In this document: positions 1-64,000 of the stretch, in pieces
How positions within the stretch are numbered: position 1 is the stretch's first letter
How the letters are laid out: the number at the start of each line of letters is the position of its first letter
Origin: Pricia antarctica
GTDB taxonomy: Bacteria > Bacteroidota > Bacteroidia > Flavobacteriales > Flavobacteriaceae
Length of the DNA: 64,000 nt
NCBI GenBank assembly: GCA_011050085.1
Contig: DRGL01000036.1
Coordinates: 62,001 to 126,000, forward strand
Direction of reading: 5' to 3'
Program-made: the position numbers and the translations under genes
Notes under the pieces: model-generated
The model's database searches: none
What the model was told of the DNA's origin: nothing
The model's input: the letters and a program-made list of their open reading frames with translations, nothing else

Positions 1-1
1 T

Positions 2-448
2 GATCTTCCGACTGTAGTTGACTTTGCTGTAGCCGATAGTGCAAATTTTTCTTCGCTCGTAGGAGCACTTACTGCTGAAGGTCAGCCTGATTTCGTTACT
101 ACATTGAGTACGCCATGGGGAACCGATCCTGCTCCATTTACTGTATTTGCACCTGTTAATTCAGCTTTCGATGCTTTGGAGGCCACCCCCGAAGGTGATG
201 CACTCACAGCGGTTCTTCAACATCATGTAATTGCTGGTGCGAATGTAGTGTCAGGTGATTTAGTGAACGGTCTTGCCGCTGCCACCTTAGAGGGTGATGA
301 AATCACGTTCTCGACTTCAGGTGACACATTTACGATTACAGACGGCTCCGGTAATCCTGGAACAAATTTTGTTTTAGCTGATGTACAAGCCATAAATGGC
401 GTCGTACACGCTATAGATACAGTTTTGATTCCAGATACAACTAACTAG
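2..448 (+). CDS. Fasciclin (FAS1) domain protein, C-terminal part
   Basis: The frame is open from the first complete codon of the window to a TAG at 446-448, so the gene begins upstream. The 148 visible residues form one FAS1 domain: the H1-type segment (APFTVFAPVNSAFDAL), the central HHVIAG stretch, and the closing H2-type motif (NGVVHAIDTVLIP) that ends the fold. FAS1 proteins in Bacteroidota are usually secreted or surface lipoproteins, often with several FAS1 copies, and act in adhesion or matrix binding; that role is inferred. Residues before position 104 look like the start of the same domain (VDFAVADSANFSSLVGAL). An internal ATG at 104 is not the start. A strong terminator follows 38 bases after the stop. 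Confidence 0.85.
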   Translation, partial: DLPTVVDFAVADSANFSSLVGALTAEGQPDFVTTLSTPWGTDPAPFTVFAPVNSAFDALEATPEGDALTAVLQHHVIAGANVVSGDLVNGLAAATLEGDEITFSTSGDTFTITDGSGNPGTNFVLADVQAINGVVHAIDTVLIPDTTN

Positions 449-486
449 GAGTCGTATTAGGTTATTCTGAACTCAATTTTACTAAG

Positions 487-514
487 TCAAAACCCCGTAT
501 ATACGGGGTTTTGA
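487..514 (+). terminator. Intrinsic terminator after the FAS1 gene
   Basis: This is a perfect 28-base palindrome (AACCCCGTATATACGGGGTT core) followed by TTTTTAT. It lies 38 bases past the FAS1 stop codon. The preceding bases contain few A residues, so it should act mainly on the plus strand. Confidence 0.85.
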
Positions 515-1018
515 TTTTTATAGTACCTGTACATCTATCCTTTTCCCCTATCTTTCCCAATACACTATAAACTGGTTAGCGAAAAGAGCACAGTTCCAAA
601 TTGTAATTGTTTACTGATTTCAAAGAACTCAATTATTTACCAATTTTAAGCTTTTGATACGTACCTACCTTAATTTACTTAGAGTGCTTAAAGGCGTGCT
701 CAATTTATTTTATAATCAGAGCACCTAAAGGATAATCCGTCATATCATTATAATAAAAGAGTGTACTATTAGATGGCTCTTATGGCTATACCCAATATTG
801 AATTATCAAGGATATACTAGGGTAGTTAAGGCATAAAGTTGTCAGAAAGAGCAATGCCACTTCACTCTTACACTTTATAGTATCGGCCTGACGGTACTTT
901 ATCAATCATGTATCTCGGCAAGCGAGAACGATATAAGTGCATTTGTTTCCGCAAGTTATGACCGATTCTATTCAAACATCAAAATTTACTTACTTGACAT
1001 ACACTAAATCATTGTTTA

Positions 1019-1106
1019 CAACTCGTTTTTTTTTCCATCCTAAATTATGTACATCTTTATAGTCCCAAATCTTACCAAACCAACCTAACTTCATGCTAGA
1101 AACCCT
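1019..1106 (+). repeat. Diverged direct repeat, copy 1
   Basis: This segment matches 1894-1980. The best part is 1052-1082 against 1927-1957, with 30 of 31 bases equal by eye, including AGTCCCAAATCTTACCAAAC. Each copy runs straight into a terminator hairpin whose stem sequence differs between the copies. In the matching frame both copies encode VPNLTKP followed by one residue and a stop, so the repeat may be the 3' end of duplicated genes rather than a mobile element. Confidence 0.6.
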
Positions 1107-1123
1107 GTTCGCGAACAGGGTTT
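1100..1123 (+). terminator. Palindromic terminator hairpin
   Basis: This is a perfect 24-base palindrome (AACCCTGTTCGCGAACAGGGTT core) followed by a T-rich tract. No intact gene lies directly upstream on the plus strand. It closes repeat copy 1, which suggests that it once ended a now decayed gene. Confidence 0.7.
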
Positions 1124-1525
1124 TTTAGTTTTTATGATTACTTAAATACCCTGTTTCAACTCTTATTACTAAAGTTCATCTTGTAATATTTTTACCTAAT
1201 GCCAACTCCCCAAATAATCGACATTTTAGTATACCTCGTTTATATTGTTTAATTTTTTTATTTAAATTTTAAACAAATATTTCGATAATATATCAACTAT
1301 TATCAATTCTCTATAGTACATGTGCAGCACATTACAGCTCCTAATCTACCAAAACCCTTAGTCTATGAATAACGGAGATTATGCTTAACTATAACTTACT
1401 AAGATTTCCTAGCTAGTCTAAATAGTTTGGTCAAAACTAGACTACCATCGATAATTTTAAAGGGGATGAAGAATTTGTTTTCCTTCATTTTTTTTCCAAT
1501 AGAATGTTGGACATGACGTATTTCT

Positions 1526-1963
1526 ATGGATAAAAAAACTTACAGAAAGGAAATTACCAATGCCTTCGCAAATTCTACTCTAAGTAAGGTTTAGGAATTC
1601 CTTTGTAAATGGGGATGCTCCAGAGTTGGGTTCCAGCATTATCTTAATCAATAATTGAGTCTGAAAATACAATACACAACATTTGTCGACCAAGAAGCAG
1701 TCGAAAATTTCGTAACCTTCCTAGGTTTTCAATTGACATACGCCCATACTCTAGAGGAGTATATTAATTCAAACGAAGAGCACGCTAATAAAATATCTAG
1801 GTAGGTTTTTGGATTAGCTTTAATATTATTCGGTGAACTGAAAGCCATAAACAACAAAATTGAGGTGCTTGACACACAGGAATCAGCCCTAGACAACTCG
1901 TATTTTTTTCAATCCCCTGTTATCATCATCTTTACAGTCCCAAATCTTACCAAACCAATCTAA
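1526..1963 (+). pseudogene. Decayed gene of unknown function
   Basis: Starting at ATG 1526 a single frame runs 145 codons to TAA 1961-1963, with only three internal stops (TAG 1592, TAA 1652, TAG 1802) in DNA AT-rich enough to give about ten by chance. The pieces look protein-like, for example MDKKTYRKEITNAFANSTL, then VDQEAVENFVTFLGFQLTY, then LKAINNKIEVLDTQESAL. The frame ends 8 bases before a strong terminator. I do not recognise the family. It could also be chance; the terminator and the repeat at its 3' end are the main reasons to call it a dead gene. Confidence 0.4.
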
Positions 1964-1980
1964 CTAATGCTAAAAACCCT
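1894..1980 (+). repeat. Diverged direct repeat, copy 2
   Basis: This is the second copy of the repeat at 1019-1106. It overlaps the last codons of the decayed frame (encoding VPNLTKPI and a stop) and ends in the hairpin at 1972-2001. Confidence 0.6.
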
Positions 1981-2001
1981 AACATCACTGTTAGGGTTTT
2001 T
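1972..2001. terminator. Bidirectional terminator between the decayed gene and yidC
   Basis: A perfect 13-bp stem (AAAAACCCTAACA) closes a TCAC loop, with a T run after it on the plus strand and the mirror T run on the minus strand. It can end transcription from the plus-strand remnant and from the minus-strand pyrG-yidC unit, whose last stop codon is 123 bases away. Confidence 0.8.
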
Positions 2002-2123
2002 TATTATAAAAGAATTTCGTATTCTGAATTATATTTCAAAATGAAAGAAGTAAAGGGTTTAAATCAAGTCAAAGCTAGTAGCTTTCAACAATACAGATTA
2101 CCTTAAAGAAAGAGCGTTGGCAG

Positions 2124-3977
2124 TTACCTTTTACCAAGTTTTTTTTGTTCTTCGGCCTGCTCCATCATCTCACGCATTTTGCGTTGAAATTTGTTTTCCT
2201 TTTTTGGTTTCTTTTTATTCTCCTGAATTTGGGCATGAATTCGATCATTATCCAAAATGAAATTTTTGATGACCAGCATGATACCAATTGTAATAAGGTT
2301 CGATACGAAATAGTACAAACTCAGACCACTAGCATAATTATTAAAGAAAAATAGCATCATCAACGGCATGAGGTACATGATGAACTTCATATTTGGCATA
2401 CCTGGTTGACTGGGCATATTCTGCCCTGTAGTCATCATCATATAGAAGAATATGGCTATCGATGCGAGTATAGGAAAAAGACTAACGTGATCTCCATAAA
2501 ATGGAATCTCAAAAGGCAAGTTGGCCACAACATCATATGACGAAAGATCATCCGCCCAAAGAAAAGGTTTTTGTCGCAGGGCGAAAGACGTTGGAAAAAA
2601 CATGAAAAGTGCGTAAAAAATTGGCATTTGTAATAATGCAGGTACACAGCCGCTCATAGGACTGACTCCCGCCTTACCGTAAAGCTTCATAGTCTCCTGC
2701 TGCTTTTTCATGGCATTGTCCTTATACTTTTCACCTAGTTCGGTGATTTCCGGCTTTAACACCTTCATCTTTGCTTGGGACAAATACGACTTGTAGGTTA
2801 CCGGAGACATGACCAATCGTACCAGTATAGTCATAATCACAATGGCAATTCCATATGGCAGAAACGAACTTAAAACAGAATAGAAAGGAGTAAAGACGTA
2901 CCGATTGATCCATCCGAAAATTCCCCAACCAAAGGGAATGGAATCGTCGAGCCCCAATTCTTCATATGTAGAGAGCACATCAACATCGGTCGGACCGTAA
3001 TACCACTGCATGTTTTGAGAAATCTCGCCACCTTCGGCCGTCAAGGGAATAGTGGCAGCAAACTCCTTGGTGAAGCCTTGCTCCCTACTCTCATCTTCCA
3101 CCAAATTCTTGGAGGTAAAATCAACACTCTTAAAATTATTCTTGTCCGCTAATATCGAACTGAAAAAATGTTGCCTAAAAGACAGCCATTTTACATCTTC
3201 ACCCTTCTCATCATCATCACTGCTGATAGAAAGATAATCAATATCACCCCCATCGTTGTTATAGGTAAGTTCGGTATATCGATTTTCATACTCAACACTC
3301 TTGGAATGGCGTATTCCCTTTAGTTTCCAATTTAAATTAATCGGCTGACTACTATTGATTACACCATTAAGTCCTTGAGACCTCACGGTAAAATCAACCA
3401 TATAATCATCCGGTTTCATTTCGTATCGGTACTCCAAAAAATTATCCGGACCCGCCTTTGCCTTCATGGTAAGCACTTGGTTACCATTAATCTCGCTCAT
3501 GGAAGGTTCAAAAAATAAATCCTCGGTATTTAAATTACGATTATCAGAGGTAGAAAATTGCAAACCAAATGACGCATTGCCATCCCTAATGAGGTAAACG
3601 GGAATGGAATCATAAGTGTGATATTGTTTCATCCGCGCTTCGACAATCTGCCCCCCCTTGTTACTGATTTCCAAGTACACTAAATCGTTCTGTAATTTTG
3701 TGGTGCCCTCGGTAGGTTGCGTGAAACCAAAGGCTCCAATTTTACCTTTGTAATCGGCTAAGGCAGTAGAATCTTGAAGATTGATTTCTACAGCTTCAGG
3801 GGCAGCCTTCTCTTTAGGCAACTGTTGCTCCGCATCTTCTGACACTTGCTCCTGTTTTGCCTTTTCTGCCGCAGCCTCTTCCGGGGTGGGGCGGTTTTGG
3901 TAAAACATAAAAATGAGTATGCCAAATATCAGTACAAAACCGATGATAGAATTTATGTCGATTTTCTTTTCTTCCAT
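2124..3977 (-). CDS. yidC: Membrane protein insertase YidC
   Basis: This protein inserts and folds inner-membrane proteins, alone or with SecYEG. It has 617 residues, the usual size in Bacteroidota. The N-terminal membrane anchor is at residues 10-26 (IIGFVLIFGILIFMFY). A large periplasmic beta-sandwich domain covers about 70-340. The conserved 60-kDa inner-membrane (Oxa1-type) core lies from about 350 to 575, with WGIFGWINRYVFTPFYSVL at its start, the cytoplasmic loop MSPVTYKSYLSQAKMKVLKP, and PALLQMPIFYALFMFFP. The tail is lysine-rich, as expected for ribosome contact. It lies 83 bases downstream of pyrG on the same strand, so the two are probably co-transcribed. Confidence 0.97.
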   Translation of the reverse strand: MEEKKIDINSIIGFVLIFGILIFMFYQNRPTPEEAAAEKAKQEQVSEDAEQQLPKEKAAPEAVEINLQDSTALADYKGKIGAFGFTQPTEGTTKLQNDLVYLEISNKGGQIVEARMKQYHTYDSIPVYLIRDGNASFGLQFSTSDNRNLNTEDLFFEPSMSEINGNQVLTMKAKAGPDNFLEYRYEMKPDDYMVDFTVRSQGLNGVINSSQPINLNWKLKGIRHSKSVEYENRYTELTYNNDGGDIDYLSISSDDDEKGEDVKWLSFRQHFFSSILADKNNFKSVDFTSKNLVEDESREQGFTKEFAATIPLTAEGGEISQNMQWYYGPTDVDVLSTYEELGLDDSIPFGWGIFGWINRYVFTPFYSVLSSFLPYGIAIVIMTILVRLVMSPVTYKSYLSQAKMKVLKPEITELGEKYKDNAMKKQQETMKLYGKAGVSPMSGCVPALLQMPIFYALFMFFPTSFALRQKPFLWADDLSSYDVVANLPFEIPFYGDHVSLFPILASIAIFFYMMMTTGQNMPSQPGMPNMKFIMYLMPLMMLFFFNNYASGLSLYYFVSNLITIGIMLVIKNFILDNDRIHAQIQENKKKPKKENKFQRKMREMMEQAEEQKKLGKR

Positions 3978-4060
3978 TTAAATATAGTTTGACTATGGTC
4001 TATTCGTCAATTAACAAATATATGTCCAATTGTCCAGTCTATGTCAAACTGGCATAGGAT

Positions 4061-5746
<1,686 letters not shown>

Positions 5747-5750
<4 letters not shown>

Positions 5751-6010
5751 CCCAAACGCCTTGGAAAATCTTTTTGAATTTTTCGGATAAGCGTTTCGAG
5801 TCCGTTAACCTTAATTTCTAGGATAGATGCCATCAATTTCCCCAATTTTCCCTCCGGAAATCCCTTTTGCTTGAACCAGATGAGATAGGCTTCCGGAAGG
5901 TCGACCAGGTAGCGGTCTTTAAATCTTCCGAAAGGCATCCGGTAATGGGCGAGTTCAATAAGCTCTTCTCTATCCGGTGTTACATCCATACGTACCATAA
6001 AATTAATCAT
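5747..6010 (-). CDS. DUF3820 family protein
   Basis: This small cytoplasmic protein of 87 residues or fewer is of unknown function. The hallmark of the family is seen in full: MPFGRFKDRYLVDLPEAYL, then WFKQKGFPEGKLGKLM, then a KVNGLETLIRKIQK helix. The same fold element (FGKHKGK..., two-helix) occurs as the C-terminal domain of ExoX-like nucleases, including the one at 44877-45650 in this window, so a nucleic-acid-related role is possible but unproven. The start is uncertain: ATGs at residues 1, 5 and 8 are all usable, and the conserved region only begins near residue 15. It diverges from the isomerase-like gene at 6157. Confidence 0.8.
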
Positions 6011-6063
6011 TATATTTAACGGGAGAATTTAATTTGACAAACATATAGATGGTAACTTTAAGC

Positions 6064-6095
6064 TTGAAATCATCGGAATGCCACTTCTATTTTTG
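6064..6095 (+). promoter_or_regulatory. Candidate promoter of the isomerase-like gene
   Basis: TTG (6064-6066), 21 bases, then TATTTTTG (6088-6095) fits the Bacteroidota consensus. Transcription would start near 6101, about 55 bases before the ATG at 6157. Only the -7 half is a full match. Confidence 0.35.
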
Positions 6096-6156
6096 AAATC
6101 ATTTATACGAAATCCATTCATAATTAACTTTAAGCAGAACTTTCAAACCCTATATA

Positions 6157-7026
6157 ATGAAACGAAGAACCTTTATAGGCACATCGGCCGCAGCGTCGGT
6201 CGGAATGCTGACCGCTCAAACCGGAAACGCTATGCCATCTAAAGAAAATAAGCCCTTGCAACTCAAGAATAATATCAACCACAGTGCCTGCTTTTGGTGC
6301 TATAACCCTATTCCGCTTGACGAATTTTTGGGGAATTTAAAAGAATTGGGGGTAATGGCAATCGACCTTGTGGGTCCTGAGGATTTTCCACTCCTAAAAA
6401 AGCATGGTATTCATGCATCTATGTGCTGGGGTGCCGGAATGGGTATCGAAAAAGGATGGAACGACCCTGAATTGCATGCCGAACTGATAGCAGATTATGA
6501 AAGGGTAATACCACTAGTAGCGGAAGCGGGCTATACCAATCTAATTTGTTTTAGTGGCAACCGAAACGGAATGGACGATCAAATCGGACTGCAAAATTGT
6601 GTTACCGGATTACAAAAAGTACTTCCTTTGGCCGAAAAACATGGTGTCGTACTTCAGATGGAATTATTGAATTCAAAAGTAAATCATAAAGACTACATGT
6701 GCGACCATTCGATGTGGGGCGTAGAACTATGTAAAGCTTTGGGTTCGGAAAATTTTAAGCTGCTCTACGATATCTATCATATGCAAATTATGGAAGGAGA
6801 CATCATTCGCAATATTCAAGACTATCATCAATATTTCGGTCATTATCACACCGGCGGCAACCCTGGACGACATGAAATCGATGAGACCCAAGAACTATTC
6901 TATCCCGCAATAATGCAAGCGATAATCGCAACTGGCTTTAAAGGGCATGTAGCACAAGAATTCGTGCCATCTTGGGAAGATAAGATAAGCGCCTTAAAAC
7001 AAGGGGTTACCATTTGTGACGTGTAA
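6157..7026 (+). CDS. Tat-exported hydroxypyruvate isomerase-like TIM-barrel protein
   Basis: This is a sugar phosphate isomerase/epimerase-type TIM barrel (AP_endonuc_2 superfamily) of 289 residues. The N-terminus has a twin-arginine signal (MKRRTFIGTSAAASVGML, then a cleavage-like ANA-type site QTGNAM). The mature part resembles hydroxypyruvate isomerases: CFWCYNPIPLDEFL, the metal-site glutamate in QMELLNSKVNHKDYMCD, YDIYHMQIMEGDI, and HYHTGGNPGRHEID, with a final glutamate in HVAQEFVPSW. The family isomerises hydroxypyruvate and tartronate semialdehyde, but export suggests a different periplasmic sugar substrate. It is a single-gene unit, diverging from DUF3820. The exact substrate cannot be read from sequence. 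Confidence 0.85.
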   Translation: MKRRTFIGTSAAASVGMLTAQTGNAMPSKENKPLQLKNNINHSACFWCYNPIPLDEFLGNLKELGVMAIDLVGPEDFPLLKKHGIHASMCWGAGMGIEKGWNDPELHAELIADYERVIPLVAEAGYTNLICFSGNRNGMDDQIGLQNCVTGLQKVLPLAEKHGVVLQMELLNSKVNHKDYMCDHSMWGVELCKALGSENFKLLYDIYHMQIMEGDIIRNIQDYHQYFGHYHTGGNPGRHEIDETQELFYPAIMQAIIATGFKGHVAQEFVPSWEDKISALKQGVTICDV

Positions 7027-7216
7027 ATGAGGCGAACTAATCATTTTCTTTTTTTTGTAAGGATGGAACATATTTAGGATAAAACAAAAAATCGTTATTA
7101 TCGTTCAAGGATAATAACTTCACTAGTAAGGATGCAAAAAGTCTTGTTTCGGTCAGATTTTATGAAGATATTGCGGCGATAAATCCGCATTAAATTTCAT
7201 CTAAAAATCAAGACAC

Positions 7217-7771
7217 ATGAAAGGTATATTTAAAGTTTTCGTATTAACGGCTGTGACACTAATTACGGCCCACTCCGTTTCCGCACAAGAATTTAGCAAA
7301 GGGACAAATGTTATCAATGCCGGTATCGGTCTGGGTGGTAATTTTTACTCTGCCGGACTTGGAAACTCATCACAAAGTTTGGGCATTAGTGCCAGTTATG
7401 AAAGGGGCATCTGGGAAACCGGAGACTTTGGTATCGTAAGTCTCGGAGGTTATTTGGGATATAAATCATATACCTCAAATCCGATATTTTTTGGCGGCGC
7501 TACTTCTAAGTACAGCTATACCATTCTCGGTGTACGCGGAGCATTTCATTATATCGGATTAGATGTTGACAATTTAGATGTGTATGGTGGTGCCATGGCA
7601 TCTTTAAATATTGCTTCGTTTGACGATAATTATGACAATAATTTAGAAAGTAGGCCTAGTGCTACAATTTTCGTAGGGGGTCGATGGTACTTTACAGAGA
7701 AATTTGGGGTTTTTGCAGAAGTAGGTTATGGGGTCTCCATTTTGACTATTGGAGCTTCGTTTAGATTTTAA
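7217..7771 (+). CDS. Small outer-membrane beta-barrel protein
   Basis: This is a 184-residue exported protein of unknown function. It has a Sec signal peptide (MKGIFKVFVLTAVTLITAHS, cleaved after VSA-Q), then alternating hydrophobic/polar strands rich in Gly and aromatic residues. It ends with a terminal strand closing in phenylalanine (TIGASFRF), the usual outer-membrane assembly signal. The size and pattern fit an 8-stranded OmpX/OmpA-like barrel. It stands alone and is followed 25 bases later by an intrinsic terminator. Confidence 0.75.
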   Translation: MKGIFKVFVLTAVTLITAHSVSAQEFSKGTNVINAGIGLGGNFYSAGLGNSSQSLGISASYERGIWETGDFGIVSLGGYLGYKSYTSNPIFFGGATSKYSYTILGVRGAFHYIGLDVDNLDVYGGAMASLNIASFDDNYDNNLESRPSATIFVGGRWYFTEKFGVFAEVGYGVSILTIGASFRF

Positions 7772-7796
7772 AAACAAAATTGTTTTCTACAAGAAG

Positions 7797-7825
7797 AACC
7801 GTTCTAATTTGAGTTTAGGACGGTT
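7797..7825 (+). terminator. Terminator of the outer-membrane barrel gene
   Basis: An 11-bp stem (AACCGTTCTAA paired with TTAGGACGGTT, one G-U pair) with a 7-base loop is followed by five more T residues. It works on the plus strand only, since no T run lies on the other side. Confidence 0.85.
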
Positions 7826-7893
7826 TTTTTATTCTGTACACTTGTTATTCATAGTCACAAAGAATATTCTTTTATTTATCAAAAAAGCCAAAT

Positions 7894-8430
7894 TCAAATA
7901 TCAGGGTTTAATGCAGATTCGATGTTTTGATTCCATAACAACTGTTGCTGAAAATCTTTTGAAAAGTCCGTCTCACGATCATATTTATTTTGATAAGAAC
8001 GGAGTTCTAGTAGTATTTTTTTATAGATATCCTTTACTTCCTCCTTTACATTATCGGTAAAATTGAATGCTGCCAAACGCTTCCTGAATTTCCGTGCGTA
8101 AAGCTCCGCAATATCAAAGTGCAATTGTTCATGGCCAAGTATAAACGCATTGCAGACTTCTGGCCGGTACCAAGATTTTTTAGGCAAGAAAACACATTGA
8201 ACTTCAATTGCTAAAATCTGCTGTGCCCCTTGTTTTGTTGAGGTAAATGAGTAACCAATGCCGGTAGCGGTCGTCGCAGCTGCCCATTCCGTTTTAAAAT
8301 AACTTCCTTTAAAATCGGACCATTGCAGTTTTCGATCAGAACTCCACGGAATAGTTTCTTCTTCTTGAGAACATACCGAAACTGAAATCAATACAGAGCT
8401 AATTAGAAATGTATACCTCAACGTACCCAA
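7894..8430 (-). CDS. DUF922 family secreted protein, possible zinc protease
   Basis: This is a 178-residue exported protein. A signal peptide (FLISSVLISVSVCSQ) is followed by the DUF922-type start PWSSDRKLQWSDFKG. A metal-binding helix GHEQLHFDIAELYARK contains HEQxH, a variant of the HExxH zinc-protease motif, and DUF922 proteins are predicted secreted zinc-dependent proteases. SVCSQ could also be read as a lipobox-like site. The start codon overlaps the 3' end of the OsmC gene by 13 bases on the same strand, so the two are translationally coupled. Protease activity is a family-level prediction. Confidence 0.75.
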   Translation of the reverse strand: MGTLRYTFLISSVLISVSVCSQEEETIPWSSDRKLQWSDFKGSYFKTEWAAATTATGIGYSFTSTKQGAQQILAIEVQCVFLPKKSWYRPEVCNAFILGHEQLHFDIAELYARKFRKRLAAFNFTDNVKEEVKDIYKKILLELRSYQNKYDRETDFSKDFQQQLLWNQNIESALNPDI

Positions 8431-8825
8431 GAGAACGTAATTATTTTTTCAATATCAGGGTGAAGGCTGTGTAATACAGGACAAGTATTTGCAATCCGTA
8501 TTAGAATTTTACGATGTTTGTCGGAAATAGCACTGGGTAGACTAAGATTGGCTTCAATTTTAATTATTCTACGGGGGTCGGGAGCCATGTGTTTGGTGAT
8601 TTCAACGCTCGAATCGGTCAAATCAATTTGCAAACTATTGGCCTTAATGCCCATCATGGTCAGCATACAGCTACCCAATGCTGTAGCTACCGTATCGGTA
8701 GGAGAAAAGGCCTGCCCAAGACCATTGTTGTCGGTTGGGGCATCGGTTTTAAAGGAATCACCCGAGCGAATATGCTCGCAGGTTGTTCGCAATTCCCCAT
8801 TATACGTAATTTTTGAAGTTATCAT
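8418..8825 (-). CDS. OsmC family peroxiredoxin-like protein
   Basis: OsmC/Ohr proteins reduce organic hydroperoxides with two cysteines. Both are present in the 135-residue product: one in ATALGSCMLTMMGIKA and one in ANTCPVLHSLHPDI, each in the family context. The rest of the fold is also recognisable (FSPTDTVATALGSC). The protein is cytoplasmic. The gene lies 142 bases downstream of the LysM lipoprotein gene on the same strand and overlaps DUF922. It could defend against peroxides or other electrophiles; the substrate is not predictable. Confidence 0.88.
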   Translation of the reverse strand: MITSKITYNGELRTTCEHIRSGDSFKTDAPTDNNGLGQAFSPTDTVATALGSCMLTMMGIKANSLQIDLTDSSVEITKHMAPDPRRIIKIEANLSLPSAISDKHRKILIRIANTCPVLHSLHPDIEKIITFSWVR

Positions 8826-8967
8826 TGACTTTTAGGTTATGAGTTAACGATTTGTTTAATGTCAAATCTTGCCAGTCATCTTTAGCAAACACACTGTTTT
8901 GGGCACTTATTTGGACCAATTATCAGTTGAACATAGACACTGTGATTACCGATTGCCATCGCAAAAC

Positions 8968-11148
8968 CTACTTAACCTCAGTAATCCGTAAATCCTCAAA
9001 TGTCATGATGTATGAGGATTGGTTAAAATAGCCTTGTTCATCATCTTTAACATAGTCAAATTTGTTTCCGGAATATTCGGTTTCCCCTACATATCTTGAA
9101 ACTTCAATCAAGTCATTTTTATAGGCCAATTTCAACAATAGATCAAATGTAAGGTCAAATCCACGCACGGCATAGCGATCCGGCAGGCTCCCAAAACGTT
9201 TTTCATATCGCCTTGAAAAAGAATTACTCTCTGGCATCCGGTAAACCGAAGGATAGGTAAAACGAAGGTTGGATAGATGCGTACTTGATATCACATCGTT
9301 GTCAAAAGCCGGGGTCTTGTTCGTAGTGAACATTCGCAATTGCAATTTATCCCGTTCCTGCTCTTCAATATCAAGCAAGGCGTTCTGAAAGGAATTTAGA
9401 ATGGATGAAACGCTAGCTACCAATTTAAAATTATTGGTTTCCACGAAAACCCAGTTCTCTACCTCATCTGTGAGATTTGCTTTCAAATCTTCGATTTTAA
9501 TTCCAATATTTTTTTCTTCTTCAATGACTTGGGTCACTTTAGCATCTGGAAACCTTGATAAAATAGAATCTCTTGCTACGATGTTGGTGGAATCTGCTAT
9601 TATGATAACATTTTGACCCTCATATTTTTCTTCAGCAAAATCGAGAATACGCTCACGTAAGACTGCGTTTGACGTATATGAATAAAAAACATTTGAAAGA
9701 CTGAGATCACTGTCTGCGGGTACAGGTGCGATAACCGGGATCTGGTTGCTTTTGCCCCTAACGGCCGTCTCTTTGAGCGAGGCCAAATCCAAAGGCCCTA
9801 TAATGGCGCTCACCGTATTTAAATTTTCCTTTTGAAGGATTTCCTTCGTTTTGGCAAGGCTCAATTGGTTATCATATGTTTTTACATCGACCGATACCCC
9901 AAGATCTGCTATCGAGTCAAGAGCAATCAAAGCACCTGAGTACAAGCCTAGACTATACTTTAAACTATTTCTTTTTTCAATAATATCACTAACTTCCTCC
10001 TTATCTGACAAATTCAATTTATCTAGACGAAAAGGAAACATAAAGATAACTTTTGGCTGGTTCTTTATATCAACACTGTCCGCCAAATTGATTTTATCCA
10101 ATACCAAAGCATTCCGTACCTCAAAATCCCCTTTTTGATCTTTGGGCAATTTTAAGACCATACCCGCCCTTAGACCATCGCTCAAATTCGGATTCAATTC
10201 CAACAATTCTTTATAGTCGAGGCCTAGTTTCCGGGTTAGTGAAAATACCGTCTGTTTTGGCTTGACCTCATAGAAATTAAAATTATCGGTATTCACTTCT
10301 CCGGCGTCTATTTTGACTTGCGGAATACGTATGACCATACCTTCTTTTAGCCCCCCCTTATCGGTAATCTCAGGATTAAGACGCACAATCTCGTCAGACT
10401 TTACACCGAACTTTTGTTCCAATTGATAGAAATTCATCTTGGGGGGTACGGTGTACGAAAGATAAAGCTGTGTTTTCTGATTTTCAAGACTGCTACCGGC
10501 AGGTCTAGGCATTTTTAACTCTTGACCCACCGCCAAATAGTTGGAAGATGATGTTAGCTCAGGATTTAAGGTTAGCATACTGTCAATAGTAATACCATAT
10601 TTATTGGCAATACTCCATCGTGTCTCCTTAGATGCAACGGTGTAGGTTTCAAAATCTTCATCGTTCAGAGCGACCTGTTCAGTCTTGGTTCTACGATATT
10701 GGGGAATTTTCAGGTTCATATTCCTACTCAACTGCGAAGAATATAGTTCGGTATTGTATTTTTTGATCTCGTCTTCAGTAATTCGAAAACGTTGGGCTAT
10801 ACCATATAAGGTTTCCCGTTTTCTTACTCTATGCGACGTAAAACTTATAGGCTCTTCGCTTTGGATTACGCTATCTTTCGAAGCTGATGATATTCCTGTT
10901 TGTTTTGCATTAGAGGGCTTTGCTCCCCTTGGAATTACAAGAACAGTATTGGGCTTCAAAGTAGTGCCTTCCCCAATTTCTTTATTATAGCTAAGGATAG
11001 TAGCCGTGTCAACGTTATATTGTCTTGAAATACTGGTCAAGGTCTCACCTTGTTTAACAGCATGGGTCGTGAACTTCTGCGCCTTGCAACTTGACAAAGC
11101 AATTGTGAATAACGATACTATAATTAGATGTTTGAAATATCGGTGCAT
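8968..11148 (-). CDS. Lipoprotein with five LysM domains and a PBP1-type ligand-binding domain
   Basis: This 726-residue exported lipoprotein has the lipobox ALSSCKAQ, with Cys near residue 20. Five LysM repeats follow at roughly 30-75, 105-150, 167-212, 228-275 and 288-335 (for example VKQGETLTSISRQYNVD and VKPKQTVFSLTRKLGLD). LysM binds peptidoglycan glycans. The remaining half (about 365-715) is a type 1 periplasmic-binding fold like the Leu/Ile/Val-binding or LpoA-type domain (PKVIFMFPFRLDKLN, GLYSGALIALDSI). The architecture suggests a wall-anchored factor that senses or stimulates peptidoglycan synthesis; this is inferred from the LpoA analogy. It is 37 bases downstream of guaA and probably shares its transcript. 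Confidence 0.88.
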   Translation of the reverse strand: MHRYFKHLIIVSLFTIALSSCKAQKFTTHAVKQGETLTSISRQYNVDTATILSYNKEIGEGTTLKPNTVLVIPRGAKPSNAKQTGISSASKDSVIQSEEPISFTSHRVRKRETLYGIAQRFRITEDEIKKYNTELYSSQLSRNMNLKIPQYRRTKTEQVALNDEDFETYTVASKETRWSIANKYGITIDSMLTLNPELTSSSNYLAVGQELKMPRPAGSSLENQKTQLYLSYTVPPKMNFYQLEQKFGVKSDEIVRLNPEITDKGGLKEGMVIRIPQVKIDAGEVNTDNFNFYEVKPKQTVFSLTRKLGLDYKELLELNPNLSDGLRAGMVLKLPKDQKGDFEVRNALVLDKINLADSVDIKNQPKVIFMFPFRLDKLNLSDKEEVSDIIEKRNSLKYSLGLYSGALIALDSIADLGVSVDVKTYDNQLSLAKTKEILQKENLNTVSAIIGPLDLASLKETAVRGKSNQIPVIAPVPADSDLSLSNVFYSYTSNAVLRERILDFAEEKYEGQNVIIIADSTNIVARDSILSRFPDAKVTQVIEEEKNIGIKIEDLKANLTDEVENWVFVETNNFKLVASVSSILNSFQNALLDIEEQERDKLQLRMFTTNKTPAFDNDVISSTHLSNLRFTYPSVYRMPESNSFSRRYEKRFGSLPDRYAVRGFDLTFDLLLKLAYKNDLIEVSRYVGETEYSGNKFDYVKDDEQGYFNQSSYIMTFEDLRITEVK

Positions 11149-11185
11149 TGAATAAATAATAAGTACTATATTAATTTTTTTTTGG

Positions 11186-12718
11186 TTACTCCCACTCTAT
11201 CGTCGCCGGCGGTTTCGAACTGATATCGTAAACCACTCTATTCACTCCCGGCACTTTATTAATTATATCGTTGGACACCTTTTGCAAAAACTCATAGGGC
11301 AAGTTGACCCAATCAGCCGTCATACCATCTGTACTTTCAACAGCCCGTAAAGCTACACATTTTTCGTAGGTTCTTTCATCGCCCATGACCCCAACGCTAT
11401 TTACGGGTAAAAGCATGGCTCCGGCCTGCCAAACCGTATCGTAGAGATCCCAATCGCGCAAACCTTTAATAAAAATGTAATCTACTTCTTGAAGAATGGC
11501 CACTTTTTCTCGAGTGATATCACCGAGAATTCGAATCGCCAAACCGGGTCCCGGAAAGGGATGCCTTCCCAAGCGTTCATCTTCGATGGCCATGCTTTTT
11601 CCTACCCTGCGTACCTCATCTTTAAATAGCATTTTCAGTGGCTCTACCACTTTTAATTTCATAAAATCCGGTAACCCACCAACATTGTGATGGCTTTTTA
11701 TGGTTGCGGATGGTCCGCCATTGACCGAAACCGACTCAATAACATCAGGATAAATAGTTCCTTGGGCCAACCATTTGGCATCATCAACCAAATGGGCTTC
11801 ATCGTCAAAAACTTCTATGAACACCCTACCAATAATTTTTCGTTTCTTTTCGGGATCGCTTTCTCCCTCCAAAGCATTCAAGAAACGATCGGAAGCATCT
11901 ACGCCTTTGACATTAAGGCCCATATGCTCATATTGGTCAAGTACTTCTTCAAACTCGTTTTTCCGCAACAATCCATTATTGACAAAGATACAGTGCAAAT
12001 GTTTTCCTATGGCCTTATGCAAAAGCACAGCAGCAACTGTCGAGTCAACCCCTCCAGATAGGCCCAGAATAACTTTATCCTCTCCTATTTTCTGTCTTAA
12101 CTCGGCAACAGTGACATCCACAAAGGCATCCGGTGTCCATGTTTGTTCTAGTCCCGCAATGTTGATTAGAAAGTTTTCAAGTAGCTTCTTTCCGTCTTTG
12201 GTATGATAAACTTCTGGATGAAATTGAATACCATAAGTATCCTCGCCCTCAATTTTATAGGCCGCATATTCTACATCATGGGTACTAGCAAGTACAGAGG
12301 CATTTTCCGGAAGTTTTTTAATAGTATCGCTATGGCTCATCCACACCTGGCTGCCTTTGGAAATGGAATTGAAGAAAGGCTCAGCGGATTTGATATACGA
12401 TAGGTTGGCTCTTCCATACTCCCTAGTGTTTGATTTTTCAACACTACCCCCATTAAAATGCACCAAGTACTGCGCGCCATAACATACGGCCAGTAATGGT
12501 TTTTTACCTTTAATTTTTGAAAGGTCGGGATGCGGTGCATCTTCCGCCCGCACAGAAAAGGGAGAACCCGATAGAATTACCGCTTTATAGCTTGAAAGGT
12601 CTTCGGGTAGCTTATTATACGGCTTTATCTCACAGTAAATATTCAATTCACGTACACGCCTAGCTATTAGCTGAGTATACTGTGAACCGAAATCAAGAAT
12701 CAGGACATTATTTTGCAT
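11186..12718 (-). CDS. guaA: GMP synthase (glutamine-hydrolysing)
   Basis: It converts XMP to GMP with ATP and glutamine. From the start used here ([20 protein letters not shown]) it has 510 residues, the family length; an in-frame ATG 78 bases further upstream would add 26 unconserved basic residues and is rejected. The class I amidotransferase domain has the nucleophile in [14 protein letters not shown] (CYGAQ, where CYGMQ is more common) and its HPE triad in [10 protein letters not shown]. The ATP pyrophosphatase P-loop is [18 protein letters not shown]. The C-terminal dimerisation domain ends [13 protein letters not shown]. The LysM lipoprotein gene follows 37 bases on. Confidence 0.97.
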
Positions 12719-12992
12719 GCGCAAAAATAGGTAATTACGGATTTTTGGGAAGGGTCTTTTTACATATTTATAACCAAATTTCAACATGAGGCGCAAGCTG
12801 AAGGCAACCCGTTAAAATCGTCAAGGATTTCTAGCGTTAAAATCAATAAAATTTCAGCCCAAATTTTGGAATAAAAATGATTTACAGAGCAACATCTTTC
12901 CCAGTTTCAGAAATCAAAAGATAAAAATATGTATTTAAACCAGTGGGAATTGGAAATACTTAAAACAAAAATTTTTAGTTTAATTAATAACA

Positions 12993-13067
12993 TATAAGTT
13001 ACTGGTAACATGCAAATTGCAATCCTTCCTACAAAGCGTTAAAAGTACTTATATGGAGTAACTTATA
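12993..13067. repeat. Inverted repeat, 11-bp arms
   Basis: TATAAGTTACT (12993-13003) and its exact complement AGTAACTTATA (13057-13067) are 53 bases apart. No gene or T run is attached. It could be a chance match in AT-rich DNA or the edge of a lost element. Confidence 0.3.
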
Positions 13068-13393
13068 CATGAATTTGCAGATATAAGCCTTACAGAAATT
13101 TAATTCTATTATGGTATCATATATACTTGACTTAAACCTTTTCATTACAAATATAGGATTGATTATTCATTGGCTATATGACTCTATTGAAATGTTCATT
13201 AGGGTTCTATAAATTACATTAAAGTAATTCGTCTATAAATTAAAAGCTTATCCCACTATACTCAAATCATCATAAATTCATTACATTCTAATGATAAATA
13301 AGTCCACCCCTTTTAAAGAAAAAAAATTTAAATATTCCTTTTGTCGATGACAAATGATAGTTTACTAATCCAACCCTACCTATCCAATTTTGA

Positions 13394-13876
13394 ATGGTAA
13401 ATATTGTTATTGATGGCAATAATTTCCATGATTGCATCTTCCGTATATCGACAAGCTTATTTCAATCGAAAAACCTAAAGATACTTTTACCAAATGCAAA
13501 CATTTGAACTAACAATGGATGTATAAAACGTGGGAGCGAAATAAAATCTTAGAAAACAGATAAATTTAATTCTTGTTATTTTTCTCAAAAAAACTCCAGC
13601 AAGAAAGGCAATAGTGTAGATTTTAGTGTTCGATTAATTTTGAAAAAGGAGTTTACCCCAGCTTTGAGCATTTTTAATGGGAAGCTATGTTATCAACAAT
13701 TAAAATTAATTTACGAACGGGGAGAAAGTCAAAGCTTAAAGACTATATAAATCTATACCAACGATAGCATCTTGAAGCCATGTCTTTTAGAATTCCTAAG
13801 TCAGCTTATTACTTTTGTTACAAATACGCCAGAAAGTGGAATATATGAGGTTGTGGATATGGGATTAATAGGATAG
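13394..13876 (+). pseudogene. Decayed gene of unknown function
   Basis: From ATG 13394 one frame runs about 160 codons to TAG 13874, with three internal stops (TGA 13505, TAG 13550, TAA 13748) where about eleven would be expected in such AT-rich DNA. The pieces look protein-like: VNIVIDGNNFHDCIFRIS, VDFSVRLILKKEFTPALSIF, YQQLKLIYERGESQSL. No family is recognised. It could be a chance low-stop frame, so confidence is modest. Confidence 0.35.
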
Positions 13877-14049
13877 CGGATGTGGTAGCTAAATTTATAT
13901 AGATTACTAAAACTTTAATTTTAAATACATATAGTTATAATATCTAGCTTTTAAAATCAATACCAACACCGGTAAAATTTATGATGGAAAACCAGTTAAC
14001 ATCAATTCTGAATCCATGAGATAGAACAAATAACCATGAAATTAAAGGA

Positions 14050-14150
14050 AGCTTAATAAAAAATGAAGTCCGGGCTACCAAACCCGGACTTCTCATCAAA
14101 ATCAAAAAAACCAACCTAAACACATAAACTCTTTACTTCTTTTTCAATGC
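14050..14150 (-). ncRNA. Candidate small RNA, copy 1 of a two-copy intergenic element
   Basis: On the minus strand an AT-rich leader contains TTTATGTGTTTAGGTTGG (about 14110-14127) and runs into a strong hairpin and T run (14065-14092). A similar layout, TTTATTGGTTAGGTTG then an unrelated hairpin and T-rich tail, is found at 58812-58930. Upstream of the motif both copies also share TGAAAAAGAA-like bases. Conserved leader with a conserved position but changed sequence of the hairpin is what a small RNA or leader family would show. The ends are approximate and no promoter is clear. Confidence 0.35.
14065..14092 (-). terminator. Minus-strand intrinsic terminator
   Basis: A 10-bp GC-rich stem (GAAGTCCGGG/CCCGGACTTC) with an 8-base loop is followed on the minus strand by ATTTTTTATT. 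There is no T run on the plus side. No protein gene ends nearby on the minus strand, which supports a short noncoding transcript. Confidence 0.75.
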
Positions 14151-14406
14151 AATTTTTTTATATAACAATGCACTATTTAATTACCCTACTTCACTTTTGG
14201 ACTTTTTTGCAAATTTCTTTTATAGTGGGTAATAAATATTCAAATCACATTACCAATATGGAAAAAATAATTTCATAACTAATTGTTTATCAATAAGTAG
14301 TGCTTTTAAAAAATCCAAATTAGAATATTTACTTTCAGGCGACATATGTTAGTACTGTTCACAGATATTGATTACCGCGAAACCTTGGCCTATCTTTACA
14401 AAAGCA

Positions 14407-14967
14407 ATGATTCAAAATAATATGACCGAAACCTTTTTTACGGAACTAGAACTTGAACTAAGAAAGGGGACATCCAAAAAAGGACACCCGTTTCGTTACT
14501 TTACATTGGCAACTATAGGCCAAGGCAACATCGCAAGACTGCGTACGGTTGTGCTAAGAAGGGTATCCGAAGATTTCAAATTGATTTTTTATACAGATAG
14601 AAGGTCAAAGAAAATTGAGCATATCAAAGAGAATAGCAAAGTCAGTCTCTTGTTTTATCACCCCAAACAACTTTTACAATTAAAAATTGAAGGTAAGGCC
14701 GAAATTATATCCGATTCCGAAGCGCTGCAAAAATATTGGAGTGGAGTTCAGCCAACAAGTCGAAAGGACTATACGACGAGTAACGCCCCCGGAACTCCTA
14801 TATCCAATCCTGATACTGTAGAATATCTTGAGGATAAGAATTACTTCACCATCATCGAAGTCACGCTATCAAAAATCGAATATTTGAAATTGAAAAGGCC
14901 GAACCATCTGCGTATTTTATTTTCAAAAGGAGATGGTGACTGGGATGGGGAGTTTTTGGTGCCTTGA
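14407..14967 (+). CDS. Pyridoxamine 5'-phosphate oxidase family protein
   Basis: This is an FMN-binding split-barrel protein of 186 residues from ATG 14407; an in-frame ATG at 14368 and one at 14422 are alternatives, and the first conserved segment begins soon after. PNPOx-like features are RYFTLATIGQGNIARLRTVV, LIFYTDRRSKKIEHIKEN and VSLLFYHPKQLLQLKIEGKA. The end (YLKLKRPNHLRILFSKGDGD) is close in style to the second PNPOx domain but lacks the typical PdxH C-terminal RxWxR-like signature. It is therefore more likely an uncharacterised flavin-binding relative common in flavobacteria than PdxH itself. It stands alone upstream of the T6SS island. Confidence 0.8.
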   Translation: MIQNNMTETFFTELELELRKGTSKKGHPFRYFTLATIGQGNIARLRTVVLRRVSEDFKLIFYTDRRSKKIEHIKENSKVSLLFYHPKQLLQLKIEGKAEIISDSEALQKYWSGVQPTSRKDYTTSNAPGTPISNPDTVEYLEDKNYFTIIEVTLSKIEYLKLKRPNHLRILFSKGDGDWDGEFLVP

Positions 14968-15209
14968 TGGCATAGTCAAATATCAAACTTTACATTGATG
15001 ACTAAGAAAATCGAGGATTTCAGGCTTTCTTCCATTTCCAAACTTCGTTAATCAAAATTCAGTATTTCTCTTAAAACTTTGGTTTTTGAACGAAAAAACT
15101 TACCATCCGACCTCTGAATATACCAAACCTTCACCCGTTAGCGTTGGGTTTTTACGGCTTTAATTGTTTTGCAACTGATAAGGCCTCAAACCTTTAAGCT
15201 ACAAAACCC

Positions 15210-17003
15210 ATGTCGAATCCCATTACCCCCAAGCTTTTTCTTGACGGCGAAGACTTTCTGCCCAATCACGGCTATAGTGCTAGGGTCGAACAATCCCTCG
15301 GCGGGCACAGCAGCTTCAGCATCTCCTTTCCAGCTAACGCAACCGAAACCTATGCCGGCGCACTGATGGAGAACACCATTGGGTTCATCGGCAAGCGTAT
15401 GTCAATAAGCCTCGATGACGGGGCTATGGAATACACCGGTCTGGTCACCTCTGTCGATTTGCAAAAAGGTATGGGCGCAGGGGGCATAATGGTTGTTTCT
15501 GGACAAGGACCCTCAGTTCTATTGGCAAATTCGGTGCAGTGCCTCAGTTACCCAGAGGGAACTATGCTATCTCAAGTGGTTTCCGCTACAATAGAGGGCC
15601 ATTCCACTGAAATACTTAGCGCCGTTATGGGCTCAGGCACTGATATTGCGCTACCCTACACCGTTCAGTACAATGAGACCGACTTTTCATTTTTACAGCG
15701 GCTGTGTCGACGCTACGGCCTCTGGTTTTACCACAACGGACAAGACTATTGCATCGGGCGGAGCGGCGGTGAACGAATAGAGGGTACCTACGGTGTTGAC
15801 GTCACTTCTTTCAACCTTTCTACCTCCTTACGTGAGAGCGTTCCAGAATTCAGCGGCCATGACTGGATGAACGATACCCTTTTCGAAACACCCTCGTCCT
15901 CGGCATCACCGAAGTCGGGACATCCCTATTTCGACCGAGTGAAACAAGAATCGAACCTAAATTTTTCCAAAAAGGGAAATTACGACTACACCTCCGGCCA
16001 ACACGAGTTCAGTCGACAGGACGGCATGGATGCTGCTGCCAAAGTTAGTGCCCTAAGCGCTACCGCAAATATGATAACCGCTTCGGGTGTCTCAGGGCTC
16101 GTGAACCTTCGCATCGGGGACATCCTTGCCCTTGAAGGAATCGATTTCTCCGACGCCTCCGAAAGGCACATCTTCGGTAGTTACGATATCACCAAAATAA
16201 CGCACAGCTTCGACCACAGCGGGCAATATCAAAACCGTTTCGAGGCGGTTACAGCGGACACCGAGCATCCGCCATCTTCCGACTTTTCAGCTGCGCCAAG
16301 CGCTGTCGACCAGCGCGGACTTGTGATTGACAACATTGACCCCGAAGGGCTGGGTCGCGTCAAGGTCCAGTTTCCTTGGCAAAAACAAATAAGCCAGTCT
16401 ACGCCTTGGATAAAGATGTCGACCCCATACGGCGGAAGTGGTAGAGGCTTCTACTTCATCCCCGAGAAGGGCGAGGAAGTGCTGGTAGGCTTTGAGGGCA
16501 TGAACCCTGAGAAACCGTATGTAGTCGGTGGCGGGTACAGTGCTTCCGCCAAAAGTGGGTTCGCCGACAGTGAGAACAATATCAAAGCCATCAGAACACG
16601 AAGTGGCCATACCATTGAACTAAACGATACGGAGGGCGGGGAAATGATTACCATCAACGATAAGGAAGGTAATAGCATTCACATCAACACTTCTAAAGGA
16701 AAAATGGTGTTTACCGCAAATGGCGATATGGAGTTTAATGCGAAGAACGTACGATTTAATGTTCAGGAGGATATGGATTTGGAAATTGGGGGGAATAAAA
16801 CTGAAAATATTTCAGGAAAGATTGAGATTTCTGCAGAAAATAGTATTGAGAACGTAGATAAATCAAAGAGAATACATATTGGCAAAAAATTGGAGCAAGT
16901 TTCGGGTGAGCTAATCGTAAAAACAACACAAGGTAAAATGTTGTTCGATGGTAAGGGCAAGGTAGCCCTTCAGAGTAAAGAGAAAGTGTCCTACGGACGA
17001 TAA
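15210..17003 (+). CDS. vgrG: T6SS spike protein VgrG
   Basis: VgrG trimers form the tip of the type VI secretion needle and carry effectors. The 597-residue protein shows the gp27-like base (residues 1 to about 360, with FLQRLCRRYGLWFYHNGQDY), then the gp5 OB fold (GLVIDNIDPEGLGRVKVQFP) and the signature TPWIKMSTPYGGSGRGFYFIP with PEKGEEVLVGFEGMNPEKPY. Last comes the beta-helix of repeated short strands, starting near IKAIRTRSGHTIELND. Base composition is high (32 of 60 GC at 15241-15300) until about 16,650, then falls sharply (18 of 60 at 16801-16860), so the C-terminal 115 residues or so belong compositionally with the effector behind it. The effector gene starts 9 bases after the stop. No T6SS sheath, baseplate or tube genes are in the window, so this is an orphan vgrG. 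Confidence 0.95.
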   Translation: MSNPITPKLFLDGEDFLPNHGYSARVEQSLGGHSSFSISFPANATETYAGALMENTIGFIGKRMSISLDDGAMEYTGLVTSVDLQKGMGAGGIMVVSGQGPSVLLANSVQCLSYPEGTMLSQVVSATIEGHSTEILSAVMGSGTDIALPYTVQYNETDFSFLQRLCRRYGLWFYHNGQDYCIGRSGGERIEGTYGVDVTSFNLSTSLRESVPEFSGHDWMNDTLFETPSSSASPKSGHPYFDRVKQESNLNFSKKGNYDYTSGQHEFSRQDGMDAAAKVSALSATANMITASGVSGLVNLRIGDILALEGIDFSDASERHIFGSYDITKITHSFDHSGQYQNRFEAVTADTEHPPSSDFSAAPSAVDQRGLVIDNIDPEGLGRVKVQFPWQKQISQSTPWIKMSTPYGGSGRGFYFIPEKGEEVLVGFEGMNPEKPYVVGGGYSASAKSGFADSENNIKAIRTRSGHTIELNDTEGGEMITINDKEGNSIHINTSKGKMVFTANGDMEFNAKNVRFNVQEDMDLEIGGNKTENISGKIEISAENSIENVDKSKRIHIGKKLEQVSGELIVKTTQGKMLFDGKGKVALQSKEKVSYGR

Positions 17004-17012
17004 ACAATCGAT

Positions 17013-19319
17013 ATGCAAAGATTCTATGTAGTTGAAAAAGCAAAATTGCAGTGCACATTTGGAACTTCCCTTGGTAAACTCGTTGTAACATCCCAACGAA
17101 AACTAGAGATAAAGGGCAAACTTCAGGCCACTCAAAAAGATAAGCAACTAGAGCCACCCTTTTTTGGTAGTTGTACCTGTAAATCTTCTAATCCACCGTG
17201 CTCACCAGCTTTACAGGAGTGGCAAGTACCAGGCAGGAAGGCGGGTATCGAAACAGATGCATTTATAATGGATGATTCTAGTATCCAATGTGGTCAGGGC
17301 GGTATTGTAACCGTAGTTGACGCCAATCAAGATTTAGTTTCTACGGGTGAAGAGGAATTTGAACTGGATAAAATATTACCAAAATTCGAAGGGGAAATCA
17401 TTTTTGTGAACGGGTATCTGAGCAATCCGAAGATGAATACCGAGTCTCATTACAATGCATTAATGGGTAAAAATCCGGATGAACCGGATAGTGGTGCGCT
17501 TACAGGTGAAAATACAAATGAACATGACCGGACACATGCTGATGACGTATACACCGCAGACAAACACAACCATCGCACTAAAAGGGACAAATGGCAGAAG
17601 TTGTGGGAAGATGAAATCAAAACGCGACTTTGGCAACCATTAAGTCCTTTAATTCGATTTAGCTACACGCCAGAAGAGAAATTTCAGGGATATTGGAATA
17701 CAAAGACCAATAAAATGAAAGGCACGGAGCTTTATGCAAAACATTTCAATGCCATAGGCAACGAACACTTTATAAACGGATCACATGGATTGGGATCCAA
17801 CGCAGCACACCGCATTGACCATGGTATAGCTCAAGGCTATAGCTGGGCAAAAAAAACTTGGAATATCAAAGCATTTGAGCAAATAGAGGAAGGTAAAGGG
17901 GAAAATCCGTATATCGAAACATTTTCGCCTGCTTACAAACCAGTAACCGTAGTTGGACACAGTCAAGGGGCCGCTATGGCAGCAGGGGTAGCCATTGGAA
18001 TTTTAAAATATGCCGCCGACATGGGTTATAAGAAAGCACCCTTGAACATAATATTTCTAGGAGTTCACCAACCTAAGAATCTGACTGGCAATGAATACGA
18101 GCAGTTATATAATTACAAAACGAAATATCTCGAAGTAAATAATTTTTACCTTAAACTTTTAGGTGAGAAAGAAAAGACGGGAAGAGAATATTTAAACAGT
18201 ATCTCTGACCTCTTTAATCCCAAGTATCACAAACTAAAAAACGAAAGAGGTATTTACGAGCATTTGAAGAAAATAGTAGGGAATTGGCCCGCATTCAAAG
18301 ATAGATGTGTACAGTTTACCTTTGCGAACGATCGCGGAGACCTTGTATTAAGAGATGGTGATATACCCGGTATAGATAGTGCCTGTGATCCAAAGGGCGA
18401 TACTACCTTGTACAGCGTAGAGTTCTTCTCAAAACGGATTCAGATACCGTCAAAATATGAGACCGATCAAGATAAGCTTGTAGTAGACCTATCAAACGAA
18501 GAATCAGGTATTGAAGGTTTCATCGTCATTCCGCCTTACATTGCCAACCGTAGATTCGATTTTGATGCTCTGGAAAAAAAGGATAATCCTTCTAGAGAAG
18601 AAAAAGAGAATGGTGTGGAATGGGGCGATTACAAGAGTGTCTGTATTCAATGGGGTATCGCAATGGCTAAGTATAAAAAATTGAAAAAAGAATATGTGAA
18701 AATGGCTGAAGATAATTGGCACGTTCCCGATTACAATAGAGATACCAATATATTATTTAAGAATTTGGCGCATTTGAAGGTTGATTGGGAGTATATCCAG
18801 ACCGCTAGATGGTATGCCCCAATGCAGGCGGCAGATCTTTATGCCCATTTCAGTCCCGTAGGATTGATTAACCACAAAAAAATATTATCCGATTTCGTGA
18901 ATTATTGTGATGATAATGTAGGAACTACTGAAAGTATCTGGGAAAGAATTAAGAAGGTTGGGAACAACAAATTTTATCGGATAGCGATAGCAGAAAATGT
19001 CGATTTAAAAAAAGATAAGGATAACTTAAATAAAAGAATAGATGATAAAGCTGAAGTAGAAAGGAAATTGAAAATAAAATTAATAGATACATCAATAGCA
19101 GATACGCAATACATCAAAAACGTAGTTGATGCATTTGTAAAAGGAAATAAAGCCGCATTAGAGAAAGTTTATAAAGAACCGCTTAAGTTAAATGTTGGGA
19201 TGAAGGTTATAACAAAGGAAAAAATTAAAAAAGTTATCCATCAAAAAAAAGTAGGAATGACTAAGGAGAAAAGTATAAAAATAGACAAAACTCAAGTTAA
19301 ACAAAACAAATTGTTTTAA
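17013..19319 (+). CDS. Putative T6SS effector: PAAR-like (DUF4280) N-terminus with lipase-like domain
   Basis: This is a 768-residue protein. Residues 1 to about 115 match the DUF4280 PAAR-like family (VEKAKLQCTFGTSLGKLVV, SCTCKSSNPPCSPALQEWQ, SIQCGQGGIVTVVDANQD), which sharpens the VgrG tip. The following domain looks like an alpha/beta-hydrolase lipase: an oxyanion-type strand FVNGYLSNP (N133) and the nucleophile elbow VVGHSQGAAMA (Ser317, GxSxG), after which comes IIFLGVHQP. Asp and His partners cannot be assigned with certainty. The last 170 residues or so are lysine-rich and unlike anything I know. It has no signal peptide, as expected for T6SS cargo. The downstream lipoprotein begins 1 base after the stop, the usual place for an immunity gene. 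The target would be membrane phospholipid; this is inferred from the GHSQG context. Confidence 0.75.
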   Translation: MQRFYVVEKAKLQCTFGTSLGKLVVTSQRKLEIKGKLQATQKDKQLEPPFFGSCTCKSSNPPCSPALQEWQVPGRKAGIETDAFIMDDSSIQCGQGGIVTVVDANQDLVSTGEEEFELDKILPKFEGEIIFVNGYLSNPKMNTESHYNALMGKNPDEPDSGALTGENTNEHDRTHADDVYTADKHNHRTKRDKWQKLWEDEIKTRLWQPLSPLIRFSYTPEEKFQGYWNTKTNKMKGTELYAKHFNAIGNEHFINGSHGLGSNAAHRIDHGIAQGYSWAKKTWNIKAFEQIEEGKGENPYIETFSPAYKPVTVVGHSQGAAMAAGVAIGILKYAADMGYKKAPLNIIFLGVHQPKNLTGNEYEQLYNYKTKYLEVNNFYLKLLGEKEKTGREYLNSISDLFNPKYHKLKNERGIYEHLKKIVGNWPAFKDRCVQFTFANDRGDLVLRDGDIPGIDSACDPKGDTTLYSVEFFSKRIQIPSKYETDQDKLVVDLSNEESGIEGFIVIPPYIANRRFDFDALEKKDNPSREEKENGVEWGDYKSVCIQWGIAMAKYKKLKKEYVKMAEDNWHVPDYNRDTNILFKNLAHLKVDWEYIQTARWYAPMQAADLYAHFSPVGLINHKKILSDFVNYCDDNVGTTESIWERIKKVGNNKFYRIAIAENVDLKKDKDNLNKRIDDKAEVERKLKIKLIDTSIADTQYIKNVVDAFVKGNKAALEKVYKEPLKLNVGMKVITKEKIKKVIHQKKVGMTKEKSIKIDKTQVKQNKLF

Positions 19320-19320
19320 T

Positions 19321-20367
19321 ATGAGATTTAGAAAATTTTGGATTTTAATTGTCATTTCTAATCTATTATTTAATGTAATGTGCAATCTGAGAAAAGATTA
19401 TAACAGCCATCAAGAGCTTCACAAACATGATGGTACTAAGAATTATGAAGTATCTTCTATTTTCAAAAAAGAGTTCGAGATTTTAGAATTATATCTTGAT
19501 ACCGTATCTAAGCAACTAAATATAGCGGGCAGAACAAACCCTATATATACCGATGAAATAGAAGGCGGAAGAAAAAAAATTTCCGCTTTAGGTGAGGTAT
19601 TAGACAATGGACCGGGATACCATGCTTTGAAGGACGGAACTTTAGAATATTACGATAGTTACTTCAACTGGATTATTAATGGTGATAAGTCGGAATATGG
19701 CTTTAAAAACCCATTAAACGAAAATGAACAAAAGGATTCGGAAATATGGCTTGAAAAATTTCTAAAACTTTATAATCAGGCCACTTATATCTATGAATCG
19801 GCTTGGAACTATCGTTTTAAAGTTTCTGACATTTGGTACAAAATGGACTACAATCAAGATATTGTCAACGACGAATTTGTGAAAAAACACCCCCCAATAG
19901 AAAACAAAGACGTCCGCCTTCTGGAACTCCGCGACCTGAGGTCTGGTAAAATGGATAAGGATACCACGCTGGTAAATATCATCGGCTATCAAGAGACCGA
20001 CAGTGAGGACGGTGGCTGGTTCAACCCTATATCCTACTCGGCAGGCAACTATTTTATCGAATTGTATATGCCCTTGGGCGATACCATTAAAATAAAACGC
20101 CACGGTAGTATGGGTATCAACATGCAGTTCTATAAAATGCCGGTCACCCAGGGCGGCCGAAATGATGTCGTTTTTATCGTGCAGGAACCCAACGAAATGT
20201 ATCCGGATAAAGAATTTGGAGGCATGTATGTGGTCAGGCCAAGAAATCAGGAACAGGAAGAATACGGCATCCACAAAAGCAGTTTCGACAGTTTCTCAAG
20301 CGAATATGGCTCCGGCAAAGCAAATATCGATATGGAGACTACGTTTCTAAGACCAATGAAGGATTAA
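19321..20367 (+). CDS. Lipoprotein, likely immunity partner of the lipase effector
   Basis: This is a 348-residue protein of no known family. The N-terminus is a hydrophobic export signal with a lipobox-like VMCNLRKD (Cys near residue 21), so it should sit in the periplasm, where a lipase effector would act. The gene starts immediately after the effector stop codon. GC content changes inside the gene: 13 of 60 at 19441-19500 but 32 of 60 at 19981-20040, switching near 19,880-19,900 (about residue 190). The second half (DTTLVNIIGYQETDSEDGGW, then FIELYMPLGDTIKIKRHG) may be an older resident domain fused to an incoming first half. The immunity role is inferred only from position and localisation. 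Confidence 0.6.
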   Translation: MRFRKFWILIVISNLLFNVMCNLRKDYNSHQELHKHDGTKNYEVSSIFKKEFEILELYLDTVSKQLNIAGRTNPIYTDEIEGGRKKISALGEVLDNGPGYHALKDGTLEYYDSYFNWIINGDKSEYGFKNPLNENEQKDSEIWLEKFLKLYNQATYIYESAWNYRFKVSDIWYKMDYNQDIVNDEFVKKHPPIENKDVRLLELRDLRSGKMDKDTTLVNIIGYQETDSEDGGWFNPISYSAGNYFIELYMPLGDTIKIKRHGSMGINMQFYKMPVTQGGRNDVVFIVQEPNEMYPDKEFGGMYVVRPRNQEQEEYGIHKSSFDSFSSEYGSGKANIDMETTFLRPMKD

Positions 20368-20474
20368 GAAGGGACTTAGATTACGGCTACCTGATTATTG
20401 GATTTTGGAGTCGGCCCATCCTGATGGGACTTAAGCGACCGTTTCAACGCAGTACCGTTCGAAAAAACAAATGA
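20364..20474 (+). pseudogene. Gene fragment after the immunity gene
   Basis: A 36-codon frame without a plausible start runs to TGA 20472-20474 and encodes DYGYLIIGFWSRPILMGL and then a basic end. It overlaps the last codon of the preceding gene in another frame. The GC-rich composition matches the flanking backbone. It looks like the C-terminal scrap of a lost gene, possibly a membrane protein. Confidence 0.3.
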
Positions 20475-20482
20475 AAAATTAG

Positions 20483-21056
20483 ATGAGACCCTTTTTGATC
20501 TTTCTGTTGCTACTGAACCTGATGGCCAGTAAAGAATCCTTCGAGCGAATCAATCTAAAATCAACACCGAACACCCTAATGAGATTGACGATTGCGGAGT
20601 CTTATATAATGGCCAAAGACTAGAATTCGGCATCCCCCTAGAGGAATGGGAGGCAAATCTGGGCAGCAGCAGCCATCAAGGCTGAGTAGAATACGGAATA
20701 AATTTGGATTTGGCGTAATTCTTACTAGAATTAACCTTCAATATCCAAGAGACGAAGGTGACCAGGTGGTTGAAAAATTCTTGATATTCTTTCAAAACTG
20801 GGAAGATTGGAGACCTAAATTATTCAATCCCGCCAAACCCGAAACCTATCCCGAAAGCACTTTTAAGGATGCCATCACGCTGGACAGCGCCCTCATTACC
20901 CTCGGAATGGGCTATAGCGAGATACAGTAGCGCCTCGACGAGACGGGCAGATTAGAGAAACTGGTAATCAACGACGATGTCAGAAGGGGCGCCGACCCGT
21001 ACATCCATGACGGCGTACCTGGAAAATATAGCCGGCCGACTCTAGGCTTTTTGTGA
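20483..21056 (+). pseudogene. Frameshifted exported protein gene at the end of the T6SS island
   Basis: ATG 20483 opens a signal peptide (MRPFLIFLLLLNLMASKESF) and then about 25 more residues before reading stops. The coding sense continues in other frames as NEIDDCGVLYNGQRLEFGIP, then from about 20,700 as VILTRINLQYPRDEGDQVVE and LITLGMGYSEIQ. After a TAG at 20928 the same frame continues as RLDETGRLEKLVINDDVRRG to TGA 21054. At least two frameshifts and one nonsense change are needed to connect these pieces, so it is dead. I do not recognise the family. By position it may be a second immunity or accessory gene from an earlier effector cassette. Confidence 0.6.
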
Positions 21057-21212
21057 ATTATATTCCTAGATTAAATTAGTATTTAAAAGTTGCCTAGGAT
21101 TTATCGAAATAGGCTTCGGAATTTATTCTTCCCGTACTGTATTTATCCTAATAATGGTCATAACAGCATCTTTCTCCAAAATTTAGACTAGCGTTTCCCA
21201 AAAATGAAATGC

Positions 21213-22037
21213 TTACACCTTACCGTTTTCTATGGCACTTCTAATAACTACATGATCACCGATATTCACAATACCATTTGATAGGGGAATAAGGTCGATA
21301 CCGAAGCTTATCGCCTGATTAGCCGACCTCCGCATTTTTGCGAGGGTTGCGAGTGGCTCTACATCTGGATTTTTAAGGGTAGTTTCAGGATCTATAGTTG
21401 TGAAAATACATCTTTCGGTAGGTTTATGTAATTTAAGGAAGCATCCATTAATATTAATTTCCGTCCAATAGTCTTCCTCGAAAGGTTCGTCCGCTTCAAC
21501 AACAATGTTAGGCCTAAAATTTTGAGGCCCTACCTTATCCTTTAATTTAGAATTTAGGTAAGCCAAAGTTTTCAAATTGATAAGATGAACAGGCGCGGAA
21601 TCTACATACTTAGCGGAAAATTCCCGCGTTTTCAATGCCTTCCCCGATAATGTATCAGAATCGTTGAAAATGGCAATTAATCTAAAATCCCCATTTAGCA
21701 CTTTTGATATCCATTGAGACCCACCGCTTTCTAGAACCGCACCGCCCACTTGTTGCCCGAATAGCTTTGCGATTATATGAGTACGATTTAAATTTAGGTC
21801 AATAGCAATGTTTTCTTGACCAGGTGATTTTAAATGGAGAAAATTCTTGTTTATTTCAGAACCAACCCGCAACAATTCAGGATACTCCCTACCGGTTACT
21901 ATTTTATTATTGCTATTGATTACTGCTACCTTGCGATCGTTGATTAATCCCGCAAATCCGATCTCAGCACTTGCTAACCTATTGCCCCTTGAAGATTTTA
22001 AGGGATATTCGTAAATATCTGTTACTTGTATAGCCAA
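21213..22037 (-). CDS. MOSC domain oxidoreductase-like protein
   Basis: This 274-residue protein has the MOSC N-terminal barrel (residues 1 to about 115, starting VTDIYEYPLKSSRG, the usual IYPVKSxxG motif) and the MOSC domain (about 120-265, with FRPNIVVEADEPFEEDYW and the cofactor cysteine context KPTERCIFTTIDPETT). MOSC proteins such as mARC and YcbX bind molybdenum cofactor and reduce N-hydroxylated compounds. There is no C-terminal ferredoxin domain, so it needs an electron donor. The upstream FAD/NAD protein gene ends 11 bases before it, and the pair is likely one operon. Confidence 0.88.
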   Translation of the reverse strand: MAIQVTDIYEYPLKSSRGNRLASAEIGFAGLINDRKVAVINSNNKIVTGREYPELLRVGSEINKNFLHLKSPGQENIAIDLNLNRTHIIAKLFGQQVGGAVLESGGSQWISKVLNGDFRLIAIFNDSDTLSGKALKTREFSAKYVDSAPVHLINLKTLAYLNSKLKDKVGPQNFRPNIVVEADEPFEEDYWTEININGCFLKLHKPTERCIFTTIDPETTLKNPDVEPLATLAKMRRSANQAISFGIDLIPLSNGIVNIGDHVVIRSAIENGKV

Positions 22038-22048
22038 GGCAATTTATT

Positions 22049-23863
22049 TTAAAGTTCATTATCATCGAACAACTCGGTCATATTCTCGATATCGGCAACG
22101 AAGCTTGTTTTTTCTTCCGCTGCCAAAACCCACGACTCTACCAGTATTTTGGAAGTAGCGCTACAGGCCTGAAGTCCGTATGAATATGGACGAATACCCG
22201 AGGTATGCGTAAATGTAATATCCATTATAGTATCATTTGGCGTTCCGTCTTTGCCAATGATTCGATAAGAGGCATCAACATCTATGCCACCAGTATACAT
22301 ATAATTTTGTTTTTCGTCCTTAAAAATCGCGTCGTCGCCCAAGATTTCCTGAAGCTTTTGAAGGCTTTTTTCTTCCATTATTTTTGCCCTGGCCTTGCGT
22401 AAATTTCCGGAACGCACTAGTGAAACAAATGGAAAATCATCTAACTGCATATTCTTTTGGCCTGCGCAGTTAATAAACATGGTGTATTGAACTATTTTTG
22501 ACGAACCATCTTTTGCGTCGACCTTGATTGCTGTTTTACCTTCATCCGAAGCATCCTCCTGAACCTCTACCCTGCCAGACATCAGTTCAATGCAGCCAGC
22601 GTCGTGAAGCGCTAAAAGAATATCGGCCGAGGAAAGTGGTAATGCCGCAATCACGTTCATTAGGAAAGACATAACCTCCTTTTTAAAAAAAAGATAATCC
22701 TCGGCGGTCAAGAGCTCGGCGTGAAAATTTAGGCAGTACATTAAATCATCCAATGTCTCTTTCCAGTGTATCGGTCTTTTGTATAGTACAGAATCACGGG
22801 CAGTAACCATTTCCTTCTTCATCCCTTCGAACGAATCGGAATATTCATGGTCGTTAGTCATCATATGTACAAAATCACCGAATTTAAATGTATTCTTTTT
22901 TAATGCCGAGGCCATTTTCTCTAGTCCATCCTTTTCAAAAGCCTCGATTAATGCGTTTCGACAAACCGTATCAAAAAACGTATCTATTCTCAAAAAGCCA
23001 TTTGTATCCAAAATTGATAACATTTCAATTCTATCGGTATGCCGATAAATTTTACGCATCGGTTCTTCCTGTTCGTATTGCAAATGGGGGAGCCATCCTT
23101 CTGCGGAATGCATAACGACCTTGAAATTTGGCGCTTCGCTATTAAGTTCGAATTGCAGCTTTCCCTTCATTTTTTTAAAAGTTCCGTGACGGTGCGCAAG
23201 GGAAGTAACTACATCAAAAGCGCTCAACGAAGCTCCTAGTGTGCCTATCGCGAAATTATACATCTCGCCAACTTCAGGTACTATTTTCTGTATAGGCCAG
23301 GGGGAGCCGTAATATCCATTTTTCGGTCTATCTTCTTCTTTCCAAGCATGCCCGGTAGCTATAACGACTTTAGAAAAAGTGTACCGAATTTCATTATCGC
23401 ACTTCAATAGAACATCTTTACTGTCTCGAACAACTTCGATATCCTGTACCTCTACCCCAATCATTTGAACAACAGGAATGCCCGCAGATTCCAACTTGTG
23501 GACAAGGGTTTGATATTGCTGTTGTAAATAAAAGCCCAACGCCAATCTACTATATACCTCCGAATCGTCAATTGGAAACTCTATAACATTCAATTTCGAA
23601 AGAAAAGATTCATCTTGTTCACGCAACCAGTCACCAAGGCTTTTAGGTAGCTCTGGAATCTCCTCGGAAGAGATGTTGGCAAGGTTATACACATCGGTGG
23701 TTTCAGGACTATAAGGCATTCCTGTACCCATATATCCTCCTTTTTCGAATATAGTTATACTATGAATATGGTTTCGGAGTACCGTAAGATTATCCTCGAT
23801 GTGCTTCAAAAGATATATAGCGGTAGCGCCCGAACCAATAAGTGCTAATTTATTTTGCTCCAT
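22049..23863 (-). CDS. FAD/NAD(P)-binding protein of the NAD_binding_9 type
   Basis: This 604-residue protein opens with a dinucleotide fold, KLALIGSGATAIYLLKHI (GxGxxG/A variant), and has the second marker KVVIATGHAWKEEDRP. It belongs to the FAD-NAD(P)-binding family related to the HpxO/MnmC-like N-acyl oxidoreductases (NAD_binding_9), which are mostly uncharacterised. It probably acts as a flavoprotein oxidoreductase in the cytosol and could feed electrons to the MOSC protein encoded 11 bases downstream. A TACTTTTG -7-like element lies at 23887-23894, but no good -33 box is seen. Confidence 0.8.
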   Translation of the reverse strand: MEQNKLALIGSGATAIYLLKHIEDNLTVLRNHIHSITIFEKGGYMGTGMPYSPETTDVYNLANISSEEIPELPKSLGDWLREQDESFLSKLNVIEFPIDDSEVYSRLALGFYLQQQYQTLVHKLESAGIPVVQMIGVEVQDIEVVRDSKDVLLKCDNEIRYTFSKVVIATGHAWKEEDRPKNGYYGSPWPIQKIVPEVGEMYNFAIGTLGASLSAFDVVTSLAHRHGTFKKMKGKLQFELNSEAPNFKVVMHSAEGWLPHLQYEQEEPMRKIYRHTDRIEMLSILDTNGFLRIDTFFDTVCRNALIEAFEKDGLEKMASALKKNTFKFGDFVHMMTNDHEYSDSFEGMKKEMVTARDSVLYKRPIHWKETLDDLMYCLNFHAELLTAEDYLFFKKEVMSFLMNVIAALPLSSADILLALHDAGCIELMSGRVEVQEDASDEGKTAIKVDAKDGSSKIVQYTMFINCAGQKNMQLDDFPFVSLVRSGNLRKARAKIMEEKSLQKLQEILGDDAIFKDEKQNYMYTGGIDVDASYRIIGKDGTPNDTIMDITFTHTSGIRPYSYGLQACSATSKILVESWVLAAEEKTSFVADIENMTELFDDNEL

Positions 23864-24170
23864 GATTAGAGGTCGGATTTAAATGTCAAAAGTAGATAAG
23901 TGTCCTAATGTAAATCAGATATTGGCCTAATAGTATTAGCCTTAACACTTAAATTTTGACCTCCTACGCTTGTTAGACCATCAACTTATATTTACTCTTA
24001 ATCGAAGGCTAGCATTCATTAATCGGAAAATTAAGTCAACAGCATCCGATTTGAACTCCATAAAAAAAGAATAGGGATTATACGTTTCATATCTGCAACA
24101 CTATTTAAAAGTAGCTATACAAGTATTTAAAGTATTTCCTAAAAGTCATTTATCTAAATAAAGCGAGCCC
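23864..24170. other. Intergenic, 307 bases
   Basis: This stretch contains the -7-like element for the FAD protein at 23887-23894 on the minus strand. Otherwise I see no gene, hairpin or repeat. Confidence 0.5.
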
Positions 24171-25577
24171 TTACGCCATTGTATCTAAAATCGCAACGAT
24201 ATCCTCTTCCGTAGTATCGGGATTAATAAAGCAAAACCGCGCTACGGTCTCAGCGGTGTCACGTTGTTTCCATTTGGTGGGGGTAACCAAGGCAAATCCT
24301 TCCCGTTGATTTTTATAGGTCCAATCGCGATAATCTTCCGGTGTCCAGCCCTTGCGCCGGAAAAGCACACAGGAAAGGCTCGGCTCACGCACCAACTCTA
24401 CAAGTGGGTTTTCGGAAATGAGCCTTCCGGCCAGATTAGCTAGCGTAATGCCCCGCTCTACCGCCCATTTATATTTGTCAGTACCATGCGTAGCCAATGA
24501 GAACCATAAAGGCATACCCCGTACCCGACGTGTTAATTGAATCTGATAATCGGAAGGGTTGAAACCATTTGCGCCTTCGTCCTTAAATATATCGAGATAA
24601 GACCCCTCTTGAGCATGAGCATTTTTGGCGAGTTCTGGATTCTTGTAAATTACCGCACCACAGTCGTAGGGAGAAAATAGCCATTTATGCGGATCTATGG
24701 TAATACTATCGGCTCTTTCGATACCGTTGAACAGATGCCGCACAGAATCGGCGGCCAAAGCGCCACCTCCATAGGCTGCATCTACATGAAACCATAGCTT
24801 TTCAGATTCGCAGATTTCAGCAATTCCAGCAAGACCATCGATAATTCCTGCATTCGTAGTGCCGCCGGTAGCGACCACGGCAAAGAGCCGTTGTCGTTGA
24901 TCGGAATCTAAAGTTTTTATTTTTTTTCGAAGGTCATCTCCAGACATTGCATCTTCAGTTTCGATCAAAAGCAAATCGACATCGATTACCTTGGCCATAG
25001 CTTTTACGGAAGAATGGGCACCAACGGAGGTGATGATGAGTCCCTTTCTATTTTGATACTCAGGATTTTTGCGCCAGTATTCACGTGCGGCCACCAAAGC
25101 AGAAAGATTGGCTGCGGTGCCACCACTGGTAAAAACGCCTGAAGCAGGCTCGGGAAGACCCGTTAACGATACCAGCCACTTCATGGCCTCGTTCTCACAG
25201 TAAATCCCTCCGGCACCTTCCATCCAATAGGCACCATGAATGCTCGAGGCCGCAGTCACAAGGTCAAACATTATTGCAGCTCGGGTCGGGGCTGCGGGTA
25301 CGAATGCCAAATGTCTTGGATGGTCTATTGGAACGGTGGCCTTGACCAATACATCCCTAAAAAGCTTGAATGCCTTTTCACCACCTATGCCTGTATCGGT
25401 TATCGTCTCGCCCACCAACCTTCGCAACTCCTCCTCTTTTTTTGGACTGCCTATCTCCAAAGAACTATTGGTAATACGATGAATAGCATACTTCATGACG
25501 TCTAAGGTCATTTCGATCAAATCCATATCAATAGTATGCATTGACGCTGTTTTCTTCGATGTGGAAGGCTTCGACAT
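24171..25577 (-). CDS. PLP-dependent group II decarboxylase
   Basis: This 468-residue enzyme belongs to the aromatic-L-amino-acid/glutamate decarboxylase fold (pyridoxal-deC). Visible signatures are FTSGGTAANLSALVAARE, the PLP-stacking VGAHSSVKAM, the Asp of WFHVDAAYGGGALA, and the Schiff-base lysine in SITIDPHKWLFSPYDCG. It would remove CO2 from an amino acid, with substrate (Trp/Tyr/Phe, Asp or 2,4-diaminobutyrate) undetermined. The gene lies 31 bases downstream of bshC, so they are probably co-transcribed. No direct link to bacillithiol is known to me, although cysteine/aspartate decarboxylases exist in this family. Confidence 0.9.
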   Translation of the reverse strand: MSKPSTSKKTASMHTIDMDLIEMTLDVMKYAIHRITNSSLEIGSPKKEEELRRLVGETITDTGIGGEKAFKLFRDVLVKATVPIDHPRHLAFVPAAPTRAAIMFDLVTAASSIHGAYWMEGAGGIYCENEAMKWLVSLTGLPEPASGVFTSGGTAANLSALVAAREYWRKNPEYQNRKGLIITSVGAHSSVKAMAKVIDVDLLLIETEDAMSGDDLRKKIKTLDSDQRQRLFAVVATGGTTNAGIIDGLAGIAEICESEKLWFHVDAAYGGGALAADSVRHLFNGIERADSITIDPHKWLFSPYDCGAVIYKNPELAKNAHAQEGSYLDIFKDEGANGFNPSDYQIQLTRRVRGMPLWFSLATHGTDKYKWAVERGITLANLAGRLISENPLVELVREPSLSCVLFRRKGWTPEDYRDWTYKNQREGFALVTPTKWKQRDTAETVARFCFINPDTTEEDIVAILDTMA

Positions 25578-25608
25578 GGTACTTAAAATTAAATATTATG
25601 GATTATTT

Positions 25609-27210
25609 CTAAGCCTCTAAAACCGTAAAATCCAGCAGTAAAGGTTGCAATGAATTCATCAGATCGGGAATCAGATTTTCACCGAGTTCTAAATAAAGCT
25701 CCGAGAAATTAAGGTTACGTTCTTGCAGGGACTGACCTGGAAAAAGTGCATTCTGAATCTCGGTCATACGGCTTACCTGATCTTCCAGCTTTCTTTTTTG
25801 TGCTCTCAACAAGCGCTTTTCGAGATTTTCGAGTCCTTTTTTCTGTTTGGTTTCCTGTGCTTCTACAGCACCTAAAAATGACTTGTCCGTTTGTTCCGCT
25901 ATCTCATAAAGGGCTTTGAACTGTTCTTCTAACAGGTTTTTCTGAGGCGTAAAATCAATATCAATATTGCTAATCTCCCTTATTTTCTTGTTGATAAAGT
26001 TGCTTTGCTTTAAAAAAATATCGCTGACGGAAAGGTTCATCTTTTGAAGCTTTTTACGCTGTTTTTCCGTAATGACCAAAGCGGAGTTGCGAAGCAACAA
26101 CACTGGAAAAGGTATCTGCATAGCGTTGAACATTGTTTTCAGTTCAAGCCAGTAGGCTATTTCCCCGCCTCCCCCAATGTAACAAAGATTGGGCAGAATG
26201 ACTTCTTGATACAATGGTCGCGCGATTACGTTCGGGGAGAAACGTTCTGGGTACTTCTGTAGCTCCGTAACAAGTTCTTCCTTCGAAAAACGAATTTCGC
26301 TATTGTCTATATAATAGATGCGTTCCTGTTCTATGATGCGTTCCCGTAAACCATCCTTTAAATAAAAATAGTTGATTTCGCGAGGGTTGACCTGAATACC
26401 ATACTTTTCGGGTAGCGATTCAATCTTCGCTACCGTCTCAATAACTTTATCATAGGATACCTTTTCAAAAATATCTTTTTTGACGTACGGAATGAGTAAT
26501 TTCTTTAATGCAACATCATCCCCATCCAGGATTACCAGCCCATGGCTGCCGAAGAGAGCGTTGGCAAGATATCGCGTGGCTTGAGTCAGCGTACCATGCT
26601 CGAGATAGGCATTCTTGAACAGTTTTTTAAGTTGTTCCGCATTGTTGCTACTTCCGAGCGCGTTTGCAAGGGCATCGAAGACGTCGGCCAAACCATCGGT
26701 GTCCAGATGCCCCACAGCCCCAGAGGCCTCTTTGTTCCATTGCAGTTTTTTACCCTCGAAATTAAAGTAGTTGATTTCCTCGAAATCATGGTCCTCGGTC
26801 GCCATCCAATACACTGGTACAAAGTTGTACTTAGGATAGGCCTTTTTTAATTCTTTGGTCAGGTTAATGGCCGAAATAATTTTATAAAGAAAATACAAAG
26901 GGCCGGTAAACAGATTTAATTGATGCCCTGTGACCACGGTAAAACTTATAGGTTCTTTAAGTTTCTTAATATGGCTTTCGGTCTCTTTACTCATTGCCGT
27001 ACCCTTATATTGGCGCTGTAAGGCGTTATAAAGAACGTCACGGTTGGCATCCGGAAAATGGGTCGCTTTCTCAGCTATCTGCTGCTCAAAATTGGAAATG
27101 TTTGGATATCTATTGTACAGAGGTTTTAATTCGTCCTTCTCGGCAAGATAATCACAGATGAAATCGGTAAAATAGCCCGTTTGTTCAAAAGAAAAATGAT
27201 CAATATTCAT
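25609..27210 (-). CDS. bshC: Bacillithiol synthase, cysteine-adding enzyme BshC
   Basis: BshC joins cysteine to GlcN-malate in the last step of bacillithiol synthesis. The 533-residue length and features fit: VVTGHQLNLFTGPLYFLYK with the HxxxxG core, the VPVYWMATEDHDFEEINYF motif, and GGGGEIAYWLELKTMF in the second half. A coiled-coil segment follows at about 450-500 (LENLEKRLLRAQKRKLEDQ). The protein is cytoplasmic. bshA and bshB are not in this window. The gene is divergent from the M14 peptidase gene. Confidence 0.95.
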   Translation of the reverse strand: MNIDHFSFEQTGYFTDFICDYLAEKDELKPLYNRYPNISNFEQQIAEKATHFPDANRDVLYNALQRQYKGTAMSKETESHIKKLKEPISFTVVTGHQLNLFTGPLYFLYKIISAINLTKELKKAYPKYNFVPVYWMATEDHDFEEINYFNFEGKKLQWNKEASGAVGHLDTDGLADVFDALANALGSSNNAEQLKKLFKNAYLEHGTLTQATRYLANALFGSHGLVILDGDDVALKKLLIPYVKKDIFEKVSYDKVIETVAKIESLPEKYGIQVNPREINYFYLKDGLRERIIEQERIYYIDNSEIRFSKEELVTELQKYPERFSPNVIARPLYQEVILPNLCYIGGGGEIAYWLELKTMFNAMQIPFPVLLLRNSALVITEKQRKKLQKMNLSVSDIFLKQSNFINKKIREISNIDIDFTPQKNLLEEQFKALYEIAEQTDKSFLGAVEAQETKQKKGLENLEKRLLRAQKRKLEDQVSRMTEIQNALFPGQSLQERNLNFSELYLELGENLIPDLMNSLQPLLLDFTVLEA

Positions 27211-27407
27211 AGACGGTAAATATAAAACTCTCTATTTTGGAGGATTGCTAAAAATACGTTAATTACTTTGACCTAGTAATAGGCTGATGGTGGAATTTAC
27301 CGTTGGTATTGGCTAATAATTATTAGATTTACAATCCCGGTTTCTACACGTCGCAGGTTCGGGATTACTTGGACCGTTAGAACACATCCAAATTTATAAA
27401 TACGAAT

Positions 27408-29864
27408 ATGAAGCACTTTTTACTCCTAATTACCATTATCCTATCTTATTCGATAACTGCCCAAGACCTAAAGTCACCATCCGAATTTCTAGGATATGAT
27501 TTAGGCACACAATTTACAAGGCACCACCAAGTAATCGACTATTACGAATATTTAGCGGAAGCGGCTTCTGATCGAGTGCAATTACAAATGTATGGACAGA
27601 CCAATGAGGGTCGGCCCTTACTATTGGCCTACGTGTCATCCAAAGCGAATATGGCAGACCTCGAAAATATTCGTGCTGCACACATGGCCACTACCGAAGG
27701 CAACGGAAATCCATCGAAAGCTATCGTTTGGCTAAGCTATAACGTACACGGTAATGAAAGTGTAAGCACCGAGGCCTCTATGTTAACCGTGTATACGCTT
27801 TTGACCCAAAAGAGCAACTTTTTAGATAATACGGTTGTACTCATTGACCCCTGTGTCAACCCTGATGGCCGCGAGCGGTATGTCAACTGGTACTATCAAT
27901 ACAAAAATACGCCGAACAATGTCGATCCCAATAGCAAGGAGCATCACGAGCCTTGGTTGAACGGTCGCGCCAATCATTACATGTTCGACCTCAACCGCGA
28001 CTGGGCCTGGTTGACCCAAGTTGAAAGCCAACAGCGTATCAAGGTATTCAACCAATGGCTGCCACATGTTCACGTTGATTTTCACGAACAGGGCGTTGAC
28101 GCACCCTACTATTTTGCCCCGGCAGCCGAGCCTTTTCATGAGGTAATCACCGATTTTCAACGGGAATTTCAAGTAACCGTAGGTAAGAATCACGCTAAGT
28201 ATTTTGATGCTAATGGATGGTTCTATTTTACCAAGGAAATTTTTGACCTACTCTACCCGAGTTACGGCGATACCTATCCAACCTACAATGGTAGTATAGG
28301 TATGACCTACGAACAGGGCGGCAGTGGAAGGGCCGGATTGGCCGTTGAAACTGGTGTTGGGGATACTTTGACCTTGAAGGATAGAATTGCCCACCACTTT
28401 ACCACTGGGATTTCGACGGTAGAAATATCTTCCCAAAATGCGGAACGCTTGAATACCGAGTTCAAAAAATTCTATCTACCCAAAGATTACAAATACAAAA
28501 GCTATGTGCTCAACGGAAATGCCGATAAATTGGATGCCCTTACCAGACTTTTGTCACAGCATGAAATTGAATATGGATGGGGAAAAAGCGGAAATACAAA
28601 GGGTTATGATTATAAAACCGGTAAAAATGGTAGTCTCAAAACATCGGAAAAAAGTCTTATAATTTCGACCGAACAGAAGAAAGGAACTTTGGTCAAGGTG
28701 CTTTTCGAACCTAACGCCATACTTAGTGATTCCCTAACTTACGATATTACCGCTTGGTCTTTGCCCTACGCGTACGGACTTGACGCGGTCGCTTCTGAAA
28801 GTAAGGCGGATACTAACTCATCACCAGTTGAAAATCTTCCGAAAGCCTCCGATTTATCTCAAAATGCATATGCCTATCTAGCCGACTGGAGCAGTTTTAG
28901 CGATGCCCAATTTTTGGCGGAACTGCAGCAAAAAAACATTCGGGTTCGCGCTGCCCAAAGACCGTTCAAGATGGATGGTGTTGCCTATAATCGCGGTAGT
29001 CTTATTATTACCAAGGCCGATAACAAGTATCATTCCGCTTTTCTGAAAAATCTATCTGAAATTGCTTCCAAACACCATGTTCAGTTGAACGCAACGAACA
29101 CCGGTTTTGTCGAAGGTGGAAAGGATTTCGGTTCTAGCGCCGTATCCATGGTTAGGGAAAATAAGATAGCGGTGCTATCCGGTGAACCTACATCGACTTT
29201 ACAATTCGGTGAAATCTGGCATTTTTTCGAACAACAACTTAAATATCCCATTGCCGTAATCGACACGGAATATTGGAAAAGTGTTGAGTTGTCCGATTAC
29301 GATGTTCTTATACTGCCCGATGGGGAAGGTTATAAAGATTTTATGGATGAGGATAAAACGAAACGCCTAAAAAAATGGGTTGGAGATGGGGGTAAATTAA
29401 TTGCCATGGGAGATGCCCTAAAGGGACTTACCGGTGAAAATAAATTTGGAATAAAATTAAAGACGGTGGTAAAAGACACTACTATTAACCTGCAATCCCA
29501 CGATGATAACGAACGCGAACAAATCAAAAGCGCCATCACTGGGGCTATTTTTAAGACCAAAGTAGATTTTACACATCCATTGGCTTTTGGGTATGACGAT
29601 TCTTATTTCACCCTAAAGTTGGGTGATAGCGCTTACGAGTATCTTGCCGATGGTACAGTGGTCTATCTAGAAGCTGACAGCACTCGACCTGTAGCAGGAT
29701 TTGCCGGAAGCGAGGCCCAGAAAAAAATCGGGGAGACCCTCATATTCGGAGTCGAAGAGGTTGGGGATGGAAAGGTTATTTATATGGTGGATAATCCACT
29801 TTTCAGAGGTTTTTGGGAAAATGGAAAATTGTTTTTCGCCAATGCACTCTTTATGGTAGAATGA
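27408..29864 (+). CDS. Secreted M14 family zinc carboxypeptidase-like protein
   Basis: This 818-residue protein has a Sec signal (HFLLLITIILSYSITAQ). The peptidase M14 domain has the zinc pair His114/Glu117 in YNVHGNESVSTEAS and the third ligand in VDFHEQGVDAPYYFAP (His226). An arginine-type segment NPDGRERYVNWYY lies between them, and the general-base region is near YEQGGSGRAGLAVETG. The second half (from about 500) has a glutamine-amidotransferase-like fold (YDVLILPDGEGYKDFMDED). The two-domain form is common in Bacteroidota. It probably trims peptides in the periplasm or outside the cell. It stands alone, with no operon partner on the plus strand. Confidence 0.9.
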   Translation: MKHFLLLITIILSYSITAQDLKSPSEFLGYDLGTQFTRHHQVIDYYEYLAEAASDRVQLQMYGQTNEGRPLLLAYVSSKANMADLENIRAAHMATTEGNGNPSKAIVWLSYNVHGNESVSTEASMLTVYTLLTQKSNFLDNTVVLIDPCVNPDGRERYVNWYYQYKNTPNNVDPNSKEHHEPWLNGRANHYMFDLNRDWAWLTQVESQQRIKVFNQWLPHVHVDFHEQGVDAPYYFAPAAEPFHEVITDFQREFQVTVGKNHAKYFDANGWFYFTKEIFDLLYPSYGDTYPTYNGSIGMTYEQGGSGRAGLAVETGVGDTLTLKDRIAHHFTTGISTVEISSQNAERLNTEFKKFYLPKDYKYKSYVLNGNADKLDALTRLLSQHEIEYGWGKSGNTKGYDYKTGKNGSLKTSEKSLIISTEQKKGTLVKVLFEPNAILSDSLTYDITAWSLPYAYGLDAVASESKADTNSSPVENLPKASDLSQNAYAYLADWSSFSDAQFLAELQQKNIRVRAAQRPFKMDGVAYNRGSLIITKADNKYHSAFLKNLSEIASKHHVQLNATNTGFVEGGKDFGSSAVSMVRENKIAVLSGEPTSTLQFGEIWHFFEQQLKYPIAVIDTEYWKSVELSDYDVLILPDGEGYKDFMDEDKTKRLKKWVGDGGKLIAMGDALKGLTGENKFGIKLKTVVKDTTINLQSHDDNEREQIKSAITGAIFKTKVDFTHPLAFGYDDSYFTLKLGDSAYEYLADGTVVYLEADSTRPVAGFAGSEAQKKIGETLIFGVEEVGDGKVIYMVDNPLFRGFWENGKLFFANALFMVE

Positions 29865-30345
29865 ACCCAATTTTAAGATTTGGGCCAATCAAAAAAATAG
29901 AAAAGTAGTCTATCTTTTAATACGATTGGATTTAAATATTAGCCAAAAGACCACGTCATCATTATCATGCCGAAGGATCAATTGCTAATAAATGCTTCCT
30001 TTAAAATAGTAAGTAGGATGTTTTCTGAAATAAATCCAATTGCAATAGGATTGAATTAGAATTCTTTTCTGATTCATCTTACTAAACACGCATTAGTAAG
30101 CAAAGAACCGCCCATCTCTCTGAATACAGTTATATATACTTATACTGGCTAAAAGCTTTGGCCAGTGTTTAAGTAGCTACCGAAAATCGAACCGACAAAG
30201 TTTCAATCAAGCTCATTCCATTTTGCTTATATCTATATATAAGACTTTTGATGATTTAAAATTTCACTATAACGCATAATTTTTGCCTAGCAAACTGAAA
30301 AGTCAACAATAAAGTCCCGAATCCTAAAAAGGGCAATTTTCAAAA
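29865..30345. other. Intergenic between convergent genes, 481 bases
   Basis: The only structure is a weak hairpin near 30144-30166 (ACTGGC...GCCAGT) with a short T tract after it, which may end the M14 transcript. No gene is seen in either strand. Confidence 0.5.
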
Positions 30346-31344
30346 CTATTTCAGCCTCAATTTCAACACATAATCGTCCGCAGTCATAAATAGAATTTTT
30401 TGATCTTCGGTAAAAGCACAATTTGAAGTTGCCTGGCCGGTATGCAATCGTGCAACGGGCTTAGCCTGCTGGTTGAATATCCAAACACCTCCGGGACCTG
30501 TAGCGAACAAATAGCCTTTATCGTGCATCTTCATACCATCGGGAAGTCCTTGCTGGCCTTCTTTTCCGATTAGATTAGTAGCATCGTAAAATAACTGTTT
30601 ATTTACGGTTTTCCCGGGGTTGGTTACATCGTATTGATACCAGACCGCGTGATTAGGATCGGAAACCGCAACATATAACTTGGAACCGTCAGGAGATAGG
30701 GCAATTCCGTTCGGTCGGGTTAATTTGTCCACCAAAATAAGCTCCCCATGGGTCGTTAAACAAAAGACACCCTGAAAATCAAGCTCCTTTCTAGGGTCAT
30801 CCATAAGTTTCGGTAAGCCATACGGTGGATCTGTGAAATAGAGATTGCCGTCAGAATCAAATACGCCATCATTGGGACTATTGAATTTCTTTCCTTCGTA
30901 TTGGTCGGTCAGGGTTTCATATTCCGGTTTCGGATTGTTTATAGGTGTTTTCATTTTGGCCACGCGTCGGTCGCCATGTTGTAATAGTACTAGATCCCCC
31001 TGCTGATTTAATAAAAGGCCGTTCGAGCCGGGTTCATTACCGTAAACACCTTCACCTGAGTATCCTGAAGGATGTACATATTCTGAGGTTTTTCCTTCAC
31101 TATCGATTTTGAAAATTTTATTTTTAGGGATATCTGAAATTAGAAGATAATTGCCTTCTTGAATCCATAACGGTCCTTCTGTCCATTCAAAGCCACTTCC
31201 TATTATCTCTATTTCTGAATTTGGGTCTATGATTGCCAAAGCTTCATCGTCCATTATTTCGATTGAGAATTGCTGCTTATCAGCTTGGGAGAATAGCTTA
31301 AAAAAAGTGGCAGCACATACTAAAAATAGGATGGTCTTGGTCAT
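30346..31344 (-). CDS. SMP-30/gluconolactonase family protein, exported
   Basis: This 332-residue beta-propeller (SGL family) has a signal peptide (MTKTILFLVCAATFFKLFSQ). Family motifs are FEWTEGPLWIQEGNYLLISD (metal-binding Glu), KFNSPNDGVFDSDGNLYFTD (Asn/Asp), and RPNGIALSPDGSKLYVAVSD. These enzymes open sugar lactones such as gluconolactone or galactonolactone. Export would put hydrolysis in the periplasm, producing the acid for the GntP permease encoded 31 bases upstream. It is the last gene of the sugar-acid operon. Confidence 0.88.
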   Translation of the reverse strand: MTKTILFLVCAATFFKLFSQADKQQFSIEIMDDEALAIIDPNSEIEIIGSGFEWTEGPLWIQEGNYLLISDIPKNKIFKIDSEGKTSEYVHPSGYSGEGVYGNEPGSNGLLLNQQGDLVLLQHGDRRVAKMKTPINNPKPEYETLTDQYEGKKFNSPNDGVFDSDGNLYFTDPPYGLPKLMDDPRKELDFQGVFCLTTHGELILVDKLTRPNGIALSPDGSKLYVAVSDPNHAVWYQYDVTNPGKTVNKQLFYDATNLIGKEGQQGLPDGMKMHDKGYLFATGPGGVWIFNQQAKPVARLHTGQATSNCAFTEDQKILFMTADDYVLKLRLK

Positions 31345-31375
31345 AGTAGTTCCTTAAATATTCCCTAATTAAAAT

Positions 31376-32698
31376 TTAATTTACAATCTGGGTAATTAAA
31401 AAAATAATTGATATCGCCGAAACACCCAAAACCAATGTTCCTAAAGTCTGTACCTGATTTCCTTGTTTGACATCCATGCCTGTTAATTGTGTAAGTACCC
31501 AAAAGAAGCTATCGTTGGCATGTGAAACCACGGTCGAGCCTGCACCAATGGCCAAAACTGTCATCGTTTTCATAAAGGCATCCTCTAGTCCCAGAGCGGG
31601 CATCATTGGGGCCACGATGGAAGCCGTAGTAATCAGCGCTACGGTAGATGAACCTTGTGTAGTCTTTAAACATGCGGCCAACAAGAACGGAAAAAATAGC
31701 CCGATAGACATCCCTGAAAAACTTTCCGTGATTAGGGCAGCGAATCCCGAGTTCTGCAGCATGGCTCCAAAAATGCCGCCCGCACCCGTTATCAATATAA
31801 TGGGAGCGGCAATCAATAACGATTCTCCAAGCCATCCAGTAGCCGAATATACTTTAGCGTCAAGTTTTTCCGGAAGCAAGAGGGATAGCAGTACCCCAAT
31901 CAGAAGGGCAATTACGGGTTCTCCAAAAAAAGCGATAACGGGATAGACAACTGAAGTGGTAAGTTCTAGTGATGGATAGTCGAAGATGGATTTTAAAACT
32001 ATAAGCACAATAGGAACAACGATGCATAAAAGCGACAACCTTAATCTCGGCTTATGTAAAGCATCAGACGATGTTTCGATTTTAATCGGAATTTTGACCT
32101 TGGCAGCTATCTTAGTTGCAAAAAAGTAACAGCTGACCAACGATAGCATACTGACAATGATACCCCAGAATATAACGCTGCCCAAATCGGCGTTTAAAAT
32201 ACCGGCGGCAGCAATCGGACCTGGTGTCGGTGGTACCATTACATGGGTTGCGGTAAGTCCTAAAGCCAAGGCCGCAGTCGTGCCTGCATACGAAACTTTA
32301 GCCTTGTCGGAAAGCGCCTTATTCAATGAATTCATTATGATAAAGGCAGAATCGGCAAATACGGGAATGGACAATAAATAACCGGTAATCATCATCGCCA
32401 GATGAATCGATTTCTCACCGATCAATTTGAGCATTCGATTTGCAATGACCATCGCTCCTCCTGATTTTTCAAGTATGGTACCTATAGCGACCCCGAAGAA
32501 AATAATGAGTCCGATTTTACCCATAATACTTCCGAAACCGTTATTGACCGATGATATGATTTCGGCTACTTCCATTCCGGTAATAAAGCCGTATCCAATA
32601 GCGGCTAACAGCAGAACAAAAAAGGGATGTATCTTCCAACGAACGATACCGATGATAATAAAGGCAAGCGCAAGGATAAGGGCGATTAGGTAAATCAT
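31376..32698 (-). CDS. GntP family sugar-acid permease
   Basis: This 440-residue inner-membrane protein has about 12 hydrophobic segments and GntP features (GLIIFFGVAIGTILEKSGGA, HVMVPPTPGPIAAAGIL, LKTTQGSSTVALITTASI, SHANDSFFWVL). The family imports gluconate and related aldonates by proton symport. In this operon with a galactonate-type dehydratase, the likely substrate is galactonate or a similar acid. It lies 193 bases downstream of the dehydratase and 31 bases before the lactonase-like gene. Confidence 0.92.
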   Translation of the reverse strand: MIYLIALILALAFIIIGIVRWKIHPFFVLLLAAIGYGFITGMEVAEIISSVNNGFGSIMGKIGLIIFFGVAIGTILEKSGGAMVIANRMLKLIGEKSIHLAMMITGYLLSIPVFADSAFIIMNSLNKALSDKAKVSYAGTTAALALGLTATHVMVPPTPGPIAAAGILNADLGSVIFWGIIVSMLSLVSCYFFATKIAAKVKIPIKIETSSDALHKPRLRLSLLCIVVPIVLIVLKSIFDYPSLELTTSVVYPVIAFFGEPVIALLIGVLLSLLLPEKLDAKVYSATGWLGESLLIAAPIILITGAGGIFGAMLQNSGFAALITESFSGMSIGLFFPFLLAACLKTTQGSSTVALITTASIVAPMMPALGLEDAFMKTMTVLAIGAGSTVVSHANDSFFWVLTQLTGMDVKQGNQVQTLGTLVLGVSAISIIFLITQIVN

Positions 32699-32891
32699 AG
32701 TGGTCGGTTATTGTCTCATTATTTGAAATAAGTAAGCCTGTTGATATTAAAAGGACTAGAATTGAAAATTACTTGTCCGTAAAAATTACTTTTAAGGCTC
32801 CGGCAGGTTCGAAAGCATAGATTACAATTCAAATTACGCAACGATTTGCCCACTTAAGCAATTGACTAAGAGTCACCGCTGGTTACCAACG

Positions 32892-34049
32892 CTACCATTC
32901 GGTAAAACTGCCATCTTCATTCCTCCAAATAGGATTAACCCAGTTATGTCCTATTTTATGCCCCTCCCGTAATTTTTCTTCATTGATATCTACGCCCAAG
33001 CCTGGTTTTTTGAGCAGGTCGATGTAGCCATCCTTAACTTCGAAAACTTCCGGATTATCCATATAATCCAACAAATCAAAACCTTTATTGTAATGAATAC
33101 CGAGGCTGCTTTCCTGTATGATCGCATTGATACTGGTAAAATCTATATGCAGGCAAGATGCCAAAGCAATCGGACCAAGTGGACAATGCGGAGCTAAAGC
33201 TACATCGTAAGCCTCGGCCATACTTGCAATTCTCCGCACTTCGGAAATTCCTCCGGCATGACTCAAATCGGGTTGTATGATGTCAACGGTTCCTCGATGC
33301 AGTAGTTCCTTGAAATCCCAACGTGAAAACAGACGCTCCCCGGTAGCTATCGGAATGGAGCTATAGGGATAAATATGGTCAAGGGCTTCATTGTTTTCGG
33401 ATAAGACGGGCTCTTCGAAAAACATCGGATTAAAAGGGGATAGTTCATCGATTAAGCGTTTGACCATACCCTTGTGAACCCTTCCATGAAAATCTAAGCC
33501 TATATCCAGGTCATCCCCAAATTCGTCACGCAGCATTTTCATATTTTCCGAAACAGCGTGGATCTTTTTCACGGAATCGATCCATTCAAACGGGCCGGTG
33601 GCGTTCATCTTTACGGCCTTATACCCCTGTTTTACTTTTTCGACAGCCTGTTCGAGTACCACTTCAGGATGGTCACCCCCAATCCAACAGTACATTTTCA
33701 TTTTTTGGCGTACGGCCCCACCTAAAAGTTCGTAAACAGGAACCCCCAAATGCTTCCCTTTAATATCCCATAAGGCTTGGTCGATTCCAGAGATGGCACT
33801 CATCAGAATAGGACCACCCCTATAAAATCCGCCACGGTGTAGGGTTTGCCAAATATCTTCGATGTCATTGGCTGAACGGCCGATTACGTATTGAGAAAGT
33901 TCATTGACACAAGCTTCTACGGTTGCCGCTTTTCCTTCGACCACAGGTTCGCCCCAGCCTATTATGCCATTTTTCGTAGTTATTTTCAAGAATAACCAGC
34001 GCGGGGGCACCTTAAACAATTCCATTTTTTCTATGCGAAGTTCATCCAT
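32892..34049 (-). CDS. dgoD: D-galactonate dehydratase (DgoD-like)
   Basis: This enzyme of the enolase superfamily (385 residues) dehydrates D-galactonate to 2-dehydro-3-deoxygalactonate. It follows E. coli DgoD closely along its length: PPRWLFLKITT, GWGEPVVEGKA, FYRGGPILMSAISGIDQALW, GLDFHGRVHKGM (metal Asp), FFEEPVL (Glu), GERLFSRWDF (Glu), the catalytic AEAYDVALAPHCPLGPIALA (His), and LGIHYNKG. The start overlaps the aldolase stop by 8 bases, so translation is coupled. Relatives acting on other aldonates differ little, so substrate is probable rather than certain. Confidence 0.9.
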   Translation of the reverse strand: MDELRIEKMELFKVPPRWLFLKITTKNGIIGWGEPVVEGKAATVEACVNELSQYVIGRSANDIEDIWQTLHRGGFYRGGPILMSAISGIDQALWDIKGKHLGVPVYELLGGAVRQKMKMYCWIGGDHPEVVLEQAVEKVKQGYKAVKMNATGPFEWIDSVKKIHAVSENMKMLRDEFGDDLDIGLDFHGRVHKGMVKRLIDELSPFNPMFFEEPVLSENNEALDHIYPYSSIPIATGERLFSRWDFKELLHRGTVDIIQPDLSHAGGISEVRRIASMAEAYDVALAPHCPLGPIALASCLHIDFTSINAIIQESSLGIHYNKGFDLLDYMDNPEVFEVKDGYIDLLKKPGLGVDINEEKLREGHKIGHNWVNPIWRNEDGSFTEW

Positions 34050-34686
34050 TGTCTATAGCTATGCTGTTCATGAATTTTTCGGCCAAAACGGTAACCGCTG
34101 CAAAATCAGAATCAGGGTTCAGGTCGCTGGCGACCAAACTACTCCCTATCCCTACCCCATCAATACCTGCGTCGAACCAATCTTTTATATTGTTATGACC
34201 GATGCCACCTACCGCAAAAAAAGCTTGCTTATCAAAAGGACCTTTAAGTGACCTAAAATACGAAATGCCCAAGTCACCTGCCGGAAACAATTTGATAATA
34301 TCGGCACCATAGGCCATCGCATTGACAATTTCCGTAGGTGTCATTGCACCCATCAATACCGGAATATCGCTTATGTTTCCTATTTTCGCCACTTCCCTAT
34401 CCGTATTCGGGGTTACGAAGAACTGAGCTCCCCCGGCAATGGCTTTTTGCGCCAAATCAGCATTGATTACAGTCCCGGCTCCAATCAAAATATGGGGATG
34501 CCGCTGGCGCGATTTCTTTATTTCATCTGCAAAATTCGGTGTGTTGGTAGTAATTTCCAAAACTGATATGCCACCGGCCACTAGCGCATCTACCGTTGGT
34601 TGTACAGTACACTTTTCCTTCAACCTAATAATGGATATCAACTTTGCCGCTATAATACGCTCAATTATATTTTGTTTTACGCTCAT
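34042..34686 (-). CDS. KDPG/KDPGal aldolase
   Basis: This 214-residue class I aldolase of the Eda/DgoA type cleaves 2-dehydro-3-deoxy-6-phospho-sugar acid to pyruvate and glyceraldehyde-3-phosphate. Visible are SIIRLKEKCTVQPTVDALVA, EITTNTPNFADEI (catalytic Glu), IGAGTVINADLAQKAIAGGA, FFVTPN, and the Schiff-base lysine in GADIIKLFPAGDLG. The start ATG shares bases with the kinase stop (ATGA overlap) and its own end overlaps dgoD. Whether it prefers KDPG or KDPGal cannot be told; the dgoD neighbour favours KDPGal. Confidence 0.93.
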   Translation of the reverse strand: MSVKQNIIERIIAAKLISIIRLKEKCTVQPTVDALVAGGISVLEITTNTPNFADEIKKSRQRHPHILIGAGTVINADLAQKAIAGGAQFFVTPNTDREVAKIGNISDIPVLMGAMTPTEIVNAMAYGADIIKLFPAGDLGISYFRSLKGPFDKQAFFAVGGIGHNNIKDWFDAGIDGVGIGSSLVASDLNPDSDFAAVTVLAEKFMNSIAIDNG

Positions 34687-35690
34687 CGTATGACGTGTCC
34701 CGATATATTTCCTTCCTTGATAGCATTGATTTCCTGTTCGGTACTGGTATGGATATCACCAATCATCGTATGTTTTAAGGCGAATGCGGCCGTAGCAAAA
34801 TCAATGGATTTTTGAGGATGCCAGCCTTGGTTAAGGGCATGCAAAAATCCGGCGGCAAACGCATCACCCGTCCCAAAGCGATCGGTAATTGTAATCGTAT
34901 AGGCATTTGAAAGTATGGGTTCATCCTCTGAGACAGAGGCGCCACCCAATCGGTTTACCGATGCTGAACTATGGTCACGAATGGTAAACGCCAGTTGATT
35001 AACGCCAAACAGGTGTCTTGCTTTTCGTAAGGCGTCAAGAGTCTGATCGGTAGGATTATTACCATTGAAGACTAAGCCATAGACGTCTTTTAATACGCCT
35101 ATATTACCGAATACTAGATCGGTATGCTCCAAGATACGGTTAAAGATTAGCTTTGCCTTCTCGGAGTTCTCCCAAAGACTTCTTCTGTAGTTCAGGTCAA
35201 AGCTGACTTTTACACCCATATTTCGGGCTGTTTTTACGGCCTTTACACATTCTTCGGCGCACTGCTCGGAAAGTGCCGGTGTGATGCCCGACACATGTAA
35301 CCATTTTTGTTCTTTAAGGATGTTGTCCCAGTCAAATTCCCTCTCTCCAATAGCGGATATAGCCGACCCGGAACGGTCGTACACAACCCTTGAGGGACGT
35401 ATAGAGCTGCCAAGTTCGATGAAATAGGTGCCCATTCTAGAGCCGCCTTCAATACTTTTTTTTGTGGATACGGTAAAGCGTTCTAGGGATTGCCGTGCAG
35501 CCTGACCGATGGGATTATCGGGAAATTTACTTATAAACTCTACCTTATTTCCAAGACAGGCCAAAGAAACGGCCACATTAGATTCAGAGCCCGCATAATC
35601 TACGGCAAAAAGCGATGTGGTGCGAAGGCGATCCGCATGACCTGTTGGTACAAGCCGTAGCATGATTTCTCCAAAAGTAATAAAAGCCAT
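34683..35690 (-). CDS. PfkB family 2-dehydro-3-deoxy-sugar-acid kinase
   Basis: This 335-residue sugar kinase, from the ATG at 35690 (MAFITFGEIMLRLVPTGH), is like KdgK. The in-frame upstream ATG would add 30 poorly conserved residues and is rejected. Marks of the PfkB fold are SLFAVDYAGSESNVAVSLAC near the N-terminus and the C-terminal TITDRFGTGDAFAAGFLHAL with the catalytic Asp. It would phosphorylate 2-dehydro-3-deoxygalactonate (or gluconate) before aldol cleavage. E. coli uses the unrelated DgoK for this step, so the operon has a non-orthologous kinase. It is first in the three overlapping genes. Confidence 0.9.
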   Translation of the reverse strand: MAFITFGEIMLRLVPTGHADRLRTTSLFAVDYAGSESNVAVSLACLGNKVEFISKFPDNPIGQAARQSLERFTVSTKKSIEGGSRMGTYFIELGSSIRPSRVVYDRSGSAISAIGEREFDWDNILKEQKWLHVSGITPALSEQCAEECVKAVKTARNMGVKVSFDLNYRRSLWENSEKAKLIFNRILEHTDLVFGNIGVLKDVYGLVFNGNNPTDQTLDALRKARHLFGVNQLAFTIRDHSSASVNRLGGASVSEDEPILSNAYTITITDRFGTGDAFAAGFLHALNQGWHPQKSIDFATAAFALKHTMIGDIHTSTEQEINAIKEGNISGHVIR

Positions 35691-35818
35691 TGAAAAGGTT
35701 GATTTACCCCTAAAGTAGGAAAAATATCTAAGCTCCCATTCAAAACCTATACCAGTAGAGAAATTTCCAAATTGGGACACAATTCAAAATGTGGCTTTAC
35801 TTACTGCACTATGTTACG

Positions 35819-37183
35819 TTATTTAGAATCAGCGCCTACCTTGAACTTGGAACGTGACATCGGTACGATTGGATTTTGAATTTTGATAGGCTCACCGTAC
35901 AAATCAAAATCTGCAGCTTCAGTGATTTTAATCTCGGCAAATTCGCCTTGTTTGAGGTAAAATTTTGCAGCGTCGATCAATACTTCATTATCGACATCAG
36001 GGGAATCGAATTCAGTTCGGCCGATAAAGTAATTGCCCTCTTTTCGGTCAATGATACAACGGAATGTTTTTCCTATTTTCTCTTGATTCAGCTCCCAAGA
36101 AATCTGGGACTGGATTTCCATAATCTCATTGGCGCGTTCCTGTTTGATATCTTCGGGCACGTCGTCAACTAAAGTGTAGGCGTGGGTATCTTCTTCGTGG
36201 CTATAGGTAAAACAGCCCAGGCGTTCAAATCGCATTGCTTTCACCCAATTTTTAAGGGTCAAGAAATCTGCCTCAGTCTCACCAGGATAGCCTACAATTA
36301 AGGTTGTGCGAATGGTCATTTCAGGTACCGCCTCCCTAAACTCTTGCAACAACTTGGTCGTTTTGGCCTGGGTCGTACCTCGTCGCATACTTTTTAAAAT
36401 ACTATCGGAAATATGCTGTAACGGAATATCCAGATAATTGCAAACTTTCGACTCCCGCTTCATGACATCAAGTACATCCAAAGGAAAACCTGTTGGAAAG
36501 GCATAATGTAAGCGTATCCATTCTATGCCTTCGACCTTGACGAGGTTTTCTAGAAGCTCGGCAAGGTTTCTTTTTTTATATAGATCCAGTCCATAATACG
36601 TAAGATCCTGGGCAATCAAAATTAACTCTTTGACCCCTTTGGCAGCTAATTTTTGTGACTCGCTTACCAATTCTTCTATCGGTTTACTTCTGTGTTTGCC
36701 CCGCATTAGAGGAATGGCACAAAAAGAACAAGGCCGATCGCAACCCTCTGCAATTTTAAGATAGGCATAGTTTTTCGGCGTTGTAGTCAGCCGCTCACCG
36801 ATTAATTCGTGTTTGTAATCGGCACCCAATGCCTTTAAGAGATTCGGCAATTCACTAGTACCAAAATATTCGTCCACATCGGGAATTTCCTTTTGAAGGT
36901 CGGGCTTGTAGCGTTCGCTAAGACATCCGGTCACAAAAACCTTATCAACTTCACCGGCTTCTTTCTTTTGCACATATTCCAAGATGGTGTTTACGCTTTC
37001 TTCCTTGGCATTGGCAATAAATCCACAGGTGTTGATAACCACAACGTTACCTTCGCCTTCGTGCACCACATCTTTATCATTAGCGCGCAATTGGCCCATG
37101 AGCACTTCAGAGTCGTACACATTCTTTGAACAGCCTAAAGTGACTACGTTTATTTTATTTTTTCTAAGGGATTTTGTACGCAT
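35819..37183 (-). CDS. rimO: Ribosomal protein S12 methylthiotransferase RimO
   Basis: This radical-SAM enzyme adds a methylthio group to an aspartate of S12. It has 454 residues in three parts: N-terminal UPF0004 domain with three cysteines (VVTLGCSKNVYDSEVLMG, VINTCGFIANAKEESV, VFVTGCLSERY), the SAM-cluster motif AEGCDRPCSFCAIPLMRGKH, and the C-terminal TRAM domain (about 390-445). The GCSKN form of the first motif separates RimO from MiaB. A TACTTTTG -7-like element lies at 37201-37208, just upstream. The sugar-acid operon starts 128 bases further down on the same strand and is probably separate. Confidence 0.97.
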   Translation of the reverse strand: MRTKSLRKNKINVVTLGCSKNVYDSEVLMGQLRANDKDVVHEGEGNVVVINTCGFIANAKEESVNTILEYVQKKEAGEVDKVFVTGCLSERYKPDLQKEIPDVDEYFGTSELPNLLKALGADYKHELIGERLTTTPKNYAYLKIAEGCDRPCSFCAIPLMRGKHRSKPIEELVSESQKLAAKGVKELILIAQDLTYYGLDLYKKRNLAELLENLVKVEGIEWIRLHYAFPTGFPLDVLDVMKRESKVCNYLDIPLQHISDSILKSMRRGTTQAKTTKLLQEFREAVPEMTIRTTLIVGYPGETEADFLTLKNWVKAMRFERLGCFTYSHEEDTHAYTLVDDVPEDIKQERANEIMEIQSQISWELNQEKIGKTFRCIIDRKEGNYFIGRTEFDSPDVDNEVLIDAAKFYLKQGEFAEIKITEAADFDLYGEPIKIQNPIVPMSRSKFKVGADSK

Positions 37184-37306
37184 AGCTTTTTAATCGGCTG
37201 CAAAAGTACGATATACACTATTGAAATCATCGGTTTCATTCGAAATCTTAAAGATTTGGCGTTCTTCAGATTAGGATGCTTCTGTTCAAATTGTAAAGCC
37301 CCTTCA

Positions 37307-37533
37307 ATGAAAAAATTCGTTTACCCTTTTATTTTTGTATTTACATTTTTAATTTCAGTTGTTCTACGGATGGCATGAATACGGATGCACATCGTATCGA
37401 AAGCCCGGAAGAAAACCCAGAGGACAGCCCGGAAGAAAACCCAGAGGACAGCCCGGAAGAAAATACGCGAACATCACACGTATACTTTTCCCCTAATGAT
37501 TCGGATTCTTGCCCTGTCTATCGTTCGGATTGA
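37307..37533 (+). pseudogene. Small repeat-bearing lipoprotein gene broken by a frameshift
   Basis: ATG 37307 encodes a signal start (MKKFVYPFIFVFTF) that reads into a stop at 37376. If one T is added to the T5 run at 37346-37350, the frame joins FFNFSCSTDGMNTDAHRIES, a classic lipobox followed by an acidic tail of SPEENPED repeats, ending at TGA 37531. The fused product would be about 75 residues. So either one base was lost or expression is switched by slippage in the T run. Function is unknown. The downstream frame from ATG 37375 has no signal peptide of its own. Confidence 0.65.
37402..37463 (+). repeat. 24-bp tandem repeat in the lipoprotein gene
   Basis: Two exact units of 24 bases (37402-37425 and 37426-37449) and a 14-base part of a third are present. 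The unit starts AGCCCGGAAGAAAACCCAGA and encodes SPEENPED. Being a multiple of three, copy number could change without changing frame. Confidence 0.9.
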
Positions 37534-37779
37534 CAATGATGTAGGTGAATCGCAGCTCGCGCCATCTAGCTGCGACCCTGATTTTTAGGAGAAATGACCA
37601 ATCTAATGGAGTATTATTGCCTCGCAGGTAAAGTCCTGTTAATTTTAAAACCTTCGTTTCGGCCCATAACTGCGAACCAAAAAACGGCAAACAATTTTAT
37701 AAAATGGCTGAAAAATACCCCTCCTTCTATTTAAACAATACATTTCCTTAAAAGGGAAGAGTTAAAAAGATAAACAAAG

Positions 37780-38634
37780 CTACCACAACATGACATTATT
37801 TTGAAGGGCCAAAACTACATATAGAACAAACGTGGCCCAAAACATCGAACGCAGTGTACTAAACTTTGTGGGACACATGATAGCACCCATAAATAAGAAG
37901 GTAGCGGCAAATTCGAATTCGGAAACGATGAGGCCGATAGAAGCTACAAAAATGAGTAATACGATAAATGCTAATCTTTTAGTATATAGGAAAGCGAAGA
38001 GTGCGGCTACCAAAAATTCCATACCGATTATGGAAAAAACGAAAAATTTCAAACCCACCATGAGATTGGGTTGCACATTTTTTAATGTAATCTGATCGGT
38101 CAAAAAAGATTCGCCTTGTGTAAAAGTGTAGATATCCTGATAATTTTGATCTAAAACATCCTTTATCTTGGGGAAAAGACCGCTCATATATACAGGCTGG
38201 AAAAAATCACCGGACAATAATCGGTAAGCCAAGAAATCACCACTTACAAAATTCGGATTGATAATTTTATGCAGCGTGGCGAAACCCATTATAATAACTA
38301 CCATCCAACGAAAATTATCCCGTAAATCGTTCTCGTTCTTGACGAAGAACAAAAGTAGGGTGAGGTAAAGAAAAAGAAACATATGGTTCGGGGCATCGTA
38401 CCATTTATACGCAATACCGGCCACTAGGGTCAACAAATAGGCTATTTTTAGTCCATTGCGATTACTATTCTTACTTGTCCAACTAACATCTTCAACCACT
38501 TCGGGCAAAAACACCAAAAGACCAAGTATTAGCTGTAGTATAGAAAACCAAACTCCCGAGCGAAATTCGGTCACATTGATTACCAACAACAGCAGATAGC
38601 CTACGACACGTGGAGATTTGATCTTAATCTTCAT
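37780..38634 (-). CDS. Multi-spanning membrane protein, unknown family
   Basis: This is a 284-residue protein from ATG 38634 (an ATG 18 bases further up is possible) with about 8 hydrophobic segments, for example YLLLLVINVTEF, IAYLLTLVAGIAYKW and AFIVLLIFVASIGLIV. The arrangement with the short membrane-anchored gene just upstream recalls HTTM-like membrane pairs, but I cannot show the motif. It overlaps the end of the preceding gene by 11 bases, so the two are coupled. Function is unknown. Confidence 0.7.
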   Translation of the reverse strand: MKIKIKSPRVVGYLLLLVINVTEFRSGVWFSILQLILGLLVFLPEVVEDVSWTSKNSNRNGLKIAYLLTLVAGIAYKWYDAPNHMFLFLYLTLLLFFVKNENDLRDNFRWMVVIIMGFATLHKIINPNFVSGDFLAYRLLSGDFFQPVYMSGLFPKIKDVLDQNYQDIYTFTQGESFLTDQITLKNVQPNLMVGLKFFVFSIIGMEFLVAALFAFLYTKRLAFIVLLIFVASIGLIVSEFEFAATFLFMGAIMCPTKFSTLRSMFWATFVLYVVLALQNNVMLW

Positions 38635-39025
38635 AGCTGTTAACCAGTACACTGTTCATCGTCAACGTTCGCGCATCGAAGTTCAAGCGCCGCACTTCGA
38701 CCCTAAAATCTTCATGCGCTTTACTTTTAAAATAATCGTTTAGTTTCTTAAGGTTTCGGGAATTGGGCGCAGTACGGCAAATTTGCACCAAACGTTCGAA
38801 TTTGGAATTTGTATGGAAAAGTTTGGTCTTTCGGGCCAAAATGAAGTTGCCGTCGATGCGGAACCAAACAAAATGATTCCCGGGAAAGTAATCGGAGTAC
38901 ATTCCAAAACCCCCGGCTTTCCAAGTATTCATAGCATCGTATCTACTAAGTCCCAATTGAAATGCGGCCCATATCAATACAATACACGGAATCCAATATT
39001 TTTTGAAGATTGCCTTAGGGTTCAA
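38624..39025 (-). CDS. Small membrane-anchored protein, unknown family
   Basis: This 133-residue protein has one N-terminal membrane segment (YWIPCIVLIWAAFQLGLS) and a soluble domain with conserved-looking AMNTWKAGGFGMYSDYF and VRRLNFDARTLTMN. It would face the periplasm. It overlaps the multi-spanning protein gene on the same strand and lies 49 bases downstream of the amidase gene. No function can be given; the paired layout suggests one complex. Confidence 0.7.
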   Translation of the reverse strand: MNPKAIFKKYWIPCIVLIWAAFQLGLSRYDAMNTWKAGGFGMYSDYFPGNHFVWFRIDGNFILARKTKLFHTNSKFERLVQICRTAPNSRNLKKLNDYFKSKAHEDFRVEVRRLNFDARTLTMNSVLVNSYED

Positions 39026-39074
39026 AATACGTCGGAATTATAATTGCTGAAACCAGAACCAGCTGGCAATGGTA

Positions 39075-40757
39075 TCAATTTGAATATGCTGATGGTATTT
39101 TTCGAAATCGGGTCGCTGTTTCGAAAGCCTTTCCAAGCTGTACTAATTTTTCTTCTTGAAAGGGTTTCCCTATAAATGTCAAACTGGTTGGCTCACCATC
39201 TTCCCTAAAGCCCATGGGAACGGTAAGTGCAGGGTATTTTGCGACTGCGGCATATCCGGCATGGTAATTATTGACCGATAGTATGGCATCTAGGTTGTTC
39301 GCGTCCATCGGCGTATCGAAAAAGGTACGCCCGTTTGTTTCAAGTGTGGATTTGATGTTCTCCAAACCTTCAGTCGTGGTTGAATCCGCCAATATGCCTT
39401 CGAACAATGACTGTCCGTATGGAATCCGGATTAGTGAATCGGAGGCATTGAAGGCCACGGCATCTTTAATTGAAGAAATTTTAACCGCATCCCTATTTTT
39501 TACCTGTGTTTCAATATATTTTGGAAGATCATTACGCATATCAATATTTAGAATGCTCAAAAAACCATCCATATCAACCTCCGGTGGCGTAAATTCGATA
39601 ATTTCTGCTCCGGCTTTACGCATTCGTTCAACGGCACCTTTATAAACAGAATCTTCTTCGATCAGCGTTGTCATGGCTCCTAATCGTTTTCCGCTTAGAG
39701 TGGATTTTTCAGTGACCGTTTGTAAAAAATCGCTATTCGCCACCACTGATTTGTCGTCGGCATCATCTTTACCAGTCATTGCGGAAAGTAATATGGCGTT
39801 GTCAGTCACATTTTTGGTCATGGGCCCTGGTGTGTCTAAAGTACTGGATATGGGTACAATACCAGTTCGGCTCAACAACCCGATAGTTGGTTTTAGCCCT
39901 ACCACAGAATTTTGACTACTAGGCGATAATATTGAGCCCGACGTTTCCGTACCCACTGCTGCTACGGCATAATTGGCTGCGACAGAGGTGCCACTTCCCG
40001 AACTTGATCCGCCAGTTTCGAAAATACGCCTGCCATAGGGATTTAGCGTCTGTCCACCTACGGCACTATAACCCACGGGACATCCTTCACAAAGAAAATA
40101 GGCCCATTCGCTTAAGTTGACCTTCCCCAATATCAAGGCTCCGTTCATTTTGAGTTGATGGACTATAAAGGAGTCATCGACCTGGTTTTCCATCAAGGAG
40201 ATCGAACCGGCCGTTGTATTCATGCCTTCCGTATTGATATTATCCTTCAACAAAATAGGCATCCCGAAAATCGGATGGCGCTTTTTATTGGGTTTATCCG
40301 CTAGTGCAACATCGCATTTTCGAGCCTCATCAACAACATTTTTATTGAGGGCCAGAATGGTGTTCAGCGTAGTCTTGTTATCCAATTCATAGGCGTATAT
40401 TCTATGTAAATAAAATAAAACGAGCTTTTCATAGCTTAATTTTCCAGCCTTGATATGAGCTTGTAGGGTGGGAATATCCTGTTCAAGAACCAAAGGCTTC
40501 AACGCTTCGTATTCCTCATCGGTCATTTCAGAAACTTCATTATATAAAGGTCGAAAAACCGCATTTTTATCCAAGACCTTCGATTGGATTAATTTGTACC
40601 GCATCCTTTCGGTCTCATGATCTTGATTGGCGGCAACTTCAGCAGAATCATTGTAGGGCTTCCAAAGGACAATATCGGCAGTATTGCTCTTTTTCTCAGG
40701 GGTACAGGAGAAAAGTAAAAATGCTGTAATTACGGAAAGAAGTTGATTTTTTATCAT
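39075..40757 (-). CDS. Amidase signature family hydrolase, lipoprotein
   Basis: This 560-residue exported protein has the lipobox LLFSCTPEKK. The amidase signature domain has the Ser-Ser-Lys triad: Lys in PILLKDNINTEGM, the first Ser in FETGGSSSGSGTSVAANYA, and the nucleophile Ser in GTETSGSILSPSSQNSVVGL. The family cleaves amide bonds of many substrates, and a peri- or extracellular peptide or aryl amide is likely here. It follows ftsY after 3 bases and may be co-transcribed with it. Confidence 0.92.
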   Translation of the reverse strand: MIKNQLLSVITAFLLFSCTPEKKSNTADIVLWKPYNDSAEVAANQDHETERMRYKLIQSKVLDKNAVFRPLYNEVSEMTDEEYEALKPLVLEQDIPTLQAHIKAGKLSYEKLVLFYLHRIYAYELDNKTTLNTILALNKNVVDEARKCDVALADKPNKKRHPIFGMPILLKDNINTEGMNTTAGSISLMENQVDDSFIVHQLKMNGALILGKVNLSEWAYFLCEGCPVGYSAVGGQTLNPYGRRIFETGGSSSGSGTSVAANYAVAAVGTETSGSILSPSSQNSVVGLKPTIGLLSRTGIVPISSTLDTPGPMTKNVTDNAILLSAMTGKDDADDKSVVANSDFLQTVTEKSTLSGKRLGAMTTLIEEDSVYKGAVERMRKAGAEIIEFTPPEVDMDGFLSILNIDMRNDLPKYIETQVKNRDAVKISSIKDAVAFNASDSLIRIPYGQSLFEGILADSTTTEGLENIKSTLETNGRTFFDTPMDANNLDAILSVNNYHAGYAAVAKYPALTVPMGFREDGEPTSLTFIGKPFQEEKLVQLGKAFETATRFRKIPSAYSN

Positions 40758-40760
40758 TGG

Positions 40761-41714
40761 CTATCCGAAAAAGGAGTCCACAAATTCATGCTTGTTGAAT
40801 ACCTGCAAATCTTCGATACCTTCACCAACACCGATATATTTTACAGGAATCTGAAATTGGTCCGATATGCCGATTACCACGCCACCCTTCGCCGTACCAT
40901 CTAATTTGGTGACCGCCAAGGCGGTAACCTCCGTAGACTTTGTGAATTGCTTGGCCTGTTCAAAAGCGTTCTGACCGGTCGATCCATCTAGTACTAAAAG
41001 TACCTCGTGCGGCGTGTCTACGATTACTTTTTGCATGACCCTTTTTACCTTGGTCAACTCATTCATCAGATTTATCTTATTATGGAGGCGGCCAGCAGTA
41101 TCGATAATAACCACATCGGCATTCTGCTTCAATGCAGAACTCAAGGTATCGAAAGCTACGGAAGCGGGATCACTGCCCATACTTTGTTTTACGATTGGTA
41201 CGTCGACCCGATCTGCCCAGACCTGTAGCTGGTCGATGGCCGCTGCGCGAAAGGTATCTGCCGCTCCGAGTACAACGTTAAGCCCCTGTTTTTTAAATTG
41301 ATAGGCTAATTTTCCTATTGTGGTCGTCTTACCGGCGCCGTTTACGCCAACGACCATTATCACATAGGGCTTTTTATTGGCAGGAACCACATAATCCGTA
41401 GCTTCACCTGAATTGGTTTCAGATAGTAAACCCGCGATTTCCTGACGCAGAATAGCATTGAGTTCGTCGGTACCTACATACTTGTCTTCGGCTACACGAG
41501 CTTCGATTCTTTTGATAATTTTAAGCGTAGTATTGACCCCAACATCGGAGGTTACGAGCACCTCTTCCAAATTATCGAGTACATCATCGTCGACTTTAGA
41601 TTTACCGACAACGGCCTTACCTAGTTTTGAGAAAAAAGTGTTTTTAGACTTCTCAAGTCCTTTATCAAGCGTCTCTTTTTTCTTCGAAGAGAATATATTT
41701 TTGAATAAGCTCAT
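40761..41714 (-). CDS. ftsY: Signal recognition particle receptor FtsY
   Basis: This SRP-receptor GTPase brings ribosome-nascent chains to the membrane. The 317-residue form has the NG domains with little of the acidic A domain seen in E. coli. Motifs are VVGVNGAGKTTTIGKLAYQF (G1), AADTFRAAAIDQLQVW, VIIDTAGRLHNKINLM (G3), VTKLDGTAKGGVVIGISDQF (G4), and YIGVGEGIEDLQVF. It lies downstream of the L28-L33-DUF4295 cluster, an order conserved in Bacteroidota. The hairpin at 41789-41814 separates it from those genes, so part of its expression may come from read-through. Confidence 0.97.
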   Translation of the reverse strand: MSLFKNIFSSKKKETLDKGLEKSKNTFFSKLGKAVVGKSKVDDDVLDNLEEVLVTSDVGVNTTLKIIKRIEARVAEDKYVGTDELNAILRQEIAGLLSETNSGEATDYVVPANKKPYVIMVVGVNGAGKTTTIGKLAYQFKKQGLNVVLGAADTFRAAAIDQLQVWADRVDVPIVKQSMGSDPASVAFDTLSSALKQNADVVIIDTAGRLHNKINLMNELTKVKRVMQKVIVDTPHEVLLVLDGSTGQNAFEQAKQFTKSTEVTALAVTKLDGTAKGGVVIGISDQFQIPVKYIGVGEGIEDLQVFNKHEFVDSFFG

Positions 41715-41788
41715 GGATGTATCACGTTGATTGTGTCAAAGATAAGAAAGTAGGATTCAAGTTCAAATGCAAATTCCAATTCATAAAA

Positions 41789-41814
41789 AAAGCCCCTTCA
41801 TTTGAAGGAGCTTT
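41789..41814 (-). terminator. Terminator after the L28-L33-DUF4295 genes
   Basis: A 12-bp stem (AAAGCTCCTTCA with TGAAGGGGCTTT on the minus strand, one G-U pair) and 2-base loop is followed by a T run on the minus strand. It lies between DUF4295 and ftsY and could reduce ftsY transcription relative to the ribosomal genes. Confidence 0.8.
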
Positions 41815-41842
41815 ATAATTTTATACTATGGATAAATTCACC

Positions 41843-41995
41843 CTATTGTTTGGACAACCACTCGTTGACCATTTCTGGGGCCATCACAGATTCTACGAAC
41901 ATGTAGGCACCACTTTTTGGAGACTTAACCATTTTTATGGCTTTAGTCAATCTTTTTGAACTTGTCTGTAAGGTTGCTACCGTTTTCTTTGCCAT
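41843..41995 (-). CDS. DUF4295 protein of the ribosomal cluster
   Basis: This 50-residue basic protein reads MAKKTVATLQTSSKRLTKAI, then MVKSPKSGAYMFVESVMAPE and MVNEWLSKQ. This is the DUF4295 family, known only from Bacteroidota and always next to rpmB-rpmG, here starting 6 bases after the rpmG stop. The constant linkage and basic start suggest a ribosome-bound protein. It may be the extra large-subunit protein reported for flavobacterial ribosomes, but I recall that without being able to check. Confidence 0.92.
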   Translation of the reverse strand: MAKKTVATLQTSSKRLTKAIKMVKSPKSGAYMFVESVMAPEMVNEWLSKQ

Positions 41996-42001
41996 GATAT
42001 T

Positions 42002-42184
42002 TTATTTTATCTCTTTATGAAGTGTCATCTTCTTTAGGATCGGATTGAATTTCTTGATTTCCATCCTTCCCGGAGTATTCTTTTTATTTTTAGTGGTGAT
42101 ATAACGCGAAGTACCCGGCTGCCCGGATTCTTTATGCTCGGTACACTCTAAAATTACTTGTACTCTATTGCCTTTTTTTGCCAT
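42002..42184 (-). CDS. rpmG: 50S ribosomal protein L33
   Basis: This 60-residue bL33 protein reads [20 protein letters not shown] then [20 protein letters not shown] and [15 protein letters not shown]. It lacks the zinc-binding cysteine pairs (C-minus form). It lies 21 bases after rpmB and 6 before DUF4295. Confidence 0.97.
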
Positions 42185-42205
42185 TTTGTAATAAATTTAA
42201 GCGGA

Positions 42206-42442
42206 TTATTTCACCAATCCCTGAGCTCTTGCCTCTTTAATAACAGCGGAGACGCCTTTTTTGTTGATAATCTTCAATGCCTTGGCAGATACCTTCAAAG
42301 TAACCCATTTATCTTCTTCAGGAAGGTAGAATCGTTTCTTCGATAGATTTACGTTGAACCGTCTTCTGGTTTTATTGATAGAGAAAGAGACATTATTTCC
42401 GAACATCGCTTTCTTACCGGTAATTTCACAAACTTTTGACAT
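42206..42442 (-). CDS. rpmB: 50S ribosomal protein L28
   Basis: This 78-residue bL28 protein starts MSKVCEITGKKAMFGNNVSF, then NKTRRRFNVNLSKKRFYLPE and a conserved KVSAKALKIINKKG. It is the first gene of the ribosomal cluster, with an excellent promoter 28-58 bases upstream. Confidence 0.97.
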   Translation of the reverse strand: MSKVCEITGKKAMFGNNVSFSINKTRRRFNVNLSKKRFYLPEEDKWVTLKVSAKALKIINKKGVSAVIKEARAQGLVK

Positions 42443-42469
42443 TGCGCAGGTTTTTCTTTAAACAGGGTG

Positions 42470-42500
42470 CAAATTTATATCATTTTTATGGATGGGCAAA
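42470..42500 (-). promoter_or_regulatory. Promoter of rpmB-rpmG-DUF4295
   Basis: On the minus strand TTTG (42497-42500), a spacer of 19 bases, and TAAATTTG (42470-42477) match the Bacteroidota TTTG-N19-TAnnTTTG consensus at every defined base. The transcript would begin near 42463 with a leader of about 21 bases. Confidence 0.7.
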
Positions 42501-42552
42501 AGAATATTTTAGATTTCTGACCCAACTCTCAAAAGCAAAGGAAACATTCAGC

Positions 42553-43809
42553 TTATTTTGGGCCTTTTAAAATTTCCTTTTGCAATAATTCCAAGGCCTT
42601 ATGCACTGTTTTATGAACAATACGTACCCGATGGTTGCCCATATTGAATTTTTCGACCATAGTTCTTTTGTCCGAGGCTATAGCTATATAGACCGTACCG
42701 ATATCCGCGTCGGAATCACCCTTTGTCGGACCGGCATTTCCAGTAGTCGCAATGGCAAAGTCAGATTTTAATAACCTTCTGACATTTTCGGCCATTGCCG
42801 TAGCTACTTCGGCACTTACTACCGAGTAAGTATCGATTATCTCTTGGGGCACCTTTAACACATCGATTTTCGTCTCGGTAGCATAACTTACGATACTACC
42901 CTTAAAATAAGAGGAGGCTCCGGGTAAGGCCGTTAGTTGTTGCGCTATTCGTCCGCCGGTACAGCTTTCAGCGGTTGCCAGGCTCATTTTACGTGTAGTG
43001 AGTAATTTGGCGACTACTTCCTCGAGCGTTTCCTCATCTTCAAAGCCATACATGATATCCCCAATTAAGGGCTGTAATTTCTTCATCTCGGCGTCAACCG
43101 TTTCTTCCAATAGCTTGAAATCTTTTCCTTTAGCCGAAAGTCGTAACCTGACCCTTCCAAGACTTGGCAGGTAGGCCAATTTTATGAATGATGGTAGGTT
43201 ATTTTCCCAATCTTCAATTTTATCGGCTATGGCGCTTTCCCCCAGTCCGTAGGTAACCAAGGTTTTATGAAGAATATAAGGGCGCTCGAATTCTGATGTA
43301 ATCTTGGGCAGCACTGCGTTTTTGATGAGATTCTTCATCTCAAAAGGGACCCCAGGAAGTGAAATGAAGACCGTTTTATCGAATACCATCCACATTCCTG
43401 GGGCCGTTCCGTACTGATTTTGGAGTATGGTCGCCTTGGAAGGCACCATGGCCTGTTTTCTATTTATATCGGATATAGGTGTAGAGGTGATGTATTTTGC
43501 GAACAATTCTTCGACATGCTGAAGAACAGTATTGTCTAAAACCAAAGTATCGTTAAAAAACTCACAGAAAACCTGTTTAGTAATATCGTCTTTTGTCGGT
43601 CCTAAACCGCCTGTAACGATAACTATCTGCACCCTCTTTTTTGCATCCTCGAGGGCTTGTAATATATGCAGCTTTTCATCTTGAACAGAGGTAATCTGAT
43701 ACACCGATACCCCAATTTTGTTTAGCTCCTTGGCAATAAAAGCGGAATTGGTATCTACGATCTGACCGATAAGAATCTCATCGCCAATAGTGATTATCTC
43801 GGCAAGCAT
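42553..43809 (-). CDS. cinA: CinA family nicotinamide-nucleotide amidohydrolase
   Basis: This 418-residue competence/damage-inducible CinA family protein has an N-terminal molybdopterin-binding-like domain (ITIGDEILIGQIVDTNSAFI, VTGGLGPTKDDITKQVFCEF, SLPGVPFEMKNL). The C-terminal amidohydrolase domain is LATAESCTGGRIAQQLTALP with TGNAGPTKGDSDADIGTVYI. It recycles NMN formed by NAD consumption, and the N-terminal half has ADP-ribose pyrophosphatase activity in some homologs. The start overlaps the Hpt gene by one base (TAATG). The rpmB promoter is downstream, so the genes are separate units. Confidence 0.95.
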   Translation of the reverse strand: MLAEIITIGDEILIGQIVDTNSAFIAKELNKIGVSVYQITSVQDEKLHILQALEDAKKRVQIVIVTGGLGPTKDDITKQVFCEFFNDTLVLDNTVLQHVEELFAKYITSTPISDINRKQAMVPSKATILQNQYGTAPGMWMVFDKTVFISLPGVPFEMKNLIKNAVLPKITSEFERPYILHKTLVTYGLGESAIADKIEDWENNLPSFIKLAYLPSLGRVRLRLSAKGKDFKLLEETVDAEMKKLQPLIGDIMYGFEDEETLEEVVAKLLTTRKMSLATAESCTGGRIAQQLTALPGASSYFKGSIVSYATETKIDVLKVPQEIIDTYSVVSAEVATAMAENVRRLLKSDFAIATTGNAGPTKGDSDADIGTVYIAIASDKRTMVEKFNMGNHRVRIVHKTVHKALELLQKEILKGPK

Positions 43810-44147
43810 TATCTGTTAAAATCGTTCTTAAGTTCGCCGACCACTTGATTTATATCCTTTTTCAGGATTTGAAAAAGTTCGGTCATCTGCGAAATATCGG
43901 CTTCCTGTTTGCCCATGGTTTCAATTTCCAAAGCCGTAGCACGGGTTTGGTCCATACCTAGCAAATCAACATTGGGCTTAATCTTGTGAGCCAGCTGATA
44001 GGCCTGTTCATGGTCCTTATTGTTCAAGGCGATTTCAAGTCCCTCAAGGTCTTGAGGGACTTCTTCTAAAAAAACGGAAATTACTGAGTTGATAAAATCT
44101 TCATCACCCTCGGCCATTTCATTGATTTTATCGAGATTGTAAATCAT
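43809..44147 (-). CDS. Hpt domain phosphotransfer protein
   Basis: This 112-residue single-domain histidine phosphotransferase carries its phosphorylated histidine in AYQLAHKIKPNVDLLGM. The rest is a four-helix bundle (NSVISVFLEEVPQDLEGLEI). It would shuttle phosphate between a hybrid histidine kinase and a response regulator; no such partner is adjacent. It shares the TAATG junction with cinA, so the two are translationally coupled. The link between phosphorelay and CinA is unexplained. Confidence 0.88.
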   Translation of the reverse strand: MIYNLDKINEMAEGDEDFINSVISVFLEEVPQDLEGLEIALNNKDHEQAYQLAHKIKPNVDLLGMDQTRATALEIETMGKQEADISQMTELFQILKKDINQVVGELKNDFNR

Positions 44148-44265
44148 ACGATTGAATATTGAATTTTTGATTTGATTGATGTGGCGTTAGAAAACCCGAA
44201 TTTCGCCTCTCTCCTATTGGATATTTTGAGCTCTGAAAGATAAACTTATTTTTTATTGTTAGAAC

Positions 44266-44877
44266 CTATTTAACGGTAACATCGAACATTTCGTATCCTT
44301 CAAGAATGCCGACAAGGTAGTCATTTGCTGTTACCTTACCAACGCCGGCAGGCGTGCCCGTGAATAGAACATCTCCTTTTTTCAACATAAAAAATCGGGA
44401 AACATAGGCAATGAGTTCATCTATCTTCCATAACATGAGTTCGGTATTTCCCTTTTGTACCTCTATACCGTTTTTCATTAACGAAAATTGCAAGGAATTT
44501 AAAGCATTCAATTCGGATTTCTGCAACCATTTTCCGATAACCGCAGAACCATCGAAGCCTTTGGCCTTTTCCCAGGGTAATCCTTTTTCCTTTAATTTCG
44601 CCTGCAGGTCGCGGGCGGTAAAATCGATACCCAGTCCGATCTCATCGTAATATTTATAGGCGAACTTTTCGTCAATGTGCTTTCCGACCCGCTTAATTTT
44701 CACAAGTACCTCAACCTCATAGTGGATGTCATTGGAAAATTCAGGAATATAGAAATCCAGCTCCGGTGGAAGAATAGAAGAATCCGGTTTAATAAATACG
44801 ACCGGTTCATCGGGACGCTCATTTTTCAGTTCGGCAATATGGTCGGTATAATTTCGACCTATACAGACTATTTTCAT
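44266..44877 (-). CDS. Fumarylacetoacetate hydrolase family protein
   Basis: This 203-residue member of the FAH fold has IVCIGRNYTDHIAELKNE, PVVFIKPDSSILP, the metal-binding HYEVEVLVKIKR (Glu pair), YDEIGLGIDFTARDLQAKLK and DVLFTGTPAGVGKV. The family includes oxaloacetate decarboxylases and hydrolases of C-C bonds; the particular substrate is not clear. Its start overlaps the stop of the exonuclease gene (TAATG), so they are coupled. Confidence 0.92.
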   Translation of the reverse strand: MKIVCIGRNYTDHIAELKNERPDEPVVFIKPDSSILPPELDFYIPEFSNDIHYEVEVLVKIKRVGKHIDEKFAYKYYDEIGLGIDFTARDLQAKLKEKGLPWEKAKGFDGSAVIGKWLQKSELNALNSLQFSLMKNGIEVQKGNTELMLWKIDELIAYVSRFFMLKKGDVLFTGTPAGVGKVTANDYLVGILEGYEMFDVTVK

Positions 44878-45650
44878 TACAATTTAGTATTCAGCTTGCT
44901 CAATTTGATGTGGGTAAGCATCTTTTTGGTGTATAAGGGAAAATCCGCATTTAAAATCCATCCGAAATATCCGGGTTCTTTTTCCAATACATCCAATATT
45001 CTTTTACCCTTATGTTTTCCGAAGGAGAAAATTTCGACGCCCTCTTCATCATATCCTAAGAAACCGGCAAAATCGGCAAATTGACGATGGGTAGAGAATT
45101 CAGCCAGTTTTTTAACGTTATTTTCCAGTTCGGGATATCGGTCAAGTTGGGATAACAACACCTCGTACGTGGCCAACGTATCGGCTTCTGCACTGTGGGC
45201 ATCGATTAAATCTTTATCGCAGTAAAACTTATAAGCAGCACTCAAAGTGCGCTTTTCCATTTTATGAAATATCGTTTGCACATCTATGGCAACGGTATTT
45301 TTCATGTCAAAATCGATATCGGCACGCAACAGTTCTTCCGCAAGTAGGGGAATGTCAAAACGGTCTGAATTAAAGCCCCCTAAATCGCAATCCTTGATCA
45401 TCCTATAAATTTCCTTTGATAGTTCCTTGAACTCGGGTTCGTTCGCTACTTTTTCGTTGGAAATACCATGAATGGCAATCACTTCATCGGGAATTACCAT
45501 ACCGGGATTTACCAACCAAGTTTTACTTTCAGTAGTTTGGTTTGGATACACCTTTAATATGGCAATCTCAACGATGCGATCCTTAGCAATATTCGTACCC
45601 GTGGTCTCTAAATCAAAAAAACAGATGGGACGCGTAAGGTTTAAGTCCAT
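44877..45650 (-). CDS. DnaQ-type 3'-5' exonuclease with ExoX-like C-terminal domain
   Basis: This 257-residue DEDDh nuclease has CFFDLETTGTNIAKDRIVEI (Asp/Glu), AIHGISNEKV, GGFNSDRFDIPLLAEELL (Asp), and IDAHSAEADTLATYEVLLSQ (His, Asp). The C-terminus (FSFGKHKGKRILDVLEKEPG, then YFGWILNADFPLYTKKMLTH) is the ExoX C-terminal, DUF3820-like domain. It degrades DNA from 3' ends, probably in repair. A short leader is expected from the promoter element at 45670-45677. The FAH gene follows. Confidence 0.92.
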   Translation of the reverse strand: MDLNLTRPICFFDLETTGTNIAKDRIVEIAILKVYPNQTTESKTWLVNPGMVIPDEVIAIHGISNEKVANEPEFKELSKEIYRMIKDCDLGGFNSDRFDIPLLAEELLRADIDFDMKNTVAIDVQTIFHKMEKRTLSAAYKFYCDKDLIDAHSAEADTLATYEVLLSQLDRYPELENNVKKLAEFSTHRQFADFAGFLGYDEEGVEIFSFGKHKGKRILDVLEKEPGYFGWILNADFPLYTKKMLTHIKLSKLNTKL

Positions 45651-45669
45651 ATTTTGTTGCTATTTGGTG

Positions 45670-45677
45670 CAAAGATA
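45670..45677 (-). promoter_or_regulatory. -7 promoter element of the exonuclease-FAH genes
   Basis: TATCTTTG on the minus strand, 20 bases upstream of the start codon, fits TAnnTTTG. The -33 box is not clear, but this position with a very short leader is typical of flavobacteria. Confidence 0.4.
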
Positions 45678-45797
45678 GGGTTTGGGAAGTTTTTGGAAAA
45701 TGATTGGTGACATTTATTGGGAGCAACCTTTTCTGGGAACCTTTAAAAACGGCTAACAACGGATTACTTTGCATGATTGAATCGCCAATATATTTTT

Positions 45798-48700
45798 CTA
45801 CATCTCTCCCATGGGCAATATCACATGAAATTCCGCGCCTTGTCCCTCCTCAGAAACAGTAAAAATGGCACCATTATGATTTTCAACAATTTTCTTGACC
45901 AATGAAAGTCCGATTCCACTACCCTGAAGATTCCGAGATTGACGTAGACGCTGAAAAATCATAAATATCTGTTCTTTATATTTAGGATTGAAGCCTATAC
46001 CATTATCGGCTATAATAAGTTCAACATAAGTCCTATCAAATAATAAAGTTGGAAAATCGTGTAGCTTCTCAGATGGAAAAGCTTTTGAGGTAATCGATAT
46101 CTCGGGTGAAACCCCTTCTTTATTAAATTTCAGCGCGTTACCAATTAAATTATTCAATAACTGTCCAATTTGAAGCGGTATAACATGAACATTAGGCAAT
46201 TCGTCAATACTGATTTTAGCCTCTTTTTCTTCAATCAAAAGTTCAAAATCAGAAATAATATCAAGCAATAGTTGATTCAAGTCGGTCGTTTCGAAAAGTG
46301 CTCCATGATGTGCAACAGTAGAATATTCAAGAAGTCCCCTGACAAGCCCTGACATGCGTTGAGCCGCAGTTTCAATTTTACCCATCATGACGATGTCCGC
46401 TGGATCGGTAATGTTGCCCTTGCCCATCAAGCGATCGGCAAAAATCATTATTTTACGTAGTGGTTCTTGCAGATCATGGCTCGCCAAATGCACATAGCGG
46501 TCGAGTTGGTCATTGGTCTTGTTCAGTGTTGCAACAGAGTTATGTAAATCGTTCTCAACCTTTTTCCTGTGGGTAATATCAGCCAAAGCCAGTAAAATAA
46601 GTTCTTTATTCCCTTTTTTACGAATAATTTCCTGAGCATTGATAACATAAATCTGCTGATTGCCTTTAGAAACGTCTATAGTAATCTCTTCATCAACAAA
46701 GTGTTGATTTTCAGGTAATATTTCTTGCAACAAGGTTCGTAAACGCTCGTTGTTCCATTTTTGTTCTTGTATTTTGAATAGTAGTTCACCCTCAACTTTT
46801 GCTTTGTCTATGCCGAACATCTTGGTGAAGGAAGCATTTACTTTCTGAATGCGAAAGTCTTTTTCCAGCACTAGGAAAGGTTCGTGCATGGTCGCAATAA
46901 TAGCATCCAAGAAATCTAAGCTATCGCTGAGTTCGTCTTGTTTTTCGATCAGTTCTCGATTAACTATTATAAGCTCTTCATTGGTTGATTGCACTTCTTC
47001 TTTTGAAGTCTCAAGTTCTTCATTGAGACTTTGCATCTCTTCATTACTGCTGAGCAATTCTTCATTCGCACTTTGCAACTCTTCATTATAGGCTTCCTGT
47101 TCCTCGGTAATTGCCCGCACGTCTTCACGAACCTGTTCCAGCTCTTTTTCCAAGGCTGAGTTTCTTTGCTGGAGGTGTCCTTTTTTAGTAGACGAAAATG
47201 TAGATTTTAAACGTCTTCCGAATTTCTCCAATAGGCTACTCTTCGGAGATGTCTTTTGGAAGAGGATCAAATAATGGGGTGCAACGATTTCGGTCAAGGG
47301 TATAATCTCTATCCGTACAGAAAATTCCTCATCATTATATTTTACCGGTATACCCTCTTTAACTAGGGTTTCTTGGGATGCTTTTACTTTGTGCACTGCG
47401 TTGCGTAACTCGAATGCCAACTCCTTTCTAGCCATCTTCAGCAGTTCGTGAGAAGGCTTGCCATGGGGTAGCTCTAAAAAAGGAGCTAGATTACCGTTGA
47501 AGTCGACAACGGCCATATGCTCGTCGACAATAACGCTAGTAGGACAGTATTTGCGAATTAAAACCGACTCTGCGCTTTTCCTAAAGTCCGTACGGTGAGC
47601 CGACGGTACGGTATTCTTTTCTTTGGTCGCTGATTTTTTAGGCTTCTTCTGTTGTGAAATCGACTGGGAAAAATGGCCCGTACCGGACTTTCTCGAGAAT
47701 ATTTTTCCTTTTTTTGAATAAGAAGCGAATAAATCAGTAGACTTTCCTGGAGTTTCAGAATTCCCCATAAGTAAAAAACCATTTTTTTTAAGCGCATAAT
47801 GAAAGGTTGTAAGCGCTTTTTTTTGAAGAAATGCATCGAAGTAAATAAATACGTTGCGACAACTAATCAAGTCAACTTTTGAAAATGGGGGATCTTTCAA
47901 AAAATTATGAACCGCAAACACAATTGTATCTCTTACCGGCTTTATCACACGATAATTGCCATCGGCTTTCGTGAAAAAAGTATTGAGGCGTTGTTCCGAA
48001 ACCGATTCCATTTCAGAGGTTCTATAGACACCAGTTCGTGCCTTCTGAATAGCAGTTTCTGAGACATCGGTTGCGAAAATCTGTATTTTTGACCGACTGA
48101 TATCTGTATTCGCGCCGATTCTGCCTAATGCTTCAAAGATGCAGATAGCCATAGAATAAACCTCTTCACCGGTTGCACAGCCCGCTATCCAAATGCGCAT
48201 CGGATTTTCGACAGACCGATTTTTTAGAAGTTCGGGAAGAACGTCGCTTGAGAGTTCGTCAAAAACTAGTGGATCGCGAAAAAAAGAAGTAACCTTAATC
48301 AATAAATCTTGGAGTAGAGCTTCCTGTTCCACTCGGTTTTCACGGATAAAATTCAGATAATCTTCATATTTTGCCATTTGGTTTATGGCCATTCTGCGTT
48401 CGATACGTCTAAATACCGTTGGTTTTTTGTAGTAATTAAAATCTACCCCTTTATTATTCGATACGACAGACAATATTTTCCTGAAAGCATCGCCCTTAGG
48501 TTCGATTTTGGCGGAATCCCTTTCATCTTTTTCATAGCTTTTTGCGTTGGCGAACACCGAACGCACCTGTACTAGCTTTTTTGGAATTTCTTCAGCGGGA
48601 AGCACAAAATCTACCACCTTTGCATCAACAGCACTTTTTGGCATACTTGCCCAAGCGGCCAATTTAGGGTCTTCTACAACGGTAATGCCCCCATATTCCT

Positions 48701-49133
48701 GAATTTCCTTAAGACCTTTAGTTCCGTCATGAGCAGAACCCGACAGCACTACGCCAATGGCATGTGAACGATGTACCTGCGCCAAAGAGGTAAAGAATAT
48801 ATCAATAGGCATTTGTAGGGTATACTCTTCTCTCGGATATAGTTTTAAGGAATAGTCAACAACCTTCAAGATTTTATTTTCAGGTAGAACATAAACTTGA
48901 TTTGGTTCTATTGTGCAGTCGTCTGTAATTTCTTGCACTTGAATACTGGTGACTTGCGACAAAATTTCGGGTAGAATACTTTTGTGGGAAGGGGAAAGAT
49001 GTTGTACCAAAATAAAGGCCATACCCGAATTATCAGGAATACCTGCAATAAACTTTTTAAAGGAATCAATACCCCCAGCGGAAGCGCCTATTCCGACCAC
49101 CGGAAAATTCTTTGGAGATGCGGAGGATATCAT
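45798..49133 (-). CDS. CheB-CheR-PAS-histidine kinase fusion protein
   Basis: This 1111-residue multidomain signalling protein contains in order a CheB methylesterase domain (about 10-195; Ser18 in GIGASAGGID, His in VLVQHLSPSHK, Asp in SGSAHDGTKG) and a CheR methyltransferase (about 215-485; TSFFRDPLVFDEL, the SAM-binding RIWIAGCATGEEVYSMA). A weak PAS-like region follows, then a coiled coil of about 80 residues (NEELQSANEELLSSNEEMQ). Last are a PAS domain (about 745-870) and a kinase module with H-box ASHDLQEPLRKIM, N-box LLNNLIGNALKFNKE, DNGIGFNPKYK and GSGIGLSLVKKIVE. There is no receiver domain. It must signal through a separate regulator, which is not encoded nearby. The input ligand is unknown. 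It is a one-gene unit with 736 bases of mostly noncoding DNA upstream. Confidence 0.93.
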   Translation of the reverse strand: MISSASPKNFPVVGIGASAGGIDSFKKFIAGIPDNSGMAFILVQHLSPSHKSILPEILSQVTSIQVQEITDDCTIEPNQVYVLPENKILKVVDYSLKLYPREEYTLQMPIDIFFTSLAQVHRSHAIGVVLSGSAHDGTKGLKEIQEYGGITVVEDPKLAAWASMPKSAVDAKVVDFVLPAEEIPKKLVQVRSVFANAKSYEKDERDSAKIEPKGDAFRKILSVVSNNKGVDFNYYKKPTVFRRIERRMAINQMAKYEDYLNFIRENRVEQEALLQDLLIKVTSFFRDPLVFDELSSDVLPELLKNRSVENPMRIWIAGCATGEEVYSMAICIFEALGRIGANTDISRSKIQIFATDVSETAIQKARTGVYRTSEMESVSEQRLNTFFTKADGNYRVIKPVRDTIVFAVHNFLKDPPFSKVDLISCRNVFIYFDAFLQKKALTTFHYALKKNGFLLMGNSETPGKSTDLFASYSKKGKIFSRKSGTGHFSQSISQQKKPKKSATKEKNTVPSAHRTDFRKSAESVLIRKYCPTSVIVDEHMAVVDFNGNLAPFLELPHGKPSHELLKMARKELAFELRNAVHKVKASQETLVKEGIPVKYNDEEFSVRIEIIPLTEIVAPHYLILFQKTSPKSSLLEKFGRRLKSTFSSTKKGHLQQRNSALEKELEQVREDVRAITEEQEAYNEELQSANEELLSSNEEMQSLNEELETSKEEVQSTNEELIIVNRELIEKQDELSDSLDFLDAIIATMHEPFLVLEKDFRIQKVNASFTKMFGIDKAKVEGELLFKIQEQKWNNERLRTLLQEILPENQHFVDEEITIDVSKGNQQIYVINAQEIIRKKGNKELILLALADITHRKKVENDLHNSVATLNKTNDQLDRYVHLASHDLQEPLRKIMIFADRLMGKGNITDPADIVMMGKIETAAQRMSGLVRGLLEYSTVAHHGALFETTDLNQLLLDIISDFELLIEEKEAKISIDELPNVHVIPLQIGQLLNNLIGNALKFNKEGVSPEISITSKAFPSEKLHDFPTLLFDRTYVELIIADNGIGFNPKYKEQIFMIFQRLRQSRNLQGSGIGLSLVKKIVENHNGAIFTVSEEGQGAEFHVILPMGEM

Positions 49134-49869
49134 GATATTGGTATATAAGGTGTAGGCCTACTAAATAGCTATTAATATGATTACGGTTAAATGTAAGTAA
49201 TTAAAGTCGCGATATATCTCCAAAAGATTTAATATTTGACTGGTATATCATTTAAATACAACTATTCTTCCATTTCACTAAATATGAAATATTTATGCGA
49301 TGATAATTAGTGTAGAAATAGGGGTGGCCATTGGTGACTAATATGAAATGGATTTTTTACAATGCCATTTCATAATCGACGCATTACGTAACTTGATTGG
49401 CGAGATGCCCTGACCAAGGTACGTTTAGCTACACTAAGTATCCAAAATCAACTATTTCTTGATTTTAAAAGAAACTAAGTAAACCGGAAAGCAGGTCATC
49501 GGTAACTTGGGAAAAGACCAAAATGTAGAAAAAATCCAGTATTCATTCCTAAAGCTACAACATGCTATAAATAAAAATAAGAAATCTAAGAATTGATGCG
49601 GCCCAATTCTTGACCAATGTATCCACATTTGACCGCATTCGCAAGAGTATCAAAGATTAGCTTTATGTGATTCTTACGCAAGTAAATCGAAATGGGTATA
49701 GGGAATACTATGCTGTAAAATCAGATTAAGACTCAAGCTTTACGTTGCAGCCCTTTTCCTTATACTTTATTGCAAGGGATACTCCCAGGGCTAACATAAT
49801 TCAGAAGAATAATACAGCTACTTCAAAGTACAAGCATCTGTACCTAACCTGCACCATCTATAGCCTAAA
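49134..49869. other. AT-rich gap upstream of the CheB-CheR kinase
   Basis: No intact gene is seen in these 736 bases. The last 300 bases hold a low-stop plus-strand frame, described separately. The upstream region for the minus-strand kinase shows no clear promoter. Confidence 0.5.
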
Positions 49870-49873
49870 TTAA
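49571..49873 (+). pseudogene. Possible decayed gene fragment
   Basis: A 100-codon frame with two internal stops (after IRKSIKD and after YYAVKSD) ends at TAA 49871-49873. Pieces such as NLRIDAAQFLTNVSTFDRI and VILTQVNRNGYREYYAVKSD look protein-like, but no family is recognised, and two stops against an expected seven is only weak evidence. Confidence 0.22.
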
Positions 49874-51141
49874 AGCCGAGTATTGACCACACTATTAAAG
49901 GCCGAGCCAAAAGTATAGCTCAACCCGACATTGAAACCTAGCTCAAAATCAGTAGCGATTTGTTTTTGCTGCAGCAGTACGTCTTCAAGTGAGGCATCGC
50001 CGCCCGGTAGATTGATTTGGTCCCGTATAATTTCGAACCTTCCAGAAAATCGAACCGAAAGGCCTTTAAAAATACGCACGGAAAGACTACTATTTAGCTG
50101 TATCCTATTCTTGCTAAAATCGTTTAGAAAGGTGGAACCTAACAATCGGGTAGATACATTGCCCCATGGTTGTCGATATTGAAGCTGAACGTTAAGCGAA
50201 TGTCGGAAAATGCCCTCTTCATTTCTACCAAAAATGGTCGATTCGATATAGTCGTTATGAAGGTAGCCGATTTTGTAGGCAATGGTAATCTCACGCCGCA
50301 GAACCTCACGGTAGGGGAAAATATTATATTCCAGTGCCGGTTCGATGTAGTACTGAAAATCAAGGTTGGTAAATGTGTCATAACGGGCGCCCACAAAGAA
50401 ACCGGTAGACCAGTGGTCTGACAAGCTTCTGACGACACTACCATCACCCGAATACCGAGAACGTTCGCTGGTAAAGGTTTCACCGCTCCGTTCGAATTCA
50501 CTGTTTGATTGATAGAGTCCGAGGTCGGTACGAATACGCAATTTTTCGGTTACGTGATCACTTTCGAACCCCGCACGATACTCAAATTCTTTTCTACTGG
50601 TCTCCTTGTCCAATTCCGCGGCAGCATACACTTCAAAAATCCAATTGTTCCAGGGATCGGTGAAATCAACTTCCTGTACTTCTCCAGTACCATCGTTTTT
50701 GACCGTATACGTAACCTGGCTGGCCAATCCCGATTCAAGCACATATTTCAGGAGTCCAGATTGTACCTTTTCCAACAGACCCCTTCTAACCTCATCACTG
50801 GTCATGTTAGCATTGGTCTCAAAATCGAGGTTCCCGAAAATATCCTTATAATCTCCTTTCCCCTCGAATTCAAGGTTATAATTGCGCCCCCCGCTTCCAT
50901 TGGTAATATCGTAAATGAAAAGTTTAATATTGGCTTCCGCTTGATCGCGAACGTGGCCTACGTATTGAATTTCTTGCCGCAAGAAATTTTTATCACAATT
51001 ACAGTCGATAAACAAACGCATCGGCGCCTTTTTATCGGCTACATCCTGCTGTGAAAAACCTAAGAATGATAGCAGTACAATATAGTAAGGAAGTGCATTT
51101 CTTATTGCTTCAAGGAAAAGAGCTAAAAGTTTTTTCGGCAT
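49870..51141 (-). CDS. Exported outer-membrane beta-barrel protein, unknown family
   Basis: This 423-residue protein has an N-terminal signal-like segment (YYIVLLSFLGFSQQ) after a basic start. A soluble domain (about 40-160) has a Cys pair CNCDKN and AEANIKLFIYDITNGSGGRN. A barrel of about 240 residues follows, with repeating aromatic strands, for example WNNWIFEVYAAAELDKE and YRQPWGNVSTRLLGS. The end (LGFNVGLSYTFGSAFNSVVN, then TRL) lacks a terminal Phe. The function is unknown; it resembles DUF481-like barrels loosely. The E2 gene ends 67 bases upstream. Confidence 0.7.
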   Translation of the reverse strand: MPKKLLALFLEAIRNALPYYIVLLSFLGFSQQDVADKKAPMRLFIDCNCDKNFLRQEIQYVGHVRDQAEANIKLFIYDITNGSGGRNYNLEFEGKGDYKDIFGNLDFETNANMTSDEVRRGLLEKVQSGLLKYVLESGLASQVTYTVKNDGTGEVQEVDFTDPWNNWIFEVYAAAELDKETSRKEFEYRAGFESDHVTEKLRIRTDLGLYQSNSEFERSGETFTSERSRYSGDGSVVRSLSDHWSTGFFVGARYDTFTNLDFQYYIEPALEYNIFPYREVLRREITIAYKIGYLHNDYIESTIFGRNEEGIFRHSLNVQLQYRQPWGNVSTRLLGSTFLNDFSKNRIQLNSSLSVRIFKGLSVRFSGRFEIIRDQINLPGGDASLEDVLLQQKQIATDFELGFNVGLSYTFGSAFNSVVNTRL

Positions 51142-51208
51142 TTTTGGGTTGGAAAACGTAAAGCATAAAAATAAAGAAAAACTGTTGTGATATTGGTATC
51201 ACAGCCGA

Positions 51209-52627
51209 TTAAACTTCCCGATGAATATCCCATGCTTCCAAATAGTCTGCAACGGCCTTTACAAACATACTACCGAGTGCCCCGTTAACGACCCTATGGT
51301 CATAGCTGTGAGAAAGGTACATTTTACTGCGGATACCGATAAAGTCCCCAGCTGGCGTCTCAATCACCGATGGCATTTTGCGAATAGCACCCAAGGCCAA
51401 AATACCAACTTGGGGTTGATTGATGATTGGGGTTCCAAAGACACTACCAAAAGTGCCGACATTGGTAACTGTATAGGTACCGTCTTGCACCTCGTCGGGT
51501 TTAAGGTGATTTTCCCTCGCCCGGGTAGCAAGGTCGTTGACCACCCTTGCCATTCCGACCAAGTTAAGCTGGTCGGCATTTTTAATTACCGGTACGATTA
51601 AATTTCCGTCGGGTAATGCGGCAGCCATCCCAATATTGATATTTTTTTTCTTGATAACCGAAGTACCGTCAACCGAAACGTTCATCATCGGATATTTTTT
51701 TAGGGCTTTTGCCACTGCTTCCATAAAAATAGGGGTAAAAGTCAATTTTTCACCCTCTCTTTTTTCAAAGGCGGTTTTTGTGGCGTTCCGCCATTTGACG
51801 ACATTGGTCACATCGACTTCGATAAAACTTTGTACATGGGCAGAGGTCGATACGCTATCTACCATATGTTTGGCTACGAGTTTTCCCATTCGGGTCATTT
51901 CGATGACCTCATGATTGCCTGATGATGAATAGGCCGAAACCGGTCTTTCATCTCTTTTTGGGGCTACCTTTTCGGGTACTACGCTATCCTCTTCTTTTAA
52001 TACTTCGGGAGCATCCTCCCTTTCAGTGGCATCATTTCGTTTCTCGGTCGAATTGTCCCTGCCATTCGCAACATATTCCAAAATGTCGTTCTTTGTGACA
52101 CGTCCTTCCAATCCGGAACCGGAAATACTATCGAGTTCTGAAATAGAAATACCCTCTTGCTTGGCTATATTTTTAACCAAAGGGGAATAAAAACGTTCGG
52201 AATCTTGCTTCGGATTATCAGTATGATCGGATGCAGTACCAACCGTTTGTCTTGCTATTTTGACCGAATCGGCTACCTCGGCAACCGCGGTTTCTTCAAT
52301 CATTGAAACCTCTTTTTTTGAGGATGAATCTTCGGAAGTTTTAGATGCGGACTTGTCCTTAGGTGCGGACACATTTGAATCATTACCCTTAACTTCTATC
52401 ACTGCCACAGTCTGGCCTACCTTCACCACGTCATCTACTTCAAAGCGCTTTTCCACCAAAATGCCTTCCACTTCGCTAGGTACTTCGCTATCGACCTTAT
52501 CGGTGGCTATCTCGAATATTGGTTCGTCTAGTTCTATGGTGTCACCGACCTCTTTCAACCAAGTTGTCAAGGTCGCTTCGGCAACACTCTCTCCCATTCG
52601 TGGTAATTTCAATTCAAATTTTGACAT
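51209..52627 (-). CDS. 2-oxoacid dehydrogenase E2 (dihydrolipoyl acyltransferase)
   Basis: This 472-residue E2 protein has an N-terminal lipoyl domain (about 1-78) with the lipoyl-lysine in EIATDKVDSEVPSEVEG. An acidic linker follows, then the E3-binding domain (about 140-178; FYSPLVKNIAKQEGIS, with LEGRVTKNDILEYV) and the acyltransferase catalytic domain from about 240. The catalytic motif is SHSYDHRVVNGALGS: the His is present, but the usual Asp after VV is Asn. The sequence is closest in style to branched-chain 2-oxoacid or pyruvate E2 enzymes. E1 and E3 are not in the window. It sits between recR and an outer-membrane protein gene. Confidence 0.92.
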   Translation of the reverse strand: MSKFELKLPRMGESVAEATLTTWLKEVGDTIELDEPIFEIATDKVDSEVPSEVEGILVEKRFEVDDVVKVGQTVAVIEVKGNDSNVSAPKDKSASKTSEDSSSKKEVSMIEETAVAEVADSVKIARQTVGTASDHTDNPKQDSERFYSPLVKNIAKQEGISISELDSISGSGLEGRVTKNDILEYVANGRDNSTEKRNDATEREDAPEVLKEEDSVVPEKVAPKRDERPVSAYSSSGNHEVIEMTRMGKLVAKHMVDSVSTSAHVQSFIEVDVTNVVKWRNATKTAFEKREGEKLTFTPIFMEAVAKALKKYPMMNVSVDGTSVIKKKNINIGMAAALPDGNLIVPVIKNADQLNLVGMARVVNDLATRARENHLKPDEVQDGTYTVTNVGTFGSVFGTPIINQPQVGILALGAIRKMPSVIETPAGDFIGIRSKMYLSHSYDHRVVNGALGSMFVKAVADYLEAWDIHREV

Positions 52628-52695
52628 TGGTATATTAGCTATTTTTCGTGAGAACTGTGTTGCTATTTTGTAATCTGGACATGGGATATTTGGAC

Positions 52696-53316
52696 CTAAT
52701 TTGCCTTTAAGGATCCCTCAAAGGGAATACGGTTTAAAATACTTCTGCCCAATGTGACCTCATCGGCGTATTCTAGCTCATCGCCTACGGCAATACCCCG
52801 GGCAATGGTTGATGTACTTATTTCGAGGCCCTCTAATTGTTTAAATATATAGAAATTGGTGGTATCACCTTCCATAGTAGAGCTTAAAGCGAATATAAGC
52901 TCTTTAATTTCCCCTTCTTTAGCTTTACTGATTAACGAAGCAATCGTTAAATCATGTGGACCAATACCTTCCATTGGCGAAATTTTACCACCTAAAACAT
53001 GATAAAGTCCTTTAAACTGACTTGTGTTCTCAATGGCCATCACATCGCGGATATCCTCGACGACACAAACCAATGTGCGATCTCGTTTTGGGCTGGCACA
53101 TATCTCGCAAATTGCTACATCGGAAATATTGTGGCAATTGGTACAAAACATGATATCTTTTCTCAAGTCTACCAAAGCAGCCGCCATTTTTACTGTTTGT
53201 TCCTCTGGCTGTTTCAACAAATGCAGCACCAGTCGCAATGCTGTTCGCTTACCGATACCAGGCAGTTGAGACATTTCGTAAACCGCGTTTTCGAGAAGTT
53301 TTGAGGAAAAATCCAT
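52696..53316 (-). CDS. recR: Recombination protein RecR
   Basis: RecR works with RecF/RecO to load RecA at gaps. It has 206 residues from [20 protein letters not shown]; an ATG three codons earlier is possible. Visible are the helix-hairpin-helix [17 protein letters not shown], the C4 zinc finger ([18 protein letters not shown]), and the Toprim domain ([37 protein letters not shown]). A TAAATTTG -7-like element is at 53333-53340. It is divergent from the symporter gene. Confidence 0.95.
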
Positions 53317-53446
53317 ATTCCGCAAATTTACGATTTTGTGGCAGTAATTGAAGTGTTTTGTAAATGGATTTAAAATTCGATTGAAAGAAAATGCATCCGA
53401 AAAACGCTAACATTTACTTAACTTCGACCCATCAAAGATCCAACCT

Positions 53447-54919
53447 GTGAGCCTATATCTTGTATTCTCTGTAATTGCCGCCTATTTCATCCTATTAATG
53501 ATCATCTCCTACTTCACTTCCAGAAATAGTAGTGAAGACTCATTTTTTACGGGTGACCGCGAATCGCCCTGGTTTCTGGTGGCCTTTGGTATGGTCGGGG
53601 CTGGATTATCGGGGGTTACCTTTGTTTCCGTACCGGGTATGGTTGGCAACAATTACCTATTTTTCTTCCAATTTGTATTGGGTAATGTCGTCGGTTATCT
53701 ATTTATCACCTTTGTATTGGTACCGTTGTATTATCGCATGAGATTGGTATCGATATATTCCTATTTGAACGATCGCTTTGGAAAGTACACCTACAAAACG
53801 GGTTCCCTTATTTTCTTGATTTCACAGTCCTTCGGTGCAGCCCTACGATTACTATTGGCCGCTAAAATTCTTCAGTTTGCATTCTTCGAGCGGGTAGGAA
53901 TTCCCTTTTTCGTCACGGTCATTATCATTTTATTACTAGTCTGGCTATATACCAACAAAACAGGTATAAAAACTATTGTTTGGACGGACACCATGCAAAC
54001 CCTTTTTCTTATTACCGGAGCTGCAGTAACGATATATAGTATTACCCAATCGCTCGACTTGAGCCTGTCCGAATCAATACATGCAGTGACAAATCATAAG
54101 TATTATCAGGTATTTAATTGGGATGGCCAATCGGGAAATAATTTTTTCAAGCAATTTATTGCCGGAATATTGATTGCTATCGCGATGATGGGTCTCGATC
54201 AGAATATGATGCAAAAGACTTTGACCTGTAAAAACCAGTGGGATGCCCAAAAGAATACGCTGACCTATAGTATGATATTGGCGGCCACACAGTTTTTGTT
54301 TTTAGGCTTGGGCGTGTTGCTATATATTTATGCCGAAAAGAACGGAATAACTTTGGCAAGAGGATCTGAAGGACAGATATTGGACACCGATACGCTTTTC
54401 CCTGAATTAGCTCTTAACCATTTGGGAATCATTGCCGGTGTTAGTTTTTTGTTGGGAATCATTGCCGCTTCATTTTCAAGCGTTGACTCCGCCTTGACCG
54501 CGCTTACCACATCATTCACCTATGATTTCTTGGATATTTCGAAAAAAACCGGCAATGAAAAAAAACAGTATAAAAATTGGGTATTGATCGGTTTTTCAGT
54601 TCTTGTATTCATTATAATAATGGCTTTCTCGGAAAGCCAGGGAGACGTTATATCCTTAATATTCAACGTTGCGGGATATACGTATGGCCCGCTGTTGGGG
54701 CTGTTTTTATTCGGAATGTTTACCAGTGTCAATGTCAAAGATAGGTTTGTTCCTATCATATGTCTTGCCGCTCCCCTACTTACCTATGCCTTGAGTTGGT
54801 ACAGTTCTACCGAACTTGAATTTGATTTCGGATTTATCAATATCGCCGTTAATGCCGCGCTGACCGTTATGGGATTGTTGTTGGCGAAAGAGCGGAAATT
54901 AGTTGGAAGTAGCGTTTAA
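53447..54919 (+). CDS. Sodium:solute symporter
   Basis: This 490-residue SSS-family transporter has about 13 membrane segments. It begins at a GTG codon. The family motif region is GDRESPWFLVAFGMVGAGLS with FVSVPGMVGNNYLFFFQ; later parts include LGIIAASFSSVDSALTALTT. It would take up an organic solute (proline, pantothenate, sugar or similar) with sodium. The position next to recR and the CoA-binding protein gene gives no clue to the substrate. Confidence 0.93.
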   Translation: MSLYLVFSVIAAYFILLMIISYFTSRNSSEDSFFTGDRESPWFLVAFGMVGAGLSGVTFVSVPGMVGNNYLFFFQFVLGNVVGYLFITFVLVPLYYRMRLVSIYSYLNDRFGKYTYKTGSLIFLISQSFGAALRLLLAAKILQFAFFERVGIPFFVTVIIILLLVWLYTNKTGIKTIVWTDTMQTLFLITGAAVTIYSITQSLDLSLSESIHAVTNHKYYQVFNWDGQSGNNFFKQFIAGILIAIAMMGLDQNMMQKTLTCKNQWDAQKNTLTYSMILAATQFLFLGLGVLLYIYAEKNGITLARGSEGQILDTDTLFPELALNHLGIIAGVSFLLGIIAASFSSVDSALTALTTSFTYDFLDISKKTGNEKKQYKNWVLIGFSVLVFIIIMAFSESQGDVISLIFNVAGYTYGPLLGLFLFGMFTSVNVKDRFVPIICLAAPLLTYALSWYSSTELEFDFGFINIAVNAALTVMGLLLAKERKLVGSSV

Positions 54920-55063
54920 AGTTAAAATGTATCCACCTAGCATTCGAATATACCTTTGATAGATGCAATTTCAATACTAAAATTGATTTGCATGATGAAA
55001 ATGATTCGTATCTATTTAGCCGTAAACCAGGTCTGGTGTTAAAATTAAATAGCTCTCACGATT

Positions 55064-55423
55064 CTAATACTGGCCAGTACCTAAGAGCACCAAAGTACAG
55101 GCTACCTCGACAGCTATGTTATTTTTTTTAAGGATTTCATACAGCTCTGGGTTTTCAGTACCTGGATTGAAAATGACCCGTTCCGGTTGTAGGCTTAAAA
55201 TTTTATCAACGTATTCCGATTGATGTTTCTTACCTATATATAACGTAATCGTTTGTATATCTTGAAAATCTTCAAAATCGGTTTTAATATCAACATCTCG
55301 AATTTTTCCTTCCCGTAAACCAAAAGCGACCGTTTCTATTCCCTTATCCAAAAGACGGTTTACCGCAAGATTACTATATCGTTCAGGTTTTAGGGAAGCT
55401 CCGAGAACAAGTGTTTTTTTCAT
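55064..55423 (-). CDS. CoA-binding domain protein
   Basis: This 119-residue single-domain Rossmann fold (YccU-like) reads TLVLGASLKPERYSNLAVNR, TLYIGKKHQSEYVDKILSLQ, VIFNPGTENPELYEILKKNN and AVEVACTLVLL. These proteins bind coenzyme A; the biological role is not known. It is convergent with the symporter gene and 71 bases downstream of fabH on the minus strand. Confidence 0.9.
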   Translation of the reverse strand: MKKTLVLGASLKPERYSNLAVNRLLDKGIETVAFGLREGKIRDVDIKTDFEDFQDIQTITLYIGKKHQSEYVDKILSLQPERVIFNPGTENPELYEILKKNNIAVEVACTLVLLGTGQY

Positions 55424-55494
55424 GTAGTATATTAGATAAAAAGTGAACTAAAATTGAAACTGTACACTTGGTTGTAAACAGATAGAAATGTCTA

Positions 55495-56502
55495 CTACCA
55501 TCTTATGATCACGCTTCCCCAAGTAAATCCGCTTCCAAATGCCGCTAATACTACTAGGTCACCATCGTTCACTTTACCAGCTTCCCAAGCTTCGGTTAAA
55601 GCGATAGGAATGGAAGCTGCCGTAGTATTACCGTATTTCATGATATTATTGTAGACCTGATCATCTCTCAATCCGAATTTCTTTTGAATGAATTGTGAGA
55701 TGCGAAGATTGGCTTGATGTGGTACTAACAGCCCTATATCGTCCGGAGAAAGTCCATTTTTCTTTAGCCCCTCCATAATCACCTCACTGAAACGAACGAC
55801 AGCATTCTTAAAAACGAACTGCCCGTTCATATACGGATAATACGACTCATCATTGGCGTCATTATCTTCAATAATATCCGTAACCCAACGTTTTCCCATG
55901 CCAGGTGCAATTAATGAGAGCTCTTCGGCATGCTGACCTTCAGAATGTAGATGGGTAGATAAAATTCCTTTAGAAGTATCCACTTCACGCGTCAAAATGG
56001 CAGCACCCGCCCCATCACCGAATATGACCGAAACGGCTCTGCCGCGTGTCGTCATATCCAATCCATGGGAATGTAGTTCAGAACCTATAACCAAAACATT
56101 TTTATACATGCCGCTTTTGATATATTGATCGGCCACGGATATGGCATATACAAAGCCCGAACACTGATTTCGAACATCAAGGGCGCCTACGGTCTTAATA
56201 CCCAAATCACGTTGGACCAATACGCCCGGTCCTGGAAAGTAATAATCGGGACTCAAAGTGGCAAAAACGATAAAATCGATATCGTCTTTATCGATTCCCG
56301 CCCTATCAATAGCAATTTTGGCCGCTTTAACGCCCATGGTGGTCGTGGTGTCTTCACCTGAAATCACGTGTCGCCTTTCCTTGATTCCAGTTCGTTCTTG
56401 AATCCAAGCATCATTGGTATCCATCAACTGTGATAAATCATCGTTGGTCACGACATTTTCAGGTACGTAATAACCTAATCCTGCAATTCTTGAGTTGTAC
56501 AT
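55495..56502 (-). CDS. fabH: 3-oxoacyl-ACP synthase III
   Basis: It starts fatty acid synthesis by condensing acyl-CoA with malonyl-ACP. The 335-residue protein has the Cys-His-Asn triad: DVRNQCSGFVYAISVA, LVPHQANLRISQFIQ, MKYGNTTAASIPIAL. The substrate loop and the 3' end GSGFTWGSVIIRW are as in the family. No other fab genes are adjacent. This could be one of several KASIII copies, as is common in Bacteroidota with branched-chain lipids. Confidence 0.95.
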   Translation of the reverse strand: MYNSRIAGLGYYVPENVVTNDDLSQLMDTNDAWIQERTGIKERRHVISGEDTTTTMGVKAAKIAIDRAGIDKDDIDFIVFATLSPDYYFPGPGVLVQRDLGIKTVGALDVRNQCSGFVYAISVADQYIKSGMYKNVLVIGSELHSHGLDMTTRGRAVSVIFGDGAGAAILTREVDTSKGILSTHLHSEGQHAEELSLIAPGMGKRWVTDIIEDNDANDESYYPYMNGQFVFKNAVVRFSEVIMEGLKKNGLSPDDIGLLVPHQANLRISQFIQKKFGLRDDQVYNNIMKYGNTTAASIPIALTEAWEAGKVNDGDLVVLAAFGSGFTWGSVIIRW

Positions 56503-56660
56503 GTTATTGATTTTTTGACTACTGGGAATGGACTAAAGTAGTGAATTTAGAGGATATCAAATATCTCAATCCGAATTATAAGGAATACGTAAAGGCACAA
56601 ATCGGATTATCGTTTCAGTTGTTTTTAAAACGAATATGTGGTTTCTAAATGGTAAAGCAA

Positions 56661-57995
56661 TTAGGTAGTAAGGTACTTTTTATAATCATTGACGACAACC
56701 TTTGCTTTTAAGTCGTGCAGTAGGTTGTACAGACCAAAGAAAGTTCGGTTCATATACAAAAAGTGTTTAGATCCGCGATTTCCGTTCATTTTCCGAATCT
56801 GACTATCTTTAGAATACCGTTCGCTCAAGTCTGCAATTTTAGTCCAAAAATCATTTGCGCCAAAATCGAAATGCTCTTCATTGAATGGAGATGTAAAAAG
56901 CGTCAACATTTCCTTGAAAAGTGATTTGAAAAATAGAAGTTCCTCAGGGGAGTCGGTCTTTGTCAAGATTTCCAATTCGTACATTTTTTCGGTAAATATG
57001 ACATCATCTTCAATACTTTCCGTTTTAGCCAGTTCGAAATAAGGCACATAAAATTCATCAGGGACCGCCTTGATACATCCGAAGTCTATAGCTATCAAAG
57101 TGTTATCTGCACTGACCAAGAAGTTACCCGGGTGCGGGTCAGCATGCACCCTGCGTAATCCGTGGATTTGAAACATGTAGAAATCCCACAGTGTCTGGCC
57201 TAGCTTGTTGCCCAATGCCGGCGTGAAATCTGTTTTGGCGAATTCGCTAAGATGCTTCCCATGCATCCAATCCATGGTAATAATGCGTTCACTAGATAAC
57301 TCAGGATAATATTTTGGGAATTCTAAATTGGGAATGATACCACAACTTTCAGTTATCTCAACACTTTGCTTCAATTCAAGGATGTAGTTGGTCTCCTCAA
57401 TAAGCTTATTCTCGATTTCCTTGAAATATTTGTCCTTGTCCTTTCCCTGAAGGTTAAACATTTTAATGGCTATCGGTTTCACCAACGCAAGGTCACTGCT
57501 AATACTTTCCGCTACACCAGGATACTGAATTTTTACCGCGAGTTCTTTTCCATCCTTTGTCGCCCTGTGCACTTGACCAATACTGGCTGCATTGATTGAA
57601 TCACTCTCAAAGGTATCAAAGAGTTCTTCAGGATATTTATCCAAATATTTCTTAAAAGTCTTTCGAACTAAGGGCGCAGATAACGGTGGAACGGAGAACT
57701 GAGACAATGAGAACTTTTCGACATAAGCCCTGGGCAATAGGTTTTTCTCCATGCTCAACATCTGGGCAACCTTTAGGGCACTACCCTTCAAACTTTTTAA
57801 TCCATCATAGATATCCTCTGCATTATCTTCATTAAGTTCGTCTTTGTTCAATTCTGGATTGACCAACTTTTTACCATAATACTTGAGATAGTTACCACCT
57901 ATTTTAGCGCCCGTCTTTACCAATTTGCTGGCACGCTCAATTTTTCCGGTAGGTATTTTGTCAAGAGTTTTCATGCTATCAATTTCACTATTCAA
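56661..57995 (-). CDS. ABC1/UbiB family atypical kinase
   Basis: This 444-residue protein of the AarF/ADCK family shows the N-terminal KxGQ region in changed form (LKGSALKVAQMLSME), the A-rich loop NAASIGQVHRATKDG, the kinase lysine in LAVKIQYPGVAES, the catalytic RRVHADPHPGNFLVSA and metal-binding IAIDFGCIKAV. Family members act in ubiquinone/menaquinone synthesis or lipid handling. It follows the TetR gene by 8 bases and is surely co-transcribed with it; the regulator probably controls it. Confidence 0.9.
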   Translation of the reverse strand: MNSEIDSMKTLDKIPTGKIERASKLVKTGAKIGGNYLKYYGKKLVNPELNKDELNEDNAEDIYDGLKSLKGSALKVAQMLSMEKNLLPRAYVEKFSLSQFSVPPLSAPLVRKTFKKYLDKYPEELFDTFESDSINAASIGQVHRATKDGKELAVKIQYPGVAESISSDLALVKPIAIKMFNLQGKDKDKYFKEIENKLIEETNYILELKQSVEITESCGIIPNLEFPKYYPELSSERIITMDWMHGKHLSEFAKTDFTPALGNKLGQTLWDFYMFQIHGLRRVHADPHPGNFLVSADNTLIAIDFGCIKAVPDEFYVPYFELAKTESIEDDVIFTEKMYELEILTKTDSPEELLFFKSLFKEMLTLFTSPFNEEHFDFGANDFWTKIADLSERYSKDSQIRKMNGNRGSKHFLYMNRTFFGLYNLLHDLKAKVVVNDYKKYLTT

Positions 57996-58003
57996 ATATA
58001 TAC

Positions 58004-58669
58004 CTACGAAAAAGTTTCTTTATACAAGAACTTACCTAAATCAATAATATTCTCCAGGGGGGTATTATCAAAAACCTCGAAAATGGTATTGATCGACTTC
58101 TCGATGACTATGTCAGTCTTTTCGAATGCAGGTGAAGTGTCGTTCATCCAAAATTTGAGTACGAACAAAAATTGCAACCAGGCACCTTCGGAATATATAG
58201 TAGGATTGTGTTGGGCAATTTTTGAATTTTTTTCCACATTTCCGTCGTCGATCAAATCAGTTGCAAAACCTTTGATATGACTTCGTAAACCTTTCAGTTG
58301 CTTCATGTTTTTCATCATGCCGCCATCTTCCTGCAGCGTAAAAAGAACATAGCTACGATTTAGGGTCAACATTTCGAAAAAAGTGTAAAAGAATGATAGC
58401 ATTTTATCTTTGTTACTAAAAGAATCGTATTCCTTATTCTTTAGCAAGAGTGCCTCAGTATTCGTATAGAATTTATTCCAAATTACCTTTTGTATACCCT
58501 CTACCGATCCGAAAAGCCCGTAGAAATCAGATTCTTCGATTGCATTGGCCTTACAAAATTTATAGATGGACTTAGGCACTGATTCATGCTCTAACACGTA
58601 CTCCATGTACATACCGATAACAGCATCTTCTGTTATTTTCTTTGGTTTTGCTTTAGTCTTAGTAGCCAT
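58004..58669 (-). CDS. TetR family regulator
   Basis: This 221-residue regulator starts from MATKTKAKPKKITEDAVIGM (an upstream in-frame ATG would add 17 residues and is not conserved-looking). The first 60 residues form the helix-turn-helix region, with FCKANAIEESDFYGLFGSVE as the recognition part, and the rest is an alpha-helical ligand domain. It lies 8 bases ahead of the ABC1 kinase gene, in an arrangement seen in other flavobacteria. It probably controls its own operon. Confidence 0.85.
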   Translation of the reverse strand: MATKTKAKPKKITEDAVIGMYMEYVLEHESVPKSIYKFCKANAIEESDFYGLFGSVEGIQKVIWNKFYTNTEALLLKNKEYDSFSNKDKMLSFFYTFFEMLTLNRSYVLFTLQEDGGMMKNMKQLKGLRSHIKGFATDLIDDGNVEKNSKIAQHNPTIYSEGAWLQFLFVLKFWMNDTSPAFEKTDIVIEKSINTIFEVFDNTPLENIIDLGKFLYKETFS

Positions 58670-58811
58670 AGGTATATAATTTTTTAGTCCCGAAATATTG
58701 TGAAAATAAAAATGGAACAATAAAACGTGATTGTAATACTCAAGTAAATTTAGGGGTTATCTGAAGCATACTATGTTAAAGGAATATGAAACAACAGTAA
58801 TTACATACAAT

Positions 58812-58930
58812 TTAAAAATAAAAACGTGCTCTCAAGTGAAAGCACGTTTTCAAACAACCTAACCAATAAATAATCAAAACATGATTATGACTTAATTTCT
58901 TTTTCATAGCAACGCTTTCATAATCACTGT
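58812..58930 (-). ncRNA. Candidate small RNA, copy 2 of the two-copy element
   Basis: The minus strand contains TTTATTGGTTAGGTTG (about 58855-58871) and then the hairpin and T-rich tail of 58821-58850. The leader and order match the element near 14,100. A 9-bp inverted pair, TGATTATGA and TCATAATCA (about 58882-58927), could form an additional stem in the leader. A TATATTTA -7-like box lies on the minus strand at 58930-58937. Ends are approximate. Confidence 0.35.
58821..58850 (-). terminator. Minus-strand intrinsic terminator
   Basis: A perfect 10-bp stem AAAACGTGCT/AGCACGTTTT with a 10-base loop, followed on the minus strand by TATTTTTA. A plus-strand T run (GTTTTC) is shorter. Confidence 0.65.
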
Positions 58931-59032
58931 AAATATAGGTAAATGTTTAATGATATGAAGAATAGATTAAACAAAAAAAATGTTAAACTTTTCTTTATTT
59001 ACTTAACTATGGTAGTTTACAGTATAAAAGAG

Positions 59033-59069
59033 TGTCAGTTTGTCACGCAAAATGGCTATGGTACTTTTT
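59033..59069 (+). promoter_or_regulatory. Candidate stress promoter or operator of htpG
   Basis: Two TGTCA direct repeats 8 bases apart (59033 and 59041) stand ahead of ATGGCTATGGTACTTTTTTT, ending about 110 bases upstream of htpG. I recall a similar TGTCA/TGGC arrangement near heat-shock genes in flavobacteria but cannot verify it here. The usual TAnnTTTG box is absent. Confidence 0.3.
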
Positions 59070-59182
59070 TTGACTATCAACATCCTGAGAATAATCTTAG
59101 ACTTAGAAAGTTTGAAGGTTAAGCTTTAGAATTAAATGATAACAAATAACTGCACAAGCGGTTCTACTAAATAACTTTTTTT

Positions 59183-61072
59183 ATGGCGACAGGCAAGATT
59201 AATGTTTCGGTGGATAACATTTTCCCACTCATCAAGAAATTTTTATACAGCGATCACGAAATTTTTTTAAGAGAACTTATTTCGAACGGAACTGACGCGA
59301 CGCTTAAATTGAAACACCTAACGACTATCGGTGAGACGAAAGTGGATTATGGAAATCCTATTATTGAGGTAAAGGTTGATAAAGAGGGTAAAAAAATCCA
59401 TGTTATCGACCAAGGTTTAGGGATGACCGAAGACGAGGTTAAAAAGTATATCAACGATATCGCATTTTCGGGCGCCGAGGAGTTTTTGAATAAATATGAG
59501 GATGGTGCCAAGGATTCTGGCATTATCGGACATTTCGGACTCGGATTCTACTCCGCGTTTATGGTTGCGGAAAAGGTAGAGATTTTGACCAAAAGTTATA
59601 CCGAAGATTCTGTACCTGTGCATTGGAGCTGTGACGGATCACCAAATTTCACCTTGAAAAAAGGAAAGAAAAAAGAACGTGGTACCGAAATCATACTTCA
59701 TATCGCAGAAGATTCTACCGAGTTTTTAGAGGATAACCGTATCACGAGTCTTTTAAAGAAGTATAATAAGTTTATGCCGATACCGATTAAATTCGGCACA
59801 AAGACAGAGACGCTTCCAAAGCCTGAAGGCGGCAAGGAAGACGACAAGGCACCGACCAAAGAGGTAGACAATATTATTAATAACCCGAATCCAGCATGGA
59901 CAAAACAGCCGATAGATTTAAAGGATGAAGATTACAAGTCGTTTTATCGCGAATTGTATCCCATGCAATTCGAGGAACCATTATTTCACATTCATCTGAA
60001 TGTAGATTATCCTTTTAATCTAACTGGAATACTCTACTTCCCGAAATTAACGAACGACCTCAACGTTCAGAAAGATAGAATTCAACTTTATCAGAACCAG
60101 GTTTTTGTAACCGACAATGTTGAGGGTATCGTACCCGAATTCCTGACGATGTTGAGAGGTGTTATTGATTCTCCTGATATTCCATTGAACGTATCGCGAT
60201 CTTATTTACAAGCGGATGGCGCGGTCAAGAAAATTTCCTCTTACATTACCCGAAAGGTAGCCGATAAATTGAATTCCCTTTTCAAAGACAATAGGGAAGA
60301 TTTTGAGAAAAAATGGAACGACATAAAAATCGTAATCGAATACGGGATGCTTTCCGAGGATAAATTTTTCGAAAAAGCGGACAAATTTGCGCTCTACCCA
60401 ACAGTTGATGGTAAGTACTTTACCTTCGAAGAACTACAGGAGAAAATTAAGGGAAATCAAACCGATAAGGACGATAAACTAGTGATTCTATATGCTTCCG
60501 ATAAAGAAGCGCAGCATAGTTATATTGAAGCCGCCAAGGCTAAAGGCTTTGAAGTATTGTTACTCGATTCTCCTATCATCGGTCACTTGATGCAAAAATT
60601 AGAAAGTTCGAAAGAAAAGATTTCATTTGCCAGAGTAGATGCCGATCACGTCGATAACCTCATCAAAAAAGAGGAAACGACCATCAGTAAGTTGTCTGAC
60701 GAAGAAAAGGAAAAGCTAAAAACAGACCTTGAGGAAGCTATCGAAAACAAAAGCTATACGGTACAACTTGAAGCTATGGATAGCGATGCGTCACCGTTTA
60801 TAATCACCGAACCGGAATTTATGCGTCGTATGAAAGAAATGCAACAGACCGGAGGTGGCGGTATTATGGGTATGGGCAGTATGCCGGATATGTACAATCT
60901 TATAGTCAATACCAACCACGAATTAATTGGCGAAATCCTGAATACCAAGACAGCTAAAAAACGGGAGCGGTTGATCAACCAATCCGTTGACTTGGCGCGA
61001 CTTTCAAAAGGACTTTTGAAAGGCGAGGAATTGACCAATTTTATCAAGCGTAGTTATGAAATGGTGAAATAG
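59183..61072 (+). CDS. htpG: Molecular chaperone HtpG (Hsp90)
   Basis: This ATP-dependent chaperone has 629 residues. The GHKL ATPase domain covers about 1-215: IFLRELISNGTDATLKLKHL, IDQGLGMTEDEVKKYI, SGIIGHFGLGFYSAFMVAEK, and RGTEIILHI. The middle and C-terminal dimer domains follow; the end lacks an MEEVD tail, as in all bacterial HtpG. The Asn/Asp pair for nucleotide is present (ELISN, IDQGLGM). The gene ends at TAG 61070-61072 and a good terminator lies 72 bases further. Confidence 0.97.
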   Translation: MATGKINVSVDNIFPLIKKFLYSDHEIFLRELISNGTDATLKLKHLTTIGETKVDYGNPIIEVKVDKEGKKIHVIDQGLGMTEDEVKKYINDIAFSGAEEFLNKYEDGAKDSGIIGHFGLGFYSAFMVAEKVEILTKSYTEDSVPVHWSCDGSPNFTLKKGKKKERGTEIILHIAEDSTEFLEDNRITSLLKKYNKFMPIPIKFGTKTETLPKPEGGKEDDKAPTKEVDNIINNPNPAWTKQPIDLKDEDYKSFYRELYPMQFEEPLFHIHLNVDYPFNLTGILYFPKLTNDLNVQKDRIQLYQNQVFVTDNVEGIVPEFLTMLRGVIDSPDIPLNVSRSYLQADGAVKKISSYITRKVADKLNSLFKDNREDFEKKWNDIKIVIEYGMLSEDKFFEKADKFALYPTVDGKYFTFEELQEKIKGNQTDKDDKLVILYASDKEAQHSYIEAAKAKGFEVLLLDSPIIGHLMQKLESSKEKISFARVDADHVDNLIKKEETTISKLSDEEKEKLKTDLEEAIENKSYTVQLEAMDSDASPFIITEPEFMRRMKEMQQTGGGGIMGMGSMPDMYNLIVNTNHELIGEILNTKTAKKRERLINQSVDLARLSKGLLKGEELTNFIKRSYEMVK

Positions 61073-61143
61073 AATTATTGTTTTACACATTTAGTTAGTG
61101 CAGGATGTGAATTTCCTTTCCAACGGAAAATTAACATGAAACC

Positions 61144-61175
61144 AAAGCCGTTCCAGATACAATTGGAACGGCTTT
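61144..61175 (+). terminator. Terminator of htpG
   Basis: A perfect 12-bp stem (AAAGCCGTTCCA/TGGAACGGCTTT) with an 8-base loop is followed by TTCATTT. It lies 72 bases past the stop codon. Confidence 0.85.
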
Positions 61176-61359
61176 TTCATTTCTCTGTGTGGTGAACAGG
61201 TTGTAATGCATTAAAAATTAACAGGATTTCAAGACATGAAATCGCAGACCCGCTCAATTCCAATATGATTGTCGCCAAATTACATACACCTAAATTTAAC
61301 AATCTACGAATCAGTGGATAGCATATCTTTGATAGTATCAGATAAACCAAAATCTATCA

Positions 61360-62277
61360 ATGAAACTAAACCATATTACCATACTATTTTTAAGCCTATG
61401 CGTCAGCTATATGCATGCGCAAGACGAACTTCCTATCAAAATAGACAATGGTCATATCAAACCGCTTAGGCAATTTCTCGACAGTTCGCTACAAGCCAGT
61501 TTTGAACAGGAATTAAAAAGCCACCCAGATTGGGCCGATTTAATTGCCCAAAAGAAAATGGCGGTAGGCATAGTTGACCTAAGCAATCCCGAAACACCTC
61601 GGTTTGCACGCGTAAACGGGAATTTCATGATGTACGCGGCCAGCTTGCCCAAAATTGCCATTCTCTTAGCGGCGACCGATGCCATTGAAAAGGGAGAACT
61701 CAAAGAAACTGCAGAGGTAAAAAAAGATATGCGACTTATGATCAGTAAATCGAACAATCAAGCCGCAACCCGTATGATCGACCGCTTGGGATACGAAAAA
61801 TTGGAGGCCGTGATGACCGATCCAAAATATGATTTTTACGATGAAGAAAATGGTGGTGGACTTTGGGTAGGCAAACGTTACGGCGGAGGTGGTGAAACCC
61901 ATCGCGAACCTTTAAAACATTTAAGCCATGCAGCAACGGTCACTCAAGTATGCCGTTTTTATTATCTGCTCGCCAACGGAAAACTGGTCAATGAGAAACG
62001 CTCGAAAGACATGTTGGCCGCGCTCGAAAATCCTGAACTACACCATAAATTTGTGAATACGTTAGATAAAGTTGCCCCAAATGCAAGACTTTTCCGGAAA
62101 TCGGGTTCTTGGCGCACCTTTCATTCCGATTCAATTTTGGTCTGGGGCGAGAATGCGAGTCGACGTTATATTATTGTTGCTTTGATCGATGATGCGAACG
62201 GCGAGCAGATTATTCGGGATTTGGTACGTCCGATTGAAAAGGTTTTGAAAAAGGACATATCTTTGGTTACGAAGTAG
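61360..62277 (+). CDS. Class A beta-lactamase-like serine hydrolase
   Basis: This 305-residue exported protein (signal TILFLSLCVSYMHAQ) has serine-lactamase motifs: S-x-x-K at residues 95-98 (ASLPKIAIL), S-x-N at 131-133 (SKSNNQAATRMI), and K-[ST]-G at 247-249 (FRKSGSW, KSG). The spacings are those of class A enzymes. The residues between do not show the usual Glu166 loop, so it may be a penicillin-binding or D-Ala-peptidase-like relative, and resistance should not be assumed. A single gene, downstream of the htpG terminator. Confidence 0.8.
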   Translation: MKLNHITILFLSLCVSYMHAQDELPIKIDNGHIKPLRQFLDSSLQASFEQELKSHPDWADLIAQKKMAVGIVDLSNPETPRFARVNGNFMMYAASLPKIAILLAATDAIEKGELKETAEVKKDMRLMISKSNNQAATRMIDRLGYEKLEAVMTDPKYDFYDEENGGGLWVGKRYGGGGETHREPLKHLSHAATVTQVCRFYYLLANGKLVNEKRSKDMLAALENPELHHKFVNTLDKVAPNARLFRKSGSWRTFHSDSILVWGENASRRYIIVALIDDANGEQIIRDLVRPIEKVLKKDISLVTK

Positions 62278-62370
62278 AACAAGGTATTTTGTTTTAAACC
62301 TACCCCACACATTATGGGTTTGATGTCCTACGGTTTGCCGAGAGGTGATTCCTAAGTCCAAATACTAACC

Positions 62371-64000
62371 ATGCTCCGTACCCTAGTCAAAAAAACATTC
62401 GATGTCCGAGAAGGGGAATTCCGGATTTCCCTGTATATGCTTTCGTATATATTTTTGGTAATTGCGGTATTGATGATTATCAAGCCTACCGTAAATGCCC
62501 TCTTTCTTTCTGAACTGGGCGTCGAGCAGTTGCCTTTTGCATTTCTGGCGGTCGCAGTGACCGCTATCGGAAGTTCCTTCTTTTACTCAAGGGCTTTGAC
62601 CCGATTCCCTTTGAACCGCATCATTAAGTTCACACTATTTGCGTCCACCATTGCCTTGATTAGCTTCGGACTGCTCTTAAAATTTAATCTGGTTGGCGGA
62701 TGGTTCCTGTACTTGTTTTACGTTTGGGTAGCCATCTATGCGGTTCTGTCAGCTTCACAATTCTGGGTATTGGCCAATTTGGTCTACACGATTAGGGAAG
62801 CAAAAAGACTATTCGGATTCATCGGATCCGGCGCCATTCTAGGTGGAATTTTTGGAGGATACCTTACCTCCCTCCTAGCGCCTTTCATCGGTACCGATAA
62901 CCTGATTTTTCTTGCTGCCATTCTTCTTTTATGTTGTGTACCCCTTCTACGAAAAATCTGGAATTCCGGCATAAAGAAACTTGGAAAGCAAAAACGCCCA
63001 AAAAGAACGACAAACACTGGGGATAGACCTTGGCAACTGATCAAAAAATCAAAACACCTGACGTATATCGCTGGTATTGTGATAGTCAGTGTGCTGACCG
63101 CCAAATTAATCGACTATCTTTTTAGCGACTTTGCAGCCGCCGCCATTCCCGACCCCGACGAACTCACCGCTTTTTTCGCTTTTTGGTTTTCAACCTTCAA
63201 CCTACTTTCCCTGATCATACAATTATTTTTTACCCATCGCATTGTAGGGATATGGGGGGTGGGTTTTTCGCTATTGCTATTGCCCATAGGTATATTTGCA
63301 GGAAGTATTCTATTTTTTATCATCCCCGAACTTTCCGCCATTATTGTCATCAAAGCCATGGATGGGGTTATGAAGCAATCCGTGCATAAAAGTGCTTCCG
63401 AACTTTTGGCCTTGCCTCTTCCATTTGACCTAAAGAACAAGACCAAGTCCTTTATTAATGTAGTAGTAGACAGTATTGCTACAGGAATCGCAGGTTTCTT
63501 GCTGATATTTGTAGTGAAAGGCCTTGATTTACCATCCTATTATATAGCGGCCATCGTCATAGTTTTGGTCGGCGTTTGGGTATTTTTCATCCTCAAAGTG
63601 CGAAAGGAATATTATAAAACCTTCCGAAAAAATTTAGAAGTATTAACGGATTACAGCGAGAAAAGCTTAAAACCGATGGTCAAAAAAGTGTCCGTTGTTA
63701 AGGGCATGCGAAATGTATTTCAGTCCGGTACCGAAGAACAGATTCTCTTTATGCTCGGAAAATTAATGGAAATCAACGACAAGCGATTTGAAAAGGATGT
63801 AGAGCAACTATTGGAACATCCTTCTACAAAAATAAGGACGGCTGCGATACAAAACCTATATTTTTTGAATACCGCCACTATGATATCCAACGTAAACCCC
63901 CTATTACATACAGATGATGAAGCCTTGACCTTGGCGACCTTGGAATACCTATTGCTACATGCCGAAAAAGATCGTTCCCTAGTATACGATAGATATTTGG
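62371..64000 (+). CDS. ADP/ATP translocase-like (NTT/MFS) transporter, 5' part
   Basis: The frame is open from ATG 62371 to the window edge (543 codons), so the C-terminus is missing. The N-terminal 410 residues have about 12 membrane segments (MLSYIFLVIAVLMIIKPTVN, LAVAVTAIGSSFFYSRAL, FIGSGAILGGIFGGYLTSLL), the pattern of bacterial nucleotide-transporter (Npt/NTT) or MFS-like carriers. After about residue 430 a soluble part begins with HEAT-like repeats (LEHPSTKIRTAAIQNLYFLN). In relatives this portion is often followed by a cyclic-nucleotide-binding domain, which would lie outside. Substrate is not known. Confidence 0.85.
   Translation, partial: MLRTLVKKTFDVREGEFRISLYMLSYIFLVIAVLMIIKPTVNALFLSELGVEQLPFAFLAVAVTAIGSSFFYSRALTRFPLNRIIKFTLFASTIALISFGLLLKFNLVGGWFLYLFYVWVAIYAVLSASQFWVLANLVYTIREAKRLFGFIGSGAILGGIFGGYLTSLLAPFIGTDNLIFLAAILLLCCVPLLRKIWNSGIKKLGKQKRPKRTTNTGDRPWQLIKKSKHLTYIAGIVIVSVLTAKLIDYLFSDFAAAAIPDPDELTAFFAFWFSTFNLLSLIIQLFFTHRIVGIWGVGFSLLLLPIGIFAGSILFFIIPELSAIIVIKAMDGVMKQSVHKSASELLALPLPFDLKNKTKSFINVVVDSIATGIAGFLLIFVVKGLDLPSYYIAAIVIVLVGVWVFFILKVRKEYYKTFRKNLEVLTDYSEKSLKPMVKKVSVVKGMRNVFQSGTEEQILFMLGKLMEINDKRFEKDVEQLLEHPSTKIRTAAIQNLYFLNTATMISNVNPLLHTDDEALTLATLEYLLLHAEKDRSLVYDRYL

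Follow-up and report, generated by a model that had tools for sequence, protein, structure and literature searches.

Two conserved intergenic elements of Pricia antarctica as probable small regulatory RNA genes of Flavobacteriaceae

What are two short minus-strand elements doing between the genes of Pricia antarctica, each placed divergently from a plus-strand neighbor? The window considered here is a stretch of 64,000 nucleotides (assembly GCA_011050085.1, contig DRGL01000036.1, forward-strand positions 62,001 to 126,000), for which an earlier note, made from the letters alone, had proposed a two-copy intergenic element resembling a small RNA family. Both copies are real. Each reads TTTAT...TTAGGTTG on the minus strand, followed by a hairpin and a T run, and conserved strand and hairpin together occupy 14,058-14,128 and 58,814-58,873. 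The hairpins differ in sequence and hold the same position (folding z-scores -2.4 and -3.8), and the plus-strand PNPOx and htpG genes begin roughly 240-310 nt away, as had been described. The first copy had been misread in its letters: its sequence is GTTTAGGTTG, not GTTAGGTTG. The 58.8-kb element, divergent from htpG, is called sRNA-A below, and the 14.1-kb element, divergent from the PNPOx gene, sRNA-B.

The 12-mer shared by the two elements has four matches in the window with at most one mismatch, against 2.7 expected, which alone is not significant. Since the word is no commoner than expected, conservation was tested, and it is conservation that raises the shared motif above chance. A third window match, at 1,077-1,088, was rejected as a copy, its hairpin standing on the wrong side; in this region (1060-1130, minus strand) TTAGGTTGGTTT stands beside a strong hairpin, on its other side, and is no family member. 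Further copies in related genomes, as expected of a family, were found: sRNA-A and sRNA-B each occur in the own genome and in additional genera; of the three further genomes in the genus, two carry each element, and the one lacking them is 79% complete. With blastn at E<=0.01 against 149 genomes of the family, sRNA-A has a match in 56 genomes and sRNA-B in 50, weak matches included. When 30 loci per query were read, 28 carried sRNA-A and 16 carried sRNA-B; these sets are independent of the exact 20-nt pattern used below, yet tilted toward conserved stretches.

Wider searches place the elements mainly within one bacterial family. A combined A/B pattern, fitting the conserved strands of both elements, occurs at 16 places in 13 genomes among 395 of the order, against 1 for the reversed control. 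The hairpin is present at 14 of these places, in 11 genomes that all belong to the same family as the host, while the places in G591 and G171 are without it and were set aside. Among the listed genomes of a large genus of the same family (g127, perhaps Flavobacterium), the combined pattern has no match. The exact sRNA-A pattern retrieved at least 116 stretches from named genomes, and since these loci were fetched by that 20-nt pattern, conservation inside it is by construction. Of the 116 listed, 111 have a hairpin with a T run, one (L214) has no strong hairpin, and four (L143, L231, L240, L246) fold strongly and were missed by the T-run test. The 80 stretches with titles come mostly from Flavobacteriaceae, including Maribacter, Flagellimonas/Muricauda, Aquimarina, Croceivirga, Kordia, Salegentibacter, Robiginitalea and others; the remaining titles are a few MAGs titled Bacteroidetes or Bacteroidia only and one Algicola sp., a label taken as given. 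Because RNAalifold missed the 5′ helix of sRNA-A, whose length varies, the covariance model R1 contains terminator pairs only, and its class search under strict filters gave 8 of 295, which is no measure of distribution. One R1 match from the same family (L099) is sRNA-A; those outside the family (L098 and L100-L104) look for the most part like lead-ins to other terminators or a lipoprotein start and were rejected.

The predicted layout of sRNA-A (Table 1) comprises a sigma-A-type box, a 5′ hairpin, the C-free strand UUAUUUAUUGGUUAGGUUGUU and a terminator. Of 80 loop-bearing loci, 76 have a promoter box 12-55 nt upstream of the loop; among 2320 random 50-nt stretches, 169 contain one. The accessible part of one study places the flavobacterial promoter box at -12 to -5 (PMC9723704), and a +1 set in this way is G in 80% of the 76 loci; in the own sRNA-A, the predicted +1 G opens the 5′ stem GATTATG. 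The inverted repeat over the promoter, searched as TTTAA-N8..24-TTAAAC, is found in 42 of the 80 loop-bearing loci (37 with exactly 16 between the arms) and in 9 of 1600 random stretches, which suggests control by a DNA-binding regulator.

The 5′ helix of sRNA-A, built around UUGCUAUGAAAAAG, covaries. In 28 sequences the own arms pair at -10.05 kcal/mol, against -6.17 (sd 0.46) for re-dealt arms, and in 57 further sequences at -10.42 against -7.05 (sd 0.33), with 0 of 20000 re-dealings as good in either set; the arm re-dealing tests, here and below, ignore the tree. Pairing is weak in some sequences (L022, L025 and several of the ABC1 type described below). The strand behind this helix is unpaired and near invariant in the blastn set. 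In the terminator, 10 of 12 pairs have changed on both sides, with the structure taken from the same alignment as the count, and 89.1% of cells are paired compared with 76.4% after shuffling; one terminator test used only rows with a predicted hairpin, so that its gap arises partly by selection. Loci L033 and L034 had been dropped from sRNA-A before these counts, and L022 and L035 from alignment A3. The changing stem had been taken in the earlier note as a mark of RNA selection. The stem does vary while the layout is kept, a view to be refined in that the stem is the terminator and that the 5′ helix of sRNA-A covaries as well.

sRNA-B opens differently. First in order stand GTAGGGTA and TTGTT, whose spacing is fixed; next come AAATTGCTATGAAAAAG and a part that varies in length from about 10 to about 90 nt; [CT]ATGTGTTTAGGTTGG follows, and a U-rich stretch leads to the terminator. 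The motif AAAUUGCUAUGAAAAAG is common to sRNA-A and is followed by the strand UUCAUGUGUUUAGGUUGG and the terminator. A 5′ helix is not supported in sRNA-B, as 2367 of 20000 re-dealings of the 5′ arm against the middle part pair as well; against the strand region, 21 of 20000 do. Before counting, 14 of the 30 fetched loci were dropped from sRNA-B, and L042, L051 and L052 from alignment A4. The four genomes of the genus contain 12 occurrences of GTAGGGTA-N9..13-TTGTT, three of them being sRNA-B, against 6 in the control, and this promoter-like element may represent an alternative-sigma promoter class. Two of the 12 sites precede a lipoprotein-like gene (L256, G001:C18:202093-202118, and L259, G003:C106:17987-18012, both minus strand), with the GTAGGGTA-N13-TTGTT spacing equal to that of sRNA-B and a conserved leader. 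Single loci show further variation: the variable part of L042, L045 and L046 contains an extra hairpin, CTTCATCC...GG[AG]TG[AG]AG, whose loop and arms change. In L052 (G029:C4, about 193,955), TTAGGTTGG recurs 88 nt behind its sRNA-B occurrence and is likewise followed by a possible hairpin, a candidate tandem copy of the sRNA-B 3′ part.

Table 1. Features of sRNA-A and sRNA-B in the window, with the basis for each.
Feature	Coordinates	Strand	Basis
sRNA-A inverted repeat TTTAA-N16-TTAAAC over the promoter, possible regulator site	58945..58971	-	count against random
sRNA-A sigma-A-type promoter box TATATTTA (TAnnTTTG class)	58930..58937	-	count against random
sRNA-A predicted transcript, about 110 nt	58814..58925	-	5′ end predicted from box position
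sRNA-A 5′ hairpin, loop TTGCTATGAAAAAG at 58,899-58,912	58878..58925	-	arm re-dealing
sRNA-A conserved unpaired strand TTATTTATTGGTTAGGTTGTTTG	58851..58873	-	near invariant in 27 blastn-fetched sequences, alignment A3
sRNA-A intrinsic terminator	58814..58850	-	fold and pair changes
sRNA-B GTAGGGTA element	14182..14189	-	GTAGGGT invariant in 14 aligned sequences, fixed distance to TTGTT
sRNA-B TTGTTATATA element, 13 nt behind GTAGGGTA	14159..14168	-	putative promoter role
sRNA-B predicted transcript, about 98 nt	14058..14155 (5′ end approximate)	-	5′ end a guess
sRNA-B own form TTGCATTGAAAAAG of the motif TTGCTATGAAAAAG shared with sRNA-A	14139..14152	-	A4 consensus, 17-nt consensus match
sRNA-B conserved strand TTTATGTGTTTAGGTTGGTTTTTTTGATTTTGA	14096..14128	-	ATGTGTTTAGGTTGG invariant in 14 sequences
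sRNA-B intrinsic terminator	14058..14092	-	fold; changes on both sides in 7 of 12 consensus pairs

The two elements are related to each other, as the idea of a two-copy family had implied, and each is at the same time a separate RNA, present in one copy and with orthologues of its own. Their consensus sequences have a 17-nt stretch in common, where the longest in 2000 shuffles is 12, and behind it both RNAs carry TTAGGTTGKTT (UUAGGUUGKUU in RNA) in the same order. In all 10 genomes where both were seen on one contig (the own genome, G001, G002, G004, G014, G021, G029, G122, G790 and G808), a distance of 33-141 kb separates them and they share strand and order, sRNA-A preceding sRNA-B in the direction of transcription; five more genomes (G040, G088, G105, G106, G128) have them on separate contigs. 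Duplication is the simplest reading of this likeness, which may instead reflect shared constraint. Within the own genome, TTAGGTTGKTT occurs 8 times against 18 in the reversed control, two of these sites being sRNA-A and sRNA-B, and the loop motif, with at most one mismatch, 11 times against 8. The layout is absent from the six other TTAGGTTGKTT sites and from nine other loop-motif sites, a reading that leaves out L113, which lies off-centre in a short locus. Among the sites read, sRNA-A and sRNA-B are the only places in the own genome with the layout.

The surroundings of sRNA-A fall into two main arrangements. Among 29 loci from the blastn sets, htpG is divergent in 21, an ABC1-kinase gene (ABC1) lies upstream in 6, and neither is present in 2. 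The 116 listed loci of named genomes include 78 with htpG divergent (74 with the loop motif), 27 with ABC1 upstream (5 with the loop motif) and 11 that were not assigned. In Aquimarina-type loci (e.g. L161, L171, L206, L209), sRNA-A stands close behind the end of the ABC1-kinase gene, the UUGCUAUGAAAAAG loop is missing, and a different hairpin replaces the 5′ hairpin. The arms of this replacement also pair better than re-dealt arms (-12.5 against -10.2; 19 sequences, 0 of 20000), so the layout of hairpin, strand and terminator persists while its parts are exchanged. This form is apparently a 3′-UTR version of sRNA-A, at the 3′ end of the ABC1-kinase transcript. Two plus-strand neighbors within the window may be recorded here. 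Upstream of htpG (59033-59073), TGTCAGTTTGTCAC and a TGG...TTTG sequence are conserved in three genomes, the latter of which we take to be sigma54-like, and the translation of 15210-17003 resembles, by eye, a type VI secretion system protein of the VgrG type.

The original proposal is supported, and small RNA genes are the best reading of both elements, given their promoter elements, the helices that covary, an unpaired strand that hardly varies, the terminators, and persistence from genus to genus while the neighbors on the downstream side change. As expected of trans-encoded sRNAs, each appears by its sequence to be an independent intergenic gene with promoter and intrinsic terminator, and structure and sequence are both under selection. 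Both helices that flank the unpaired strand vary, whereas the strand itself is conserved. A C-free unpaired strand between two helices is the usual place of a trans-acting sRNA seed or of a protein site.

sRNA-A and sRNA-B are probably trans-acting regulatory sRNAs that pair with mRNAs, a reading to which we assign a probability of roughly 0.65. Under this proposal, the window would carry two genes for small regulatory RNAs that share an origin, sRNA-A driven by its own sigma-A-type box and controlled by a regulator through the inverted repeat, and sRNA-B by the different promoter-like element GTAGGGTA-N13-TTGTTATATA. The conserved strand would base-pair with mRNA leaders, in sRNA-B perhaps across start codons, as it contains the complement of ACAUGAA, and pairing would block translation, as GibS and FopS do in Bacteroides. 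Target searches in the own genome, in four genomes and at 400 translation starts gave no convincing target. AACCTAA-N0..14-ATGAA is not enriched in the own genome (34 against 35 in the control), and 18-nt sites with G-U pairs allowed number 38 in four genomes against 46, the antisense of sRNA-A itself included, which is also the only orthologous site seen in common. Over 400 of 533 mechanically called translation starts, 45 of 60 shuffles equal the mean pairing of sRNA-A and only 1 of 60 that of sRNA-B, whose better pairing arises partly because its CAU faces AUG.

The main rival to mRNA pairing holds that the conserved strand, with or without UUGCUAUGAAAAAG, is a site for a conserved RNA-binding protein and that the RNAs act chiefly as sponge or scaffold. 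Strict conservation over more than 20 nt in sRNA-A is long for a pairing seed and counts against pairing, and the searches gave no enriched target. Aquimarina-type loci have exchanged hairpin and host transcript and kept the strand, and it is this persistence, through changes of hairpins, promoter and even host transcript, that would make the C-free strand of sRNA-A a landing site for a conserved RNA-binding protein or other partner in Flavobacteriaceae. Against this, the strand of sRNA-B is partly different, and sRNA-B somewhat prefers translation starts. We consider a protein site unlikely, though a serious contender; if it is one, sibling RNAs under different promoters would feed one regulatory hub. 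We know of no protein partner of either RNA. For Bacteroides, Hfq and ProQ are stated to be not evident in the accessible part of one source (PMC7366714).

It is improbable that the elements are cis-acting leaders, attenuating the minus-strand genes downstream (TetR-ABC1 for sRNA-A, guaA for sRNA-B). The gene downstream frequently shares their strand and a leader terminator can attenuate, but the gene behind sRNA-A changes between genera (TetR-ABC1, an ABC1-neighbor fabH-like gene, or others), and in 27 of the 116 listed loci sRNA-A itself lies behind ABC1. PNPOx is the divergent neighbor of sRNA-B in 16 of 17 loci, while guaA follows within 1.5 kb in only 10 of 17 and is more than 1 kb away in the window. 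This variation argues for independent genes. No alternative antiterminator helix was noticed in an unsystematic look. Even less can be said for short mRNAs in which AUG AAA AAG opens a small conserved peptide. ATGAAAAAG is a typical start, and short frames follow, by eye, in many sRNA-B sequences; yet in 82 sRNA-A sequences the median distance from the AUG to an in-frame stop is 11 codons, with 7 and 13 in the other two frames, no coding signal, the region behind the AUG is a variable helix arm, the own sRNA-B has TTG for ATG, and the motif is absent from most loci behind ABC1. The elements are least likely to be mere terminators of neighboring transcripts with an AT-rich lead-in and no function of their own: the hairpins are intrinsic terminators and U-rich lead-ins precede other terminators too, but the 20-nt strand before the hairpin persists from genus to genus, sRNA-A has a covarying 5′ helix with a promoter box directly upstream, and, htpG and PNPOx being divergent, sRNA-A ends no upstream gene in 78 of the 116 listed loci.

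If sRNA-A and sRNA-B are regulatory sRNAs, they belong to no family found in Rfam, whose covariance search gave no family at gathering score, in the window or in 17 related loci, and permissive matches far below theirs. Flavo-1, an RNA motif of Flavobacteriaceae according to the accessible part of PMC9723704 and in that respect alike, had been named in the earlier note as a lead. It is not listed in the window at E up to 10, nor is it found at gathering score in 17 related loci, and the lead was dropped. MasB (BTnc201, RF04177), a Bacteroides sRNA of about 100 nt called narrowly conserved in the accessible part of its source (PMC10994844), is similar in length, terminator and C-poor unpaired lead-in. 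Its model scores sRNA-B at 24.7 bits (E 0.031) against a gathering score of 105, with no match listed for sRNA-A, and was rejected. Elsewhere in the window, STnc180 reaches 33.7 bits at 333-520 on the plus strand, against a gathering score of 50 and mostly through a terminator hairpin.

The closest known counterparts are sRNAs of Bacteroides thetaiotaomicron, GibS and FopS (PMC7366714, PMC11697453; accessible in part). As described there, they are paralogous intergenic Bacteroidota sRNAs with a long unpaired conserved region and a terminator, siblings under different promoter types (PM2 for GibS, sigma-ABfr for FopS), and FopS-14 is 3′-UTR-derived, as sRNA-A appears to be behind ABC1. Their conserved seed is 5′-terminal and base-pairs with mRNA start regions, that of susC among them, whereas the conserved strand of sRNA-A and sRNA-B stands directly before the terminator and each has one copy. 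Judged by these descriptions alone, sRNA-A and sRNA-B may work most like GibS and FopS. Within the same family of bacteria, the Rfp sRNAs were found experimentally in Flavobacterium psychrophilum (PMC9723704, in its accessible part); Rfp18, conserved in its genus, differs by description in having at least three stem-loops and pairing through the third. Five exact motif strings have no occurrence in the literature searched, which misses most subscription journals, and topic searches of that literature gave no such RNA. Set apart from GibS/FopS and Rfp by descriptions, sRNA-A and sRNA-B look like new RNA families of an ordinary kind.

Few flavobacterial small RNAs have been characterised so far. 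The switch of sRNA-A between a free-standing gene and what is apparently the 3′ end of a kinase transcript offers a natural experiment on the origin of 3′-UTR sRNAs. The two families are ready for annotation and, as conserved, linked, single-copy sibling sRNAs outside Rfam, would offer an entry point to the study of post-transcriptional control in a large group of marine bacteria.
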